Assembly (NCBI RefSeq): GCF_000300815.1
Contig: NZ_AMRX01000006.1
Location: 124,001-188,000 of the forward strand
Length of the DNA: 64,000 nt
Source of the DNA: Gayadomonas joobiniege G7
GTDB taxonomy: Bacteria; Pseudomonadota; Gammaproteobacteria; Enterobacterales; Alteromonadaceae
Direction: 5' to 3'
Both the position numbers and the translations under genes were made by a program. The number at the start of each line of letters is the position of its first letter. Positions within the stretch are counted from its first letter, which is position 1. Shown here piece by piece: positions 1 through 64,000 of this stretch. The notes under the pieces were generated by a model. That model saw only the letters and a program-made list of their open reading frames with translations, was not told the origin of the DNA and ran no database searches.

Positions 1-838
1 ATTGTTTTTTCAAAAATTGCAGCATTTCTGGCGGCATTTCCCTATCGTAGACAACTCGAGTTGGATCTGAACTAAATCTTTGTTTTAAGCTTTCAGACAT
101 TTGTTCGACTAAACTTTGATCGATCTCATCTTCAATATAATATTCTGCATCTCGGGTTAATTTAAATGAGTATGCACAGATGTCTTCAAATTCAAAAAAT
201 CCTCGGAAGATGGTTTTTAGGTTTAGCGTGATAATGTCATCTAACAAAATCACTTCTTTTTTAACTTTGCTTTTTTCTGCAGGCAAAAGTACAAACCGAG
301 AAACCTCATCAGTAGGTACATCTATGATGATATATTGGCGCTGATTGTTATTCGATATTTGAACGGCAAGATAGGTTGTATTGTCGTTTAAAAGATCAAT
401 CAGGTGCCGAGTTGACGATGGGATGATAGGGCGAATATGTTTTAATACATTGTCTTTAAAATATTGCTCCAACCACTCAATATGAAAAGCAGATAATTTA
501 TCAGGCTCGACAAAATAGATCTTATGTTTAGATAATTGGCGAGTTACATCTTTATAAATGGCGTCAAATTGGCTCTGCAATTGTAAAACCTTATCTTGCA
601 TTTTAACCAATAATTTAGCTGATACTGGGGTTTCACCATGCTCCTTTTCGATAAGAGCTTTACGACGAACATCGGCAACTCGGACGCGGAAAAATTCATC
701 TAGGTTATTTGAAAAAATACCTAAAAATCTTACTCTTTCTACAACAGGAACAGAGCTATCTGCTGCTTCTTGTAAAACACGCTCATTAAACGAAAGCCAA
801 CTGAGTTCTTTTTCAAAAAATAATTGTTCTTTTGCCAT
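1..838 (-). CDS. ppk: Polyphosphate kinase 1, N-terminal part (runs off window start)
   Basis: The reverse strand from the ATG at 838 reads open to base 1, about 279 codons. The product begins MAKEQLFFEKELSWLSFNER and contains SNNLDEFFRVRV near residue 45, the hallmark of the N domain of Ppk1. Ppk1 reversibly polymerises the gamma phosphate of ATP into inorganic polyphosphate at the membrane. Family members are about 690-720 residues, so only the N domain and part of the head domain are present; the autophosphorylated histidine lies outside the window. It is divergent from the DUF47-pit pair, and a Pho box with a well-spaced -10 lies upstream, so phosphate-starvation induction is likely. The ribosome binding site is weak. 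Identity is high confidence; completeness cannot be judged. Confidence 0.93.
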   Translation of the reverse strand, partial: MAKEQLFFEKELSWLSFNERVLQEAADSSVPVVERVRFLGIFSNNLDEFFRVRVADVRRKALIEKEHGETPVSAKLLVKMQDKVLQLQSQFDAIYKDVTRQLSKHKIYFVEPDKLSAFHIEWLEQYFKDNVLKHIRPIIPSSTRHLIDLLNDNTTYLAVQISNNNQRQYIIIDVPTDEVSRFVLLPAEKSKVKKEVILLDDIITLNLKTIFRGFFEFEDICAYSFKLTRDAEYYIEDEIDQSLVEQMSESLKQRFSSDPTRVVYDREMPPEMLQFLKKQ

Positions 839-994
839 AATATATTCGTCGAATTGATTTTAAACATCTATTAAATACACTGAATATTTCAGTTTTGTGG
901 CAAACATATTTCTTCAGTTGAGGTTTTTGTTTGCCTAGACGGGTGCCTTAATAGCGTTGTAAATCCGTTTCCCTTGCTCTATTTAAAAGCTTAT

Positions 995-1028
995 ATATTA
1001 CATTTTTTAAGTGACAAAACAATGACGC
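995..1028 (-). promoter_or_regulatory. Pho box and -10 for ppk
   Basis: Read on the minus strand from 1028, two 7-base repeats GCGTCAT and TTGTCAC are separated by TGTT, giving the 11-base periodicity of a PhoB site (consensus CTGTCAT-N4-CTGTCAT). Ten bases further is TAATAT (1000-995), a good -10 at the spacing expected when PhoB replaces the -35. Predicted transcription starts about 150 bases before the ppk ATG. The call rests on sequence pattern only. Confidence 0.75.
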
Positions 1029-1096
1029 ACAATATATATCAGCTGAATTCCTAGCGGCTAAAAATTTAATTAAAAAAACGCTCTACAAAATGACTG

Positions 1097-1130
1097 TTGT
1101 AACAAAACTGACATTTAAATTTGATAACTT
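1097..1130 (+). promoter_or_regulatory. Pho box for DUF47-pit operon
   Basis: TTGTAAC and CTGACAT are separated by AAAA (1097-1114), again with 11-base periodicity. The second repeat matches the PhoB consensus at 6 of 7 positions and the first at 4 of 7. A weak -10 candidate, TAACTT, lies 10 bases downstream at 1125-1130. Less certain than the ppk and pstS sites, but correctly placed upstream of a phosphate transporter operon. Confidence 0.6.
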
Positions 1131-1240
1131 GGCGGCATTAATTTGCATTGCATTTATTTGGTTAAATTTACTAAATAAATGGCTGTTAGAGACAAAAGCT
1201 GCGAAAATATAAGGATTTTATATTCGCTGAGGAACAACTA

Positions 1241-1918
1241 ATGTCAACAAACACGTTTTTAGGATTATTTGCCCGCTCACCATTTAAAGCTTTAGAGGCT
1301 CATATCGTTGTTGCAGCTGATACCAGTTTAAAACTCGAAGATTTTTTTACAGCCTGCTTTAATGGTGATTGGGAAGCAGCCGAAAAGGTTCAGAAAGAAA
1401 TTAGCGAGCTAGAGCGCAAAGCCGACAGTATTAAACAAGATCTCAGAAGTCACTTACCGAAAGGACTGTTTTTACCCGTTGATCGTTCAGACCTCCTAAA
1501 TCTGCTCGTTAAACAAGATAAAATTGCGAACATAGCACAAGATATTGCTGGCCGAATCATAGGCCGTAAGCTTGTCATACCTGAGTCAGCACAAACAACA
1601 TTTAAAGCGTTTTTAAGTCGTAGTTTAGATGCGGTTAAGCTGTCAAGAACTGCAATAAATGAATTAGATGAGTTGTTAGAAACAGGCTTTCGAGGCCGCG
1701 AAGTTGACTTAGTTGAACGGCTCATTCATGAAGTAGACGAAATAGAAGCTGATACAGATCGTTTGCAAATACAAGTGCGCAAAGAAGTTTTTGAAATTGA
1801 ATCTAGTTTGAATCCGGTTGATGTCATTTTTATATATCACATAGTTGACTGGATTGGTGACTTAGCGGACTCTGCCGGTGCAGTTGCAAGTCGCTTAGAA
1901 CTATTGCTGGCAAAATAA
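1241..1918 (+). CDS. DUF47 / PhoU-like regulator of Pit transporter (TIGR00153 type)
   Basis: A 225-residue, all-helical protein of the DUF47 (PhoU_div) family, the usual partner encoded just upstream of PiT phosphate transporters. Its start MSTNTFLGLFARSPFKALEAH and the HEVDEIEADTDRLQ helix near residue 160 are typical. Family members are thought to modulate Pit activity or signal phosphate status; the exact mechanism is not established. It is cytoplasmic, with no signal peptide or membrane segment. The ATG is preceded by GAGGAAC and pit begins 12 bases after its stop, so the two form an operon behind a Pho box. Confidence 0.9.
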   Translation: MSTNTFLGLFARSPFKALEAHIVVAADTSLKLEDFFTACFNGDWEAAEKVQKEISELERKADSIKQDLRSHLPKGLFLPVDRSDLLNLLVKQDKIANIAQDIAGRIIGRKLVIPESAQTTFKAFLSRSLDAVKLSRTAINELDELLETGFRGREVDLVERLIHEVDEIEADTDRLQIQVRKEVFEIESSLNPVDVIFIYHIVDWIGDLADSAGAVASRLELLLAK

Positions 1919-1930
1919 TAAAGGGTTGCA

Positions 1931-3208
1931 ATGGATATTTTAGATACGTATGGGTTAATGTTAATCATCCTGGCCGGCGTTGTCGGTTTTGTGATGGCTT
2001 GGGGTATAGGTGCAAACGATGTTGCTAATGCAATGGGAACATCCGTTGGTTCAAAAGCTCTAACAATTAAACAAGCAATTATTATTGCAATGATTTTTGA
2101 ATTTGCCGGCGCTTATTTAGCCGGTGGCGAAGTGACCTCCACAATAAGAAAAGGCATCATAGATGCTGGCCCATTTGAAGCAATTCCTGAGTTATTTGTA
2201 CTTGGTATGATTTCTTCTTTGCTGGCGGCCGGAATTTGGTTAGCAGTTGCATCATATTTTGGCTGGCCGGTCTCAACGACCCACTCGATTATTGGCGCTA
2301 TCATAGGTTTTTCAGTTGTTAGCGCTGGTACCGAAGCTGTGCACTGGGGACAGGTTGGTGGTATCGTTGGAAGCTGGATTGTAACACCATTGATTTCAGG
2401 CGTTTTGGCATATTTAATATTTATGAGTGCTCAAAAGCTGATCTTTGATACCGACAACCCGATTAAATATGCTAAACGCTATGTCCCTTTTTATATGGCA
2501 TTTGCTGGATTTGTTCTTTCTCTTGTAACCATCAAAAAAGGTTTAAAACACGTATTTGCCGATTTATCTGCGTCTCTGTCAACCGCGCAGGAATTTATGT
2601 TAGCCATCGCGATTTCTATTGTTGTTGCCATCATAGGTTATATATTAATCAGCCGTTTAAAAATTTCAGACGATCAACCGAAAGAAAACCAATTTTCGAG
2701 CGTCGAAAAGATTTTTGCTTTACTGATGATAGTGACCGCTTGTTGTATGGCTTTTGCACATGGCTCAAACGATGTTGCCAACGCTATCGGCCCGCTAGCT
2801 GCGGTAGTGAGCGTGGTTGAAAGTGGTGGCGAAATTGGTTCCAAAGCCGTGTTAGCTTGGTGGATTTTACCGTTAGGTGCTTTTGGTATCGTTTGTGGTT
2901 TAGCGTTATTTGGTCATAGAGTTATGGCAACCATAGGCCAAGGTATAACACACTTAACACCAAGCCGAGGTTTTGCGGCAGAACTTGCCGCGGCGTCAAC
3001 TGTGGTCATAGCTTCAGGTACAGGTTTACCTATTTCAACCACCCAAACTTTGGTAGGTGCCGTATTAGGGGTAGGACTTGCACGCGGGGTTGCTGCATTA
3101 AATATGGGAGTGATCCGAAACATTATCATATCTTGGGTCGTCACTCTGCCGGCAGGAGCTTTATTAGCAGTCATTTCTTTCTATATCTTGCAAGCTATAG
3201 TAGTGTGA
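1931..3208 (+). CDS. pit: PiT family inorganic phosphate transporter
   Basis: A 425-residue integral membrane protein with the two inverted PiT signature motifs: GANDVANAMGTSVG near residue 27 and GSNDVANAIGPLAAV near residue 279. It also has the conserved STTHSIIGAI and STTQTLVGAV helices. It moves inorganic phosphate, as metal-phosphate or with a cation, across the inner membrane. About ten hydrophobic helices are visible around a hydrophilic loop near residues 235-255. Length is normal for the family. It is co-transcribed with the DUF47 gene and followed by a hairpin before pstC. A Pho-box-driven pit beside a complete pst system suggests starvation-induced use rather than the constitutive role of E. 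coli PitA. Confidence 0.93.
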   Translation: MDILDTYGLMLIILAGVVGFVMAWGIGANDVANAMGTSVGSKALTIKQAIIIAMIFEFAGAYLAGGEVTSTIRKGIIDAGPFEAIPELFVLGMISSLLAAGIWLAVASYFGWPVSTTHSIIGAIIGFSVVSAGTEAVHWGQVGGIVGSWIVTPLISGVLAYLIFMSAQKLIFDTDNPIKYAKRYVPFYMAFAGFVLSLVTIKKGLKHVFADLSASLSTAQEFMLAIAISIVVAIIGYILISRLKISDDQPKENQFSSVEKIFALLMIVTACCMAFAHGSNDVANAIGPLAAVVSVVESGGEIGSKAVLAWWILPLGAFGIVCGLALFGHRVMATIGQGITHLTPSRGFAAELAAASTVVIASGTGLPISTTQTLVGAVLGVGLARGVAALNMGVIRNIIISWVVTLPAGALLAVISFYILQAIVV

Positions 3209-3233
3209 TTGTCAAAGTACTGAGATAACCATC

Positions 3234-3262
3234 AAAAACGCTGCTCGAGAGTGGCGTTTTTT
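3234..3262 (+). terminator. Rho-independent terminator after pit
   Basis: The stem AAAACGC / GCGTTTT encloses a 12-base loop containing CTCGAG and is followed directly by a T run. It lies 25 bases after the pit stop and separates pit from pstC. Confidence 0.65.
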
Positions 3263-3322
3263 AACATTTAATATACACTGACAGCTATGCTTGTTCTTCG
3301 TTAGTGTTCGCATCTACTTTCT

Positions 3323-5521
3323 ATGCAAAATAAACACCTTAATAGTTCCGCTTTAAACTGGCGGCAAATAAAAGATAAACTTTTATATATCATAGTGACC
3401 TTAGGTGGGGTTTCTGTGTTGCTGACGCTGTTGGTTTTATTTTGTTATCTTTTTTATGTCGTTAAACCGGTTTTTGAGCCCGTTGAAGTAGAGTTTAAAA
3501 CAAGTATAAGCAATGATCTTGGCCAAATTATCAGCAGTGGCTTTTATCAGCAGGAAAATCATATTTGGTTATTAAATAAAAGTGGCGAGTTAAAAGCTTA
3601 TGAGGTAGCGAGTGGTCGCTTAGTTGCTGAAAACAAAATTGAGCAATTTGCGTCTGATAGTCGCTTAATTGTTGCAGAAAATAACAAAAATCTAATTGCT
3701 GCGTTAACGGCTGAGCAGCAGTTGACTATATATCAAGTGATAACACCAGATAGTCATCAAATAGAGCTGAAAGAGCTGGCATCTTTTGAGCAATTAACGA
3801 CTGAGTCGGAGGCTTTAGATCACATATCTTTCACGGTGAATGAAGCAAAAGATCAAGTTTTGTTCGCATGGCAACATAAAAACACTATTAAAACCGTAGC
3901 ATATCGCTTAAAACAACATTTATTGTCAGAACAGGATAATTGGGACAAACTAGAGCAAAACTTAGTGATACCCAAACAAGCTGAGATACAAGCGATTCAC
4001 GTAGGTTCCCACGCAGCACGGATTTTTGTAGTCACATTAAAACAAATTTTGGTTTTTGACAGTTTAGATTTAGCAAACATCAAGCTAATTGCGAGTGCGC
4101 CACTAACGGCGGAGCCAAAAGCCAGTCTGCTGCTGCCAGGCGCAAGCTCTTTATTATTGCAATATCCAGGTAAAGTTGAGCAATGGTTTGAGGCGAACAA
4201 TGCAAACGGACGGGCTTATGTGCAGGTACGAGCGTTTGACAGTTTGCAAAATAGCCTTATCTTTACCGAGCATTTTCGCCGTGTGTTTGCCGTTTTTTCA
4301 GCGTTGCAAACACCCACACTCAAGCTCTTCCATAGCACCAGTGAAAATCTGCTGGCCGAAGTTCACCTCACTGATATACCTAGTAAAACAGAGATCAGTG
4401 AAGCCGACTTTAGCTTTACCGGTCGTAAGCTGGTTTTAAGCAGTTCAGAACGGGTATTTGTATATCAAATCGACAACCCTCATCCGGAAGTCAATTTTAC
4501 TTCATTATGGCAAAAGATCTGGTATGAAAATTACCCCGAGCCTGATTATGTTTGGCAGTCAGGCGCATACTCAGATGAGTTTGAAGCCAAGTTTAGTTTA
4601 ATGCCGCTGACCCTTGGTACTGTTAAATCGGCCCTCTATGGTATGTTGTTTTCTATTCCGCTAGCGATAGCGGCCGCAATTTATACCGCTTTTTTTATGT
4701 CGAGCACCATGCGGGCAAAAGTAAAACCTGTCATTGAAACCATGGAAGCCTTGCCAACAGTGATCTTAGGTTTTATGGCCGGTTTGTGGTTAGCCCCCTT
4801 GATAGAATCTTATTTGTTTAGCTTAATACTCTTGTTTTTTTTAGCCCCTTTGGTGGTGTTATCCGCTGCGGCCGTTTGGTTTAAAATAAAACATCTTTTA
4901 CCTACCAAGATTCAACTAATTAGCCCAGTGCTGCTGCTTATGCCAGTATTGATGGTATTTTCTTGTTTAGTATTTGCTACAGCGGAGCAGTTTAACGTTT
5001 GGCTGTTTAACGGCAATGTACGGCTATTTATCAATACTGAATTAGGTTGGGATTATGAGCAGAGAAATGCACTTGTGGTTGCTATTGCAATGGGTTTTGC
5101 CGTGATCCCTACGGTGTTCACCATTGCCGAAGATGCTATTTATGCAGTACCTAAACGCTTTACCGAAGCCTCGTTAGCCTTAGGGGCAACCCGTTGGCAG
5201 ACCATGTGTCGTGTTGTTTTATTGATTGCAAGTCCGGGAATTTTTTCGGCTATGATGTTAGGGTTTAGCAGAGCTGTGGGTGAAACTATGATAGTACTGA
5301 TGGCAACTGGTAATACCCCAATTATGGATTGGTCTATTTTGGAAGGAATGCGTACTTTAGCGGCTAACATAGCGATCGAGTTGCCTGAAGCCGATTCAGA
5401 TAGTAGTCATTACCGCATTTTATTTTTATCTGCGCTAGTATTGCTGGTCTTTTCATTTTTCTTTAATACGTTGGCCGACCTGGTGCGTCATCATTTACGG
5501 CAGAGGTACAGTCGCCTATGA
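3323..5521 (+). CDS. pstC: Phosphate ABC transporter permease PstC, long form
   Basis: A 732-residue permease, over twice the length of E. coli PstC. One N-terminal membrane helix (residues 20-50) is followed by about 390 residues of beta-rich, probably periplasmic sequence, and then the usual permease domain from about residue 430. The transporter coupling loop EASLALGATRWQTMCRV lies near residue 613. Long PstC forms are known in Vibrio and Alteromonadales. With PstA it forms the inner-membrane channel of the high-affinity phosphate importer. Its stop overlaps the pstA start as ATGA, implying translational coupling. No clear ribosome binding site precedes the ATG, and upstream DNA has only a weak Pho-box-like sequence (about 3267-3284). 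Confidence 0.92.
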   Translation: MQNKHLNSSALNWRQIKDKLLYIIVTLGGVSVLLTLLVLFCYLFYVVKPVFEPVEVEFKTSISNDLGQIISSGFYQQENHIWLLNKSGELKAYEVASGRLVAENKIEQFASDSRLIVAENNKNLIAALTAEQQLTIYQVITPDSHQIELKELASFEQLTTESEALDHISFTVNEAKDQVLFAWQHKNTIKTVAYRLKQHLLSEQDNWDKLEQNLVIPKQAEIQAIHVGSHAARIFVVTLKQILVFDSLDLANIKLIASAPLTAEPKASLLLPGASSLLLQYPGKVEQWFEANNANGRAYVQVRAFDSLQNSLIFTEHFRRVFAVFSALQTPTLKLFHSTSENLLAEVHLTDIPSKTEISEADFSFTGRKLVLSSSERVFVYQIDNPHPEVNFTSLWQKIWYENYPEPDYVWQSGAYSDEFEAKFSLMPLTLGTVKSALYGMLFSIPLAIAAAIYTAFFMSSTMRAKVKPVIETMEALPTVILGFMAGLWLAPLIESYLFSLILLFFLAPLVVLSAAAVWFKIKHLLPTKIQLISPVLLLMPVLMVFSCLVFATAEQFNVWLFNGNVRLFINTELGWDYEQRNALVVAIAMGFAVIPTVFTIAEDAIYAVPKRFTEASLALGATRWQTMCRVVLLIASPGIFSAMMLGFSRAVGETMIVLMATGNTPIMDWSILEGMRTLAANIAIELPEADSDSSHYRILFLSALVLLVFSFFFNTLADLVRHHLRQRYSRL

Positions 5522-7065
5522 AGCATCAATTGGTTGTAAATAAATCACTCCAAAAAATGGTGCCAGGCGTGTGGTTAACAGCAGCAGCGGTCAGTATTTG
5601 TCTACTGACTGTTTTTATTTTGGTGGGCATGATTTCTGCTCGAGGTTTAAGTTATTTTTTACCGTCACCCGTTCAGACGATTGTTTTACAGCAGCCAATT
5701 GCAGGGCAGAGTCAATATGTCGGTCAAATATTGGCGCAGGAAGACAGCTATCAAGCCTTAAATGACCGAGAATCTGCCGCACAGCGCATTTTATTACGGC
5801 ATACCACATCGAACTTAGCGCGTTCTAAATATCTTTGGATTGAACTTAACGAAATAAAAAGCATGCGCTTGGATAAAGATATTATGGTTGTAGAGCGGTT
5901 AAATGCGAGTCCACTTTTTGTTTATGCTTATCAGACGTCTCAGGCTAAACTTCTGGCCAAGCTTGAACAAATTAATCAGTTGCAAGACAGAGTCGCAGAG
6001 CTCAGGCGGGGCAAACTGAGCCGTTTATTGGATCAAGTCGACCAAGCGGGTCCGGATTTGCCGTCAATACGCGATTCACTTGCAGACGTTGAAGCCGAGA
6101 TCAGCGCCTTGCAGCAAAAAATGCAGCAAAAGAATTTGTTGGTAACAAACATATATGGCCAACAAGTAGAAATTAAAGCTCAAGAATTAGCGACACTTTA
6201 TTGGCCAAACCAGATGAATTTTTGGCAAAAAAGCAAGTTTTTTGTGCAGCGTTTCATTGACTTTGTTAGCGATTATCCGCGTGAGGCTAATACGCGTGGT
6301 GGGGTATTTCCAGCTATTTTCGGCACTGTGTTAATGGTTCTTTTAATGTCGTTATTGGTAGCGCCAATGGGCGTGATCGCTGCAATTTATTTACATGAGT
6401 ATGCCGGCAATAATTGGCTCACTCGAATAATAAGAATAGCCGTTATCAACCTTGCAGGGGTGCCATCAATTGTTTATGGCGTGTTTGGTTTGGGCTTTTT
6501 TGTATATTTTGTCGGAACGGGTATAGATGAGATATTTTTCTCCGAGCAACTGCCATCACCAACGTTTGGCTCACCCGGAATTTTATGGTCCGCTTTAACT
6601 TTGGCTATTTTGACCTTACCCATTGTAATAGTCACGACAGAAGAAGGTTTAAGCCGTATTCCGGTATCAATACGTGAAGGCAGTTACGCACTGGGGGCAA
6701 ACCGCTCAGAAACTATCTGGCGTGTGATTTTGCCAATGGCGAGTCCGGCAATAATGACTGGGCTTATCCTGGCTGTTGCGCGGGCAGCGGGGGAAGTTGC
6801 ACCTCTGATGTTAGTTGGGGTCGTTAAAATGGCCCCTACATTGCCGCTAGACAATGTGTTCCCTTACCTGCATTTAGATCGCCAGTTTATGCATTTAGGT
6901 TTTCATATTTATGACTTGGGCTTTCAAAGTAGCCAAATAGAAGCGGTCCGGCCAATGGTGTTTGCGACGGCCTTTTTATTAATATTGATTGTGGTATTTT
7001 TAAATTTAGCTGCGGTGTCTTTACGTAACCGCCTAAATTATAAATATCATTATACTAAGCGTTAA
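5518..7065 (+). CDS. pstA: Phosphate ABC transporter permease PstA, long form
   Basis: A 515-residue permease with a membrane helix near residues 15-42, then about 230 residues outside the membrane that include a coiled-coil-like stretch (residues 140-205, rich in L, Q, E and K). The BPD-type permease domain starts at about residue 255. The coupling loop IREGSYALGANRSETIWRV lies near residue 385. It pairs with the long PstC, and the extended soluble regions of both subunits are likely to interact (inference). It overlaps pstC by four bases and is followed after 15 bases by pstB. Confidence 0.92.
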   Translation: MKHQLVVNKSLQKMVPGVWLTAAAVSICLLTVFILVGMISARGLSYFLPSPVQTIVLQQPIAGQSQYVGQILAQEDSYQALNDRESAAQRILLRHTTSNLARSKYLWIELNEIKSMRLDKDIMVVERLNASPLFVYAYQTSQAKLLAKLEQINQLQDRVAELRRGKLSRLLDQVDQAGPDLPSIRDSLADVEAEISALQQKMQQKNLLVTNIYGQQVEIKAQELATLYWPNQMNFWQKSKFFVQRFIDFVSDYPREANTRGGVFPAIFGTVLMVLLMSLLVAPMGVIAAIYLHEYAGNNWLTRIIRIAVINLAGVPSIVYGVFGLGFFVYFVGTGIDEIFFSEQLPSPTFGSPGILWSALTLAILTLPIVIVTTEEGLSRIPVSIREGSYALGANRSETIWRVILPMASPAIMTGLILAVARAAGEVAPLMLVGVVKMAPTLPLDNVFPYLHLDRQFMHLGFHIYDLGFQSSQIEAVRPMVFATAFLLILIVVFLNLAAVSLRNRLNYKYHYTKR

Positions 7066-7080
7066 TTAAGGTGAGGTTTA

Positions 7081-7902
7081 GTGATTTCATTTTCTCCTAG
7101 TATGCAAAGCGCCAGTTATCTAACTGCACCAGATGAATTGAGCGATACAGAAACCGAACTTGCCATCAACAACTATTGTTTATTTTACGGTCAACAGCAA
7201 GCCTTATTCGATATTAATATGAAAATTCCTAAAAATAAGGTGACCGCCCTCATAGGGCCGTCAGGATGCGGTAAATCAACCTTGTTACGAAGTATTAATC
7301 GCATGAATGATTTGTTGCCAGATTGTCGCACGCAAGGTGAGATTTTGTTTGCTGGTCAAAATATAATGCAGCCAAATGTAGATGTGGCAACGCTTAGGCG
7401 TATGATCGGCATGGTGTTTCAAAGTCCAAACCCATTTCCCAAGAGTATTTTTGAAAACGTCATTTATGGCTTGCGGGTCAGAGGGGTCAATAATAAACGG
7501 CGTTTAGACAGTGCCGCCGAAGATGCGTTGCGCAAAGCGGCTTTATGGGATGAGGTAAAAGACAGATTAGATGAAAGCGCGCTCAATTTATCTGGTGGCC
7601 AACAACAGAGATTAGTCATAGCACGCGCCATTGCGGTAGAACCGAGCGTTTTATTATTAGACGAACCGACCTCAGCGTTAGATCCGATAAGCACTTTAAC
7701 TATCGAAGAATTAATAAATGAACTAAAATCTACTTATACAGTGGTCATAGTCACCCATAATATGCAGCAAGCAGCACGCGTTTCTGATTACACAGCTTTT
7801 ATGTTCATGGGTGAGCTGATAGAGTATACAGATACCAACCAACTGTTTACCACGCCAAGCAAGAAAAAAACCGAAGATTATATTACTGGACGTTATGGCT
7901 AA
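7081..7902 (+). CDS. pstB: Phosphate ABC transporter ATP-binding protein PstB
   Basis: A 273-residue ABC ATPase with Walker [10 protein letters not shown] (about residues 59-67), signature LSGGQQQR (about 170), Walker [14 protein letters not shown] (about 190) and switch histidine in [10 protein letters not shown]. It powers PstCA-mediated phosphate import. Translation starts at GTG with AAGGTGAGG just upstream. The roughly 25 N-terminal residues before the ATPase core are longer than in E. coli. Central gene of the pstCAB-phoU operon. Confidence 0.95.
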
Positions 7903-7936
7903 TCGTGTAGATTATATTTGTTTAAATTGAGGCATT

Positions 7937-8650
7937 ATGGATCTTAAAATTGATAATCATATTTCTGGACAGTTTGGGCGCGAACTCGAAAGTATGGTTT
8001 CCCATGTGCTGGATATGGGAGGGATTGTTGAAAAACAATTAAACCAAGCGTTACAGGCAATTAGCAATGAAGACGAAAAGCTCGCTCATAAGGTCATTCA
8101 GGAAGATTATAAAATTAATGCCTATGAGATTATGATAGATCAAGAATGTGCTCGCTTGATTGCTAAACGTCAACCGGCGGCGATTGATTTACGTATTGTT
8201 TTGGCGATAGTTAAAATTATTGCCGATTTAGAGCGCATTGGTGATGAAACCTGTCGTTTAGTTAAAGCTGCTTTAGAGCAATTCAATAACTCTGAACAGA
8301 GATTTTTAGTTGATCTGGATCATATGGGTCAACAAGTGCTGAAAATGTTTAAAGGTGCGCTGGATTCCCTAGCTCGAATGGATAGTTTGGCGGCTTATGA
8401 AGTTTATAAACAAGATAAAAAAATTGATGTGGCGTACGAAGCCATTACCCGCCAGCTGATGACCCACATGATGGAAGACCCCCGTGCTATCCCAAGGATT
8501 ATGGATGTGGTTTGGTCGACTCGCTCATTAGAGCGAATTGGAGACCGTTGCCAAAATATTAGTGAACATGTTATCTATTTGATTAAAGGTAAAGATGTTC
8601 GGCATAGCAGTACTGAACAAATCGAAGCCATGCTTAAACCGAAAGGTTAA
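7937..8650 (+). CDS. phoU: Phosphate signalling protein PhoU
   Basis: A 237-residue protein with two PhoU three-helix repeats, each with the metal-binding pattern ADLERIGDETCR (near residue 97) and TRSLERIGDRCQN (near residue 200). PhoU links the PstSCAB transporter to the PhoR sensor and represses the Pho regulon when phosphate is plentiful. It starts at ATG with GAGG at good spacing and follows pstB after 34 bases. Length and motifs are normal. phoB and phoR are not in the window. Confidence 0.95.
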   Translation: MDLKIDNHISGQFGRELESMVSHVLDMGGIVEKQLNQALQAISNEDEKLAHKVIQEDYKINAYEIMIDQECARLIAKRQPAAIDLRIVLAIVKIIADLERIGDETCRLVKAALEQFNNSEQRFLVDLDHMGQQVLKMFKGALDSLARMDSLAAYEVYKQDKKIDVAYEAITRQLMTHMMEDPRAIPRIMDVVWSTRSLERIGDRCQNISEHVIYLIKGKDVRHSSTEQIEAMLKPKG

Positions 8651-8703
8651 GTTGCAGTTTTTATATCGTTAAACTTGTCATCTGGCGCATTAATTTTAAT
8701 GAC

Positions 8704-8737
8704 CTGTCATGCTTTTGTCATGTATCTGTAATACCAT
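8704..8737 (+). promoter_or_regulatory. Triple Pho box and promoter of pstS
   Basis: Three 7-base repeats in strict 11-base register: CTGTCAT (8704-8710), TTGTCAT (8715-8721) and CTGTAAT (8726-8732). The first is a perfect match to the PhoB half-site and the second and third have one mismatch each. A -10 candidate, TACCAT (8732-8737), lies 10 bases after the second repeat. This is the best Pho box in the window and gives pstS its own starvation-inducible promoter. Confidence 0.88.
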
Positions 8738-8768
8738 AGCGGATTTCAAAACCGTAAGTGGGATTTAA

Positions 8769-9737
8769 ATGACGAGCCGTTTCGCTTTTTTAGGTATCTT
8801 GGCACTGCAAATACTATTGTGGCCGGTAAAGGCTTATGAATTAGATACACGTTTACCTCAATACCAAGCTGACAGGCTAGTTTCGGGCAAGCTATCTTCC
8901 GTCGGATCTGATAGTTTGGCCAATCTGATGGCCTTTTGGGCAGAGCGGTTTAATCAAGATCACCCCAACGTGGTAATGCAATTGCAAACGGCCGGCTCAT
9001 CAACAGCCCCGCCGGCACTTACCGAAGGCACAGCACAACTTGGGCCGATGAGCCGAAAAATGAAAGATAAAGAGTTACAAGCTTTTTACCATCGTTTTGG
9101 CTATCGTCCGATTGCGATCCGCGTCGCAATTGATGCATTATCCGTATTTGTTAATAAAGACAACCCGATTAAAGGGCTTACGATAAAACAAGTCGATGCT
9201 ATTTTTTCGTCTACGCTAAAATGTGGTGCGAATCGTTCAGCCCGCCACTGGGGGGAGCTTGGCTTGAGTGGAGATTGGGAAAAAAGAGACATTCAGATAT
9301 TTGGCCGTAATTCGGTGAGCGGCACCTACGGGTATTTTAAATTATCAGCGCTATGTCGTGGTGACTTTAGAAATAATGTGAATGAACAACCTGGTTCTGC
9401 CTCAGTGGTACAGTCGGTATCAACATCACTCAATTCAATTGGTTATTCAGGAATAGGTTACCGAACTTCGGGCGTCCGTGTATTGCCTCTGGCTCAGTCG
9501 GGGGATGATTATATTGCTGCCACTATGGATAATGCGATTAATGGTCGTTACCCGTTAGCACGCTTTTTATATTTATATGTAAACAAAAAGCCAGGCCAAG
9601 CGCTAGATCCATTAGTGGCCGAATTTATTAAAATGGTATTATCTTATCAAGGTCAGTTCATTGTGCAGAAAGATGGTTACATACCACTTCCGTTGGAATT
9701 GGTAAAAGAAGATTTAGCCAAACTCGGGTTAGAGTAA
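8769..9737 (+). CDS. pstS: Phosphate-binding protein PstS-like (periplasmic)
   Basis: A 322-residue periplasmic substrate-binding protein. An N-terminal signal peptide probably ends after PVKA near residue 23. The phosphate-site loop [11 protein letters not shown] lies near residue 80 and a second conserved loop [14 protein letters not shown] near residue 180. It binds free phosphate and delivers it to PstCA. It sits after phoU rather than before pstC, with its own triple Pho box; this fits binding protein being needed in excess over the membrane subunits. It is followed by a strong terminator. Confidence 0.9.
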
Positions 9738-9761
9738 AAAAGCGGGCAAAACCTGCTTTTT
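9737..9761 (+). terminator. Rho-independent terminator after pstS
   Basis: AAAAAGCGGG and CCTGCTTTTT form a 10-base-pair stem with one G-U pair and loop CAAAA, ending in five T residues. It overlaps the last base of the pstS stop. The A-rich left arm could also serve the convergent fur gene. Confidence 0.8.
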
Positions 9762-9825
9762 CACTTCATTATGTTTGTTTGAATTATCCGTTGCGGAAAA
9801 CTCAAAGCAAAAAAGCTATTCAAGC

Positions 9826-10257
9826 TTAGTCGTTATTGCCACACTCGCTATCGTCCTGACAATAACCATATAAATATAAACTGTGGTTGGTCAGTCGCAT
9901 GCCATGTTCTTTGGCAACAGATTCTTGGCGATCTTCGATAACATCGTCAATAAACTCAACGACTTTGCCACACTTTAAACAAACTAGGTGATCATGATGT
10001 TTTTTCTGACTTAGTTCAAAAACAGATTTCCCACCTTCAAAGTGATGGCGGTTGACAATACCCGCATCGTCAAATTGGTTTAACACTCGATATACAGTGG
10101 CTAAACCTATCTCTTCACCTAAATCTAATAAAAGTTTGTAAAGATCTTCAGCACTGATATGCTGATTCTCTGGTTGCTGAAGGATTTCGAGAATTTTTAT
10201 TCTCGGCAGTGTCACTTTAAGACCTGCTTTTTTTAATTCAGTATTTTGCTCAGACAT
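9826..10257 (-). CDS. fur: Ferric uptake regulator Fur
   Basis: A 143-residue protein beginning MSEQNTELKKAGLKVTLPRI. The winged-helix DNA-binding domain contains GLATVYRVLNQFDDAGIV (recognition helix near residues 52-70). Metal ligands include HHDHLVCLKCGKVVEF near residues 87-103, and the C-terminal YCQDDSEC supplies further cysteines. With ferrous iron it represses iron-uptake genes. At least three Fur-box-like sites occur elsewhere in the window (receptor locus at 52.7-54 kb) and one precedes fur itself, consistent with autoregulation. Length and motifs are standard. Confidence 0.96.
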   Translation of the reverse strand: MSEQNTELKKAGLKVTLPRIKILEILQQPENQHISAEDLYKLLLDLGEEIGLATVYRVLNQFDDAGIVNRHHFEGGKSVFELSQKKHHDHLVCLKCGKVVEFIDDVIEDRQESVAKEHGMRLTNHSLYLYGYCQDDSECGNND

Positions 10258-10285
10258 AATTTCGCATACTTAATAAATTTGGCTA

Positions 10286-10304
10286 GATTATAATGATGAT
10301 AGCC
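10286..10304 (-). promoter_or_regulatory. Candidate Fur box between fur and DUF4442 gene
   Basis: The 19-base site beginning GATTATAATGATGATAGC matches the consensus GATAATGATAATCATTATC at 12 of 19 positions. It is centred about 35 bases from the fur start and lies inside the 64-base divergent region, so it could affect both genes. Confidence 0.45.
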
Positions 10305-10321
10305 CTAATTTAAAACTTAAA

Positions 10322-10801
10322 ATGGCAGATATGCAAAAACTATTTAAAAAACCGGGCTTAATTCGTTTTGGAATGAATATTTGGCCACCTTTTTTATTTG
10401 CGGGTATCCGCATTATTCAACTGCAAAAAGATTATCGATATTTAAAAGCCGAGCTAAAACATTGGCGAATCAACTTAAATGTTAATAGGAGTCAGTTTGG
10501 CGGCAGTATCATGAGCATGACAGATCCGCTCTACAGTATATTATTGATAGGGGCACTCGGAGAGAAATACTATGTTTGGGACAAATTTGCCGATGTAAAT
10601 TTCATCGCGCCTGGTTATAGTTGTTTATCAGTTGAAGCCAGATTAACAGACACTGATATTCAAACGATTAAAACCCATACTGCGAATGGTGAAAAGTACT
10701 TCCCTAAGTTTGTGCTCAGAGTCTGTGATAAAAAAGGGCAAATAGTTGCAGAGGTCCAAAGAACGCTATACGTTCGATTAAAACCTGAGTTTCGTCCGTA
10801 A
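10322..10801 (+). CDS. DUF4442 hot-dog-fold protein
   Basis: A 159-residue protein of the DUF4442 family, a hot-dog-fold group related to PaaI-type acyl-CoA thioesterases. The block KHWRINLNVNRSQFGGSIMS (residues 46-65), followed by a TDPLYSILLIGALG helix, is the family core. The substrate and cellular role are unknown. It is probably cytoplasmic. It is divergent from fur with only 64 bases between, and precedes a SIMPL-domain gene after 61 bases. A thioesterase function is inferred from the fold only. Confidence 0.75.
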   Translation: MADMQKLFKKPGLIRFGMNIWPPFLFAGIRIIQLQKDYRYLKAELKHWRINLNVNRSQFGGSIMSMTDPLYSILLIGALGEKYYVWDKFADVNFIAPGYSCLSVEARLTDTDIQTIKTHTANGEKYFPKFVLRVCDKKGQIVAEVQRTLYVRLKPEFRP

Positions 10802-10862
10802 TGGAACCCATACCAGACTTCTGCCTCTAATGAACAGAGTTTATGTCAATTAAGGATAGAGA

Positions 10863-11552
10863 ATGAAAAAGATCGCATTAGTAGCCAGTTTGTTCTGGCT
10901 GTCGTCTGTACCGCTGCAGGCTGAGCAACATACCGCTCAATCAGCCGAGCGTATCATAGTGCAAGCATCAGCGGCAGCTTATGCAGTGGCCGACAGAATA
11001 AGCGTTAATTTGTATATTGAACAGGAAGATGAGGAAGTTTCAGCCGCAAAACAAAAAGTAGATGAAGCAAGTCAGAATTTGCTTGATATGTTATCCCAAG
11101 CGGGTGTTGCAGAGCAGGATATTAGCAGCTACCAAATCAATATCTATCCAGTTTATAAACAGATAGAAAAGGAGAGAGTTCAATCAGGTTTTCGGGTTAG
11201 CCGGACGATAGAGTTAGAAATTCGAGATTGGGCGATTTTTGACCGCGTGATTGATAAATCGTTAAAACTTGGGGTCACTCGAGTCGGTGATATTCGTAGT
11301 CACGTTTCTAACAGCCAGAATCTATATTTGACAGCACTTGAAAAAGCTGTGCAGCAAGCCCAACAGAAGGCACTTCGTTTAGCTAAAAGCAGTGGCAGGG
11401 AGTTGGGATCTGTCATAGAAATTATTGAACAAGGCGGGCGCAATCATTATCCAGTTGAAGCTAAAATGATGATGGCAGATGGCGGGGTCAGCCAACCTGG
11501 ACAAAGTCAGTTGACCGCGACAGTGCAAGTCACTTACGCGCTTGCACCTTGA
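10863..11552 (+). CDS. SIMPL domain (DUF541) periplasmic protein
   Basis: A 229-residue protein with a clear signal peptide (MKKIALVASLFWLSSVPLQA) and a SIMPL/DUF541 domain across the rest. The family includes E. coli YggE and Brucella BP26, envelope proteins linked to oxidative-stress tolerance; their biochemical role is unknown. AGGATAGAG at good spacing supports the ATG. Its last 19 bases overlap the end of the convergent RND pump gene. Confidence 0.85.
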   Translation: MKKIALVASLFWLSSVPLQAEQHTAQSAERIIVQASAAAYAVADRISVNLYIEQEDEEVSAAKQKVDEASQNLLDMLSQAGVAEQDISSYQINIYPVYKQIEKERVQSGFRVSRTIELEIRDWAIFDRVIDKSLKLGVTRVGDIRSHVSNSQNLYLTALEKAVQQAQQKALRLAKSSGRELGSVIEIIEQGGRNHYPVEAKMMMADGGVSQPGQSQLTATVQVTYALAP

Positions 11553-14500
11553 TTTGTATCGGCTTTAAAAAGTAGTAAATAAACGGCAGGCACTACGCAG
11601 AGGGTGAGCAAGGTGCCTATGCCCAAGCCAAACGCTAAAACGCTCGCTAAGCCATAAAATAGTGGGTCGTGTGCGATGATTAGCGGCAGTAGTCCTAAGA
11701 CTGTTGTGACAGTGGTCATACAGACTGGTCGTAAACGGCTTAAACAGGCATTATAAACAGCGCTATGTATGTCCTCTCCTTGTTTACGTAAGATATCTAT
11801 TCGGTCTATTAATACGATTGCATTATTAATAATAATACCCGCTAAACTATATAATCCCAGCGAGACCATAAAACCAAAAGGAGCTTGCATCACTAATAAA
11901 CCCACAACAGCGCCAATAAAAGCAAGTGGTATCGTGATCACTATAATTAACGGACGACGGAATGAATTAAATTGGATGACCAATAATACGAGTACACCCG
12001 CCAATACCAAAGGCATATTTGCAGCAAGTGCTTGTTGGGCTTCGGCAGACTCTTCTATCACACCATCATATTCAACCCAGTGGTTGGCCGGCAAGTCGGC
12101 TGCTAAAGATTGCAGTTCTTCATCAATGACTGATTTCAGATCTTCCGCCGTGATACTTAAATTACGTGCTTCAATCGAAACGGTTTTGAATAAGTTTTCT
12201 CGATGAATTTGTGAAAAGTGACTTTCGCTCGAAAAGTCTGCTATTTGCATCAGAGGAACATAAGTGTTTTGTTTTGATGCATAAACACTGGTTGTACGTA
12301 ACCTGTCTATATTCGTACGCTCAGCTTCAGTCGCGCGGTAAATCACTGGGATAATGGTATCTTGCTGCCGAAACTCAGTAACCTGTGCGCCACTAAAATA
12401 GGCGGCTAACGTCTGGGCAATATCATTTGACGTCACTCCAGCTCGCCTCGCACGTTGCTGGTCAACTTCTACTTGAATGGCAGTGACTCGGCTTTCCCAA
12501 TCATCACGGATATCAATGGTATTTTCAACACTGCCTAATAGTTGTTTTATTTCCTGCGCTTTTTGATATATCACTTCTGAGTCAGGGCCTTTGACTTGAA
12601 TTTTGATCTCTGAAGCGTCCGATGGGCCTAAAAACATGCGTTTTACGCGTGCCCTAAGTTGCGGAAACTGCCCGTTTAAGCCAACCTGAAGCGCTTGGAT
12701 AACAGAATCCATGTTCGCCAATTTGTCTACGTTTAATACCATAAAACCTTTATGGGCGGCTGGGTCAATCGGTGTTAAAGAAAGTACAAACCTAGGCCCA
12801 CCAAAGCCCACATAGGCTGCATATGACTCAACCGAAGCAAAGTCTGGGTTGCCCTCTAACCATGCAAAAACAGATTCTAACGAGCGCTGAGTCACGTTAC
12901 CGGTTGCGCTAGGCTCTAAGTCAAAATAAACGAGGACTTGGGTGCGATCTGAATCAGGAAAAAATTGCTGTTTAACTAAGCTCATAGCACCGACAGAGAT
13001 TAACAGTGCAATAAATGAGACAGCCAAAGTCGTTTTTTTATGTCGTAAGCTAAATTTTAAAATATTGGGATAGAAACTTTGTAATTTATTAAGCGCTGAA
13101 TCAGCGTTGCCTGAGTTATCCGCTTTTAAAAAATAAAAACACAAAATCGGAGTCAAAGTCAGTGCTAAAACCCAGCTCGTGAGTAAGCTAATTAAAATGA
13201 CCAAAGAAATGGAGCGGGTATACTCTCCAGCGACGTGCTGCGCCAACATCAGCGGTAAAAAAAATAAAATAGTCGTGAACGAGGAGCTTAATAACGGGAT
13301 CGCGAGCTCAGATGGCCCTGTTTTTAGCGCTTGCATTCGATCCATGCCTTGTTCGAGTCGACTTTTAAAATCCTCAGCAATAACAATTGCATTGTCGACT
13401 AAAAGGCCTAACGCAATGATTAAAGTGGCTAAACTCATGCGTTCTAAACTTAAACCATAAAAGTTCATAATGGCTAGGGTGATCAGCATCACACTTGGAA
13501 CTAAACTGCCCACGATAAGGCCAGTTCGCATGCCCAGAAAAATCATTACTACAATCAAAACGATGCTGAGCGTTTGCAAAACGTTGATCGAAACACCATC
13601 GACGGTTGCGTTAACCTGATCCGCCTGATAGGTCGCAATATTTAATTGATAACCAATTGGAAGGCTCTCTTGCACAGCTTCAATTTTGCGTTTCATGCGC
13701 GGACTATACTCTAAGACGTTATAGCCACTTAACATAGAGATGGCAAATACGATTGCTCGTTCGCCGTTGTAATACGCAATTTTTTCTGGCGGGTCTATAT
13801 AGCCACGGCTGACTGTCGCGATGTCTTTTAACAATAAGGGTTGTGATAAACCAGGGATATTGATTAGGGTATTTTCTATCGTTTCGATAGAGTCGTAATT
13901 ACCGGTTGGCTCTACTGTGTAGGACCTGTGTTCGGTTTCAATGCGGCCACCTGGGCGGATAATATTTTGGTTTTGCAACACTGCTGCGATCTGCTGTGGG
14001 GCGATGCCGAGTTGAGCCAGCTTGGCATTGGCGACTTCAATATATATGCGCTCTTGTTGAATACCCAACAATTCAATTTTGTTGGTCCCTTCAACACCAT
14101 ATAAAGAATCTCTGATGTGCTCTGAAATGTCTTTCATCTGTGCCATTGAAAAACCATCAGAGGTTAATGCTAAGGTGATAATTGCCACATCACCAAAATC
14201 GTCATTAACAAAACTTGGGCCTGTGCCCTCAGGTAGTTTGGCGCGCGCGGCAGAGACCTTGTTACGTAAATCTTGCCAAATATTTTCTAACTCAAAATAG
14301 CGATCGGCAATTTCAACATGAATTAATGATAATCCGGTAGACGAGGTCGACCTTACTCTCTCGAGTTGTGGTATCTGGCGTATTTCTTCTTCAATTTTTT
14401 TTGTGATCAAATTTTCGACACGTTCAGCTGACATGCCGGGATAAGCCGTCGATACAATCGCTTCACGTATTGTTATTTCAGGGTCTTCTCTTGCCGGTAA

Positions 14501-14593
14501 GTTGTAATAACTGAAAAGTCCGAACAACAATAAAATCATGATGATCATTAATACCGGTTTACGGTACCTGTGGGCCTGCAGAGCAATATTCAT
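11534..14593 (-). CDS. RND-family multidrug efflux permease
   Basis: A 1019-residue AcrB-type inner-membrane pump. There is an N-terminal helix (residues 13-32), a large periplasmic porter domain, and a TM cluster from about 335 to 480 containing LGLLVDNAIVIAEDF, with proton-relay Asp400. A second periplasmic domain and TM cluster end at about 1010. The arrangement and length match the HAE-1 group and close relatives. It expels toxic compounds using the proton gradient, with the adaptor encoded 11 bases upstream and an outer-membrane channel not in this window. Substrates cannot be predicted. Confidence 0.92.
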   Translation of the reverse strand: MNIALQAHRYRKPVLMIIMILLLFGLFSYYNLPAREDPEITIREAIVSTAYPGMSAERVENLITKKIEEEIRQIPQLERVRSTSSTGLSLIHVEIADRYFELENIWQDLRNKVSAARAKLPEGTGPSFVNDDFGDVAIITLALTSDGFSMAQMKDISEHIRDSLYGVEGTNKIELLGIQQERIYIEVANAKLAQLGIAPQQIAAVLQNQNIIRPGGRIETEHRSYTVEPTGNYDSIETIENTLINIPGLSQPLLLKDIATVSRGYIDPPEKIAYYNGERAIVFAISMLSGYNVLEYSPRMKRKIEAVQESLPIGYQLNIATYQADQVNATVDGVSINVLQTLSIVLIVVMIFLGMRTGLIVGSLVPSVMLITLAIMNFYGLSLERMSLATLIIALGLLVDNAIVIAEDFKSRLEQGMDRMQALKTGPSELAIPLLSSSFTTILFFLPLMLAQHVAGEYTRSISLVILISLLTSWVLALTLTPILCFYFLKADNSGNADSALNKLQSFYPNILKFSLRHKKTTLAVSFIALLISVGAMSLVKQQFFPDSDRTQVLVYFDLEPSATGNVTQRSLESVFAWLEGNPDFASVESYAAYVGFGGPRFVLSLTPIDPAAHKGFMVLNVDKLANMDSVIQALQVGLNGQFPQLRARVKRMFLGPSDASEIKIQVKGPDSEVIYQKAQEIKQLLGSVENTIDIRDDWESRVTAIQVEVDQQRARRAGVTSNDIAQTLAAYFSGAQVTEFRQQDTIIPVIYRATEAERTNIDRLRTTSVYASKQNTYVPLMQIADFSSESHFSQIHRENLFKTVSIEARNLSITAEDLKSVIDEELQSLAADLPANHWVEYDGVIEESAEAQQALAANMPLVLAGVLVLLVIQFNSFRRPLIIVITIPLAFIGAVVGLLVMQAPFGFMVSLGLYSLAGIIINNAIVLIDRIDILRKQGEDIHSAVYNACLSRLRPVCMTTVTTVLGLLPLIIAHDPLFYGLASVLAFGLGIGTLLTLCVVPAVYLLLFKADTNQGASA

Positions 14594-14604
14594 AATGTCA
14601 GCTA

Positions 14605-15720
14605 CTAATTATAAATTTGTATTTTTTGTTCCATTAGACGAACTTGTTGGCCGTGCTGTAAAAACGAGACGCCAGCCGTTGCAATAATTTCACCTGGGGT
14701 GAGTCCGTTTTCAATGAGCGCGTAATTACCGATAACTTCTGTTACAGAGACTTGCTGCTTACGTAGTGTGTGACTATCTTTTTGATAAATATAAACCCAA
14801 GCGGTATTATTTTTGCCGGTTAAAATACTACTCACCGGAATTAAAACCGTTTCGCCACGAGAAGACTGAGTGATGTCTGTCAGGTTATAAACTAATTCTA
14901 CTTCCACTGACATACCGGCTTTTAGTGGCTCAAATTGCTCTAACAAAGTTAGGGTCACTGGAAAAGCGTTAGCTTGACTGGCCGTACTGGATATTTCTGT
15001 GACTCTTGCCTGCAGTTTTTTATCTGGATAGGCGGATGCATTAAAGTTAAACACTTGACCATATTCTATCTGGCCTACCAATGTTTCCGGAACCAGAATA
15101 GAAATTTCTAATCCATGTAAGCTTTCTATTTTTAAAATATTCTGCCCGCTTTGAACTTGTTGAGAAGGCTCTGCTGAACGTTCTGTTATTCGGCCTGCGT
15201 AGGGGGCCTTTAATGTTGCATCGGTTAAATCTTTGCGGGCAATTTTTAATTGGGTTCGGGCGACAGAAACGCTGGATTCAGCACTTTCTGCTTGTGCTTT
15301 GGCATTGTCGTATTGGGATTCAGAAACCAGCTGTTTGTCTAACAACTGCTGAAATCGCTTATATTCAGCTTGTGCTTCGCGGTAGCTGGCTAATGCTTTA
15401 TTTAGCTCACCCTCTGCAGCTTGCAGCGCTAATTCATAGGGGCTGAGCTCAAGCTCGGCAAGCGTTTGACCGGGTTTGACCGTATCACCCACTTCGACAT
15501 CAATATCTTCTATTTTGCCACCCACTTGAAAACTTAATGGGGCACTGTCTACAGCCTTGAGGGTGCCGGGGACACGACGGATTTGCTGTTTAGGGCTGGT
15601 ATCTACTTGTTGCCAAGCAATACTGCGGATAATTTTTTCATGAGTATTTTCTGGCTGGCTACACGCGGATAGCGATAACCAGCTTAAAACGAGCCAACCG
15701 GTTAAAAGTTTAGTTTTCAT
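14605..15720 (-). CDS. RND efflux periplasmic adaptor lipoprotein
   Basis: A 371-residue membrane-fusion protein. The signal peptide ends in a lipobox, SLSAC (Cys20), so it is a lipoprotein. The biotinyl-lipoyl half motif GGKIEDIDVEVGDTVKPGQT (about residues 67-86) is followed by an alpha-helical hairpin (about 95-160), the second lipoyl half and beta-barrel and membrane-proximal domains. It bridges the RND permease to an outer-membrane channel. It is first in a two-gene operon with the pump. No dedicated regulator is adjacent. Confidence 0.92.
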   Translation of the reverse strand: MKTKLLTGWLVLSWLSLSACSQPENTHEKIIRSIAWQQVDTSPKQQIRRVPGTLKAVDSAPLSFQVGGKIEDIDVEVGDTVKPGQTLAELELSPYELALQAAEGELNKALASYREAQAEYKRFQQLLDKQLVSESQYDNAKAQAESAESSVSVARTQLKIARKDLTDATLKAPYAGRITERSAEPSQQVQSGQNILKIESLHGLEISILVPETLVGQIEYGQVFNFNASAYPDKKLQARVTEISSTASQANAFPVTLTLLEQFEPLKAGMSVEVELVYNLTDITQSSRGETVLIPVSSILTGKNNTAWVYIYQKDSHTLRKQQVSVTEVIGNYALIENGLTPGEIIATAGVSFLQHGQQVRLMEQKIQIYN

Positions 15721-15744
15721 CGGCTGGTGTTCTCCTGTTAGCCG

Positions 15745-16899
15745 TTATGCTTCTTCTGGAATTGAACGTCTTACATAGCAGCCCAATTCACTATAATGAT
15801 GAACATTAGCTTTTAATACCTGTAAAGCATTTTGTAATTTTTCTTTACGCAGGTTTTCCGTGACATCAATATAAAACATCTCTTCCCAAGGTTTGCCTTG
15901 GATGGGTCGAGACTCGATTTTACACATATTTATTTGGTGATCTTTTAAAATCGCCAGCGCATCAACAAGTGCACCAGGGCGCTGACCGACAGAAATAACA
16001 AGCGACGTTTTAGCTGCACAACCTAAGGGTACCTGAATGCCCTCTTTAGCTACGACAATAAAACGCGTTTGGTTTATTTTTTGGTTCGCAATATTATTTT
16101 GCAATGGCGTGAGCTGATGAACTTTACCTGCTTCTATACTGCCCAAAACAGCCACGTTGGGATCCTCTAATTGACTAACATAAGCGAGCGCACTTGACGT
16201 ACTATCCATATTTTTAAGCTTGACGCCTGGTAAGCTGGCTAAAAATTCACTGCATTGGGCAATAGGTTGGTGGTGCGCATATATAGTGTGTATGTCTTCA
16301 ATCTTGCTACCTGGTTTACCTAATAGGCTGTGGCGAACTGGAATATACACTTCGTCTATGATCTTTAGGCGCGTTGTTTGCAATAAATCATAAACTTCGT
16401 TAATACTGCCTGATGAAGTATTTTCAATTGGCAATAAGCCTATTTCTGCTTGTTTATTTTCGACCGCGGCAAAAATTTCATCGAAGGTTTTGCAACCAAC
16501 ATCGATTAACTCACCGTTGATAGAGGTTAAATATTTATCGACAGCGTTGTAACTATATGACCCCGGGCTGCCTAAATACGCAATTTTATATTGGCCGTTT
16601 TTCAACTTAGGATTATCGAGCTTAAGTAAAAAATCTTGTTGTAGTTCGACTGAGTCTTCGATGATATTGCGGTAGACACGGTGAATGTAATCACCTGATA
16701 AGTCCAGTTTGCGACCTTTTTCGACTAAATTTTCTAACAATAAACTCTCGCGGTAGTGATCGCGAACCGGTTTTAAATCCTGTATTTTACTTTTGACGAC
16801 CTGCAAACTTAATTGACGGCGTTGAGCAAGTAATTTTAATAAGGTTTCGTCTAACTCGGTAATTTGTTTTCTAATGAGATTTAAATCTATTTTATCCAT
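15745..16899 (-). CDS. pheA: Bifunctional chorismate mutase / prephenate dehydratase (P-protein)
   Basis: A 384-residue enzyme. The AroQ chorismate mutase domain (residues 1-90) has DLNLIRKQITELDETLLKLL and a VRDHYRESLLLENL helix. The prephenate dehydratase domain begins at KIAYLGSPGSYSYNA near residue 104 and contains ENTSSGSINEVYDLL. The C-terminal ACT domain carries the phenylalanine-binding GALVDAL and ESRP motifs. It converts chorismate to phenylpyruvate, with feedback inhibition by phenylalanine expected. No phenylalanine-rich leader peptide or attenuator is visible in the 78 bases upstream. Confidence 0.96.
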   Translation of the reverse strand: MDKIDLNLIRKQITELDETLLKLLAQRRQLSLQVVKSKIQDLKPVRDHYRESLLLENLVEKGRKLDLSGDYIHRVYRNIIEDSVELQQDFLLKLDNPKLKNGQYKIAYLGSPGSYSYNAVDKYLTSINGELIDVGCKTFDEIFAAVENKQAEIGLLPIENTSSGSINEVYDLLQTTRLKIIDEVYIPVRHSLLGKPGSKIEDIHTIYAHHQPIAQCSEFLASLPGVKLKNMDSTSSALAYVSQLEDPNVAVLGSIEAGKVHQLTPLQNNIANQKINQTRFIVVAKEGIQVPLGCAAKTSLVISVGQRPGALVDALAILKDHQINMCKIESRPIQGKPWEEMFYIDVTENLRKEKLQNALQVLKANVHHYSELGCYVRRSIPEEA

Positions 16900-16977
16900 G
16901 CTCTATATATAATTGGACGGCTGCCGAATGGCGATACTATAGCGAATTAACGCCATTAGATAAATTAATAATTACAT

Positions 16978-18639
16978 TTAAGACTGATTTGCGTCATAGA
17001 TAGTGTAAGTGGCTCGCCCTGCGTCTTTTGCCTGATACAAAGCGATATCGGCTTGTTTGAGCGCTTGTTCTAAACCATAGTCGGTATCACTAATGCCGAT
17101 ACTCGCCGAAATGGTGATATAACCTTTACCTTCGACTTTAAGTTGAGTGGTTGATAGCTTCTCAATTAACCGCTGTGCAAACTGCTCAGCGCCGCTGAGA
17201 GAGCAGTCTAACATTAAGATACAAAATTCTTCACCTCCTAAGCGGGCAAACACATCATGATCTCTGATGACTTCATTTTTAATCAGGACGCAGAATTGTA
17301 TTAAAATCTGATCACCGGCCTGATGGCCAAACCTATCATTGATGCGTTTAAAATGATCAATATCCAACATAAATAAACTGGTTTTAAAACCTTTCCGTTC
17401 GGAAAAGTGCAATAAAGTTTGTGCTTTTTCAAAAAATGCCCGACGATTGTAAATTTGCGTCAGTGGATCGGTCGACGATTGCGCTTTTAATTCGTTGTTA
17501 ACGGAAATTAAACGCTTTTCTACAAATTCACGTCGTTTAATTTCCCGTCGTAAGCTGGTTGATAAATAGATAAACCGAGACGCAATGACACTTAACATGA
17601 TAATGAGTGCCGCGGAAATAATACCCACGTGAATCACCCAATTATCAAACCGACTGGGCTCATCGAATAAAAAACCATTTAGGTCGAGTTGCCCTTTGGC
17701 CATACCCAGTGCCCGATAGTTTTCAGCTATTGTTTGCCAGCGGCCAGGATTCATATGACCCAGCTCAACCAAGTCGGGCATAATTAGCGCTTTTAACGTT
17801 TGAGCTTCATATTTAAGTTCTTGATAGGTTTTTTCAGGGGCATAATATTGCTGAATTAGGCGAATACTTTCATCGATATTTTGCAATGCATACTGCCACC
17901 CTTTTAACGAAGCTTGTTTAAAACGTTTGACCAGTTTAGGATTACTGCGGGCGAGTGAATGCCGAGTAATTAATACATCACTATAAAAATTTACGCCATA
18001 ATCTTTAGGTTCTATCAGGGTCACCTCATAGCCCATGTTTTTAAGCCGATAGGGTTCATTAGAGATGTATCCATTGATAGCATCAACTTTGCCAGAGATT
18101 AAATCTTTTAATGTGGCTCGCGTAGGCTGAAAGTTAATATCTGAAAGTTGAATACCTTCGCGGTTAAAAATTGCCATTAAAGCAGCACTTTCAGGTGGCG
18201 GTAAAATGGGTAAATTGCGGCCAATTAGGTCGTGTGGCGTTGACAATTTTCGTTCGCTTAATGTGATCCATGTAACTGGTGAGGTCTGCATAATAGCTGC
18301 AAGTGCAACAACAGGTTTTTTTTGCATGTGGTAAATCACCACGGCTGAACTGCTGACTGCAAAATCCGCATCGCCTTGTAAAATTGACTCTAAAGGGGCT
18401 TGGCTGTTAGCACCTCCTTCGATCAAACTAACGTCTATTTTTGCTGCCTGATAATAACCTTTGTGCAGTGCCATATAATAACCGGCAAATTGGAACTGAT
18501 GTGACCAGCGTAGTTGCAGTGACACTTTGTCAAGGGCAGATAGAGGACTGCTTACAGTTAATAAGCAGATGACCATAAAAATAATGAGTTTAAATCTTGA
18601 TGTCATTAATTGTTGTAATTTTATGTTATGCTCAGACAC
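16978..18639 (-). CDS. Diguanylate cyclase with NMT1/THI5-type periplasmic sensor domain
   Basis: A 553-residue membrane protein. A signal-type helix (about 15-36) precedes an ABC-type substrate-binding domain of the NMT1/THI5 family (about 40-310, KVSLQLRWSHQFQFAGYYMA at its start). A membrane helix (about 332-355), a short coiled-coil linker and a C-terminal GGDEF domain follow. The active site is GGEEF at 468-472. A product-inhibition RxxD motif (RDHD, 459-462) lies five residues before it, so the enzyme should be active and feedback-inhibited. It makes c-di-GMP in response to an external ligand, perhaps a pyrimidine or small nitrogenous compound (inference). It stands alone, divergent from an AgcS symporter. 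Confidence 0.9.
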   Translation of the reverse strand: MSEHNIKLQQLMTSRFKLIIFMVICLLTVSSPLSALDKVSLQLRWSHQFQFAGYYMALHKGYYQAAKIDVSLIEGGANSQAPLESILQGDADFAVSSSAVVIYHMQKKPVVALAAIMQTSPVTWITLSERKLSTPHDLIGRNLPILPPPESAALMAIFNREGIQLSDINFQPTRATLKDLISGKVDAINGYISNEPYRLKNMGYEVTLIEPKDYGVNFYSDVLITRHSLARSNPKLVKRFKQASLKGWQYALQNIDESIRLIQQYYAPEKTYQELKYEAQTLKALIMPDLVELGHMNPGRWQTIAENYRALGMAKGQLDLNGFLFDEPSRFDNWVIHVGIISAALIIMLSVIASRFIYLSTSLRREIKRREFVEKRLISVNNELKAQSSTDPLTQIYNRRAFFEKAQTLLHFSERKGFKTSLFMLDIDHFKRINDRFGHQAGDQILIQFCVLIKNEVIRDHDVFARLGGEEFCILMLDCSLSGAEQFAQRLIEKLSTTQLKVEGKGYITISASIGISDTDYGLEQALKQADIALYQAKDAGRATYTIYDANQS

Positions 18640-18760
18640 TGACTGACCCCAGGCAAGAAAAATGAATACTCAACCAGTGCAGCTGAAATACTCAAACTAT
18701 TTATAGTCTAGCAATAAAAAAAAATTTGCAAATATAAACCTAAAAATAGGTAGAGCGCAT

Positions 18761-20416
18761 ATGCAGGAAATTAACCAGTTTTTACTATTATTGGATCAAT
18801 ATTTAGGCAGTGCCTGGTATTTTCCGTATCTATTGTTAGCCACCGGGCTCTTTTTCACCATTTATCTTTCGTTTCCACAGTTTAAATTGTTTCGGCTCGG
18901 CTGCCGTAGGTTGTTCAGCAAAAATTCAAGCGGTCCTGGTGAAACTAGCCATTTTCAAGCGCTTAGTACTGCTTTATCTGGGACGGTTGGTACCGGCAAC
19001 ATAGGTGGGGTTGCGCTGGCAATCTATTTAGGAGGACCTGCGGCTTTATTCTGGATGTGGGTGACAGCTTTTTTGGGCATGGCAACAAAATACGTTGAAG
19101 TTAGTCTGTCGCATAAATATCGCGAACGACTGGCTGATGGCAGTGTGTCTGGTGGACCTATGTATTATATGCGTGATCGACTTAAGTCACCTAAGCTCGC
19201 GGCGATTTTTGCTCTGGCAGTTGTCATTAGCTCATTTGGCACGGGTTCAATGCCACAGATTAACAATATTGCTTTGGCAATGGAGACAACGTTTGCGATC
19301 CCTAATTATGTCACAGGTTTGGTATTGGCTAGCTTATTGGGGTTTGTAATTTTAGGCGGGATCAAACGCATTGCACAGGTGACCTCTAAAATTGTTCCTT
19401 TAATGGCTGGTGTGTACGTGATGGCTTCTCTGTTGATAATTGTCAGTCATTATGAAAATATTTTGCCATCGTTGCAGATTGTTTTTGCCAGCGCTTTTAC
19501 TGGCACAGCAGCAACCGGTGGTTTTTTAGGCGCCAGCTTTGCGTATGCCTTTAGTCGTGGTGTGAATCGTGGTCTGTTTTCAAATGAAGCAGGGGCGGGG
19601 TCATCCGCAATCGCTCACGCCAGCGCGCGCACTAAACAACCAATAGAAGAGGGCGCAGTTGCTTTGTTAGAGCCTTTTATTGATACTTTAATTCTATGCA
19701 CGCTAACTGGCTTAGTGATTTTAGCAACTGGGAGTTGGCAGCAAAAACATTTAAATACATTCGACCGTGCAGATATGTACGTCATTGAAGGCCAATATCA
19801 ATCACCTAACAAGTCTGAACAGCAAGCTTTATCAAAATGGTTAAACAAGCAAAATGACCATGATATTCGACTTTATAGTGGCCAACTTAACGTTGACGGC
19901 GGCGCTTTAACAAATGAAAAAGTCACTATAATTAACGCACGATCAATTGCTGAACAAGTACAAATTACGCATAATGGCGCTCCGTATTCAGGCTCAGTTC
20001 AGATCATCGATGGTAAGTTAGTCGATAGTGATGTTCAGGTCTCAGGGTTGTCGCTTTTGCATTCAACGGCACTGACAGCGGTCGCTTTTAATCAAGGTTG
20101 GTTAACTGGTTTTGGTGAATATGTAGTGGCCATCTGTATATTATTATTTGCTTTTTCCAGTTCGATTTCTTGGAGTTATTACGGCGACAGGGCAATGGTA
20201 TTTTTATTTGGCAGCCGCTCAGTCGTTTTATATCGTGGCTGTTATGTGCTGGGCTTTTTTTTAGCCGCTATTTTAGATACTACTTTTATTTGGAATTTGG
20301 CAGCAATAACGATAGTGTTTATGACATTACCGAACATTTTGGCGATCTTGTGTCTAAGTCGAGAGATGAGACAGACGCAAACCGCGTACCATAAGCATAA
20401 CAAAGAGGAACAATAG
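18761..20416 (+). CDS. AgcS family sodium:alanine/glycine symporter
   Basis: A 551-residue membrane transporter. Family signatures are GTGNIGGVALAIYLGGPAALFW (near residue 79) and GLFSNEAGAGSSAIAHASA (near 272). It imports alanine or glycine with sodium. Between membrane helices, about residues 322-428, there is a roughly 100-residue hydrophilic insert that includes HDIRLYSGQLNVDGGA; most AgcS members lack so long a loop, and it should form an extra soluble domain. It is followed after seven bases by the zinc-ribbon gene, so it may lead that operon. Confidence 0.9.
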   Translation: MQEINQFLLLLDQYLGSAWYFPYLLLATGLFFTIYLSFPQFKLFRLGCRRLFSKNSSGPGETSHFQALSTALSGTVGTGNIGGVALAIYLGGPAALFWMWVTAFLGMATKYVEVSLSHKYRERLADGSVSGGPMYYMRDRLKSPKLAAIFALAVVISSFGTGSMPQINNIALAMETTFAIPNYVTGLVLASLLGFVILGGIKRIAQVTSKIVPLMAGVYVMASLLIIVSHYENILPSLQIVFASAFTGTAATGGFLGASFAYAFSRGVNRGLFSNEAGAGSSAIAHASARTKQPIEEGAVALLEPFIDTLILCTLTGLVILATGSWQQKHLNTFDRADMYVIEGQYQSPNKSEQQALSKWLNKQNDHDIRLYSGQLNVDGGALTNEKVTIINARSIAEQVQITHNGAPYSGSVQIIDGKLVDSDVQVSGLSLLHSTALTAVAFNQGWLTGFGEYVVAICILLFAFSSSISWSYYGDRAMVFLFGSRSVVLYRGCYVLGFFLAAILDTTFIWNLAAITIVFMTLPNILAILCLSREMRQTQTAYHKHNKEEQ

Positions 20417-20423
20417 AGAGTAT

Positions 20424-20750
20424 ATGGCATTAACCCATTGTCCTAAGTGTGATAAAAAGATTTCCGATAAAGCGGATCAATGTCCGCATTGTGAGCACCT
20501 GATGGTGGCTGATCCGGAAAAACTAGAAACCCAACGGCGTATCAACCGAATAAAAAAAAGTTCATCGTTAATTACTCAGTCGTTTTTAGGGCTTATTTTA
20601 TTTATTGGCGGGTTAGCCTACTCTAGTTGGTACGCTGAAGATGGTATGAGTAACGATAAAATTGCCGCTCAAGTGATCGCTGGAATAGGGGTTTTTTGGT
20701 ATTTAGTTAGTCGAATTCGGATTTTAATGTTTCGGAGATCGGGTAAGTGA
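20424..20750 (+). CDS. Zinc-ribbon membrane protein
   Basis: A 108-residue protein with an N-terminal double-CxxC zinc ribbon (CPKCDKKISDKADQCPHCEH, residues 6-25). Two hydrophobic helices follow (about 50-68 and 80-100). The function is unknown; proteins of this layout are usually annotated as zinc-ribbon domain-containing. The stop overlaps the next gene's GTG start as GTGA, so it is translationally coupled to the YeaC-like gene. Confidence 0.75.
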   Translation: MALTHCPKCDKKISDKADQCPHCEHLMVADPEKLETQRRINRIKKSSSLITQSFLGLILFIGGLAYSSWYAEDGMSNDKIAAQVIAGIGVFWYLVSRIRILMFRRSGK

Positions 20751-21025
20751 ATTTAATAAAAATGGTAGAACAGATGCCTGAATCTGTCTATTTATCTATG
20801 TTAGAAGCGGTTGAAACCGGAAAGTGGAAAGACGGACAACCGTTAACGCAAGCACAATTAGAGCATAGCTTGCAAATTGTTATGGCATGGCAGGCGAAAC
20901 ATCTAGACAGCGATGAGCATTTTACGCTGGCAGCGAATGGCAACCTCAATCAAAAAAGCCGTGCTCAATTTAAACAAGAGCTGACAGAACAGACGATTAT
21001 TCGGTTTAAAAGTGATGATATTTAA
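20747..21025 (+). CDS. YeaC family protein (DUF1315)
   Basis: A 92-residue cytoplasmic protein matching the YeaC/DUF1315 family: LIKMVEQMPESVYLSMLEAV at the N terminus and the GKWKDGQPLTQAQLEHSLQI block near residue 26. The function is unknown. The GTG start overlaps the preceding stop by four bases, and its own 3' end overlaps the DUF349 gene, giving a three-gene coupled cluster. Confidence 0.8.
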   Translation: MNLIKMVEQMPESVYLSMLEAVETGKWKDGQPLTQAQLEHSLQIVMAWQAKHLDSDEHFTLAANGNLNQKSRAQFKQELTEQTIIRFKSDDI

Positions 21026-23798
21026 ACAATTATTTACCCCTAAATGGCAACACTCAGACGCAAAAGTGCGTCAAAAAGCTTTGTCTCAACTGGAAGACAA
21101 AAATATTATTCGACAAATCGCAGAGCAAGACCTAGAGCGAGATATACGTCGCCAAGCATTAGAAAAATTGTCATCATTTGCTGATTGGTTACGAGCGCAT
21201 CAAACAGAAAAAGATGCATTTTTGAAAAAAGTGGCTTACGAAAAAGTAAAAGCCGCACTGGTTGGTGAAACCTTGTCCGTCTCACAGGATGATAAACTCG
21301 CGTGCTTGCAACACAGTTCGGATATGCAATTGGTTGAAGATGTTTTGCGCTTGAGCCGAGATCCTGTGTTGAGATCACAAGCGTTGGAGCGGGTTACGCG
21401 GCAAAGTATTTTATTAGAAATAGTGATGCGCGACACTGATGCAAAGATAGCGGTTGATGCTTTTAAAAAGCTTGATTGTGAACAAAAACAATTAGAAAAA
21501 ATAGTACAAAAGGCCCAATCATCAGCTGTTGTTCAGTTAGCGCAAGCTCGTTTAGATGAGGCCAGACAAGCCGCTGAACAAGTGACTAAATTACAGCAAG
21601 AAACAACGTTAGTACTGAGTAAGTTATTATCACTTCGGGATAAAACAGATTATTTAAACGTTAAAGGTGAAGTTGAAGCCTTAACCACACAATGGCAGCA
21701 GTTAGTTCAAGCATTTGCGATTTTACCGGCCGAACAACAAACGATTTATGAGCAAAAATATCAGCAAATTTACCCTAAAGTAGAAGCTAAACTTGCTCAA
21801 TTAAAAAAAACTTATGAAGCGCAACTCGCCGAGCAGCAAGCTGCTCAAGCTAAGCAGCAGTTGATTGCTGAGGTGAGCTCTGACATTAAACAGATAGAAA
21901 CGACTTTAGCCGAGGCGATAAACGGTGAGCATCACGGAGAAAACATACAAGATACTGATGCAATAAATAAAAAAATAAGTGCAAGCATCACTAAATTGCA
22001 GTTAGATCATAGCGGTGGCAGTCAAATTGAAAAATTATTCAATCAGTTGAATCAATTAAAAGCCAAATCAGAACGTTTACCCGAATACGCAGAGCAAATC
22101 AGCCAAGCAACAAGACTCATCGCTCAGTTGAACGAACAACCTATACCTGACAATTCCGAAGCCTATCCACAAGCGGCTGAGTTTTATGCAAATTGGTCTA
22201 AGAAGTGGCGAAGTCTACAACATGGATTAATATTTAAATTGCCACTTGCATTGGAACAAAGCAGCGGCATCTTAATTCAGCAATGGCAGCAGGCGCTTAA
22301 ACAAATTGAACAGCAGCAGAACAGTCAATTACGACAAATACGTGGTCAAATGCGAGAATTAGAACGCTTGATACGTGAAGGGCATTTTAATATGGCGTTC
22401 GGTTTGTTTAAAAAGATCAGCGCTGGTTTTTCCGACCTGAGTGAGTTAAGCCAACAAAAGGTTGAGCGAGATTATCAGCGTATGAACGAGCAAATCGAAG
22501 AGCTAACAGACTGGAAAGCTTATATAGGTTTGCCGCGTAAACGTGAATTGCTTGCCGAAATGCAATCGGTGGCCGCTGAAACCGATGAAGATGTTCTTGC
22601 AAGAGCACGAAAAATTAAACAAATGCGTCAAACTTGGCGTTTATTAGGTAATGTTGACGGCGATGAAAACCAACATTTAAATCAAGCATTTGATGAAGCT
22701 GCTGAGTTGGCATTTGCCCCTTGCCGCGAAAAATTTGCAGAACTGGATGCACAGCGCCAAAAAAACCTAATTGAACGTGAAAAATTAATTAGTCAGTTAA
22801 CCAATATCGAGGCGGCTTTTAATCAACAACAAGATTATAAGCAGTTACGAAAATCTCTAACTCAAGTACAACAGGCATGGAAATCAGCAGGTCCAGTCGA
22901 GCGCAAAGATTATTTGGCGGTCAGTGAGCAATATTTTGCTCGTCTAAAACCATTAAAACAGATATTGAATGATTTTTATAAACAAAATAGTGCAGCTAAA
23001 CAAGCACTTATCGAGCAAGCAGAAGCGGTTCGTGAAGGGGATTTGGAGCAAGCATCGGCCCGCTTAAAAGACCTTCAAAAAGCATGGAAACAAATTGGTT
23101 TTGCAGGTCCGCGCGAAGACAATCAATTATGGCAAAAATTCCGTCAGATTAATGATCAGGTTTTTAATCAATTACAAACTGAATTTGAAAGCCAACAAGC
23201 GCAGCAAAATAGTGTTTACGAAATGCGTCAAAACGAGCTAGAGGCTTTAACTCAAAGCTTGTCGGATGCACAGGACGAAAAAACACTAGATGTGTCCATG
23301 AAAGCGGTGAAGGCACTTGATTTAGCTGATTTAACACCTGCACAAAAGCGCAAAATTCAGCGTCAGCAAAGCGAAATAGAAGGACAAATTTTAGCGGCTA
23401 AAAAATCATTGTCGGAGGCTCGCAAAGCTGCTGAATATGAACACTTGGTCGCGGTGTTGGAGCAGTTATTGAGAGAGCCGTCAGATGAGTTACCGTTAAC
23501 CGAGATAAATCCGCGCTGGCATAAAGCCATTAGTGCGATGCAGCAACCAGCAAAGACAGATATGCGCAGTCGCCATGATGCAACTATCAAACTTGAGATC
23601 TTAACTCAAACTGATAGTCCAGCAGCAGACAAAGATCGTCGAATGGCACTGCAAGTGGCAATGTTGTCAGATAAATTAAATCAAGGGGACGAGTTAACCA
23701 GCGAACACTTATTAATAAATTGGCTTAGTGCAGGTCCTATGCTCGCTGAGCAAAGCCAGTTATTTAACCGACTTAAAGTGATCTTAAAGCGGCTTTAA
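21015..23798 (+). CDS. DUF349 repeat protein, large coiled-coil
   Basis: A 927-residue, highly charged helical protein with no signal peptide or membrane helix. HEAT-like sequence at the N terminus (to about 180) is followed by glutamine-rich coiled coil and several DUF349 units (about 385-760). These show recurring W-rich helices such as QMRQTWRLLGNV, QVQQAWKSAGPV and DLQKAWKQIGFAGP. DUF349 function is not established. I chose the ATG at 21015; a GTG one codon earlier is equally possible. It overlaps the YeaC gene by 11 bases and ends in a long palindrome shared with nadK. Confidence 0.85.
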   Translation: MIFKQLFTPKWQHSDAKVRQKALSQLEDKNIIRQIAEQDLERDIRRQALEKLSSFADWLRAHQTEKDAFLKKVAYEKVKAALVGETLSVSQDDKLACLQHSSDMQLVEDVLRLSRDPVLRSQALERVTRQSILLEIVMRDTDAKIAVDAFKKLDCEQKQLEKIVQKAQSSAVVQLAQARLDEARQAAEQVTKLQQETTLVLSKLLSLRDKTDYLNVKGEVEALTTQWQQLVQAFAILPAEQQTIYEQKYQQIYPKVEAKLAQLKKTYEAQLAEQQAAQAKQQLIAEVSSDIKQIETTLAEAINGEHHGENIQDTDAINKKISASITKLQLDHSGGSQIEKLFNQLNQLKAKSERLPEYAEQISQATRLIAQLNEQPIPDNSEAYPQAAEFYANWSKKWRSLQHGLIFKLPLALEQSSGILIQQWQQALKQIEQQQNSQLRQIRGQMRELERLIREGHFNMAFGLFKKISAGFSDLSELSQQKVERDYQRMNEQIEELTDWKAYIGLPRKRELLAEMQSVAAETDEDVLARARKIKQMRQTWRLLGNVDGDENQHLNQAFDEAAELAFAPCREKFAELDAQRQKNLIEREKLISQLTNIEAAFNQQQDYKQLRKSLTQVQQAWKSAGPVERKDYLAVSEQYFARLKPLKQILNDFYKQNSAAKQALIEQAEAVREGDLEQASARLKDLQKAWKQIGFAGPREDNQLWQKFRQINDQVFNQLQTEFESQQAQQNSVYEMRQNELEALTQSLSDAQDEKTLDVSMKAVKALDLADLTPAQKRKIQRQQSEIEGQILAAKKSLSEARKAAEYEHLVAVLEQLLREPSDELPLTEINPRWHKAISAMQQPAKTDMRSRHDATIKLEILTQTDSPAADKDRRMALQVAMLSDKLNQGDELTSEHLLINWLSAGPMLAEQSQLFNRLKVILKRL

Positions 23799-23812
23799 GC
23801 CACTTTAAGATC
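23780..23812. terminator. Bidirectional hairpin between DUF349 gene and nadK
   Basis: Arms GATCTTAAAG (23780-23789) and CTTTAAGATC (23803-23812) pair perfectly. Inside them GGCTTTAAGCC extends the stem after a single C-A mismatch. The structure spans the stop codon of the DUF349 gene and abuts the nadK stop. Being near-symmetrical it can terminate both convergent transcripts, though T runs are short. Confidence 0.6.
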
Positions 23813-24688
23813 TTAATATAGCTTGCTGCCCCAATTTAATTTACGGCGTAAAACGTTAAAATAGTTATAATCTTTGGGGTGGATCAGCTTTAATTGGTCA
23901 GGGTGTTTATGAATGCGTAACTCATCACCTGGTAATACTGGCAGGGTTACATGGCCATCACATGTGACACCCAATTGAGCTTGTGATCGGGATGGCATTG
24001 CCAATCTGACTTTAGCATCTGCATCAACCACTATAGGTCGGTTTGAAAGTGAATGTGGAAACATGGGTAATAAACTAATCGCATTCAGATTAGGAGTCAG
24101 GATTGGGCCACCACCAGACAACGAATATGCAGTGGAGCCAGTTGGGGTTGACATAATTAAGCCATCAGCACGTTGGCTAAATACAAATTTGTCGTTTATA
24201 TAAACCTCAAACTCAATCATATGGGCGACTTTGTCAGAGTGTAAAACTGCCTCATTCACGGCGCTGTTGACGCTTTTAAGTTCGCCATGTCGATGAACTT
24301 GAACCTCGAGTAAAAACCTTTTTTCAGTTGTGTAGGAGCCATTTAACACGTGTTTTAACACAGTCTCACATGCATCTGGGTGAATATCGGTCAAAAAGCC
24401 CAAGTTTCCCCGGTTAATTCCAATGACTTTGGTATCATAACGAGACAGGACTCGCGCCGCACCTAACATATTGCCATCGCCACCGACGACTATGGCTAAA
24501 TCGCATGCTTCGCCGAGTTCAACCAAACTTAGTTCGTTGATCTTATCGTTTGATAAATTGCGTGCAACTTTCTGCTCTACATACACTTCGCAGCCAGCTG
24601 TTGTTAGAAACTCAATAAGGCCAGAGACAGTGGTCAGAGTGTCTGCATGGTTAGGTTTGCCAACCAATCCAATTTTTTTAAAAATCAT
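23813..24688 (-). CDS. nadK: NAD(+) kinase
   Basis: A 291-residue enzyme with the ATP-NAD kinase motif [15 protein letters not shown] (near residues 68-82) and the NE/D motif [21 protein letters not shown]. The [19 protein letters not shown] block lies near residues 180-200. It phosphorylates NAD to NADP. It is cytoplasmic with standard length. It is divergent from grpE, as in many gammaproteobacteria. Confidence 0.95.
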
Positions 24689-24792
24689 GCTGATACGAGC
24701 CTTGCTGTGAGTCTATTAATTTCTTTATGGGCAGATTAACAAATAATGAAAAAATGTGAAGTTGAATAATACAGCTTTTCGCCAGAATCAGA

Positions 24793-24820
24793 CTTGAATC
24801 ATAGTAATTAAGCCTTATAT
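24793..24820 (+). promoter_or_regulatory. Sigma-32-like heat-shock promoter of grpE
   Basis: CTTGAAT (24793-24799) is followed after 13 bases by CCTTATAT (24813-24820). The sigma-32 consensus is CTTGAAA - N11-16 - CCCCATNT; the matches are 6 of 7 and about 6 of 8 (counting N as a match). Predicted transcription starts near 24827, which excludes the in-frame ATG at 24824 and supports the ATG at 24863. Confidence 0.65.
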
Positions 24821-24862
24821 TGCATGGAGGCAATATTACGTGAATCTTGGAGTAACCCAAAT

Positions 24863-25492
24863 ATGACTAAAGAACAGCAAGATGTTCAGAATGAAGAAAC
24901 CCAACAAACAGAGCCAGAAGTAGTTGCAGAAGGTGAACTGGAAACTTCAGCTGAGCAGGCCGAACAAGCCGAGCAAGCAGAAAACGAAAAAGATCAGTTG
25001 ATTGAAACCTTACAGAGCCAACTGGCAGCGGCTGAACGAACTGTTGAAGAACAAAAAGATTCAGTCATTCGGGCTAAAGCAGAAGTAGAAAATGTTCGCC
25101 GCCGAGCCACTTTAGATGTTGAAAAGGCGCATAAATTTGCATTGGAAAAATTCTCGTCAGAATTATTACCAGTTGCAGATAACCTTGAACGAGCATTGCA
25201 AGCGGCTGATAGTGACAATGAGCAATTAAAGCCCTTGATCGAAGGCATAGAACTCACCTTAAAGAGCTTTGAAAGTACTATTGCCAAATTCGGTATGGAA
25301 ATTGTTTCCCCAGAAAAAGGCGATGCACTAAACCCTGAATTACACCAGGCAATGTCAATGATCCCAGATCCAGAGGTAGAGCCGAATAAAATCATCAATT
25401 GTCTTCAAAAAGGGTATACCTTAAATGGACGATTGTTACGTCCGGCAATGGTAATGGTTGCTGCCGGTGGTGGTGTTGATACTAAAGCTTAA
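24863..25492 (+). CDS. grpE: Nucleotide exchange factor GrpE
   Basis: A 209-residue protein with an acidic, disordered N terminus (to about 45), a long coiled coil and the C-terminal beta wing. The latter includes [21 protein letters not shown] and the ending [16 protein letters not shown], diagnostic of GrpE. It releases ADP from DnaK. The chosen ATG has GGAG upstream and lies after the predicted heat-shock start; an in-frame ATG 13 codons upstream is less likely. It stands alone; dnaK and dnaJ are not adjacent. Confidence 0.94.
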
Positions 25493-25512
25493 ATAAAGGG
25501 ATAGACCAAGTT

Positions 25513-25547
25513 TTTACCTAAGCAACAGGGGGTGTTGCTTAGGTAAA
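25513..25547. terminator. Perfect 15-bp hairpin between grpE and uraA
   Basis: TTTACCTAAGCAACA (25513-25527) and TGTTGCTTAGGTAAA (25533-25547) pair perfectly around a GGGGG loop (CCCCC on the other strand). It sits between the convergent ends of grpE and uraA. The T runs are short on both sides, so it may be a terminator plus RNA 3'-end stabiliser. Confidence 0.7.
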
Positions 25548-25563
25548 TTAATAAATTGATGGG

Positions 25564-26811
25564 TTATTTAGCCGCTTCGTGAGCGGTAGTTTTTGTGGCT
25601 GGTAACACAGCGTTTAAAATAATCCCGATAATGGCACATAAACTAACGCCTTGCAGGCTAAAGGCACTGCCCCCTAATTGCATACCGCCAATACCAAATA
25701 CTAAAATTAATGCAACAATGGTTAAATTACGCGGTGCGGTCAGGTTGATGTTGGCACGCGCTAACGTATTTAATCCTACTACGGCAATAGAGCCAAATAA
25801 TAACATCATAATTCCGCCCATCACAGGAGACGGAATACTTTGCAATATCGCACCAATCTTCCCAATAAATGCCATCAAAACGGCAAAAATTGCTGCCCAG
25901 AACATAACCTTAGGATTAAAATTACGGGTTAACATAACAGCGCCTGTCACTTCTGAATAAGTGGTATTTGGTGGGCCACCCAAAGCTGAGGCTAAAGAGG
26001 TTGCGACTCCGTCACCCATTAATGTTCGATGTAAACCTGGTTTTTTCAAAAAGTCTTTGCCGGCGACTTGGCTAATGGCCATCATGTCGCCAATATGTTC
26101 AATAGCTGGCGCAATGGCAACGGGCAAAATAAATAGGATGGCTTGCCACTTAAATTCAGGCCAGATAAAAGCCGGTGCAGCTATCACAGGGGCGTTATAA
26201 ACCGCAGTAAAATCAATGACCCCAGCCAACAAAGCCACCAAATAACCAGTAATAATGCCACATAATACAGGTAATAAACGCATTAAACCACGGGCCCAGA
26301 TGGCCACGACCACAGTCGCAATTAATGCAGACATAGACAGCAAAATGGCAGTATTTTCAGCAACCAGCTGGATCGAACCATCACCACTTTTGCCTAATGC
26401 CATGTTGACAGCCACGGGGGCTAACGCCAAACCTATGACCATAATGACAGGGCCGACGACGACAGGGGGTAAAATTTTATGTAAAACTTCCACGCCTTTT
26501 AAGCGTACAAGCTGGCTGAGCAGTATATAAGCGAGCCCTGCACACAATAAGCCGCCCATGGTCGCAGCGGTTCCGTATAACTCTTTACTAGCGATAATAG
26601 GGGCAATAAAGGCAAAAGAAGATGCTAGAAATACGGGAACTTGACCTTTAGTGATCCATTGAAAAACCAAGGTACCAGCACCAGCGGTAAATAAAGCAAC
26701 ATTGGCATCTAACCCTGTTAACAGCGGAACTAATACCAAGGCGCCAAATGCAACAAAAAGCATTTGGCTGCCGGTTAAAATATTTTTAAATAATTCTTTT
26801 TGCTGGCTCAT
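25564..26811 (-). CDS. uraA: Uracil permease (NCS2 / UraA family)
   Basis: A 415-residue inner-membrane nucleobase transporter with about 12-14 hydrophobic segments. It has the NCS2 motif IAPAIEHIGDMMAISQVAG (near residue 233, holding substrate-binding Glu) and GGPPNTTYSEVTGAVMLTRN (near 279). It imports uracil by proton symport. Its ATG overlaps the upp stop as TAATG, so it is coupled to uracil salvage. Length and motifs are normal. Confidence 0.93.
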   Translation of the reverse strand: MSQQKELFKNILTGSQMLFVAFGALVLVPLLTGLDANVALFTAGAGTLVFQWITKGQVPVFLASSFAFIAPIIASKELYGTAATMGGLLCAGLAYILLSQLVRLKGVEVLHKILPPVVVGPVIMVIGLALAPVAVNMALGKSGDGSIQLVAENTAILLSMSALIATVVVAIWARGLMRLLPVLCGIITGYLVALLAGVIDFTAVYNAPVIAAPAFIWPEFKWQAILFILPVAIAPAIEHIGDMMAISQVAGKDFLKKPGLHRTLMGDGVATSLASALGGPPNTTYSEVTGAVMLTRNFNPKVMFWAAIFAVLMAFIGKIGAILQSIPSPVMGGIMMLLFGSIAVVGLNTLARANINLTAPRNLTIVALILVFGIGGMQLGGSAFSLQGVSLCAIIGIILNAVLPATKTTAHEAAK

Positions 26812-27440
26812 TAGACGGTACCAAAAATTTTATCACCAGCATCTCCTAATCCTGGCACAATATATCCATTCTCGTCTAAATGGCTATCTAATGCAGCGGT
26901 AAATATTTCGATATCCGGATGTGCATTTAAAGTTTTTTCAACCCCTTCCGGGGCTGCAACCAAAACAATCACTTTAATGTCGGTACAGCCTGCTTTTTTC
27001 AACATGTCTATGGTGGCAATCATAGAACCGCCAGTTGCTAACATAGGATCGATCACTAAACTAATTCGCTCATCTATGTTACCGACCAGTTTTTCAAAGT
27101 AGGGCACAGGTTCTAATGTTTCTTCGTTTCGTTGCAAACCAACAACACTGACTTTGGCGGCTGGAATGAGTTGGGTGACGCCATCCATCATACCTAAACC
27201 GGCACGTAAAATAGGCACAACGGTGATCTTTTTTCCTTTGATATGCTCAACTTGTAATTTAGATTCATCCCATGCGGTGATCTCTACTGATTCCATCGGC
27301 AGGGCTTTGGTCGCTTCATAGGTTAATAAAGCACCCACTTCGGATGCTAATTCGCGAAAGCTTTTTGTGCTTATGCCATGTGCTCTCATTAAGCCTAATT
27401 TATGTTGTACCAATGGGTGTTTTATTACTTTAATGCTCAT
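26811..27440 (-). CDS. upp: Uracil phosphoribosyltransferase
   Basis: A 209-residue enzyme converting uracil and PRPP to UMP. The PRPP-binding loop [12 protein letters not shown] lies near residues 129-140, and the C-terminal [13 protein letters not shown] uracil-binding end is intact. It begins [19 protein letters not shown], standard for Upp. First gene of a two-gene salvage operon with uraA. Confidence 0.97.
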
Positions 27441-27507
27441 AATCTTTTGCTTATCTAAAAAGTTTTATTAATTATACCTTATTTTGATGTCAGCGGGGAC
27501 GATCAAA

Positions 27508-28515
27508 TTAGTCTGTTAACGGCTTATTGGCTGCTAATATTTGCCTAAAATATTCAAGCGTACGTGTTTCTAACCAGTATTCAACCTGCCTGGGTGATGG
27601 ACCACTGATAAATCCAACATGACCGCCTTTCTGACTAAGTTCAAAGGTAACATGCGATGATAATTCGTGTGCTTGAGGCACACTGTCGGGTGATAAAAAA
27701 GGGTCATCAGCAGCATGAATGACTAAAAGAGGTTTTTGTACCTGCTTTAAAAATTGGCGTCCACTGCATTTCTGGTAATAGTCTTGTGCACTGCGGTAGC
27801 CGTGAAGCGGCGCGGTAATGGTTTGGTCAAATTGCCAAATGGTTCTGATTTTGTTGAATTTTTCCGGTTTTTTACCTAAATAAAGGGAAAGATCAACCGA
27901 TTGCATTTTGCGGGCTAAATTGTCTAACATCATATCTAGGAGGTATTTTTGGTATACTTTGGCAAAACCGCGTTGGATATGCAAACAACTGGCAGCTAGG
28001 TCCAGGGGGGGGCATATAGCGACACTGGCACTGAGCGGGTTATCTTTCGCTTGCTCGCCATTAAACTTGACCAGTACATTCGCACCGAGTGAAAAGCCAA
28101 CCGCATAACAAGGTGCATTAGGGTATTTTTGTCTTAAATAGGTTATTAAAAAATTAAGATCTTCGGTATCGCCTGAATGATAGGCACGTGCAAGCCTGTT
28201 GGCGATGCCACCACAAGATCTAAAATGCATTAATACACCAATCCAGCCCTGCTGGCGCACTGCATTCATCATGCCTCGTGCATAGGTGCTACGCACTGAG
28301 CCTTCTAAACCGTGCAAAACTATTACCAAAGGTGAGCTATAATGTTTTTTCGGCTTTTCAGACCAATGAATGTCAATAAAATCGCCATCGGCCAATTCTA
28401 ATCTTTGCTGAATGGTCGGGCAGATGAGTTTGCGTCTATGTATTTTTTGCCAGCCCGTTTGCAAGTGTCTATTAGTCATCCACCAGGCAGGTTTAAAACG
28501 ACTTTCTATTATCAT
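27508..28515 (-). CDS. yheT: YheT-type alpha/beta hydrolase
   Basis: A 335-residue alpha/beta hydrolase of the YheT/UPF0017 family. It has the start FKPAWWMTNRHLQTGWQKI, HGLEGSVRSTYARGM (near residue 67), the nucleophile elbow GFSLGAN (near 141) and a terminal catalytic His in GGHVGFI. It is probably a short-chain esterase; the natural substrate is unknown. It is last in a leftward cluster; its ATG overlaps the preceding stop by four bases. Confidence 0.9.
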   Translation of the reverse strand: MIIESRFKPAWWMTNRHLQTGWQKIHRRKLICPTIQQRLELADGDFIDIHWSEKPKKHYSSPLVIVLHGLEGSVRSTYARGMMNAVRQQGWIGVLMHFRSCGGIANRLARAYHSGDTEDLNFLITYLRQKYPNAPCYAVGFSLGANVLVKFNGEQAKDNPLSASVAICPPLDLAASCLHIQRGFAKVYQKYLLDMMLDNLARKMQSVDLSLYLGKKPEKFNKIRTIWQFDQTITAPLHGYRSAQDYYQKCSGRQFLKQVQKPLLVIHAADDPFLSPDSVPQAHELSSHVTFELSQKGGHVGFISGPSPRQVEYWLETRTLEYFRQILAANKPLTD

Positions 28516-28913
28516 TTTTGTTTCGGTTTGTTATCTATCAAAATATCTCCACGCGAGCGCAGGGTCTTTTTTTCTCGGATACGGGCAAATGGATCAATAG
28601 CTGAGTTGTTATCAGCGCTTGTTTTTGTTTTGACTTGCGCTTTTGGTAATGAGCCTTGCTGTTTAGTTTTGTAGTGCTGTTTAATCCGCAGCCAGCAAAT
28701 AGCCACTATTAAGAAGTTCAACAACCATTTTATGATTAATGCGGATAACAAATAAGTATTAGATTCGGTTGTGCGTAGGTATTCTGTCGCATCAAGATAA
28801 ATTAAATGCACTAAAATCAATAATACTAGGGTTAATAGCAGTTGTTTAATATTAACCTGATATTTTTTCCAAATGGTGGCTAGAAATGTTAATCGAATCA
28901 ACGGATTAAGCAT
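28512..28913 (-). CDS. Unrecognised small membrane protein
   Basis: A 133-residue protein with two probable membrane helices (about 22-42 and 55-78) and a basic, soluble C-terminal tail containing DPFARIREKKTLRSRGDI. I do not recognise a family. It starts one base before the preceding gene's stop codon ends (no gap) and overlaps yheT by four bases, so it is a real, coupled gene of the cluster. Confidence 0.7.
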   Translation of the reverse strand: MLNPLIRLTFLATIWKKYQVNIKQLLLTLVLLILVHLIYLDATEYLRTTESNTYLLSALIIKWLLNFLIVAICWLRIKQHYKTKQQGSLPKAQVKTKTSADNNSAIDPFARIREKKTLRSRGDILIDNKPKQK

Positions 28914-29147
28914 TTACAGCCACCAACCTAAACCAAGTGCAGCGGCGACTGCAAAAAGGCCTTTTTCTTTGATTTGACCACGGATTCTATCTTCTTCTTC
29001 TTTAACCAAAATTTCTAATTCATCTTCTGTTAAATCGGTTGCTTTGCGGCCAGCCAAAATAATACGACTTTGGGCTGCCTGTATAGCAGATTCTCGTATG
29101 CGTTTATCCATACGCGCTTTAACATGACTAATACCAGGCACCTTCAT
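28914..29147 (-). CDS. Small conserved hypothetical protein
   Basis: A 77-residue protein: a basic helix (KARMDKRIRESAIQAAQSRI), an acidic helix (DLTEDELEILVKEEEDRI) and a short hydrophobic C terminus (GLFAVAAALGLGWWL) that could insert in or lie on the membrane. The family is not recognised. It is tightly packed between the YacL-like gene and the membrane protein, which supports expression. AGGTAAAAC precedes the ATG. Confidence 0.65.
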   Translation of the reverse strand: MKVPGISHVKARMDKRIRESAIQAAQSRIILAGRKATDLTEDELEILVKEEEDRIRGQIKEKGLFAVAAALGLGWWL

Positions 29148-29161
29148 TCAGTTTTACCTTA

Positions 29162-29599
29162 TTATTCTGAGATAAATTTGAGCCAAGCGTTTAATGCATA
29201 TTCAAAATCATCTAATCCACAGCCGCATATTAACGCTTCTTCGCTTAGACGGTTCTGATCATCATTTTGTTCAAGCTCACCGTCGTTTTCTGTGTAGTCG
29301 GGCAGATCGTCTTGGTCGGCTGAATGAGTCGGTTTGGCATACAGTTTAGCATCAACGGGCAAACCCTGGTCTTGCAAGGTGACTTCATCACGATTTAAGG
29401 TCATTAAATGAAACTGACCTTGGATCTGGTGATGTTGTAGATCTTTTTTTCTAATTTGGGTAATAATATTGAGCAGGTCAATGATTTTATTTTTATCAGT
29501 GCCTAATTCCTGATTAAACCATTGGGTAAAAGCCTCTTGTTCGAGTGAAAAACTGGCTTCGTATTGACCTTCTGCTGAGAGGAAAAAATCGTATTCCAA
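29162..29599 (-). CDS. yacL: YacL family protein (UPF0231)
   Basis: The 145-residue product LEYDFFLSAEGQYEASFSLE... resembles E. coli YacL (which starts MDYEF). It has the matching AFTQWFNQEL block and the ending CGCGLDDFEYALNAWLKFI. The function is unknown. I chose the TTG at 29599: AAAGG lies 9 bases upstream and the protein then begins where the family does. A longer reading from a GTG at 29641 adds 14 residues without a good ribosome binding site. There is an acidic insertion near residues 95-125. Heads a run of four leftward genes ending in yheT. Confidence 0.72.
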   Translation of the reverse strand: MEYDFFLSAEGQYEASFSLEQEAFTQWFNQELGTDKNKIIDLLNIITQIRKKDLQHHQIQGQFHLMTLNRDEVTLQDQGLPVDAKLYAKPTHSADQDDLPDYTENDGELEQNDDQNRLSEEALICGCGLDDFEYALNAWLKFISE

Positions 29600-29670
29600 T
29601 GTGCTAACCTTTTGTCTGCTAATAATCGGCAAATTTAGCACATTTGGACCAGATTTGTCGCCTGTTTATG

Positions 29671-29805
29671 TTATTTTGCTGATGACTCTTTGATCTTGCT
29701 AAAAATTAGCCAAGTGTAAAATCCACACAAACCAAGCACAATAAAAACACCGAATAAAGCGCCTAATACAATGGGATCTTGTAATAACATTTTTAAAGGA
29801 CTCAT
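29671..29805 (-). CDS. DUF3149 single-span membrane microprotein
   Basis: A short gene of 44 codons: MSPLKMLLQDPIVLGALFGV followed by a hydrophobic span and FSKIKESSAK. The DPIVLGALFG start, single membrane helix and basic end match the DUF3149 family of gammaproteobacterial small membrane proteins, whose function is unknown. GGAG lies eight bases before the ATG. It sits upstream of the YacL-like gene on the same strand, with 71 bases between. Confidence 0.75.
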   Translation of the reverse strand: MSPLKMLLQDPIVLGALFGVFIVLGLCGFYTWLIFSKIKESSAK

Positions 29806-29922
29806 AGATAGCTCCAACTGATAGATAGAGTGCTACTCTAGCCAAAGCCACTAGGATAATATTTGCGATAGATCAACATTTGGCAACTACTTACCATGCA
29901 AGTAGCGCCGCTTTGATATAGA

Positions 29923-30231
29923 TCAAACTTGATGGTTCGTCCGTTGCCAAAGGTTAAAAAACTTGACTAGCAGAGGCTGTAATTCAGTAAAATCTTGTTG
30001 CTCAGCGAGGTAAAAAGCGTGCTGGTAGAATTTATTTAAAGCACTGGCGAGTTCGGGCCATTGCGTTTCATCGATACTGAGGTTAAGCAATAATAAAGAT
30101 TTATTTAACTGGCCAGTAGCTTGTTGCTGGCAGGCTAATATTGACTGGTTGATAAGATAGAGTAGTCGTTGATGGTCATTTAAACCGTCAAATTGTGATT
30201 TCTGGTAAGCTTTTACGTTGAGATGAGTCAT
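29923..30231 (-). CDS. Unrecognised helical protein, 102 residues
   Basis: A 102-residue, probably all-helical cytoplasmic protein (HQRLLYLINQSILACQQQA; ELASALNKFYQHAFYLAEQQ). The pattern loosely resembles the four-helix FliS chaperone, but no flagellar genes are near and I do not assign it. It follows a 50-residue gene after five bases, so the pair form a coupled operon. Confidence 0.6.
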   Translation of the reverse strand: MTHLNVKAYQKSQFDGLNDHQRLLYLINQSILACQQQATGQLNKSLLLLNLSIDETQWPELASALNKFYQHAFYLAEQQDFTELQPLLVKFFNLWQRTNHQV

Positions 30232-30236
30232 TTTGT

Positions 30237-30389
30237 CTAACCAGCTGCTAAATCGTTAGCGGTTAAATTGGCTTGAGTGGCAAGCGCCCGATCTGGATCT
30301 TCGATTAATAATCGCTCCAACAGTACTAATAATTCGGCGACGGCTTCATCTGCTAAGGGTTCTGCGATTAGCTCTTTTTTCTCCAGCAT
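30237..30389 (-). CDS. Unrecognised 50-residue acidic protein
   Basis: A short gene beginning MLEKKELIAEPLADEAVAEL and ending NLTANDLAAG. It is acidic and helical with no membrane segment. AAGGGGA lies seven bases before the ATG, an excellent ribosome binding site, and the 102-residue gene starts five bases after its stop. The family is unknown; support comes from translation signals and context. Confidence 0.55.
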   Translation of the reverse strand: MLEKKELIAEPLADEAVAELLVLLERLLIEDPDRALATQANLTANDLAAG

Positions 30390-30416
30390 AATAATCCCCT
30401 TAAAACGTAAAATAAT

Positions 30417-30450
30417 CAGACAGGAACGTCAGTAAAAAGTTCCCTGTCTG
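30417..30450 (-). terminator. Terminator after yciA
   Basis: CAGACAGG-AAC and GTT-CCCTGTCTG form a stem of 11 pairs with one bulge around an 11-base loop. On the minus strand it is followed by ATTATTTT. It lies directly downstream of the yciA stop. Confidence 0.6.
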
Positions 30451-30461
30451 TTAGCGTTGTT

Positions 30462-30863
30462 TTATTGATCGCGAATGACCTTATGTTTCTGACCGACATC
30501 ATCAATTGCAACATAGGTAAATATGCCTTCACAAACTAAAAAGCTTTCTTTAGACGGTAAGTTTCGGCGTAAAACGGGTTCCACCCAAACCTCTAATTTT
30601 AGCTTCATTGAGGTATTGCCTATTTTGACCACCTCACCGTAACAACTAAAAATGTCGCCAACATGAACTGGTGCGATAAAGCGGATTGAATCAACGGCGA
30701 CGGTTACCGTCCTGCTTTTAGCTATGGCTTTAGCCATCATACCACCGGCAATATCCATTTGTGACATTATCCAGCCGCCAAAAATATCACCGTTTGCATT
30801 GGTATCTGCTGGCATGGCTTGGGTTCGTAAGATGAGTTCTCCGTTGGCATCAGTTTCGTACAT
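30462..30863 (-). CDS. yciA: Acyl-CoA thioesterase YciA
   Basis: A 133-residue hot-dog-fold thioesterase. It has the active-site block MPADTNANGDIFGGWIMSQMD (residues 18-38, with catalytic Asp) and TVAVDSIRFIAPVHVGDIFSC (49-69), both typical of YciA/BACH. It hydrolyses acyl-CoAs in the cytoplasm. A single gene flanked by purK and by a terminator. Confidence 0.9.
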   Translation of the reverse strand: MYETDANGELILRTQAMPADTNANGDIFGGWIMSQMDIAGGMMAKAIAKSRTVTVAVDSIRFIAPVHVGDIFSCYGEVVKIGNTSMKLKLEVWVEPVLRRNLPSKESFLVCEGIFTYVAIDDVGQKHKVIRDQ

Positions 30864-30979
30864 AATATGCTCCGTTGCATGATTGTCGTTTTATTAATTT
30901 AATGATTAATATGCACAGATCGTGCCTTAGATGATCAGTTTAGGAAAAAAGGGGGAGCATTGCATCCTTGCAGTTAAAA

Positions 30980-32065
30980 TTAATCCAATAATTGTTGTCG
31001 CAACCAGCTAATCGTATTCTGGTAGCGTTCAGGTAACAAACCTTCTATTTGTTCTAATGCGACTTTAATGTCAGGTTGAGCGACTTTACTAAAGTTAATA
31101 TGGCCAACTTTACGACCTGGACGCACTTCTTTTTGATACCAATATAGCTCAGAACCTTCAACTGCTAACCAACGCGCATCCAAATCACAACCGATTAAGT
31201 TGATCATAAAGTTATTGTTGCGCACGCTTGGCTGAATCATGGGTAAACCAGCGACACAGCGAATATGGCTTTCAAATTGGCTGATATTACTGCCAGCTTG
31301 AGTCCAGTGGCCTGAGTTATGAACACGAGGTGCGATTTCGTTAATCAATAATTTACCACCCACTCGGAAACATTCCATCGCCATCACACCAACATAATCA
31401 ACGGCTTCCATCAATTTTGTCAACATCTGCTCAGCGGCTGGCTGATACTGCTCCAAGCGGATCAATGGGCTGACGGATGCAGTTAAAATACCATCTTGGT
31501 GCAAATTGAGTGTTAATGGGTAGAAAAAACAGTTGCCTGATTTATCGCGAACCCCGATTAATGACACTTCTTCGTCAAAGTCTATCGCCTGTTCGGCGAT
31601 GGATTCTTGATGCCAACCAGCAGGAACCTGAATCGCATCTTCGGCTTTTAACCAGTATTGTCCACGACCGTCATAACCACCTGTGCGGCGTTTTAATAAA
31701 ACTTTGTCACCTAAATTCTCATGTAGTTGCGCCGCTGATGTTTCTGTCTCAACTAACTGCCAAGGCGCAGTCGCTAATTCAAGTTTGTCTAATAAGCTTT
31801 TTTGTTTATAGCGGTCGGCAATCGTCGCAAAAAAATCTTTATTGGTAAAATTGTTATGTTCAGATAGGACTTTAGTCACTTGTGTCTCTGGCCATTGCTC
31901 GCGTTCGGCTGTGACCACATCGGCATGACCTAATGTTGGGGTCTGTGCAGCATCTATGTCGACAGGTTTGACATTGATCCCCAGTGGCACAGCCGCATGT
32001 TGTAACATGGCACCCAATTGACCAGCGCCTAATACCCAGACTGTTTGATCAAAATAATGACTCAT
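30980..32065 (-). CDS. purK: N5-carboxyaminoimidazole ribonucleotide synthase
   Basis: A 361-residue ATP-grasp enzyme: VWVLGAGQLGAMLQHAAVPL at the N terminus, LLKRRTGGYDGRGQ near residue 125, and a metal site in MAMECFRVGGKLLINEIAPRVHNSGH near 230. It makes N5-CAIR from AIR, ATP and bicarbonate in purine synthesis. Its ATG overlaps the purE stop by one base, so the pair is coupled. Length is normal. Confidence 0.96.
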   Translation of the reverse strand: MSHYFDQTVWVLGAGQLGAMLQHAAVPLGINVKPVDIDAAQTPTLGHADVVTAEREQWPETQVTKVLSEHNNFTNKDFFATIADRYKQKSLLDKLELATAPWQLVETETSAAQLHENLGDKVLLKRRTGGYDGRGQYWLKAEDAIQVPAGWHQESIAEQAIDFDEEVSLIGVRDKSGNCFFYPLTLNLHQDGILTASVSPLIRLEQYQPAAEQMLTKLMEAVDYVGVMAMECFRVGGKLLINEIAPRVHNSGHWTQAGSNISQFESHIRCVAGLPMIQPSVRNNNFMINLIGCDLDARWLAVEGSELYWYQKEVRPGRKVGHINFSKVAQPDIKVALEQIEGLLPERYQNTISWLRQQLLD

Positions 32066-32559
32066 TAGCTTTCTTCTCTTGGATCCGGATTATTTAATAC
32101 GGTTTCGGTTTGTTCACTGCGGAATGCTTCGATGCGGTCAGCTAATGCTGCATCTTGATTTGCTAAAATCTGAGCAGCATATAACCCAGCATTAAAAGCG
32201 CCCGCTTCACCTATTGCAAGGGTCCCAACTGCGACACCCTTTGGCATTTGCGCAATCGATAACAAGCTGTCCATACCGTTTAACGCTTTACTTTGCACGG
32301 GTACACCCAACACGGGTAAACGTGTTTTTGATGCAACCATGCCAGGCAAGTGTGCCGCGCCACCAGCACCGGCAATAATCACTTGATATCCATTATCTAC
32401 GGCCGTAGCAGAAAAACTGATCAGCTTATCTGGGGTGCGGTGGGCAGATACTACTTCTACCTCGTAGCTCACTTCTAATTTATCGAGAATATCTGCAGCA
32501 TTTTTCATGGTGCTCCAGTCACTTTTTGAGCCCATTATTATGGCAACTTTCGCTTTCAC
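32065..32559 (-). CDS. purE: N5-CAIR mutase
   Basis: A 164-residue class I Pur[13 protein letters not shown] (residues 8-19), SAHRTPDKL and the [16 protein letters not shown] loop. It converts N5-CAIR to CAIR. Translation starts at GTG with AGGAG seven bases upstream. The leader contains a terminator-like hairpin (see separate entry). First gene of purEK, divergent from avtA. Confidence 0.96.
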
Positions 32560-32620
32560 TCTAAACTCCTGATAACCTTGATGGGTTATATAAATCTAAT
32601 GACATTTGCCGACTCAACAG

Positions 32621-32644
32621 AAAAAGCTGGCCAGCCACAGCTTT
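32621..32644 (-). promoter_or_regulatory. Terminator-like hairpin in purEK leader
   Basis: On the minus strand AAAGCTG (32644-32638), an eight-base loop and CAGCTTT (32629-32623) form a 7-pair stem running into five T residues. It lies about 60 bases before the purE start. No minus-strand gene ends nearby (avtA is divergent), so it cannot be an ordinary downstream terminator; a leader attenuator is possible. No known riboswitch class was recognised. Confidence 0.4.
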
Positions 32645-32761
32645 GGCTATGGTTGAACGATAGGCATCTGAAGTGTTATCCGGCGCGGGGATGAATGTCA
32701 TATTACTTTGTTAACAGGCAAACAATAATAACATGTAATTTAAAGAGGCGTTAATAAAAAG

Positions 32762-34009
32762 GTGCGTAAAGTCTATTCAAACTTAGGACAACAACTTTGC
32801 CAGTCATCTGGGATTGTTGATTTGATGCAAGATCTGGGTGATGCGTTAAATGAAAACCCGGATATATTATTTTTGGGAGGGGGCAATCCAGCCGACATTC
32901 CCGAATTTAAAGCTAAAATGCATAGCTATTTAAGCAATGTGCTTCAGTCACCGGAAAAACTGCATAAATTGTTGGGTGTTTACCAATCCCCCCAAGGTGA
33001 TTTAGCAGTCAGAAGACAACTGGCCGTTTATTTTAAACAGTTAGGCTGGCCGGTATCGGAAGATAATTTAGCGTTAGCCAATGGCAGCCAGTCGATATTT
33101 TTTGCGCTAATCAATATGCTCGCAGGTCAATGTGATGAACAAAAGCGGCAATTGTTATTTCCGATGGCGCCTGAATATTTGGGATATGCTGATCAAGCCT
33201 TGGGGGATGAGTATTTTACGGCGGTGACCCCTAAAATAGAGCTTATAGGTGAGCATGAGTTTAAATATCATATCGATTTTGACAAACTAGTGATTAGCAA
33301 TAATATCGCAGCGCTTTGTATTTCGTCACCAGCGAATCCAAGTGGTAATTTAGTCAGTCATCAAGAGTTGGCCAGATTAGATGCCCTTGCTGAAGCACAT
33401 CAAATACCTTTGATTATCGATTGTGCTTATGGCTCGCCTTTTCCGGGCATTGTTTATGAACCTCAGAAGTTACCATGGCTTAAAAATGCAGTTTATGTGT
33501 TCAGTTTATCGAAGTTGGGATTACCTGCCTGCCGCACGGGTATCATTCTTGGCAATACAAAATTGATTAAAGATTTTGTGCAAGCAACCACTGTGATGAA
33601 TCTAGCCACCGCCAGCACTGGTATGGTATTGCTCAATGAATTACTTGAGCACCAGGCTTTGGATATTGTGTGCCAACAAATAGTGCAACCCTATTACCGT
33701 AAAAAGCGAGATTTTATCATTGCTCTAATCAAAGCCGAATTCAGTCATTTAGACTACCGAATTCATCTGGCTCAAGGGGCCTTTTTTATTTGGTTATGGT
33801 TGCCAAAATTAAAAATAACCAGTTCGGAACTTTATCAAATATTGAAACAGCAAGGCGTTTTAGTGATGGACGGTGCGCCTTTCTTTTTTGCGATTAAAGA
33901 TGATTACGCGCATAAACAACAATGTCTGCGTTTATCATATTGTCAAGAGGAGAGTGTGATCCAAAGCGCGATTCGGATCATAAAAAATACTGTGGAAAAA
34001 TATTATTAA
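32762..34009 (+). CDS. avtA: Valine-pyruvate aminotransferase
   Basis: A 415-residue fold-type I PLP enzyme. The start KVYSNLGQQLCQSSGIVDLM and FLGGGNPADIP (near residue 38) are characteristic of AvtA. The PLP lysine lies in VFSLSKLGLPACRTG near residue 250. It transfers amino groups between valine, alanine and their oxo acids. Translation begins at GTG. Divergent from purEK. Confidence 0.9.
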   Translation: MRKVYSNLGQQLCQSSGIVDLMQDLGDALNENPDILFLGGGNPADIPEFKAKMHSYLSNVLQSPEKLHKLLGVYQSPQGDLAVRRQLAVYFKQLGWPVSEDNLALANGSQSIFFALINMLAGQCDEQKRQLLFPMAPEYLGYADQALGDEYFTAVTPKIELIGEHEFKYHIDFDKLVISNNIAALCISSPANPSGNLVSHQELARLDALAEAHQIPLIIDCAYGSPFPGIVYEPQKLPWLKNAVYVFSLSKLGLPACRTGIILGNTKLIKDFVQATTVMNLATASTGMVLLNELLEHQALDIVCQQIVQPYYRKKRDFIIALIKAEFSHLDYRIHLAQGAFFIWLWLPKLKITSSELYQILKQQGVLVMDGAPFFFAIKDDYAHKQQCLRLSYCQEESVIQSAIRIIKNTVEKYY

Positions 34010-34116
34010 CCTGCTTTGTTTTTATGCTTTTTTGTTCTATATAAACTACTTGTAGTTTTTTTATTTAGTGTAAATATAGCGCCGTTTTTAACGGTCAACT
34101 TCTTAAGGCTTCAAGC

Positions 34117-35022
34117 ATGAAAATTGCCATCTTATCCAGAAATGAAAATTTATATTCAACTCGGCGTTTAAAAGAAGCTGCACTCGCCCGTGGCCATCAA
34201 ATTGACGTGATAGATACGCTGCATTGTTATATGGATATTACAAGTAACAACCCGTCAGTACGATACGAGGGACGTCAACTTCCCGCATACGATGCTATTA
34301 TTCCGCGTATTGGTGCGTCCATTACTTTTTACGGTACGGCAGTTGTTCGTCAATTTGAAATGATGGGCACGTTTTCGATTAACGAATCGGTTGCGATCAG
34401 TCGCTCACGAGATAAATTAAGATCTTTGCAATTATTATCGCGCAAAGGCATAGGTTTGCCTAAAACTGGTTTTGCAAAACATCCCGACAATATTTCTGAT
34501 TTAATTGAAAATGTTGGTGGCGCACCTGTGGTTATCAAACTGCTTGAAGGAACCCAAGGTATTGGGGTTGTTTTAGCCGACACCGAAAAAGCAGCGGAAA
34601 GTATTATTGAAGCTTTTATGGGATTAAAAGCCAATATTTTGGTGCAAGAGTTTATTAAAGAAGCCGGGGGAGCCGACATACGCTGTTTAGTTATTGGCGA
34701 CAAAGTTGTTGCTGCAATGAAGCGACAAGCGGCTGCCGGTGAGTTTCGCTCAAACTTACACCGTGGCGGCACAGCTGAAATTGTTCGACTAAGCAAAGAA
34801 GAACGGGCGACGGCTATTAATGCCGCCAAGGTCATGGGGCTAAGACTGTGTGGGGTAGATATTTTACGCTCTAGCCGAGGCCCAGTTGTCATGGAGGTTA
34901 ACTCGTCACCCGGTCTAGAAGGCATAGAAACAGCCACAGGCAAAGATGTTGCAGATCTGGTTATTCAGCACTTAGAAAAAAACGCCCGGCCAAATGCGAC
35001 CCGTACCAAAGGTAAAGGCTGA
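34117..35022 (+). CDS. rimK: ATP-grasp glutamate ligase RimK
   Basis: A 301-residue ATP-grasp ligase of the RimK family: [20 protein letters not shown] at the start, [16 protein letters not shown] (near residue 143) and the metal-binding [14 protein letters not shown] (near 258). E. coli RimK adds glutamates to the C terminus of ribosomal protein S6 and can make polyglutamate. A TGATG overlap couples it to the next gene. In Pseudomonas RimK works with RimB, a retropepsin-like protein; a RimB-like gene occurs three genes downstream here. Confidence 0.95.
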
Positions 35023-36035
35023 TGAAAGACATAGTAATTGCTGGGGTAAGTGTTAAACCCGGCGAGCAAAAAACAATCGATATTCCTGCCGCCCGGTTAT
35101 ACACTGACTTAGAGGCCTTTGTTGAAGTTAAAGTCATCCGTGGGCGACGACCAGGGCCTTGTGTATTTATTAGTGCTGCTATTCATGGCGACGAGCTAAA
35201 TGGCATAGAAATTGCCCGTCGGCTGTTAAAAAGTCGCAGCATTAATGCGTTAAAAGGTACTTTGATAGTGGTACCTATTTTAAATGTATTGGGGGTACTC
35301 AATCAAAGCCGCTACTTACCTGATCGACGGGACCTCAACCGTTCGTTTCCCGGTTCTGCAAAAGGAAGTCTAGCTGGGCGGCTAGCGCATTTATTTCTTC
35401 AACAGATTGTTTGTCACTGTGATTATGGTATTGATTTGCATACAGGGGCGATTCACCGCTCAAATTTACCGCAAATCAGAGCCGATTTAGCCGATGAAAA
35501 AACCATGGAATTGGCCAAGTCGTTTGGTGTTCCGGTATTGTTAAATGCAGATATTAGAGATGGTTCGTTACGTGAATCTGCCGGCCATATGGGGTGCCGA
35601 GTTTTATTATACGAAGCAGGGGAAGCATTAAGGTTTGATGAACTGTCAATTCGCGCAGGTGTTGCCGGTATTTTAAATGTCATGGCAGCACTTGGCATGA
35701 TACGTAAATCAAGCCGGCGAAAAGCGCTTGAACCCTATATAGCTAAAAGCAGCCGTTGGGTGAGAGCGGTTAGCAGTGGTATTGTCAGGGAGCGGGTCGG
35801 TTTAGGTGATATGGTTGAAAAAAACCAGTTGATTGCTGAGATAGGCAACCCAATGGGTAATGAAGTTGTGCCTTTGCATGCACCTTTTGCTGGCATTGTA
35901 ATTGGCAAATCAAATATTCCTTTGGTTCATGAAGGGGAAGCTATGTATCATATCGCGGCTTTTTCTAAAATTAATGATGTGGGTGACGAGGTGGAAATGT
36001 TGGCCGATACATATTTGCCAAGCAACAATATTTAG
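35022..36035 (+). CDS. Succinylglutamate desuccinylase / aspartoacylase family hydrolase
   Basis: A 337-residue zinc carboxypeptidase-like protein of the AstE/AspA family. The Zn ligands are visible: AAIHGDELNGIEIARR (His and Glu, near residues 49-64) and YGIDLHTGA (His, near 140). The C-terminal domain resembles a biotinyl-lipoyl-type beta fold (GIVRERVGLGDMVEKNQLIAE). The family removes acyl groups or acidic amino acids from amides. It is not in an arginine-degradation operon, so AstE is unlikely; rimK coupling suggests acting on glutamylated substrates (inference). Confidence 0.85.
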   Translation: MKDIVIAGVSVKPGEQKTIDIPAARLYTDLEAFVEVKVIRGRRPGPCVFISAAIHGDELNGIEIARRLLKSRSINALKGTLIVVPILNVLGVLNQSRYLPDRRDLNRSFPGSAKGSLAGRLAHLFLQQIVCHCDYGIDLHTGAIHRSNLPQIRADLADEKTMELAKSFGVPVLLNADIRDGSLRESAGHMGCRVLLYEAGEALRFDELSIRAGVAGILNVMAALGMIRKSSRRKALEPYIAKSSRWVRAVSSGIVRERVGLGDMVEKNQLIAEIGNPMGNEVVPLHAPFAGIVIGKSNIPLVHEGEAMYHIAAFSKINDVGDEVEMLADTYLPSNNI

Positions 36036-36043
36036 GATGTATT

Positions 36044-36586
36044 ATGAGTAGTTTTTTGTTTTCACTGTTGGCACTAGTGGGTTTTTGGTTTTTAAAAAAT
36101 ACCAGCCGTGCATTGGTAGAGCGTATTGGCCAAGAAAAACAAATTGACGAAAAGCGCATTCATTATGTCAAAATGGTGATCACGCTCGCTTTGGCTGTCG
36201 TGACATTTATGCTGATTAGCATAGTATTGGGCATTGATTATAGTCATTTGGCTATTTTCTTTTCCTCTGCGTTTGCGGTAATTGGGGTGGCGTTTTTTGC
36301 TCAGTGGTCAATACTAAGTAATGTTACAGCCAGTGTGATGGTTTATTTCTTTTTTCCATACCGGGTTGGCGATACAGTGACTATTGTTGATGGTGAAAAC
36401 AGCGTGAGCGGAAAAATATCCGAAATCACTTTATTTCATGTGATCTTAAAAAATCCATCGGGTAGAATCGCCACTTATCCAAATAGTTTAGTATTTCAGA
36501 AAGCTGTTATGATAGAGCCGCTTAATCCGACCCAGACGGATACCATTGTGACCACAGAGGAAAATAACAGAGATGCAAACCGATAA
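36044..36586 (+). CDS. MscS-type mechanosensitive channel domain protein
   Basis: A 180-residue membrane protein with about three hydrophobic helices (residues 3-18, 42-65 and 72-105). The last resembles MscS TM3, and is followed by the beta domain FPYRVGDTVTIVDGENSVSG and IATYPNSLVFQKAVM. It is short for MscS (E. coli 286) and lacks the C-terminal alpha/beta domain. It would allow osmolyte or ion flux. It overlaps the next gene by 14 bases. Confidence 0.82.
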   Translation: MSSFLFSLLALVGFWFLKNTSRALVERIGQEKQIDEKRIHYVKMVITLALAVVTFMLISIVLGIDYSHLAIFFSSAFAVIGVAFFAQWSILSNVTASVMVYFFFPYRVGDTVTIVDGENSVSGKISEITLFHVILKNPSGRIATYPNSLVFQKAVMIEPLNPTQTDTIVTTEENNRDANR

Positions 36587-37013
36587 AATGTTAGTTGGGG
36601 CATTGGAAGTCTGCAGTTTGCCAGATTTAGGTATTTCAGATATTAAAGTACGGGTTGATACAGGGGCTCAAACATCGTCTTTGCACGTGGACAATGTGCA
36701 AACTATTACCTACCGGGGCAAACCTTGGATTGAGTTCGATATTCATCCGGACCTTTATCATGTTGAAGAAGTGGTGCGCAGTAAAGCGCCTCTTAAAGAC
36801 GTACGTTGGGTTAAGAGCTCAAACGGTGCCCGAGAACAAAGGTATGTGATCACCACAACCTTAGTGATGGGACCACGTAGTTGGCCGATTTTAATTACGC
36901 TTACAGACCGTTCAGAAATGAATTATTTAATGCTGTTGGGTCGTCAGGGGATGGCAGATCAACTGCTAGTTGACCCGTCACAAACCTTTATTTGCAGCAA
37001 TGAAATTGATTAA
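36573..37013 (+). CDS. Retropepsin-like RimB / ATP-dependent zinc protease family protein
   Basis: A 146-residue protein of the Zn_protease (PF05618-type) family. The aspartic-protease-like motif RVDTGAQTSSLH (residues 27-38) is intact, with MLLGRQGMADQLLVDPS near the C terminus. The fold resembles retropepsins; Pseudomonas RimB belongs here and acts with RimK on glutamylated S6. It overlaps the MscS-like gene and ends four bases into the convergent Yip1 gene. Confidence 0.85.
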   Translation: MQTDKMLVGALEVCSLPDLGISDIKVRVDTGAQTSSLHVDNVQTITYRGKPWIEFDIHPDLYHVEEVVRSKAPLKDVRWVKSSNGAREQRYVITTTLVMGPRSWPILITLTDRSEMNYLMLLGRQGMADQLLVDPSQTFICSNEID

Positions 37014-37696
37014 AATAACAGGCTAAACGCGATCATCATGAGCACAGGGATAAAACATATGTAGCCGATGGTTGCCGTTTTTAGCTGAGTTTTAATTGAT
37101 AAACCATAAAATAACAGAACAAAAGTCCACAGGCTGAAAAAATCAAAACTGGCTGCAAATGAATACAAGGGCTGCCCAGGCGCCAAGTTAAGGAGTTGGT
37201 TGAGCGAGGTGATTTGCAATTGGTACAACGAGGCTTGACCATCTTCGCTAAACAGTAAAACGATAATCGCCAGCCCGAGTTGAAAAATTACAGGTATCTG
37301 TAACCACCAATAAAATCCGTACCAGTTTTTAAAACTGTCTGTATTTTCTGTATCTAGTTTGGTCGCGATATTTAGATAAGCCGCTGCTAACAAGCCTTGC
37401 AACATAAGCATTAACTGGCTACCAAACACACTTGAATATTTTATCACTTCTGGCGTCATTTCTCGCGCTAATGCTTGCCGCTCCTGTTCACTGGCTTGCG
37501 GCAAGGATTCTGATAAGGTCATATTGATAAGCCATTGGGTATCTATCATAGAAAAATATAGGCTCCAAAAAATCAGTAGACTAAGGTTAACAATAAAAAA
37601 TGGAAACCAAGCAGATAAGGTTTGTTGTTCAATCTGATTAAACGCGTATTTAGGGCGGCTTATGAGGTCGCCGAGTAGAATGATATATTGATTCAT
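37010..37696 (-). CDS. Yip1 domain membrane protein
   Basis: A 228-residue protein with about five hydrophobic helices and the Yip1-domain start MNQYIILLGDLISRPKYAFN. The function in bacteria is unknown. I chose the ATG at 37696; a longer reading from TTG at 37759 would add 21 residues and run into the natA promoter region. It is divergent from natA by 72 bases and could be functionally linked to the ABC exporter. Confidence 0.7.
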   Translation of the reverse strand: MNQYIILLGDLISRPKYAFNQIEQQTLSAWFPFFIVNLSLLIFWSLYFSMIDTQWLINMTLSESLPQASEQERQALAREMTPEVIKYSSVFGSQLMLMLQGLLAAAYLNIATKLDTENTDSFKNWYGFYWWLQIPVIFQLGLAIIVLLFSEDGQASLYQLQITSLNQLLNLAPGQPLYSFAASFDFFSLWTFVLLFYGLSIKTQLKTATIGYICFIPVLMMIAFSLLF

Positions 37697-37768
37697 TTTA
37701 GTTAAGCTTGTGTGAGCAGACTGGGACAGTTTACCATAGTGTTTATCCAAATTATGCAAGGAATGAAT

Positions 37769-38545
37769 ATGTTATCTGTACGTGGCATTGAAAAATCATT
37801 TGTATTAAAAAATGCAAAACAAATGCAACAGTTCAAGCGGCAGGATCCACGTATTTGCGGGCGTCGTTTTAAAGTATTAGATGGCGTTAGTCTGACTTGT
37901 CAAGCAGGCGAAGTTGTGGCTTTGTTAGGCGCGAATGGCGCGGGTAAAACCAGTTTACTTCGCGTGCTCTCAACTGCCCTTAAAGCACAAAAAGGTCGTA
38001 TTCAATGCAATCAGGCAGATGCTCAAAAAAATTTGATGGCGTATCGTCGACAAATAGGTTTTTTATCTGGCACCACAGGTTTGTATGAACGTTTAAGCGG
38101 TGAAGAAAATTTGCGTTATTTTGCTAAATTGTACGGTTTAGATGCAAAGCAGCAGAGCGAACGTATTGCTCATCTGAGCGAACAATTAGCCATGCAAAAC
38201 TTTTTAAAGCGGCGTTTTGGTGACTATTCCACCGGAATGAAACAAAGGGTATCGATTGCGCGAGCTCTGTTGCACGATCCTCAATTTTTGATTTTAGATG
38301 AACCGACCACCGGGCTTGATATAAAAGCGAGAGGACTAATTTTAAACTTTATTGCTGAGCAACGAGCGGCGGGCAAAGGCATTATTTTTTCTACTCATGA
38401 TATGGCTGAAGTCAATCAGCTATGCCAACGGATTTGTATTTTACGGCAAGGGCAAGTGGTTTTTAATGACAGTGAAGCCGTTTTACTTTCGCAGACCGGA
38501 CAAACAAGCTTAGCACACGCAGTGTTGGCCATGATTGGAGATTAA
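37769..38545 (+). CDS. ABC transporter ATPase, NatA-like
   Basis: A 258-residue ABC ATPase: Walker A LLGANGAGKTSLLR (near residue 55), signature YSTGMKQRVSIARAL (near 152), Walker B FLILDEPTTGLD and a switch His in FSTHDMAEVNQL. The chosen ATG has AAGGA six bases upstream. It pairs with the ABC-2 permease encoded one base after its stop. The NatAB group exports sodium in Bacillus; here the substrate is uncertain. Confidence 0.88.
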   Translation: MLSVRGIEKSFVLKNAKQMQQFKRQDPRICGRRFKVLDGVSLTCQAGEVVALLGANGAGKTSLLRVLSTALKAQKGRIQCNQADAQKNLMAYRRQIGFLSGTTGLYERLSGEENLRYFAKLYGLDAKQQSERIAHLSEQLAMQNFLKRRFGDYSTGMKQRVSIARALLHDPQFLILDEPTTGLDIKARGLILNFIAEQRAAGKGIIFSTHDMAEVNQLCQRICILRQGQVVFNDSEAVLLSQTGQTSLAHAVLAMIGD

Positions 38546-38546
38546 C

Positions 38547-39755
38547 ATGATAGTGGCAATTTATAAAAAGGAACTGCTTGAGTTATTGCGAGAGAAAAAA
38601 ACGCTGATGTTTATGGTATTACTGCCGCTCGTTATTTTTCCAGCTATTTTTGGTGCGCTGGCATTTTTTGCCACTAAAAGCATTCAGGATTCTAATACTC
38701 GAATATTGAATTTTTACGTTGATCAAGCTGCGTATGACAACCCTTTAGTTCTCAAATTGCAAGCATCTGAGCATTTTAATCTTAAGCGTGATTTAATAAC
38801 GAATGATCAAGCAGAGCTGAAGCGGGCGCTGCAAGACGGGCAAATAGATTTTTGGTTAAGCTTAGGTGATAGCGGGCAAATAGCGGAAGATACCCAGCAA
38901 CAAGTCCATTGGAAAATGTATTATTACAATGCCGACGGACTCAATGCACCGCTTCGTCGTGTAAATAGTATATTGCGAGAGATTCAACAGCAGATCACCA
39001 CAGCTAGATTGCAAGGTTTGGGATTAAATGACGAGCAACAGGCGGCGATTTTAAAACCGGTTGTTTTAGAGCAAAATAACCTAGCACCCAAGCGTGAAAC
39101 AATGGGCAGCCTGCTGGGAGGTTTTATTCCTTATATTTTACTGCCTTTATGTTTAATGGGTGCCATCTATCCGGCAATTGACTTAGCAGCCGGAGAAAAA
39201 GAGCGGGGGACTTTAGAGTCTTTGATTATCGCACCTGTTGCTGCTAGTCAGTTAGTCTTAGGGAAATTTTTGACCGTATTTACGGCCTCTATGGCCTGTG
39301 TTTTGGTGACCTTGCTCAGTTTGTTATTATGGGGATTTATTTTTGCCCAAGGTTTTGCAGTGCAAGCGATTGTTCAATTAGGAGAAACTTTTGGGATTTT
39401 AAGCTTGTTTGTGTCTGCCGTTATGCTCATTCCTGTTGCATTATTTGTCTCTGCCCTTGTTTTGACGATAGCAGTTTATGCAAAAAACTATAAAGAAGCA
39501 CAAAACTTTATGGCGCCCCTGAGCTTTTTAATTTTTGCGCCATTAATTGCGGCTATGTTACCTGGTATACAGCTGAATTGGGGATGGGCGATAGTGCCGA
39601 TCAGCAATGTTGCTTTGTCAATTAAAGAGATTTTGAAAGGGCAAGCGGATTATTTAATGTTAAGTACTATCTGGTTGAGTCAGTTGGGTTTAGCATTGTG
39701 CATGTTAATGTTTTGCATTTATTGGTTTAAACGCGAGGCTGTATTATTTAGATAA
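38547..39755 (+). CDS. ABC-2 type permease, NatB-like
   Basis: A 402-residue permease. One N-terminal helix (about 20-42), a periplasmic region of about 130 residues, and five or six C-terminal helices from about residue 190 follow the NatB/ABC-2 layout. GEKERGTLESLIIAPVAASQ is the typical coupling segment. GGAG precedes the ATG chosen here (an earlier in-frame start adds four residues). Operon with the NatA-like ATPase. Confidence 0.87.
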   Translation: MIVAIYKKELLELLREKKTLMFMVLLPLVIFPAIFGALAFFATKSIQDSNTRILNFYVDQAAYDNPLVLKLQASEHFNLKRDLITNDQAELKRALQDGQIDFWLSLGDSGQIAEDTQQQVHWKMYYYNADGLNAPLRRVNSILREIQQQITTARLQGLGLNDEQQAAILKPVVLEQNNLAPKRETMGSLLGGFIPYILLPLCLMGAIYPAIDLAAGEKERGTLESLIIAPVAASQLVLGKFLTVFTASMACVLVTLLSLLLWGFIFAQGFAVQAIVQLGETFGILSLFVSAVMLIPVALFVSALVLTIAVYAKNYKEAQNFMAPLSFLIFAPLIAAMLPGIQLNWGWAIVPISNVALSIKEILKGQADYLMLSTIWLSQLGLALCMLMFCIYWFKREAVLFR

Positions 39756-39766
39756 TGTTTTTTAAA

Positions 39767-39793
39767 GCCCCCTGCGTTGGTTAAGCTGGGGGC
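39767..39793. terminator. GC hairpin between natB-like gene and mltD
   Basis: GCCCCC (39767-39772) and GGGGGC (39788-39793) pair around a 15-base loop, between convergent genes. T runs are short, so efficiency is uncertain. Confidence 0.45.
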
Positions 39794-39807
39794 GATGAGT
39801 GTTTGAG

Positions 39808-41397
39808 TTAAATATTGTTGATGTCTACATGCAGTGCGAGTGTTTGACCCGGCTGCAAAAACTTTTTACGGCTGATTTTGTTCCAATTTTCAATATCCGA
39901 GATGGTTACATTAAATTTATCGGCGATACGAGCTAAAGAGTCACCTCTGCGAACTTTATAATTTACTTTTTTTATTTTGTTTGTTGCCACCACCTGAGTA
40001 TTAGGCTGGCGTTTAATTACCAGCTTTTGCCCCGGATGAATGTTTTGCTTTTCCGTTAAATGATTCCATTGTTGAATTTGTCGGCTGGTGACATTAAACG
40101 CGCGGCTGATATCCCACAAGGTATCCCCCGATTTTACCTCATAGTTAATTTCTGTCTGAATCAACTCGTTGGCCTGCTCGGCACTTGGCTCGTTTGATTG
40201 TGCCAGCTGGTTAGTTTGCGCTGCACCTGTTGGGATTAATAAACGATCTCCGACTCGAATTAAATTTCCTTTAATTTTGTTGGTCGTTTTTAACGTATGC
40301 AGACTGGTGTTGTATTTTTGCGCAATCAGGCCTAGGCTATCACCTGCTTTAACTTTATATTCAAACCATTTAATTAGATCGTTGGGTTGAGCGTCAGCTA
40401 AGGCTGCGCGTAATGTTTCAGCATTTTTTAATGGTAACAATAACGTGTGCGGACCTTCCGGTGAAGTCGACCAGCGCGCGTACCCAGGGTTGAGGGATTT
40501 TAATGCGGCTAAGTCAATTGAGGCCATCTGTGCAGCGATGGATAAATCGATTTGGTTTTCAACATCTACAACCTCAACCGTTTGCGCGTTTGCGATAACA
40601 GGCAACTCTGCTCCGTATTTTGTTGGATTTTTGATTAAATCAGCCAAGGCTAACAGTTTTGGCACATAAGCATCTGTTTCGCGTGGTAGATCAAGTGACC
40701 AATAATCAATGTTTTCACCACTGTTAAAGTTGCGCTTAATGGCACGAGCAACACGACCTTCACCTGAATTATAAGCGGCTAACGCATGAAGCCAGTTACC
40801 ATCAAATTGTTGATGTAGTTTTTCTAGATAATCCAGAGCGGCGCGTGTTGATTCAATGACATCGCGCCGGCCGTCATACCACCAATTCCGTTTTAATCCA
40901 TAATAATCAGCTGTACCAGGCACAAACTGCCATAATCCGGCTGCGTGATAAGGCGAATAAGCCATCGGATTAAACGCGCTTTCAACAATTGGCAACAGCG
41001 CTAATTCCATTGGCATTTCACGTTTTTCTATTTCTTCTACAATGAAGTATAAAAATGGCTCTGCACGCTTGGCAACTCGTTTGAGATAACTCGGATGTTT
41101 GATAAACCAGTTTCGCTGAATCGTTAAACGGCGATTTTCGGGAATATCCATCGTCAGTTGGCTTTGAATACGCTTCCACAAATTACCGTAAATTTTATTG
41201 CCAGTGGCTGATTCACTTTCTGCTTCAGCAATCGTGGTATCTGGGATCAATTCAAGACTACTAAATTCTGCGGCAATAAACTGATCATTGGCACTGTTCA
41301 AACGATCCTCTGTTGTCTCACTGACCATGGTTTCTGATGTGCTTTGACATCCAGCCAATGCGGTTAGAACAAAAATTGGAAAATAGCGTCGAATCAT
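39808..41397 (-). CDS. mltD: Membrane-bound lytic murein transglycosylase D
   Basis: A 529-residue lipoprotein: the signal peptide ends in a lipobox LAGC (Cys16). The SLT domain (about 115-235) carries the catalytic Glu in ALLPIVESAFNPMAYSPYHA and the motif HALAAYNSGEGRVARA. Three LysM peptidoglycan-binding repeats lie in the C-terminal part (about 345-390, 415-460, 475-520). It cleaves peptidoglycan glycan strands. Beside gloB, rnhA and dnaQ, the classic mltD-gloB-yafS-rnhA-dnaQ block of Enterobacteria and relatives. Confidence 0.95.
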   Translation of the reverse strand: MIRRYFPIFVLTALAGCQSTSETMVSETTEDRLNSANDQFIAAEFSSLELIPDTTIAEAESESATGNKIYGNLWKRIQSQLTMDIPENRRLTIQRNWFIKHPSYLKRVAKRAEPFLYFIVEEIEKREMPMELALLPIVESAFNPMAYSPYHAAGLWQFVPGTADYYGLKRNWWYDGRRDVIESTRAALDYLEKLHQQFDGNWLHALAAYNSGEGRVARAIKRNFNSGENIDYWSLDLPRETDAYVPKLLALADLIKNPTKYGAELPVIANAQTVEVVDVENQIDLSIAAQMASIDLAALKSLNPGYARWSTSPEGPHTLLLPLKNAETLRAALADAQPNDLIKWFEYKVKAGDSLGLIAQKYNTSLHTLKTTNKIKGNLIRVGDRLLIPTGAAQTNQLAQSNEPSAEQANELIQTEINYEVKSGDTLWDISRAFNVTSRQIQQWNHLTEKQNIHPGQKLVIKRQPNTQVVATNKIKKVNYKVRRGDSLARIADKFNVTISDIENWNKISRKKFLQPGQTLALHVDINNI

Positions 41398-41463
41398 AAT
41401 TTACCCTGTCTGAATTAAGCGACAGAATGTTACTGATTCATGCTCAGTAAAGCAATTTTTTGC

Positions 41464-42225
41464 TTAAAATTTGTCTTTTAAAGCTCTCAAAACGGCGAAT
41501 GCGTCAACTTTATTATCTATTTTTTGTTGGCTCAATTGTGCTAGCATTTTTTGGAATTGTGGGTCAGCAACCCGTAAAAATGGGTTGCGCGTAATTTCAT
41601 CTTTCAATTTGACTGGTAAGCTGGCTTTATTTTGTTTGCGCAGTTGACTGACCTCTTGTTGCCATATCATTAAATTTTCATCATCTGGTAAAATTGAACG
41701 TGCAAACTCTAAATTAGCTAGGGTATATTCGTGGGTGGGAAATAATAATAATGACCCTGGTAGTGTCGCGAGTGTTTCTAAACTATGTTGATAAGTGTAC
41801 GCATCACCTTCAAACATACGACCACAACCGATTGAAAATAAGGTGTCACCACAAAATACCCAGTGGTCACTAACGTAGGCAATGTGGTCTAACGTGTGAC
41901 CTGGAACGGCAATAATCGTTAGCTTGAGATCCAGTGCCGATAAATGAATTTGCTCACCATCATTAAGTGCATGGTCTATAACTTTAAAGGGGCTATTGGC
42001 TGGACCATAGATTTGTACTTCTGGGTAGCTTTGTTTTAATTGCTCTACACCTTGCGTATGATCCCAGTGATGGTGAGTGATTAAGATATAATCTAACTTG
42101 GCACCGGCCAAAGCGTTTCTTACTGCATTAGCATCACCTGGGTCTACGACAAGGTGAGCATGACCATTTGTTACGTGCCAGATATAGTTATCGTTGAGAA
42201 TTGGTATTGGATTAATGGATAGCAT
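41464..42225 (-). CDS. gloB: Hydroxyacylglutathione hydrolase (glyoxalase II)
   Basis: A 253-residue metallo-beta-lactamase-fold enzyme. The start MLSINPIPILNDNYIWHVTN and metal motif THHHWDHTQG (near residue 53) identify glyoxalase II, with PGHTLDHIAY and PTHEYTLANLEFA further on. It hydrolyses S-lactoylglutathione in methylglyoxal detoxification. I chose the family start at ATG 42225; an upstream extension of 36 residues overlaps the divergent methyltransferase and is not family-like. No clear ribosome binding site. Confidence 0.94.
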   Translation of the reverse strand: MLSINPIPILNDNYIWHVTNGHAHLVVDPGDANAVRNALAGAKLDYILITHHHWDHTQGVEQLKQSYPEVQIYGPANSPFKVIDHALNDGEQIHLSALDLKLTIIAVPGHTLDHIAYVSDHWVFCGDTLFSIGCGRMFEGDAYTYQHSLETLATLPGSLLLFPTHEYTLANLEFARSILPDDENLMIWQQEVSQLRKQNKASLPVKLKDEITRNPFLRVADPQFQKMLAQLSQQKIDNKVDAFAVLRALKDKF

Positions 42226-42272
42226 AAGATAGCAATAGTCATTGTGAAAAAACATGAGGAAATCCTGAACGA

Positions 42273-43034
42273 ATGAAACCCGCTTTGCAAGACATTTTGA
42301 TGGGCGCACCGGCCAGTTGGCACGAAATTCCACAAGGTGGTTTTATTCGTAAACAAATTGAGCGACATTTAAATCAATGGTTGCCAAAAGTGTTTGGTTA
42401 CCATTTTTTAAAAGTGGGTCAATTAAGTAGTGAAATAGACACCCAGGCCTGCACCATTAAACATCAGGTTAACGTGGCTGCAGAAGGGGCTCGTCAGGGG
42501 GTTATAACAGATATCCATCATTTACCTTTTAAAAGCCAATCGGCTGATGCAATATTATTAGCCCATACTTTGGATTATACACATGATCCACATCAAGTAT
42601 TGCGCGAAGCGCATCGGGTATTAATGGCCGATGGATATCTATTTATTAGCGGTTTTAACCCGTTCAGTATCGCGGGTTTATATAAATTATGGCCGGGCAA
42701 TAAAGCCGATCCAATTCGACAAGCCAGGTTTTTCCCACCGGCTAGAATTGGTGACTGGTTGTCTCTATTAGGTTGCGAAGTGGTGCAAGATCATAGGTTT
42801 ATTTATAATCTGCCTGGGCGTCAGCCAGCCGGATGTAAAAATCGCTGGATGCCGTCTTTTACCCATCAGTATCTAACCCGTTTTGGTTCTGTTTATTTAT
42901 TAGTCGCCAGAAAACGCGAGCTGCCATTAACACCCATAAAACCTAAATGGAAAGTAAAACCAGCGCTTGCACCTATTGGTAATGTGAGTATTGGCGGTGG
43001 TGCCCGGTCAGGTAAAACAGTCTGCCGCCGTTAA
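42273..43034 (+). CDS. YafS-type SAM-dependent methyltransferase
   Basis: A 253-residue class I methyltransferase. [20 protein letters not shown] (near residue 75) and [19 protein letters not shown] (near 108) are the motif II/III region. The motif I glycine loop is degenerate, as in YafS relatives. The substrate is unknown. Divergent from gloB with 47 bases between and convergent with rnhA, whose stop it overlaps by four bases. Synteny with gloB-rnhA-dnaQ supports a YafS orthologue. Confidence 0.85.
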
Positions 43035-43495
43035 CTCGCCTGATAACCAGTATCTTCTATCAATGTTTGACTGGTTGCAGCCGTTCTTGCTAATTGGTCA
43101 CAAAGCTCGTTTTCAGGGTGTCCACTATGGCCTTTTACCCAATGCCAATTAATTTTATGAGGTTGACAGGCTTTGTCTAAACGTTGCCACAAATCAACAT
43201 TTTTGACCGGTTTTTTATCGGCAGTTTTCCAGTTTCTCTTTTTCCAGTTTGATAACCATTGATTTATGCCATTTTTGACATATTGACTATCGGTTGTGAG
43301 TTCAACCTGGCAAGCTTGTTTAAGGGTTTCTAATGCAACGATAGCCGCTAGTAATTCCATGCGATTATTGGTTGTTAGCCGGTAGCCTTGGTTTAAAGTT
43401 TTTTGTACCCCTTTGTATTTTAAGACAGCGCCATAGCCACCAGGGCCAGGGTTGCCAAGGCAAGAACCATCGGTAAATATTTCGACTTGTTTCAT
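43031..43495 (-). CDS. rnhA: Ribonuclease HI
   Basis: A 154-residue enzyme with all catalytic acids: Asp in [16 protein letters not shown], Glu in [10 protein letters not shown], Asp in [12 protein letters not shown] and Asp in [11 protein letters not shown]. It degrades RNA in RNA-DNA hybrids. Length equals that of E. coli RnhA. It is divergent from dnaQ with a 110-base promoter region, as in E. coli. Confidence 0.97.
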
Positions 43496-43605
43496 GAGTA
43501 TCCAAATAATTTTTTATTAAATTGTACGTTAGCCGGCACAGATGTACAGTGATAAGCCGTTTTACGGTAAAATATCCAAAATTCTAATCAGTCAACAGGT
43601 AAACG

Positions 43606-44334
43606 ATGAGCAGACAAATTGTTTTAGATACAGAAACGACAGGTATGAACCAGGCTGGTGGTCCGGTTTACCTAAATCATAGGATCATTGAAATTGGCTG
43701 TGTCGAGGTGGTTAATAGACGACTGACTGGACGTCACTATCATGTTTATATTCGTCCCGACAGAGAAATAGAAGAAGAAGCGATTCAAGTGCATGGCATT
43801 ACGAATGAACAGTTGGCGGATAAACCTGAATTTGCTGAAATTGCAGACGAATTTATTGAGTTTATTCGTGGTGCCGAATTAGTCATCCATAATGCACCTT
43901 TTGATGTTGGGTTTATGGACTACGAATTTGAGTTGTTGGGTAAAGACCTAAAAACAGCTTCTATCTGCACCATTACCGACTCTTTGCAGCTTGCAAGGGA
44001 AATGTTTCCAGGTAAACGAAATAATCTAGATGTCCTTTGTGACCGTTTTGGAGTCGATAATTCGCATCGAGAACTACATGGCGCTTTATTAGATGCTGAG
44101 ATACTCGCCGATGTGTATTTGATGATGACAGGGGGGCAAACTGATCTGAATTTATCATCTGACGGTGGCCAAGAAGGGCAAGTGAGCGACATTATTCGCT
44201 TAGATCAACAGCGAAAACCGCTAAAGGTTTTACGTGCCTCTGCCGAAGAACTGTTAGAGCATGAAAGAAGGTTAGATATAGTGGAAAAAGCAGCGGGTCA
44301 ATGTTTGTGGCGGGCTGATAGTCAACAAGATTAA
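43606..44334 (+). CDS. dnaQ: DNA polymerase III epsilon subunit (proofreading exonuclease)
   Basis: A 242-residue protein with the three exonuclease motifs: LDTETTGM (Exo I, residues 6-13), HNAPFDVGFMDYEF (Exo II, near 97) and HRELHGALLDAEILADVY (Exo III epsilon, near 156). The C-terminal tail should bind the polymerase alpha subunit. Divergent from rnhA, and followed after 16 bases by the TIGR03503 gene. Confidence 0.96.
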   Translation: MSRQIVLDTETTGMNQAGGPVYLNHRIIEIGCVEVVNRRLTGRHYHVYIRPDREIEEEAIQVHGITNEQLADKPEFAEIADEFIEFIRGAELVIHNAPFDVGFMDYEFELLGKDLKTASICTITDSLQLAREMFPGKRNNLDVLCDRFGVDNSHRELHGALLDAEILADVYLMMTGGQTDLNLSSDGGQEGQVSDIIRLDQQRKPLKVLRASAEELLEHERRLDIVEKAAGQCLWRADSQQD

Positions 44335-44350
44335 ATCAAGAGGTGTCGAT

Positions 44351-45751
44351 TTGACTAAATTTATCGGAGCTTGCAGTGGGTTATTGGCGCTCAGCATTTT
44401 TGCACTCAATGCGGCAGAAGAGGATACTGTTAACTTAACTGTCATCGACGATAAAAAGTTAGATTTTAGCAAATTAGACATTATTCAAAAACCAGAGCAT
44501 TTGTCGCGTATTAAATTAGTCGAGAACCGTTTCCGCATCGATGAGTACGTAGATGAACTTGTATTGGTTTTATTTCGCGATGGTACGACAGCACCTAGCA
44601 TTTTAATTAAGCCTGATGGCAGTAAGTTGTACGCAGCCACCATGCCGCCAGAGCAGGGCGATTGGTTTTATGATACTCATTACGACATGGTTCGTTTACA
44701 AAAACCCATGCCGGGCCCATGGCAGGTGGTCGCTTCATTAACGGATAAAAGCGAAATTATGGTGATGTCAGACGTCCATTTGACCGCCGAAAAAATACCG
44801 CATGATTTGTTTGTTGGCGAAAACTTATCGTTAACTGCCAAAATCAACAATGCTGGAAAAGAGATCCCTTATCAAGGTTTTAGTGATGTGGTGCGAATGT
44901 CAGTGACTATGGTGAGCACCCACAATGATGAGTATGATAATTTTTCATCGCAACCTGTTAGAGTGGCCAGTTTTGAAGATGATGGGTTAGGGTATGATCA
45001 ACACCGTAAGGATGGGGTCTTTACCGGCACTTTTAAACTGGCGCTGACACCGGGCGAATGGCGACCTGAATTATTTGTCGACTTGGCATTATTTAATCGC
45101 GAGTTTTCGTTGCCGCCCGTGATGATTCATCCACTACCATTTAAACTGGAATTTATACCCGCCGAAGAAAATAACCAACAGCATACGTTGAATATAACGG
45201 CTGATTCCGAGTTAATCGACTTTTCTACTTTTGTATTCAATGGCACTGTCTATTATCCAAACGGTGATTCCGAGTCTTTTGCCATCTCAGAACCACAAAC
45301 AAATCAGCATGAAATGCAGTTATACAATTATCAGCAAGGGAATTACCGCATAAAACTAGATGCATTTGGAAAAACCACTGACGGTCGCGATTTAATTTTG
45401 GATGTCCCTGAACAAGCATTTGTAATTGAAGCGCCTGAACCTGTGATTGTGGAGGCGGAAAAAATAGAGAATGCTGATGAAATAAATGGCATAGCGACAG
45501 ATGAAATTCTTGAGCCGCAAGATAGTCGTCTTTCCAACTCTAGTTTATTAACATTTGTTATTTTGGGAAATTTGTTGGTTTTGAGCCTTTGTTTATTAGC
45601 TTTTTGGTTGGTTGTTAAAAAGGGACTGTCTTTTTCTTCAGTCTGGTCTCGAGCCAAAAAGATCTTTAAAATGCGTAAAAAAGCCAAATCGAATGAAAAA
45701 CATACAGAAACTGATGAGATAGTAGACTTGCGTATGCCAGAAGAAATTTAA
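44351..45751 (+). CDS. TIGR03503 family envelope protein
   Basis: A 466-residue protein with a signal peptide (ending near LNAAEE), a large extracytoplasmic beta-rich region containing EDDGLGYDQHRKDGVFTGTF (near residue 210), and one C-terminal membrane helix (about 392-420) with a basic cytoplasmic tail. These match the TIGR03503 family, of unknown function, whose species distribution has been noted to follow that of the GlyGly-CTERM sorting signal (recalled, not checked). Translation starts at TTG with AGAGGTG five bases upstream. Probably co-transcribed with dnaQ. Confidence 0.8.
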   Translation: MTKFIGACSGLLALSIFALNAAEEDTVNLTVIDDKKLDFSKLDIIQKPEHLSRIKLVENRFRIDEYVDELVLVLFRDGTTAPSILIKPDGSKLYAATMPPEQGDWFYDTHYDMVRLQKPMPGPWQVVASLTDKSEIMVMSDVHLTAEKIPHDLFVGENLSLTAKINNAGKEIPYQGFSDVVRMSVTMVSTHNDEYDNFSSQPVRVASFEDDGLGYDQHRKDGVFTGTFKLALTPGEWRPELFVDLALFNREFSLPPVMIHPLPFKLEFIPAEENNQQHTLNITADSELIDFSTFVFNGTVYYPNGDSESFAISEPQTNQHEMQLYNYQQGNYRIKLDAFGKTTDGRDLILDVPEQAFVIEAPEPVIVEAEKIENADEINGIATDEILEPQDSRLSNSSLLTFVILGNLLVLSLCLLAFWLVVKKGLSFSSVWSRAKKIFKMRKKAKSNEKHTETDEIVDLRMPEEI

Positions 45752-45803
45752 TTTAATTTTTTTTAAAAAATTAGTTGACTCATTGGCACTCAGTCCTTAT
45801 TAT
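45752..45803 (+). promoter_or_regulatory. Strong sigma-70 promoter of tRNA-Asp operon
   Basis: TTGACT (45775-45780), a 17-base spacer and TATTAT (45798-45803) form a near-consensus promoter. An A/T tract of about 25 bases upstream looks like an UP element. The discriminator TGCGCCCGC after the -10 is GC-rich, as in stringently controlled stable-RNA promoters. Expected start is near 45810, leaving a leader of about 140 bases. Confidence 0.8.
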
Positions 45804-45948
45804 TGCGCCCGCTTCTGACGGGGAACAACTCGAAAGGGCAAATTAAATATCTGATAAATAAGTAGAACATTTGTATTAGCTGTCACTGCTGTATGATTTT
45901 AAAAATCAGCACTCAGTTTGCTTTATACAGACTTGTTTATACCACTGC

Positions 45949-46025
45949 GGAGTGGTAGTTCAGTTGGTTAGAATACCGGCCTGTCACGCCGGGGGTCGCG
46001 GGTTCGAGTCCCGTCCACTCCGCCA
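45949..46025 (+). tRNA. tRNA-Asp (GUC), copy 1
   Basis: A 77-base cloverleaf with encoded CCA: acceptor GGAGTGG pairs with CCACTCC, D arm TAGTTCAGTTGGTTAGA, anticodon GTC in CCTGTCACG, and T arm GGGTTCGAGTCCC. The preceding ACCACT is complementary to AGTGGT at the tRNA start. Confidence 0.98.
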
Positions 46026-46075
46026 CTATCAGATAATTAATAGATTTACAGATTAAAAATTAGTAATACCACTGC

Positions 46076-46152
46076 GGAGTGGTAGTTCAGTTGGTTAGAA
46101 TACCGGCCTGTCACGCCGGGGGTCGCGGGTTCGAGTCCCGTCCACTCCGCCA
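46076..46152 (+). tRNA. tRNA-Asp (GUC), copy 2
   Basis: Identical to copy 1 over all 77 bases including CCA, separated from it by 50 bases. The flank ACCACTGC immediately upstream is also conserved, so the duplicated unit extends past the gene. Confidence 0.98.
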
Positions 46153-46185
46153 TTTTACTCTGTTTATCGTATATTATACTACTGC

Positions 46186-46262
46186 GGAGTGGTAGTTCAG
46201 TTGGTTAGAATACCGGCCTGTCACGCCGGGGGTCGCGGGTTCGAGTCCCGTCCACTCCGCCA
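46186..46262 (+). tRNA. tRNA-Asp (GUC), copy 3
   Basis: Identical to copies 1 and 2, separated from copy 2 by 33 bases. The upstream flank is ACTACTGC, one base different from the others. No clear hairpin terminator follows. Confidence 0.98.
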
Positions 46263-46450
46263 TATCTCTATAAATTCATCTTTCAGTTATCAAGCGCTTA
46301 GTTTAAACCTCACTGTTACAAAAAAACCAACATTTAAATCTATTTTTTATGAACTCTCTGATTGAATCTAAAATCGGTTGGCGTTATTTAGCTTTGTGCG
46401 CTTTACTCAAACCTGCTGTTAAATTTTAAGCAAATTTAAGGAGCCAGAGT

Positions 46451-46912
46451 TTGAATACCTACCAGTTTATTAATAAACGCTTTGACCCAAGTGACACTCC
46501 ATTTAATCACATTGCGATGCAGCTAGCCAAAGCGTATGGCTATACCGCAGATTTAAAACTAGATAAACAGCTTGCTCAGTTAATTAGACTTAGAGTTTCG
46601 CATTATAATCAGTGCGCTTACTGTCAAATTTTGCACAGTAAAGCGGCCATCGAGGCCGGGATTAATGAGGTGAAAATACACCATATTAATGCGTATCAAA
46701 ACAGCCAGTTGTTTAGCCGTGCTGAACAGGCCGCTTTATTTTACTCAGACATATTAAGTGATGGCCGGCATGCTGATTTTCAAAAGATCCATGAGCAGGC
46801 ATTGAACTTTTTTGAACAGGATGAAATTTTTGAAATAGCCGCCATCGTGATTAATATGAATTTATGGACTCGGCTAAAACTTGCTCAAGGTCAAGAACCA
46901 ACGCCAGAATAA
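46451..46912 (+). CDS. Carboxymuconolactone decarboxylase / AhpD-like protein
   Basis: A 153-residue helical protein with the AhpD-type redox motif CAYCQILHSKAA (near residue 54; CxxC with a following His). The family includes alkylhydroperoxidases that use a thiol pair; actual substrate unknown. The start is TTG with AAGGAG seven bases upstream, a strong site. Stands between the tRNA cluster and a membrane protein on the same strand. Confidence 0.82.
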   Translation: MNTYQFINKRFDPSDTPFNHIAMQLAKAYGYTADLKLDKQLAQLIRLRVSHYNQCAYCQILHSKAAIEAGINEVKIHHINAYQNSQLFSRAEQAALFYSDILSDGRHADFQKIHEQALNFFEQDEIFEIAAIVINMNLWTRLKLAQGQEPTPE

Positions 46913-46970
46913 CTGATCTCAGTTCCTTTTGATGCTGTAATAATAATTGTACTTGTTATTGGATAGCCAA

Positions 46971-47558
46971 ATGGAACTGACTAAAACGCTTAAACATAAA
47001 ACGCGTCAATTTATTGAATCTAAACATATGTACCAAGCTTTGACGCTCTCATCTTTTTTAGAATCTCTTATTGTTCCTATCCCACTTGAAGCCATTTTAG
47101 TGCCGCTTATGCAGGCAAAACGAGATAAATTGTGGTTGCTCGCCTTGTTAGCGACCCTAGGATGTATTCTTGGTGCTCTGACCGGATATTTCGCCGGATA
47201 TTTTCTATTTGATAGTTTTGGTGAGCAATTAATTAGTTTGTTTAGCGATCAACAAACATTTGAAACTATTAAACAAAAAATGCAAAACCAAGGGTTTTGG
47301 TTTGTACTTATGGTGGGTATTATTCCTATCCCTTTCCAAATTGCTATGTTGGCTGCTGGTGCGACTCAGTATTCGCTGGCAATGTTTATTTTGGCGACTT
47401 TAATCGCAAGGTCGTTAAGATATTTTGGATTAGCTTTAGTGGTTTATTTAGCAGGCAATCAGGCTGAACGCCTGATTGCAAAATACCGCTGGAAAGCTGT
47501 GTTTGGATTAGCGGCTGCGATTTTGCTGCTGTGGTGGCTTAGTCAGCAGTTAAGATGA
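46971..47558 (+). CDS. YqaA-like VTT-domain membrane protein (DedA superfamily)
   Basis: A 195-residue membrane protein with about five hydrophobic helices. SSFLESLIVPIPLEAILVPL (near residue 30) and GIIPIPFQIAMLAAGATQYS (near 126) resemble the VTT/DedA re-entrant regions. Relatives are linked to lipid flipping or envelope homeostasis. I chose the ATG at 46971 (GGA upstream) over an upstream TTG. Its end overlaps the convergent Sel1 gene by nine bases. Confidence 0.75.
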   Translation: MELTKTLKHKTRQFIESKHMYQALTLSSFLESLIVPIPLEAILVPLMQAKRDKLWLLALLATLGCILGALTGYFAGYFLFDSFGEQLISLFSDQQTFETIKQKMQNQGFWFVLMVGIIPIPFQIAMLAAGATQYSLAMFILATLIARSLRYFGLALVVYLAGNQAERLIAKYRWKAVFGLAAAILLLWWLSQQLR

Positions 47559-49082
47559 CTCTTGGCTGATAGTGACGCGGCCTGTTGTCCAACTGTCTAA
47601 CTGTTTTTCCCAAGCTGAGACATCCCAGTTTAAATCTTCGCCTAAATCAATTGCACGGCGCATATGTTGAACGACTTCTCTAAAGTTCCGATACTCACCT
47701 TTAATGCGCGAGACAGCATAAAGATAGTGATAGCTTGGATTATAGTTTTGATCGTTTGCAACGGCGGCTAATAGATCAATGGCGCCTTTTTGGTCGTGCA
47801 GCGATGGGTCATTGGCAAGTAGTTTAAGTTCAGCGGATTTTAACATAGCTGGCTGATGATTTTTTTCAGCCGCCAATTGATACCAAAAAAGCGCCTTTTT
47901 TTCATCATTCACAACATACGGGCTGGTATGTAAAATATGTCCTAAACGGTATTCTGCGGTATCGAGGCCATATTTTGCCGCGGAGGATATCCAATGAATA
48001 CCTTTTGCTACATTGTTTTGTTCACGATACAAGGTCAAGCCATATTCGTATTGAGCACGCGGGTGTTCAAGGTTAGCCGCTTGTTCTAGTTTTTTCATTG
48101 CTTCGCCTTCTTCTTGGCGGATCCAAGGAAAAAGCTTTAACACCATAGCATATTTATAAATATCTTCAGCTTTGTCACTGTTTTTAGTTTTGCGCGCAAT
48201 GCGCCGCATACGGTCGTAAAATGCGGGCATCTCATCAGCCATTTGAAACTTATCATAATTGGCAAAACCCATGCCTGTGCGATTAACAAAGTTTACAAAC
48301 TGGCCGTTAAAGTTCGGTTTAGGGAGTGTCAACGTTTGTAATTCTTCTTCAGCTCGCCGCGTAAATCCAATGCTTTGCACTGGCACTATATTACGTACTG
48401 AGCCATCGGGGGCAACATCATAGTCTGCAATGAGTAAATAAGGTCGATTAAATAAATTATCTAGGGGATCTGGGCTATTGGTATCTCCTGTATCACTAAA
48501 GCCGTCGTTAAAGTCTGCTTCGCCAAAACCGCTAGAACCGCCAAAATCAAAACTGTCCGTCTCAATCTCAATATCAGTTTGCATGGCAAAGATTTCATTT
48601 AAGGTTTCGTATTGAGTGGCTAGCTCTCCTTGGCCACCAAAAGTAATTTTAGACGCTAAATTTGCAGTGATTAATTCAGGGTAATATTTGGATTGAATAA
48701 CTTGTTTGCCGAAGCGCTTTTGAAAGGCTGCGACCAGTTGCTCAACATAAAGCCTTTGTTCTTCTGGTAGCGCTGCTAACATTTGGCTGAGTGCAGATTC
48801 TGAATCGTTAAACTGGTATTCGGCCGCCAATGAAAACCAAATAAGGGCATTAATATTATTTTTTTTAACACCTTGTCCTTTATAATACATGGTGCCAAGC
48901 TGATAGTACGCAGGCGGGCTGCCGATTTCTGCCGATTTTTTATACTCTTCTAATGCCATCGGATAATTTTTTTCAGCATAAAACTTATCCCCTTTAAAAA
49001 TATTGGCGTGTAGCATATTAATCCCTGAGATACACAAGGAAAAACTAACGATTTGGCTCAGACGTTTCATTTTATTGGTCAT
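47550..49082 (-). CDS. Secreted Sel1-repeat protein with TonB-C-like domain
   Basis: A 510-residue protein with an N-terminal signal peptide. Sel1/TPR-like repeats occur at about residues 30-90 (YYQLGTMYYKGQGVKKNNIN) and 320-480 (AQYEYGLTLYREQNNVAKGI). Between them, about 225-280, lies VAPDGSVRNIVPVQSIGFTR, resembling the TonB C-terminal fold, which is often attached to Sel1 in Alteromonadales. No TonB membrane anchor other than the signal is present, so it probably is a periplasmic scaffold. Function unknown. Confidence 0.72.
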   Translation of the reverse strand: MTNKMKRLSQIVSFSLCISGINMLHANIFKGDKFYAEKNYPMALEEYKKSAEIGSPPAYYQLGTMYYKGQGVKKNNINALIWFSLAAEYQFNDSESALSQMLAALPEEQRLYVEQLVAAFQKRFGKQVIQSKYYPELITANLASKITFGGQGELATQYETLNEIFAMQTDIEIETDSFDFGGSSGFGEADFNDGFSDTGDTNSPDPLDNLFNRPYLLIADYDVAPDGSVRNIVPVQSIGFTRRAEEELQTLTLPKPNFNGQFVNFVNRTGMGFANYDKFQMADEMPAFYDRMRRIARKTKNSDKAEDIYKYAMVLKLFPWIRQEEGEAMKKLEQAANLEHPRAQYEYGLTLYREQNNVAKGIHWISSAAKYGLDTAEYRLGHILHTSPYVVNDEKKALFWYQLAAEKNHQPAMLKSAELKLLANDPSLHDQKGAIDLLAAVANDQNYNPSYHYLYAVSRIKGEYRNFREVVQHMRRAIDLGEDLNWDVSAWEKQLDSWTTGRVTISQESS

Positions 49083-49234
49083 TTTAATTATCCTGAAGAT
49101 AAATTATTTATAAACTATTATCGAATGGAATTTGCTTTTTTACACTTTTGTTTACACTTGTTTTACATTCGGTTCGTATAAAGTTGTGTTTCGGGCAATT
49201 ATCTGACACTAAAAAAGATTAAAAAGGATTCATT

Positions 49235-50554
49235 ATGTCTATTCGCTTATTAAACCTTTGGTATGCGTTAAAAAGCAGCTTTTGGTTTTTACCTAGCTTG
49301 TTGGTTTTAGCGGCTTTATTAACGGCTATCTTTTTACCTGTGGCGGAAAGAAATAATGCTTTTTTTCAATCGATAAACCATGGTTTACCAGCGTTGTTAA
49401 GTTATGGTGTTGATGGGGCCAGAAGTGTTTTATCCACCATCGCTGGTGCTATGATCACGGTCACTGGGATAGCTTTTTCTATCACTATCGTTTCGCTGAC
49501 GTTAGCGTCGTCACAATTTGGCCCAAGGTTACTTCGAAACTTTATGCAGGATAGAGGAAACCAGTTAGTCCTAGGATGTTTTCTGTCCACTTACGTTTAT
49601 TGCTTGTTAGTGTTAAGCCGGATCTATGAATCGGCCGACTATGCCTTTGTGCCGAATCTGTCGGTTACATTAGCGATTATTTTTGCGCTATTTAATGTTG
49701 GGGTACTTGTCTATTTTATTCATCATATTGCTACTAATATTCAGGCCGACCGGGTAATAGAATCAGTTCATCATGAGTTAAATAAAAACATTCACCAGTT
49801 TTTTCCGGAAAAAGGAGAAAAGGCGGAAACTGTCTTTTATCGACCCTGCCAAGCTATGTATGCCATTGATCAGCCTAAGTCAGGTTATGTCCAGGCGATA
49901 GATTACCAAGCATTAATCAAGTTGGCGTTGGATACGGGGACCATCATAGAGGTGGTGCCTAAACCGGGTGATTTTGTTTCGCAAGGGCAAGATATTTTTT
50001 ATTTCGGCTGCGGCAAGCCGTTAGAACACTTGCCTAAACGAGTTATAAAACAAGCGCAAAAAGCCATTATTACCGGTGGTCAAAGGACATCTGAGCAAGA
50101 CGGCGAGTTTGCGGTCAGACAACTGGTTGAGATAGCCTTAAGAGCTTTATCCCCAGGCATTAACGACCCATACACGGCGATGACTTGTTTAGACAGGCTG
50201 ACGGCTGCCATGTGTTTGTTAGCGAATAAGCAGCCGATGTCGACTCAATTAACGGCGCAGCAGCCAAAGCGGTTATGTGTAGTGCGACCAGTGCTCAGTT
50301 ATAGTGATATTTTATTAGCATCATACGAGCAAATCATTCAGGCTGGGGCGAATCATTATGCGGTCAGTTTGCATATATTAACGTGCATCCAACAACTGGC
50401 TGTTAAAGTTGAACAAAGTGATGCGCAACGCACCTTGGAGCAATTAATAGACTTAGTTTTATCTCTCACAAGTAAAGCTGACTTCAGTGAAGGGCAAAAA
50501 CAACAGCTGAAACAGCTCTACTATCAGAGTAAACATCAATTAATGTTTCGATAG
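49235..50554 (+). CDS. DUF2254 membrane protein
   Basis: A 439-residue protein with four N-terminal helices (about 15-35, 62-85, 108-128 and 140-165), followed by a soluble domain of about 270 residues. The LSTIAGAMITVTGIAFSITI and ALRALSPGINDPYTAMTCLD blocks are the DUF2254 signature. The function is unknown. AAAGGATT lies before the ATG. Single gene, ending in a hairpin with the convergent receptor. Confidence 0.85.
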   Translation: MSIRLLNLWYALKSSFWFLPSLLVLAALLTAIFLPVAERNNAFFQSINHGLPALLSYGVDGARSVLSTIAGAMITVTGIAFSITIVSLTLASSQFGPRLLRNFMQDRGNQLVLGCFLSTYVYCLLVLSRIYESADYAFVPNLSVTLAIIFALFNVGVLVYFIHHIATNIQADRVIESVHHELNKNIHQFFPEKGEKAETVFYRPCQAMYAIDQPKSGYVQAIDYQALIKLALDTGTIIEVVPKPGDFVSQGQDIFYFGCGKPLEHLPKRVIKQAQKAIITGGQRTSEQDGEFAVRQLVEIALRALSPGINDPYTAMTCLDRLTAAMCLLANKQPMSTQLTAQQPKRLCVVRPVLSYSDILLASYEQIIQAGANHYAVSLHILTCIQQLAVKVEQSDAQRTLEQLIDLVLSLTSKADFSEGQKQQLKQLYYQSKHQLMFR

Positions 50555-50557
50555 GCA

Positions 50558-50590
50558 ATCATCAGCTGGCTGTGGTGCACAACTGATGAT
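50558..50590. terminator. Hairpin between DUF2254 gene and receptor 1
   Basis: ATCATCAG (50558-50565) and CTGATGAT (50583-50590) pair perfectly around a 17-base loop between two convergent genes. T runs are short, so confidence is limited. Confidence 0.45.
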
Positions 50591-50600
50591 GGTGCATTCG

Positions 50601-52676
50601 TTAAAAATTATGCTGCCAATTAACGTTGATATGGCGGCCGCGGCCCGCAAAGTAGCGCACTGGATTGGCTGTGGTCTGACCATAATAAGAAATATACTGG
50701 TTATCTGTTAGGTTATCGATACCAATAGAAAACTGACCGTATTGATTGGTCGCCAAGTTGACCGCTAAATCTAACGTTGTATAGCCATCAAAGTCGGCAC
50801 TGGCATCAAATTCTGTGTCTAAAAATCTGTTTACCTGCAAACGTGCGTTAATTCGGTCGCTCCACGACTGTTGCCAGTATAGATTGATTCGTTCGGGTGC
50901 TATATTGCTGCCCGATAAGTCACTATCAACTTTTTCATCGCCATCACTATCGTAGCGGCCTTTAGGATTAGAATAAGCTGCACCTAAGGTTGTTTCATTG
51001 TTTAAATACCATTGTAGATCAGCTTCGAAACCGGAAATTTCGGTTTTTTCACGTCTAACTAGGTAGATACCATCTTGGTTCAGTGATAAACGAGACCCTA
51101 GATCGGAATCAGACTCAAAGTAACTGGCACGAACTTGCCACTGAGCTGCACTGTATTCAATTCCGATTTCGGTATTGTCTGAAATAACAGGTTGCAAGTC
51201 TAAAAAGTCTTCGACCGCTAAGCCAGACTCATCAATTCCCCGTAACACACGCCCAACATCAGGCATACTAAAACCCTCGCTATAACTGCTATACAAACGC
51301 AGCGCTTTATTGGCTTGCCAAACAACACCCAAGTTATGTAACAGCTCGTTAAAGCTAGGTTCACCGCCTTGAACAAAGGCGCTGTTGTAACGATACAAGG
51401 TGGTAAAGTCGTCAACATTGAGTTTGCCGTACTCATACCGTGCACCATAACTGAAAGTGAAGTCTTGTAAGCCTTGGTATCTTAGTTGAGCAAAAGGCGC
51501 AATATTGTCAAAACGGGTTTTTGGCACCCACATGCGGTCTGTTATAGCAAGTTCTTGATAGGTTTCATCCGACATCGCATCGATCCCGGTAATCAAATCT
51601 AATTGGCTGTTATTTATGTTAGATTTGAACCAAGTGATACGGCTACCTAATTTGGTTGAGCGGTTTTGTGATTGATCAAAAATAGTCTCATCACCAAATT
51701 GAGGGTCTTGGAAAGTGGTTGAATCAGTTGCCCCATATAAGGCTGCGAAGTTTTGGTAAAATAACTGCCAGCTTAATTGACCGCCAAAAAATTCTGCGTC
51801 TTGATAATCGGCTGAGGCTGTGGTCACTTTGTTGCGCGGCGAATCGCCTGGCCAGTCGCCTTTTTGGCTGGTTGCTGGTATATTTTTTTCTACATCACCA
51901 TTAATCATGGTGTAATTGCCATTACCTTGGATATTATAATGGTTAACCATAAGCTTGAGTGTTTTATCGGCATCAAGTTTTAATGCATATTTAAAAAACA
52001 AATCAATGGACTGAGCGTCCATTGTATCACCTTGCGTGGTATCAACACCGACAAGATCACCGTTGCCATCGCGGTAAACCCCATTATCCTGATAGCTGAT
52101 CCCAGCTACCAAACCAGCATCTTGCTCGCCTTGTCGATAAAGATAACTTGCTCTATAGCTGCTGGTATCACTGCCCATGCCGGTACTAAAACCGGCAGAA
52201 ACACTGTGAGTCTGTTCACCGGCAGATTTGGTAATAATATTAATGATCCCGCCACTGGCACCCATGCCTTGAATAGCATTAGAGCCATGAATGACTTCAA
52301 TTCTTTCAATCATCGCTGGATCAATAGTGCGACCAGCGCGCAGTCCATTTCGCAGTGGGTTCGATTGGGGCACACCATCAATCATATATAAGGGATCGCG
52401 ACCCCGTAGTTTTTCGCCAGCATTGGACATTTTTTCTCGGCTAGGCGAGAACGCCGGTATTAGATTACCGATAATTTTAGAGATATCTTGGGTGAATGAA
52501 AGTTGCGATTTTATTTGTTCAGCAGAAATGACAGAAACGGTTGCAGGGACACTAGAAACAGGGACTTCAGCTCGGGTTGCGGTAACGGCTATGCGTTCTA
52601 TTTCGGTGTCAGTTTGCTCGGCCTGCAGCAAAAAAGGGACGCTTGCTAAGCAAGGTAAAATGAGAGAGGGTTTCAT
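50601..52676 (-). CDS. TonB-dependent outer-membrane receptor 1 (siderophore type)
   Basis: A 691-residue receptor with a signal peptide, TonB box IERIAVTATR (near residue 25), and a plug domain with LYMIDGVPQSNPLRNGLRAG (near 98) and ASGGIINIITKSAG. A 22-stranded barrel ends in the C-terminal Phe needed for assembly. It takes up an iron chelate or similar ligand; the exact ligand is not predictable. The ATG at 52676 has GGAG upstream; an earlier TTG is unlikely. A strong Fur box precedes it. It is a clear paralogue of receptor 2 on the other side of the PepSY gene. Confidence 0.9.
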   Translation of the reverse strand: MKPSLILPCLASVPFLLQAEQTDTEIERIAVTATRAEVPVSSVPATVSVISAEQIKSQLSFTQDISKIIGNLIPAFSPSREKMSNAGEKLRGRDPLYMIDGVPQSNPLRNGLRAGRTIDPAMIERIEVIHGSNAIQGMGASGGIINIITKSAGEQTHSVSAGFSTGMGSDTSSYRASYLYRQGEQDAGLVAGISYQDNGVYRDGNGDLVGVDTTQGDTMDAQSIDLFFKYALKLDADKTLKLMVNHYNIQGNGNYTMINGDVEKNIPATSQKGDWPGDSPRNKVTTASADYQDAEFFGGQLSWQLFYQNFAALYGATDSTTFQDPQFGDETIFDQSQNRSTKLGSRITWFKSNINNSQLDLITGIDAMSDETYQELAITDRMWVPKTRFDNIAPFAQLRYQGLQDFTFSYGARYEYGKLNVDDFTTLYRYNSAFVQGGEPSFNELLHNLGVVWQANKALRLYSSYSEGFSMPDVGRVLRGIDESGLAVEDFLDLQPVISDNTEIGIEYSAAQWQVRASYFESDSDLGSRLSLNQDGIYLVRREKTEISGFEADLQWYLNNETTLGAAYSNPKGRYDSDGDEKVDSDLSGSNIAPERINLYWQQSWSDRINARLQVNRFLDTEFDASADFDGYTTLDLAVNLATNQYGQFSIGIDNLTDNQYISYYGQTTANPVRYFAGRGRHINVNWQHNF

Positions 52677-52698
52677 GCATAACTCCAATTGTTTAAAT

Positions 52699-52717
52699 AA
52701 TAATTATTTTTATTATC
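52699..52717 (-). promoter_or_regulatory. Fur box before receptor 1
   Basis: On the minus strand the 19-base site begins GATAATAAAAATAATTAT and matches GATAATGATAATCATTATC at 15 of 19 positions. It lies 23 bases before the receptor start, well placed to block transcription. Confidence 0.75.
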
Positions 52718-52817
52718 ATATATTGATATTACGCTAGGTTCAATAAACTCAGGTTATATTATGGAAACATGGCATAGTTATTTCCCGGTTAAGGTTTTTT
52801 TTATTTAAGTTAGCTGA

Positions 52818-52836
52818 GATAATAGGAATTAGTTTC
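52818..52836 (+). promoter_or_regulatory. Candidate Fur box before PepSY gene
   Basis: The site GATAATAGGAATTAGTTT followed by C matches the Fur consensus at 13 of 19 positions, 31 bases before the PepSY start. Confidence 0.5.
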
Positions 52837-52867
52837 ATTTGTATTTATTAATTTACGAGTTTTTCCT

Positions 52868-53941
52868 GTGTTTAAACATTTCTGGCGACGTTTTCATTTA
52901 ACACTGGCTTGTATCGCAGCCATTTTTTTATTAATCACTAGTTTGTCTGGCGCACTATTAATATACGCACAAGATATTCAGCGTTTAATTTGGCCTGAAC
53001 ATTGGCTGCTTGAATCCAGTCAAGGCACTGTCGATATGAATCGGTTAGTGAGCCATGTAGAGCACACGACTCAAGACAAGCTTGCTTTTATCACCGTTGA
53101 GAAAACGCCAGATCATGCTTGGGCGGCAAGACTGACCAGCGGTCGCTATGTGAATGTAAATCCTTATACTGGAGAGGTGTTATACGAATACGATTATTAT
53201 CAAACTCTATATGGTTTTAGCATGGCATTGCACCGCTGGTTATGGTGGATGGATGAAGAGGGCAATACGCCACTGCGAAACTGGGTATCTGTTATTTCAC
53301 TATTTTTGATCATTGAGGTTTTATTGGGTTTTTATTTGTGGGTAAAACCTAAAAATCGGTTAAAACGATTAAAAATAAAACCCTCAGCGCAAAGAAGAAT
53401 GTTTTATTATCAGTTGCATCAAACGTTTGGTGTTTTTTTAGCACTACCGCTCGTATTAATCGCATTTTCTGGCATCGCATTTAATTGGTCCACGCCGACC
53501 AGCTGGTTAGTCAATGTGCTGAGTCCAGGCCAAATTGAATCGCGCTTAACAACCCCTAAACTCGAACCTCAATCTTTGCCAATTGATCAGCAAAAAGTCT
53601 ATAAAAAGGCGCTGGCTGCATTGCCAGAAGCTGAATTAAGACGGATTTATTTTTCAACTGATGACAATGCTGTGGTTCGTTATCGAATTAGAATGCCCGG
53701 AGAAACTTACGCTTATAGTTATGTGTGGTTAAATCCTTATTCGGCCGAAGTATTGCAGTTGCAGGATATGAGTCAGGCCTCTTTTGCGACGCAAGTTTGG
53801 AACTTTAGGTATAAATTTCATATTGGTGGTTTTGCGGGACCCTTATTAGAGGTTGTATGGTTGATGATTGCCCTAAGCCCAATTTTGTTTATTTATACGG
53901 GCTGTTATTTTTGGCTCAAAAGACACAAATTGTGTAAATAA
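52868..53941 (+). CDS. PepSY-domain membrane protein, iron-locus type
   Basis: A 357-residue protein of the PepSY-associated TM family. There are four membrane helices (about 12-34, 138-160, 185-208 and 325-348), and two periplasmic regions. The first contains the PepSY-like GRYVNVNPYTGEVLYEYDYYQ (near 95). Histidines in HRWLWWMDEE and YYQLHQTFGVF may bind haem or reduce ferric iron, as proposed for FpvG/PiuB-type siderophore reductases (inference). Starts at GTG. Lies between two receptors, with a Fur-like site upstream. Confidence 0.85.
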   Translation: MFKHFWRRFHLTLACIAAIFLLITSLSGALLIYAQDIQRLIWPEHWLLESSQGTVDMNRLVSHVEHTTQDKLAFITVEKTPDHAWAARLTSGRYVNVNPYTGEVLYEYDYYQTLYGFSMALHRWLWWMDEEGNTPLRNWVSVISLFLIIEVLLGFYLWVKPKNRLKRLKIKPSAQRRMFYYQLHQTFGVFLALPLVLIAFSGIAFNWSTPTSWLVNVLSPGQIESRLTTPKLEPQSLPIDQQKVYKKALAALPEAELRRIYFSTDDNAVVRYRIRMPGETYAYSYVWLNPYSAEVLQLQDMSQASFATQVWNFRYKFHIGGFAGPLLEVVWLMIALSPILFIYTGCYFWLKRHKLCK

Positions 53942-53958
53942 ACTTAATAATCATTTTC
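53940..53958 (+). promoter_or_regulatory. Candidate Fur box before receptor 2
   Basis: The 19-base site ending AATAATCATTTTC matches the Fur consensus at 13 of 19 positions. It lies 55 bases before the receptor start and overlaps the end of the PepSY gene. Confidence 0.55.
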
Positions 53959-54013
53959 ATTTGATTTAATTGTTGGCTCTCATTAGGATAGCGGCGATTT
54001 TAGGAGAAAGATA

Positions 54014-56149
54014 ATGAAAAATATGCATTCGTTTATTTATACCGCGATTTCTGCGAGTCTTTTCAGCGCATTTAGCGCATCTACCATGGCCAATGAAGCG
54101 CCGATGGAAAATATTGTAGTTTCTGGCAGTCGTGTGATTGAAAGTATTGATGAAGTCCCTGCGTCTATTACTGTGATTGGTCCAGAGCAGGTTGCAGAAT
54201 ATCTTAAGGTAACGCCCGAATTACAAAGCATGTTGTCAATGTTTGTGCCTGGTATGGCGCCAGATACAGGCAGCTCTAGTAACACAGGGCAAACGTTACG
54301 GGGTCGTAGTCCGTTAGTGATGATAGACGGTGTGCCTCAATCCACGCCATTACGCAACGGCTCGCTAGGGGTTAAAACGTTAGACCCAAGTGTGATAGAA
54401 AGAATTGAAATCATCAAAGGGGCCACTTCAATTTATGGTAATGGCGCGGCCGGTGGTATTATCAACTATATAACCAAACGTGCTGCGCGATCAGGGGTAG
54501 AAGGCGAGGTCAGTTTGTCGAGTCGATTTAGCGCGGTCAAGGTGGCTGAGTCTGCTGGTGTTCGCACCGAAGCTATGCTAAACGGCCGAGAGGGTAAGTT
54601 CAGCTATTTATTCGCGGCCAGTTACGAAGAAAATGGTGTTCAACGTGATGCAGAAGGCGATATTCTGGGTTTGCAATATGGTCTATCTGATACTGTCACA
54701 CAAAACTACTTCACTAAGCTGGGCTATCAGTTTGATGCTGATAAACAATTGCAGATGAGTTTTAATTATTACAGCTCACAGCAAGAAACAGATTTGGCTG
54801 ATGTGTTTGGTGATCTAAATACCGGTCAAAAAAGTTACGCGATCCATGCCAGTGAAGACCTTCAAAAGCGTGGTGAGCCGCAGGGTCCTGATGGTAATAC
54901 CAACTTCACCGTCAAATATACGGATTATGATGTTTTTGCGAATACTCAAATGACGTTAGATTATTATCAGCAAGATATTAATAATGTGTTTTTCTTTTCG
55001 CCTGTGTTAGCTAACCCGGATGAGGGTTATAACGGTGGTCAGTCCATTATCAAATCTGAAAAAAAAGGTCTACGAGGCACTTTTAATACAAATATAAGTT
55101 TAAACGAGCATTGGCAAGCTCACTTGATTTATGGGGTCGACTTTTTAAATGACGTAACCTCACAACCGCTAGTGGATGGCCGTATATGGGTACCTGAAAT
55201 GGACATGGAAAATGTTGCTGGTTTTGTGCAAACTAAATGGCTATATGATGACAATATTATTATCAAAGCGGGTGTGAGAAACGAAAATATCGATTTACAA
55301 GTAGATGATTATAGCACCCTTAAATTATGTCGTTCGGAAGATCAGTGCTCAGAGGTTTTTTCGGTAAAAGGAGATGAGTTGAACTACCAAGCGACAACTT
55401 ATAATGCAGCCGTTAAAATAACATACTTGCCATACTTTCAGCCATTTGTCAGTTATTCGCAAGGCGCTGATATCTCTGATATAGGTCGCTTATTAAGAAC
55501 TGCAACTGTGTTTGATATTGCTGATATACGCACTGAAGCTTCAATTATCGACAATTATGAAATTGGTTTTACGTCGCAAATAAATCAGAACATTCGAGTT
55601 GAGACCGCGATATTTAAAAGTACTTCAGAACTTGGAACAACCAATAGTTTTGATGAAACAACAGGGGTTTATATGCCAGTTCGTGCGCCACAGAAAATTT
55701 GGGGCTTTGAGGCATTATTTAACTGGCAAATTAACGAACAGCTTAGACTCGTTTCAACTTATAGTATTAGCGAAGGTAAAGATACAGAAAATAACCTGTA
55801 TCTTGGTGGTAAATATATCTCTCCTGCCAAAACGACGCTTCATTTAAACTGGACCCCGTATCAAGATACGTCAGTTAATATTAACTATGTATATGTTGAT
55901 AGCCGCAAACGTTTTGCGCCAGATGAGGATGGTAATTATGTCGGCGATCAGGGTCCCGTTAGTGCTTATGACCTGGTAAATGTCAACGCAAAATATCAAC
56001 TAACAGCTGCTTGGCAAACCTTTGTCGGCATTGAAAATTTATTTAATGCTGATTATTACCCAAGTCGTGCGCAAGCTTATACTTACGGTGGTTATAATGT
56101 CAAAGGACTTGGCACGACCGTCAATCTAGGCGTTCAATACCAGTTTTAA
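54014..56149 (+). CDS. TonB-dependent outer-membrane receptor 2 (siderophore type)
   Basis: A 711-residue receptor with a signal peptide, TonB box ENIVVSGSR (near residue 33), and a plug with LVMIDGVPQSTPLRNGSLG (near 98) and GAAGGIINYITKRAA. A beta barrel ends in the terminal Phe. AGGAGAAAG precedes the ATG. The plug is closely similar to receptor 1 (DGVPQS-PLRNG, ERIE-I-G, GGIIN-ITK), while the barrels differ more, suggesting duplication then divergence for different ligands. Its end overlaps convergent aguB by four bases. Confidence 0.9.
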   Translation: MKNMHSFIYTAISASLFSAFSASTMANEAPMENIVVSGSRVIESIDEVPASITVIGPEQVAEYLKVTPELQSMLSMFVPGMAPDTGSSSNTGQTLRGRSPLVMIDGVPQSTPLRNGSLGVKTLDPSVIERIEIIKGATSIYGNGAAGGIINYITKRAARSGVEGEVSLSSRFSAVKVAESAGVRTEAMLNGREGKFSYLFAASYEENGVQRDAEGDILGLQYGLSDTVTQNYFTKLGYQFDADKQLQMSFNYYSSQQETDLADVFGDLNTGQKSYAIHASEDLQKRGEPQGPDGNTNFTVKYTDYDVFANTQMTLDYYQQDINNVFFFSPVLANPDEGYNGGQSIIKSEKKGLRGTFNTNISLNEHWQAHLIYGVDFLNDVTSQPLVDGRIWVPEMDMENVAGFVQTKWLYDDNIIIKAGVRNENIDLQVDDYSTLKLCRSEDQCSEVFSVKGDELNYQATTYNAAVKITYLPYFQPFVSYSQGADISDIGRLLRTATVFDIADIRTEASIIDNYEIGFTSQINQNIRVETAIFKSTSELGTTNSFDETTGVYMPVRAPQKIWGFEALFNWQINEQLRLVSTYSISEGKDTENNLYLGGKYISPAKTTLHLNWTPYQDTSVNINYVYVDSRKRFAPDEDGNYVGDQGPVSAYDLVNVNAKYQLTAAWQTFVGIENLFNADYYPSRAQAYTYGGYNVKGLGTTVNLGVQYQF

Positions 56150-57030
56150 TCTCGGTATAAACGAGTTAAATCTTGATAACTGTCTATCCGTCGGTCTCGC
56201 AGGTAAGGCCAGATCCGGCGGACAGATTCACTGCGTGCCAAATCTATTTCAGCGATTAAGATTTCTTCTTCGCTGTCGCCCGCATGGGCCAGTATCTCAC
56301 CCTGTGGGCCGGCGACAAAACTATTCCCCCAAAAGCGTATGCCCGCACCTTCTTCATCCGGTGAAGCTTCAAAACCGACTCGGTTACAAGATATAACCGG
56401 AATACCGTTTGCGACGGCATGTGCTCTTTGACTGATCACCCAGGCATCTAGTTGTCGTTCTTGTTCGGCGTCATCATCATTAGGATCCCAACCAATTGCC
56501 GTTGGATAAATTAACAGCTCGGCACCAGCCATCGCCATTAAACGAGCGGCTTCTGGAAACCATTGATCCCAGCATACAAGTACGCCTAATGTCCCTAAGC
56601 TGGTTTTGATTGGGATAAAACCAAGATCGCCTGGCGTAAAATAAAATTTTTCGTAAAACCCAGGATCATCAGGGATATGCATTTTACGATATTTGCCGGC
56701 AATACTGCCATCAGTGTCTAGGACCACGGCTGTATTGTGATATAGGCCGGTAGCACGTTTTTCAAAGAGCGAACTAACAATCACAATACCGAGTTCAGCA
56801 GCAAGCTGGGATAGTTGCTCAGTTGATGGCCCGGGAATGGGTTCAGCGAGATCAAATTGATTTACATCCTCACTTTGGCAAAAATAGAGGGATTTATGCA
56901 ATTCTTGTAAAACAATCAACTGACAGCCCTTTTCGGCCGCGGTGCGTATTCCAGCAAGTGTTTTATTGAAGTTATGCTCACAATCTACGGTGTTTGCATG
57001 TTGTAATAATGCTGTTTTGATAACGCTCAT
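56146..57030 (-). CDS. aguB: N-carbamoylputrescine amidase
   Basis: A 294-residue nitrilase-superfamily enzyme with the catalytic triad: Glu in LQELHKSLYF (near residue 44), Lys in YRKMHIPDDPGF (near 117) and Cys in LVCWDQWFPEAARLM (near 154). It hydrolyses N-carbamoylputrescine to putrescine, CO2 and ammonia. It follows aguA after one base, so the two steps from agmatine are in one operon. Confidence 0.94.
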   Translation of the reverse strand: MSVIKTALLQHANTVDCEHNFNKTLAGIRTAAEKGCQLIVLQELHKSLYFCQSEDVNQFDLAEPIPGPSTEQLSQLAAELGIVIVSSLFEKRATGLYHNTAVVLDTDGSIAGKYRKMHIPDDPGFYEKFYFTPGDLGFIPIKTSLGTLGVLVCWDQWFPEAARLMAMAGAELLIYPTAIGWDPNDDDAEQERQLDAWVISQRAHAVANGIPVISCNRVGFEASPDEEGAGIRFWGNSFVAGPQGEILAHAGDSEEEILIAEIDLARSESVRRIWPYLRDRRIDSYQDLTRLYRD

Positions 57031-57031
57031 A

Positions 57032-58075
57032 TTAGACCTCTGAAGATAAAAATCCTTGTGGCAACTGCATTGTCAGACAATGTAAACTGCCAAATTGTTC
57101 AATGATTGGGCGACAGTTTATCGCTACAATTTGATGATTAGGCAATGCGTTTTGCATCACCTCAATGGCCGCCTGATCCTGCTCAACGCCGTATACGGGT
57201 AATAAAACTTTTTGATTAATAAACAGAAAGTTAGCGTATGTTGCCGGTAACCTTTGTTGCTCGTTATTATATTGTGCGGATGGCCATGGCAACTCAAATA
57301 GCTGGTATGGCTGTTGATGGATATCACGAAAGTCTGTTAATTGATGCGCCATTTTTTGCAACGCAGAATAATGATGGTCGTGAGGATCTTGGCATCCTTG
57401 ATAGATGATAGTGTGACCGGGTGCAAATCTGGCTAGCGTATCTATGTGGGCATCTGTATCGTCGCCAGCAAGTTCACCATTAGCAAGCCATAAAATCTGC
57501 TCAACAGAAAATAAGCTTTTTAATTGTTGTTCGAGCTCATCAGCTGTGATTTCAGGGTTGCGGTTTGGGTTTAACAAGCAGGCTTTAGTGGTTAATAAGG
57601 TGCCATCACCGTCTGTTTCTATACTACCACCTTCTAAAACTAGAGGTATGTTGTGATGTTTAGTTTTGAGTTGCAAAAACAAGTTTTGGTTTATTTGATT
57701 ATCTAACTCAGCATCAAATTTATTGCCCCAGCCGTTAAAAATAAAATTATATGCAATGATGTTTTGCTCGGGGTCTTGCACACAGATAGGGCCGTGATCG
57801 CGTGCCCAGGTATCATTGGCAGCCGCTTGCACCCAGATTATTTGTTTGTCTAGTTGGGGAATGGGAGTCAGTTGTTCAATAATGTGATTTTGATGTTTTG
57901 CGTCTTGAAAAATAATGACAACTTTTTCCACCTCAGCAATTGTTTTAACTAATTCAAAATAAACTTTTTCTACTGAGGTTAAATTATCGGCCCAATCACT
58001 ATTTTTGTGTGGCCAAGTGAGCATAATGGCATCTTGTGGATACCATTCAGGTAAAAATTTTTTTTGTTCATTCAT
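57032..58075 (-). CDS. aguA: Agmatine deiminase
   Basis: A 347-residue guanidino-modifying enzyme: start FLPEWYPQDAIMLTWPHKNS, WARDHGPICV (near residue 90), GGSIETDGDGTLLTT (near 152), GDDTDAHIDTLARF (near 206) and the catalytic Cys in FGSLHCLTMQLPQG near the C terminus. It converts agmatine to N-carbamoylputrescine. The chosen ATG overlaps the stop of the preceding gene by eight bases. No arginine decarboxylase is in the window. Confidence 0.94.
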   Translation of the reverse strand: MNEQKKFLPEWYPQDAIMLTWPHKNSDWADNLTSVEKVYFELVKTIAEVEKVVIIFQDAKHQNHIIEQLTPIPQLDKQIIWVQAAANDTWARDHGPICVQDPEQNIIAYNFIFNGWGNKFDAELDNQINQNLFLQLKTKHHNIPLVLEGGSIETDGDGTLLTTKACLLNPNRNPEITADELEQQLKSLFSVEQILWLANGELAGDDTDAHIDTLARFAPGHTIIYQGCQDPHDHHYSALQKMAHQLTDFRDIHQQPYQLFELPWPSAQYNNEQQRLPATYANFLFINQKVLLPVYGVEQDQAAIEVMQNALPNHQIVAINCRPIIEQFGSLHCLTMQLPQGFLSSEV

Positions 58076-58670
58076 GAGTGTTGTTTTTTTCCGCACGCTT
58101 TTTGGCGAGTGCTCTTAATTGTTTGCTTTGTTCATGCAGTGCCGCCCGCACGAGAACCTCGCGGTCGGCCTCTAAAATCTGGCTATAAACCAGTTTGTAA
58201 ATAAACCCGGATGCTGCGCTTTGTTTATCAACAATACGTGCGTAACAGTATACTGCACTGGCTTCTTCAGGGATGAATATTTTAAGCTGAAAAATTTGTT
58301 CAAGCGACCAATTTTTATCTGTGATTAGGGTTAAACCGCCGGCGCCAAATGTTTCGGTCAGATACCGAGCTTGATTGTTATTTTCTTGCATCAATAAAAA
58401 CGAGAGCACTAAATCTATTTTTCGGTTTTGCATATTTAGATAGGCAAAAACATCCTCGTTTAAATTCTGGACTTTTTGTTGGCTAGCCGAAAAGCCTTGT
58501 TCCATTTGTTTAAATTGACTCGCGAGTTTAAAAGGGTAGGGGATCTCTTCTGATAATGCCTCGACATCGGGTTCTTCTTGATCAGCGGAAAGTGGTTGCA
58601 AGTTTATGGTGACCTGCATTGGCAAGGTAAAAAATTCGTCAAACAGGGTTTGTTTTTCTTCCGGAGTCAT
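58068..58670 (-). CDS. PilZ-like domain protein (tentative)
   Basis: A 200-residue cytoplasmic protein. The FGAGGLTLITDKNWSLEQIF segment (about residues 108-127) and following strands resemble a PilZ beta barrel, but the c-di-GMP-binding RxxxR motif is not evident, so it may be an atypical PilZ that does not bind c-di-GMP. It lies between the Sel1 gene (11 bases) and aguA (overlap), so it belongs to the same leftward operon. Family assignment is uncertain. Confidence 0.5.
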   Translation of the reverse strand: MTPEEKQTLFDEFFTLPMQVTINLQPLSADQEEPDVEALSEEIPYPFKLASQFKQMEQGFSASQQKVQNLNEDVFAYLNMQNRKIDLVLSFLLMQENNNQARYLTETFGAGGLTLITDKNWSLEQIFQLKIFIPEEASAVYCYARIVDKQSAASGFIYKLVYSQILEADREVLVRAALHEQSKQLRALAKKRAEKNNTHE

Positions 58671-58681
58671 AATTTAAACCT

Positions 58682-59626
58682 TTAGTAATAATCGCTTTGT
58701 TGAATCTCTATTTGGATTTTAATGATTTCGACTTGCTCTAACGCATCCTGATAAGCTTGTGGATATTTGTTTTGCAATGGCGGGAGTTTCTGCTGCGCGG
58801 GTACAAAACCATGTTCGGCCGCAAGCAGTAGCCAAGCTAATCCTTTTTCAATATCTTTGGCAACCCCTTCAGCAATAAAATAGGCGCGCCCTAACGCGCC
58901 CATGGCTTGCGTGCAGCCAAGCAGAGCGGCTTGTTCAAAATAATCAGCCGCAGAGATATAATCTTGTTGCTCACGTGATTTTAACGCGTGATTTAACGCC
59001 TTTTGAATATCTTGCGCCAGTTGAGTATTGGCTGCTTGAATTTTGGGTTTGTCTGTTTTGTCGGCGGTTGGTACCTGCATGGATTCAATTTTATCTGCAA
59101 CTGGGGTAATATCCTTACTCGGCAATGGTGCTCTGTGCTGGCTGGCCAGAGCGTGCATCACAGTATCATAGCGCTCATTTAACTGTTTAATGGTTTGTTG
59201 CTGCTCACTAAGCTGTTGCTGATAAAATTGAGCGTCTTGTTCGAGCTTTTTAATATGCGACTGTAGATGTTTAAGTTGGGCGTCGTATTGTTGTTTTAAT
59301 TCGTCAGTATGCGCTTGTTTGAGTGTTTCTACTCTATTAAACATTGCGTTGATACTGGCTTCATAGGTGCGTCTTAATTCATCAAACCATTTAAACAAAG
59401 TGGCTGGCACCCGTTCTTTCTCAATAACATTGGCAGAAGCTGGAAATAAATTAATGATTTGGTTTTTATCAACGTATAGATCGCCATCGATATACTGAGT
59501 TTTTAATTTGTTCGGATTGTGGCTGTATTTATGGACGGTATCTTGAATAATAGCCAACGAAGCGCCGGTAATACTGGAGGCTTCTTGAATAGTAATCCAA
59601 TGATATTCGTGCAAGCTTGCTGACAT
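58682..59626 (-). CDS. Coiled-coil Sel1-repeat protein with HTH-like N terminus
   Basis: A 314-residue protein. The N terminus (ITIQEASSITGASLAIIQDT, residues 12-31) looks like a helix-turn-helix fold, followed by a coiled coil (about 90-165, Q- and E-rich) and Sel1 repeats (about 220-285, CTQAMGALGRAYFIAEGVAK). No signal peptide is seen. It may be a cytoplasmic adaptor. First of a leftward run with the PilZ-like gene, aguA and aguB. Confidence 0.65.
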   Translation of the reverse strand: MSASLHEYHWITIQEASSITGASLAIIQDTVHKYSHNPNKLKTQYIDGDLYVDKNQIINLFPASANVIEKERVPATLFKWFDELRRTYEASINAMFNRVETLKQAHTDELKQQYDAQLKHLQSHIKKLEQDAQFYQQQLSEQQQTIKQLNERYDTVMHALASQHRAPLPSKDITPVADKIESMQVPTADKTDKPKIQAANTQLAQDIQKALNHALKSREQQDYISAADYFEQAALLGCTQAMGALGRAYFIAEGVAKDIEKGLAWLLLAAEHGFVPAQQKLPPLQNKYPQAYQDALEQVEIIKIQIEIQQSDYY

Positions 59627-59722
59627 CGAGTTTCTGGGGTAGTTTAATAAAGAATCTGGTTATATTACCCTGAGCCAGCAGTAAATTGATAGAGATAGAG
59701 TATTAAAATATGGAGAGGTTAG

Positions 59723-60046
59723 GTGCTTCCACTGCCGTTATTTAAATGTTTGGCCGATGATACTCGGCTGAAAATTGTTCTTTTGTTATGTCAAACCGAC
59801 TCCATGTGTGTATGCGATTTAACGCAAGGACTACAGCTAAGCCAACCTAAGGTGTCTCGTCATTTGGCTGAGTTAAGAAAATGTGAGCTGCTGACAGACG
59901 AACGTCGCGGTAAATGGGTTTATTATCGGTTAAACCCAAGTTTACCGGCTTGGGTTTATGAAGTGATTAAAACGACAGCGCTCAATAATCAAGAATATTT
60001 TTCCGAAAGTATGCAGTTGACTGGCTCTGCCAACTGTTGCGATTGA
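59723..60046 (+). CDS. ArsR/SmtB family transcriptional regulator
   Basis: A 107-residue winged-helix repressor: LFKCLADDTRLKIVLLLCQT at the start, the metalloid-binding motif MCVCDLTQGLQLSQPKVSRHLA in the recognition region (Cys-Val-Cys), and GKWVYYRLNPSLP. Further cysteines end the protein (NCCD). The motif is that of arsenite-type ArsR. No arsenic genes adjoin, so it is an orphan. Starts at GTG with GGAGAGG upstream; divergent from the Sel1 gene. Confidence 0.88.
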   Translation: MLPLPLFKCLADDTRLKIVLLLCQTDSMCVCDLTQGLQLSQPKVSRHLAELRKCELLTDERRGKWVYYRLNPSLPAWVYEVIKTTALNNQEYFSESMQLTGSANCCD

Positions 60047-60097
60047 GCCAATGAGTATGTATTTAAAGACAGCTTAGTCGTTTTAAAACGCTCAGGT

Positions 60098-60844
60098 TTA
60101 TGCTTGATAGCTGCGCCTGAATTCAGAGGGTTTAACGCCAAATAAACGTGAAAACTGCCGGGTAAAATAACTCGGATCACTAAAACCGCTTTCATTTGCT
60201 ACCAGAGCGACGGGCAAAGTGGTTTCAACGAGTAATTTTCTTGCATGCTCCAATCTGATTTCGTTGATGAACTGTTTTGGTGTTTTATGTAAATACTTTT
60301 TAAAACGGCGCTCTAGTGCACTGACTGATAAATGGGCTATTGCGGCCAATTCAACCACACAGATATCTTTCATGAAATGACTTCGAATGTATTCAACGGG
60401 TGTTTTTAATGCCTGCATGCCAGTAAAAGCCAGCGACGTTTTTTCTAAGTGGCGAGAAGTTCCGTACGAGCCGATAATACCACCCTGGTCGTTATATAAA
60501 GGTCTTTTAGAAGTGGTAAACCAGCTCAGTGTCCCCTGACTGGTAATGTTCATTTCTAGTCTATCATCCACATTGTTGCCAGCCATTACTCTTTGGTCAT
60601 CCTGAACAAATTGCCGAGCTAAATGCGGTGGGGCAAAATCAAAATCTGTTACGCCAATGGCTTGCTCTGGGGTTGAAACGCCGATGTGCTCACAAAATGA
60701 CTGGTTTGCGTACATAATTTGGCTATGTTGGTTTTTTATCCAGAATAAAATGTCAGGTAAGATATCAAACATATGGATTAATTGTTGGCTGCCACAGACC
60801 TTTAAAAACGTCTCTGCTTCGCTGCTGGTGATCTTTTTTTTCAT
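60098..60844 (-). CDS. AraC-family regulator with N-terminal PAS domain
   Basis: A 248-residue protein. A PAS domain (about residues 20-135; ILFWIKNQHSQIMYANQSFC) is joined to a C-terminal AraC HTH (about 150-248). The latter has HLSVSALERRFKKYLHKTPK and ANESGFSDPSYFTRQFSRLF. The PAS domain presumably senses a small ligand; redox or light sensing is not supported by any visible cofactor motif. Divergent from the sugar operon starting at 60973, whose activator it probably is. Confidence 0.85.
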   Translation of the reverse strand: MKKKITSSEAETFLKVCGSQQLIHMFDILPDILFWIKNQHSQIMYANQSFCEHIGVSTPEQAIGVTDFDFAPPHLARQFVQDDQRVMAGNNVDDRLEMNITSQGTLSWFTTSKRPLYNDQGGIIGSYGTSRHLEKTSLAFTGMQALKTPVEYIRSHFMKDICVVELAAIAHLSVSALERRFKKYLHKTPKQFINEIRLEHARKLLVETTLPVALVANESGFSDPSYFTRQFSRLFGVKPSEFRRSYQA

Positions 60845-60972
60845 AGGTAAAACGATTTAATTATTCTTACGCGCCGAATTTGTCCTATTAAACACCGATT
60901 TTTTTATAACTACAAGTCAACAGTCTAAACTAATATGCTTAACATAAGGTTAACCAACAGAGGCTAGTTTAG

Positions 60973-62127
60973 ATGAAAAAAGTAAAAATGGGCATGGTCG
61001 GTGGTGGCCAAGGGGCTTTTATTGGTGTCGTGCACAGGTTAGCAGCTAATTTAGATGGTCAGATCGAATTAGTCTGTGGTGCATTTAGCCGCGATGCAGA
61101 ACGCAGCAAACGTTCGGGAGAGGCTTTATTTTTAGACCCAGCGCGCTGTTACGATAGTTACGAAAAACTATTTGCCGAAGAAGCTAAATTGCCCAAAGAC
61201 AAAAGAATGCAATTTGTGGCAATAGTCACGCCGAACCATTTGCACTTTCCGGTCGCTAAAATGGCACTGCAACATGGATTTCATGTGATTTCAGACAAAC
61301 CTGCTACGTTCACTTATCAGCAAGCCCTAGAATTAAGAGACATAGTAGAATCTAGTGGTTGTTTATATGGACTAACCCACACCTACACGGCTTACCCTAT
61401 GGTAAAAGAAGCTAAATATCGTGTAGCGACCGGTGAAATAGGTCGAGTTCGCAAAGTGGTTGTGGAATATCCGCAGGGCTGGTTAGCTGAACCACCAGCG
61501 GAAGATAACAAACAGGCATTGTGGCGTTTAGATCCTGAACAGGCGGGCATCAGTTGTTGCATGGGTGATATTGGAGTTCATGCTGCCAATTTAGCGGAGT
61601 ATGTTTGTGGCGATCAGATCAGCCAGATATGTGCAGATTTAAATTCTATCGTTGAAGGCCGTGAGTTAGATGATGATGGGACTGTTTTATTAAGATTTGA
61701 AAATGGCGCTCGGGGTGTATTAATGGCTAGCCAAATTTCTGTTGGCGAAGAAAATAACCTACGTATTCGAGTTTATGGTGAAAAAGGTGGGTTAGAGTGG
61801 GCGCAGCAAGAACCTAATACGCTGATCCAACGCAGTAATGAGCATGCTGCCCAAATACATCGGGCCGGTTGGGGGCAGTTGGCAGATATAACCTTGGCCA
61901 ACTTAAGAACGCCTGCTGGTCACCCCGAAGGTTATCTAGAAGCTTTTGCGAATTTGTATCGCAACTTTGTCGGTCAAATACGCGCTCTCGAAGCCGGTAC
62001 TCAGCCCGATGAAGTGGCAGCGGATATGCCGGGCATTAAAGAAGCTGTCCGAGGGATGGCATTTATCGAGCAGGCCGTTAATAGTAGTCAGTCTGATTTA
62101 AAATGGCACGATTTTAAAACCCAATAA
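60973..62127 (+). CDS. Gfo/Idh/MocA family oxidoreductase
   Basis: A 384-residue NAD(P)-dependent sugar dehydrogenase. The Rossmann motif GMVGGGQGAFIGVVH lies near residues 7-21, the conserved SDKPATFTYQQA (catalytic Lys) near 104, and GDIGVHAANLAEYV near 197 supplies Asp and His. Its substrate is a sugar or inositol derivative that cannot be named from sequence. First gene of an operon with a sugar isomerase (25 bases later) and an MFS carrier. Confidence 0.88.
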   Translation: MKKVKMGMVGGGQGAFIGVVHRLAANLDGQIELVCGAFSRDAERSKRSGEALFLDPARCYDSYEKLFAEEAKLPKDKRMQFVAIVTPNHLHFPVAKMALQHGFHVISDKPATFTYQQALELRDIVESSGCLYGLTHTYTAYPMVKEAKYRVATGEIGRVRKVVVEYPQGWLAEPPAEDNKQALWRLDPEQAGISCCMGDIGVHAANLAEYVCGDQISQICADLNSIVEGRELDDDGTVLLRFENGARGVLMASQISVGEENNLRIRVYGEKGGLEWAQQEPNTLIQRSNEHAAQIHRAGWGQLADITLANLRTPAGHPEGYLEAFANLYRNFVGQIRALEAGTQPDEVAADMPGIKEAVRGMAFIEQAVNSSQSDLKWHDFKTQ

Positions 62128-62152
62128 GAATTTATAAGCACAACAAAGAGGA

Positions 62153-63223
62153 ATGTCTATGAGTCAAATAAAAGGGCCAGGCATATTTTTAGCTCAATTT
62201 GCCGGCGACGAAGCACCATTTAATAGTTTACCGTCAATTTGCAAATGGGCGGCAAATATGGGCTATAAGGCCATTCAAATACCCACTTGGGATGCGCGTT
62301 TATTCGACCTTAAACAAGCGGCAGAAAGTAAAAGCTATTGTGAACAAGTGCAGAAAATTGTCGCCGATGCAGGTTTAACCATTAGTGAGCTATCGACTCA
62401 CTTACAAGGGCAGTTGGTGGCCGTTCACCCTTGTTATGATACCATGTTTGATGGTTTTGCACCGCCAGAATTACACGGCAAACCGGAGCAACGGCAAGCT
62501 TGGGCTAAACAACAGCTATTGTATGCGGCCAAAGCAAGTCAAAATTTAGGTTTAACTGCACATGCAACTTTTAGTGGCGCTTTATTGTGGCAAACGGTTT
62601 ACCCTTGGCCACAACGTCCAGCTGGTTTAGTTGATGAAGGTTTTAAAGCACTGGCTGAGATATGGTTACCCATTTTAGATGCTTTTGATGATGCTGGTGT
62701 AGACGTTTGTTATGAATTACACCCTGGCGAAGATTTACATGATGGCATTACATTTGAGCGCTTTTTAGCAGCCACCAACAATCACCCTAGAGCGAATATT
62801 TTATACGATCCAAGCCACTTCATTTTACAGCAGCTTGATTATTTAGCCTTTATTGATATTTATCATGAGCGCATTAAAGCTTTTCACGTAAAAGATGCCG
62901 AGTTTAACGCGACTGGCCGCGCCGGTGTTTACGGGGGATACGCCGATTGGGTCGATCGTCCGGGGCGATTCCGGTCTTTAGGAGATGGGCAAATTAATTT
63001 TAGCGCTATCTTCAGCAAGTTAACTCAATATGGTTTCACCGGTTGGGCGGTGCTTGAGTGGGAGTGTTGTTTAAAACACCCAGAGCAGGGCGCACGTGAA
63101 GGGGCACCATTTATTCAAGCTCACCTTATCGAACGAGCAGAAAAAGCCTTTGACGATTTTGCTTCTGTTGCAGCCGATACCGATCTTAACCGCAGCATTT
63201 TAGGACTAGGAGCCACAAAATGA
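62153..63223 (+). CDS. Sugar phosphate isomerase/epimerase (xylose-isomerase-like TIM barrel)
   Basis: A 356-residue TIM-barrel enzyme of the AP endonuclease 2 / IolE-type family. CYELHPGEDLHDGITFERFL (near residue 183, metal Glu and His), LYDPSHFI (Asp and His) and IKAFHVKDAEF (His) supply the metal ligands. It probably interconverts a keto-sugar made by the neighbouring dehydrogenase. Its stop overlaps the MFS gene start as ATGA. AGAGGAATGTCT precedes the ATG at 62153; a second ATG two codons on is equally possible. Confidence 0.88.
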   Translation: MSMSQIKGPGIFLAQFAGDEAPFNSLPSICKWAANMGYKAIQIPTWDARLFDLKQAAESKSYCEQVQKIVADAGLTISELSTHLQGQLVAVHPCYDTMFDGFAPPELHGKPEQRQAWAKQQLLYAAKASQNLGLTAHATFSGALLWQTVYPWPQRPAGLVDEGFKALAEIWLPILDAFDDAGVDVCYELHPGEDLHDGITFERFLAATNNHPRANILYDPSHFILQQLDYLAFIDIYHERIKAFHVKDAEFNATGRAGVYGGYADWVDRPGRFRSLGDGQINFSAIFSKLTQYGFTGWAVLEWECCLKHPEQGAREGAPFIQAHLIERAEKAFDDFASVAADTDLNRSILGLGATK

Positions 63224-64000
63224 CACAAACTCAAGGTTCACGTCTATTTACCGCCAGTTGCATTGCGCTGGTAGTGACGGCTATGACCTTTGCTATTCGG
63301 GCTGGTGTATTAGGCCAATTAGGGGATAGCTTTGGCTTAACAGATACCGAGCTGGGCTGGATCAATGCGATGGCGTTTTTTGGCTTTCCTGTAGCCACCA
63401 TGTTTGGCGGTTTATTGTATAACTGGATCGGAGCTAAAAAGCTGCTAATGATTGCATTTGTTGGCCATTTATTAGGGTTAATTTTGACCATTGCAGCTGA
63501 TGGTTTTTGGTTATTATTAATTTCTAGCTTTTTGGTTGGTTTTGCCAATGGTTCCGTTGAAGCAGGTTGCAACCCACTGATCGCTAACATCTATCATACC
63601 AATAAAACGACTATGTTAAACCGTTTTCACGTTTGGTTCCCGGGCGGCATTGTGATTGGTGCACTGGTCTCTCAAGGTATGACAAGTTTTGATATGGGCT
63701 GGCAAATGCAAATTGCCGTGATGTTATTACCTACCTTGATTTATGGTTATATGATGTTTACTCAAACCTTTCCACCCTCAGATCATGTAGATAACTCAAC
63801 TGCTCATAATGTCAAAGCATTAGCCTCACCGTTGTTTATTTTTATGTTAATTTGCATGTCATTAACGGCAACAACTGAACTTGGCACACAACAGTGGATC
63901 GAGCGTATTTTAGGTGCCAGCGGTGTTGCGCCTATGGTTATCATGGCAATGATCACAGGTGTTATGGCTGTCGGGCGTTATTTTGCTGGACCCCTGGTAC
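63220..64000 (+). CDS. MFS transporter, N-terminal part (runs off window end)
   Basis: The reading frame starts MTQTQGSRLFTASCIALVVT at the ATG overlapping the preceding stop and stays open to base 64000 (about 260 codons). Eight or so hydrophobic helices are visible, with an MFS A-like loop LLYNWIGAKKLLMI between helices 2 and 3. It is likely to import the sugar processed by the two preceding enzymes. Specificity cannot be predicted, and the C-terminal half lies beyond the window. Confidence 0.85.
   Translation, partial: MTQTQGSRLFTASCIALVVTAMTFAIRAGVLGQLGDSFGLTDTELGWINAMAFFGFPVATMFGGLLYNWIGAKKLLMIAFVGHLLGLILTIAADGFWLLLISSFLVGFANGSVEAGCNPLIANIYHTNKTTMLNRFHVWFPGGIVIGALVSQGMTSFDMGWQMQIAVMLLPTLIYGYMMFTQTFPPSDHVDNSTAHNVKALASPLFIFMLICMSLTATTELGTQQWIERILGASGVAPMVIMAMITGVMAVGRYFAGPLV

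Follow-up and report, generated by a model that had tools for sequence, protein, structure and literature searches.

What does RimK, an enzyme long known as the S6 glutamate ligase but for which we know of no agreed purpose, do in a tight cluster with a hydrolase, a channel-like protein and a protease? In the window (the whole 64,000-nucleotide stretch of Gayadomonas joobiniege G7 that was analysed), the open reading frames of rimK, an AstE/AspA-fold hydrolase, an MscS-like protein and a RimB-like protein lie on the + strand at 34117–37013 as one tight unit. A check of the reading frames confirmed coordinates and strand and, with them, the claim of an earlier sequence-only reading that the four genes overlap or nearly touch: base 35022 is common to the rimK stop (34117..35022) and the start of the hydrolase gene aspA (35022..36035), a gap of 8 bases separates the aspA end at 36035 from the mscS start at 36044, and mscS (36044..36586) and rimB (36573..37013) overlap by 14 bases (36573–36586). 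A gene matching valine-pyruvate transaminase lies upstream and ends 107 bases 5' of rimK, and a Yip1-domain gene lies downstream of the quartet in convergent orientation. A promoter scan gave no excess over shuffled sequence.

RimK (301 aa) is an S6-type alpha-L-glutamate ligase of the ATP-grasp class, which passes the curated S6-ligase model NF007764 (467 bits against a cut-off of 331), carries the domains PF08443 and PF18030 in a profile search, and has 7qyr and 7qys as its closest solved chains (E 1e-144 and 1.9e-140). The hydrolase (337 aa), a putative zinc enzyme, matches the PF24827 catalytic domain with 148 bits (cut-off 25). Residues H55, E58, H140, E198, R153 and R204 are invariant in 43/43 aligned hydrolase sequences; we take H55, E58, H140 and E198, by analogy, to be the zinc ligands and the catalytic residue, and R204 is not conserved in three unlinked paralogues. 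The minimal MscS-like channel protein (180 aa) matches the PF00924 beta domain (41 bits, cut-off 20.2) and has no match to the C-terminal MscS domain PF21082 at E 0.001, a domain carried by the 300-aa type of MscS neighbour at other loci; a profile of its relatives matches YnaI and MscS chains, and solved structures include chains labelled MscS of 171–174 aa. The retropepsin (146 aa) matches PF05618 (104 bits, cut-off 27) and falls below the cut-off of the NCBIfam RimB equivalog NF052261 (107 bits against 200), so it is filed as RimB-like only. Its DTG motif is formed by D29, T30 and G31, and D29, G31, R90 and R113 are invariant in all 13 aligned retropepsins; judged by spacing, R90 and R113 may correspond to R114 and R137 of RloA, which the available text of PMC12239564 describes as important for polyglutamate cleavage.

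The association of rimK with the hydrolase is strongest in the family of the window. Hydrolase orthologues (E below 1e-99) were found in 46 of 59 family genomes, and 45 of these 46 encode an S6-type RimK above the cut-off; in the remaining one (G038) rimK is split by a contig edge and was detected by tblastn only. Both genes are absent from the same 13 genomes (Fisher p 2.5e-13, ancestry not corrected for). Among 47 further family loci, rimK is present at all 47 and rimB at 42. In two genomes (G017 and G045) rimK and the hydrolase are retained but there is no PF05618 match, so the pair is, on gene content, the minimal unit, and the hydrolase may constitute a reversal arm of its own. The exact quartet proposed for conservation by the sequence-only reading is rare, an outcome which that reading had itself named as speaking against it: an MscS reading frame lies between aspA and rimB at just 3 of 127 loci (L041, from the same genus as the window, L045 and L092; the 127 include two duplicates, L094 = L050 and L105 = L066), and L103 has a short, weak MscS-like reading frame in this position. 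What recurs is the core of rimK and hydrolase, usually with rimB, and the extra hydrolase singled out in that reading as the new element beside rimK is thus borne out across related loci.

To follow the core more widely, we used 80 named loci, which are the best by score of at least 575 relatives, and hence a non-random sample, and which include members of the window's family, two of them duplicating family loci. Judged by neighbourhood only, rimK is near the hydrolase at 68 of the 80, rimB at 59 and both at 58. With K for rimK, A for the hydrolase and B for rimB, the gene orders at these loci are BKA (29), KAB (16), KA (9), hydrolase alone (11), KBA (4), BAK (3) and others (8). Within this best 80 of at least 575, the relatives include a planctomycete, a Nitrospirota MAG, Arcobacter MAGs and the archaeon Methanolobus bombayensis. 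Of 119 genomes from the Methanolobus order, 19 encode the hydrolase, with rimK adjoining it at 19/19 and rimB at 17/19 loci; of 101 genomes from the Vibrio salinus family, 84 encode it, with rimK adjoining it at all 30 loci inspected and rimB at 24. The cyanobacterium Acaryochloris has the order rimB-rimK-aspA. On the other side, Vibrio campbellii LJC015 and Vibrio sp. THAF190c have rimK and rimB together, and the hydrolase was not found within 24 kb; neither the hydrolase nor a separate RimB was found in the stretch around the plasmid RimK of Leisingera, Allocoleopsis, Thioclava and Aureibacter; and the hydrolases on Haloferax and Legionella lytica plasmids (35–36% identity) do not adjoin rimK. 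Pseudomonas operons with rimK-rimB are described without a hydrolase, and enterobacteria with rimK alone, in the available portion of PMC10092738. Given rimK-rimB without the hydrolase in Vibrio and Pseudomonas and rimK alone in enterobacteria, the hydrolase is not required everywhere that RimK occurs; as gathered from these genomes, the tie is very close within the window's family, and outside it widespread but not universal.

The MscS gene is one of several ion-transport neighbours of the rimK-hydrolase core. Various types of MscS gene are found no more than 4.5 kb from aspA, at 22 of the 47 family loci in all, where a density of 1.69 per Mb in rim+ genomes would predict 0.7 genes over the 0.411 Mb scanned. 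CorA-family genes are near 11 of the 47 loci against 0.06 expected. CorA matches occur in 32/46 rim+ and 0/13 rim- family genomes; none was found in the window's own genome, and the one CorA-family member tested is nearest to ZntB, yet below the ZntB cut-off. MgtE is near 9/47 family and 10/80 named loci (raw counts, without a background comparison), MscS is near 20 and CorA near 15 of the 80 named loci (the best 80 of at least 575), and 29/47 family and 29/80 named loci have one or more of the three nearby. It should be noted that shared ancestry inflates such neighbourhood counts; the position and strand of the MscS, CorA and MgtE neighbours vary between loci, however, which the inheritance of one arrangement does not account for. 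GGDEF/EAL genes (24/127 loci) and LysR genes (28/127) were also counted as neighbours, again as raw counts without a background comparison, and since such genes are common they were not used as evidence. The osmotic or export component suggested by the sequence-only reading is therefore supported in its osmotic or ionic part by the large excess of MscS and CorA neighbours over background; for polymer export we found no evidence.

Several plasmids carry the core and ion-transport genes together. A Vibrio europaeus plasmid has, on one strand, genes for a diguanylate cyclase, rimK, aspA, rimB, mgtE, corA, mscS (product 190 aa) and a universal stress gene; neither the CorA nor the MgtE of this cassette has a match in the 64-kb window. 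In two plasmids of Salinivibrio, rimB-rimK-aspA has mscS and a magnesium transporter gene next to it, and in Phaeobacter zntB lies two genes from rimB. A V. nigripulchritudo plasmid carries rimK-aspA-rimB-mscS and, some 3.4 kb away, ask-ectC-ectB-ectA, with proVWX further out. As ectA, ectB, ectC and ask had no match in the 127 loci or in the window, a general link to ectoine was rejected as confined to this plasmid; proW and proX were matched at one of the 127 loci (L119).

For comparison with published surveys, we take K05844 to be the rimK orthologue group. This group is commoner in brackish than in marine genomes, and so are the groups of CorA-type magnesium uptake and mechanosensitive channels, according to the available text of PMC10219603. 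In Photobacterium damselae, rimK was 52-fold up at 1% versus 3% NaCl, a value for rimK alone, and the magnesium transporter MgtE, whose gene is not adjacent to rimK by locus number, was 5.35-fold up, as given in the accessible part of PMC10308900. Two other Photobacterium records have rimK and hydrolase matches 16 and 37 bases apart. RimB-related RloA proteases are required in hypo-osmotic medium, and a P. aeruginosa rimB deletion had no hypo-osmotic phenotype, in the excerpted text of PMC12239564.

What is observed, namely the genes present, the conservation of their linkage, active-site residues that are intact and the enrichment in ion-transport neighbours, suggests a module for the turnover of poly-alpha-glutamate, linked to ionic and osmotic adaptation. 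We hold this reading tentatively, at a little under an even chance, a level that allows for a hydrolase tie which is not universal beyond the window's family. At the expense of ATP, RimK would attach glutamates to the C-terminus of S6, link them into free poly-alpha-glutamate, or do both; the RimB-like protease would make internal cuts in the glutamate chain; and the AspA-fold hydrolase would release free glutamate from oligoglutamate or from C-terminal glutamates, much as CphZ acts on cyanophycin dipeptides. Upon a change in external salt, the MscS-like channel, or among relatives also CorA-type or MgtE proteins, would adjust solutes and divalent cations. That the hydrolase degrades the RimK product is suggested by gene linkage and by the parallel with cyanophycin, a polypeptide which is made by an ATP-grasp enzyme and whose dipeptide pieces are hydrolysed by CphZ. 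The fold of CphZ (8eip/8ein) is related to that of the window hydrolase, ranking 19th in a Foldseek search (TMq 0.75), although the identity is about 14% and the polymer is a different one, so a role in polymer breakdown is carried over here by analogy; both the substrate of the hydrolase and the physiological coupling are likewise inferred.

A wider variant, possible but somewhat unlikely, is that marine bacteria and certain methanogens use poly-alpha-glutamate specifically to buffer ions, with the tailing of S6 as only one branch of the chemistry. RimK would here join many glutamate molecules, which when free each count as an osmole along with a counter-ion, into one polyanion that would retain the charge, lower the osmotic pressure and bind divalent cations. 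Free glutamate would be regenerated by the RimB-like protease together with the hydrolase, and the MscS, CorA-type and MgtE partners would balance the ions.

The fold of the hydrolase bears on a further alternative, in which it cleaves N-acyl amino acids while small glutamyl compounds, perhaps osmolytes, are the products or substrates of RimK, with the mammalian RIMKL enzymes and aspartoacylase as the comparison. In a confident AlphaFold2 model calculated from 43 sequences (pLDDT 91.8), the top Foldseek match and closest solved fold of known function is the N-acetyl-diaminobutyrate deacetylase DoeB/EutE (6twm, TMq 0.80), with AstE and human aspartoacylase further down the ranking at TMq around 0.55. 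DoeB is a small-molecule deacetylase and not a peptidase, which, as far as the predicted model is a guide, would count against the turnover module, and the substrates of the PF24827 family are N-acyl compounds. DoeB belongs to ectoine use, and its gene setting is unlike that of the quartet. The hydrolase, however, fails the models of all three enzymes by a wide distance, with 82 bits against 403 for DoeB (TIGR02994), 25 against 306 for AstE (TIGR03242) and 25 against 180 for aspartoacylase (NF002601). As a protease of the polyglutamate type, the RimB-like protein, also accompanies the hydrolase at 42 of the 47 family loci, we regard small-molecule metabolism as unlikely.

We consider a regulator of S6 only rather improbable. 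In that scheme RimK and RimB would adjust the tail of S6 and, through it, translation, the hydrolase would shorten this same tail, and the MscS gene would be a passenger. It would agree with a RimK above the S6-ligase cut-off and with the S6 of the window's genome, whose C-terminal Glu allows, though it does not show, glutamylation; the modification of S6 by RimK/RimB is also published (PMC11957791, in the part available). The S6 C-termini count against it, however: S6 ends in Glu in 34/45 rim+ and in 12/12 rim- family genomes (a count that leaves out G004 and G029, the latter with no S6 match listed), and the figure for other bacteria that carry a hydrolase locus is 5 of 19 genomes. In three triad-bearing genomes of the Arcobacter group, S6 ends in KKAN, KKSA and KANK. 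The ion-transport neighbours far above background also speak against a passenger MscS. The Methanolobus genome has RimB-RimK-AspA and no S6 match, and we know of no S6 in archaea. This archaeal triad makes it unlikely that the RimK chemistry is directed at S6 alone, which supports the earlier suggestion of action beyond S6; as sole target, S6 is disfavoured by the C-termini survey and the archaeal genome alike.

That the four genes are adjacent without any common function is hardly credible and was rejected on the counts of co-occurrence, linkage and neighbour enrichment: the rarity of the exact quartet (3/127 loci) would fit chance, but rimK and the hydrolase are both present in 46 and both missing in 13 of 59 family genomes, and their linkage persists across many gene orders, in archaea and a cyanobacterium, and on plasmids.

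The turnover module can be set against two known Pseudomonas systems. The addition of glutamate to S6 by the ligase and its removal with the protease partner, as anticipated in the sequence-only reading, is established for RimK/RimB in Pseudomonas, and since this reversibility is already in print (available text of PMC11957791), reversible glutamylation by itself does not make the locus the undescribed system it was proposed to be. Like the quartet, rimABK combines a RimK of the same family (7qyr/7qys) with a PF05618 retropepsin; it differs in a RimB to which the window retropepsin, under the equivalog cut-off, is not equated, and in the c-di-GMP phosphodiesterase RimA, there being no EAL match in the quartet or in the three flanking proteins scanned, although P. 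aeruginosa rim operons without RimA are also described (PMC10092738, as excerpted). The hydrolase and channel of the quartet are not mentioned for rimABK in the available portions of PMC11957791 and PMC10092738. The rloABC genes encode a secreted retropepsin, an inactive transglutaminase and an ATP-grasp protein and are linked to hypo-osmotic stress (PMC12239564, in the part available); the pairing of a retropepsin with an ATP-grasp protein is shared with the quartet, whereas RloB, the inactive transglutaminase membrane protein, has no match among the quartet proteins, and the window retropepsin lacks the long N-terminal extension of its rlo counterpart. A separate rlo-like pair is present elsewhere in the window's genome.

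New against the literature searched are the hydrolase partner of RimK (not found there under succinylglutamate desuccinylase or aspartoacylase), the ion-transport setting of the rimK-hydrolase genes, likewise not found, and the occurrence of the triad in an archaeon with no S6 match. The RimK-hydrolase link may already be noted in a survey of the gene neighbourhoods of amidoligases from 2009. The hydrolase, which accompanies RimK in every rim+ genome of the family, is a candidate for the missing breakdown step. The ion-transport neighbourhood would give RimK a concrete setting, namely changes in salt and divalent cations, and the archaeal triad without an S6 match offers a place where another RimK substrate may be sought directly.

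The genome of Gayadomonas joobiniege G7 holds a further PF05618 gene, accompanied by a RimK-domain gene (contig C2 of its genome, G000:C2:125849–128631; our loci L001, L039, and L091). The PF05618 frame comprises 260 amino acids with a lipoprotein-like N-terminus, and the RimK-domain gene lies approximately 2.3 kb beyond it. The pair looks like a candidate rlo-type locus; in Pseudomonas, the rloABC operon encodes a secreted retropepsin, an inactive transglutaminase, and an ATP-grasp protein.

Second rimK–hydrolase copies without rimB are found at L042 (G050:C15) and L066 (G054:C130), and in both of these family genomes rimB is present at the other rimK–hydrolase copy. RimK-like frames of 406–437 amino acids, exceeding the length of RimK, occur in three further family genomes (G015:C112:837159, G033:C11:338956, and G014:C5:22421) and score near or below the S6-ligase cut-off (331 bits, model NF007764).

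Hydrolase genes with no rimK close by were observed at L109, L098, and L168; their neighbors encode an OPT oligopeptide transporter, a CitMHS transporter, and an MgtC/DUF4010 protein. At L121:5947–6990, two ORFs take the place of one hydrolase frame, through either a stop or a sequence error. The hydrolase is also interrupted on a Vibrio parahaemolyticus plasmid (L304:5956–7037), here over two frames, and the surrounding stretch gave no rimK match.

Terminator-like hairpins are commoner at 33900–37200 of the window than in shuffles (11 vs. a mean of 3.4), most of them being located within genes. Some members of the family, and a V. nigripulchritudo plasmid as well, have a divergently oriented LysR regulator gene directly upstream of rimK (examples are loci L050, L070, L072, L076, L112, and L303); its product is possibly a local regulator at the rimK loci that carry it.
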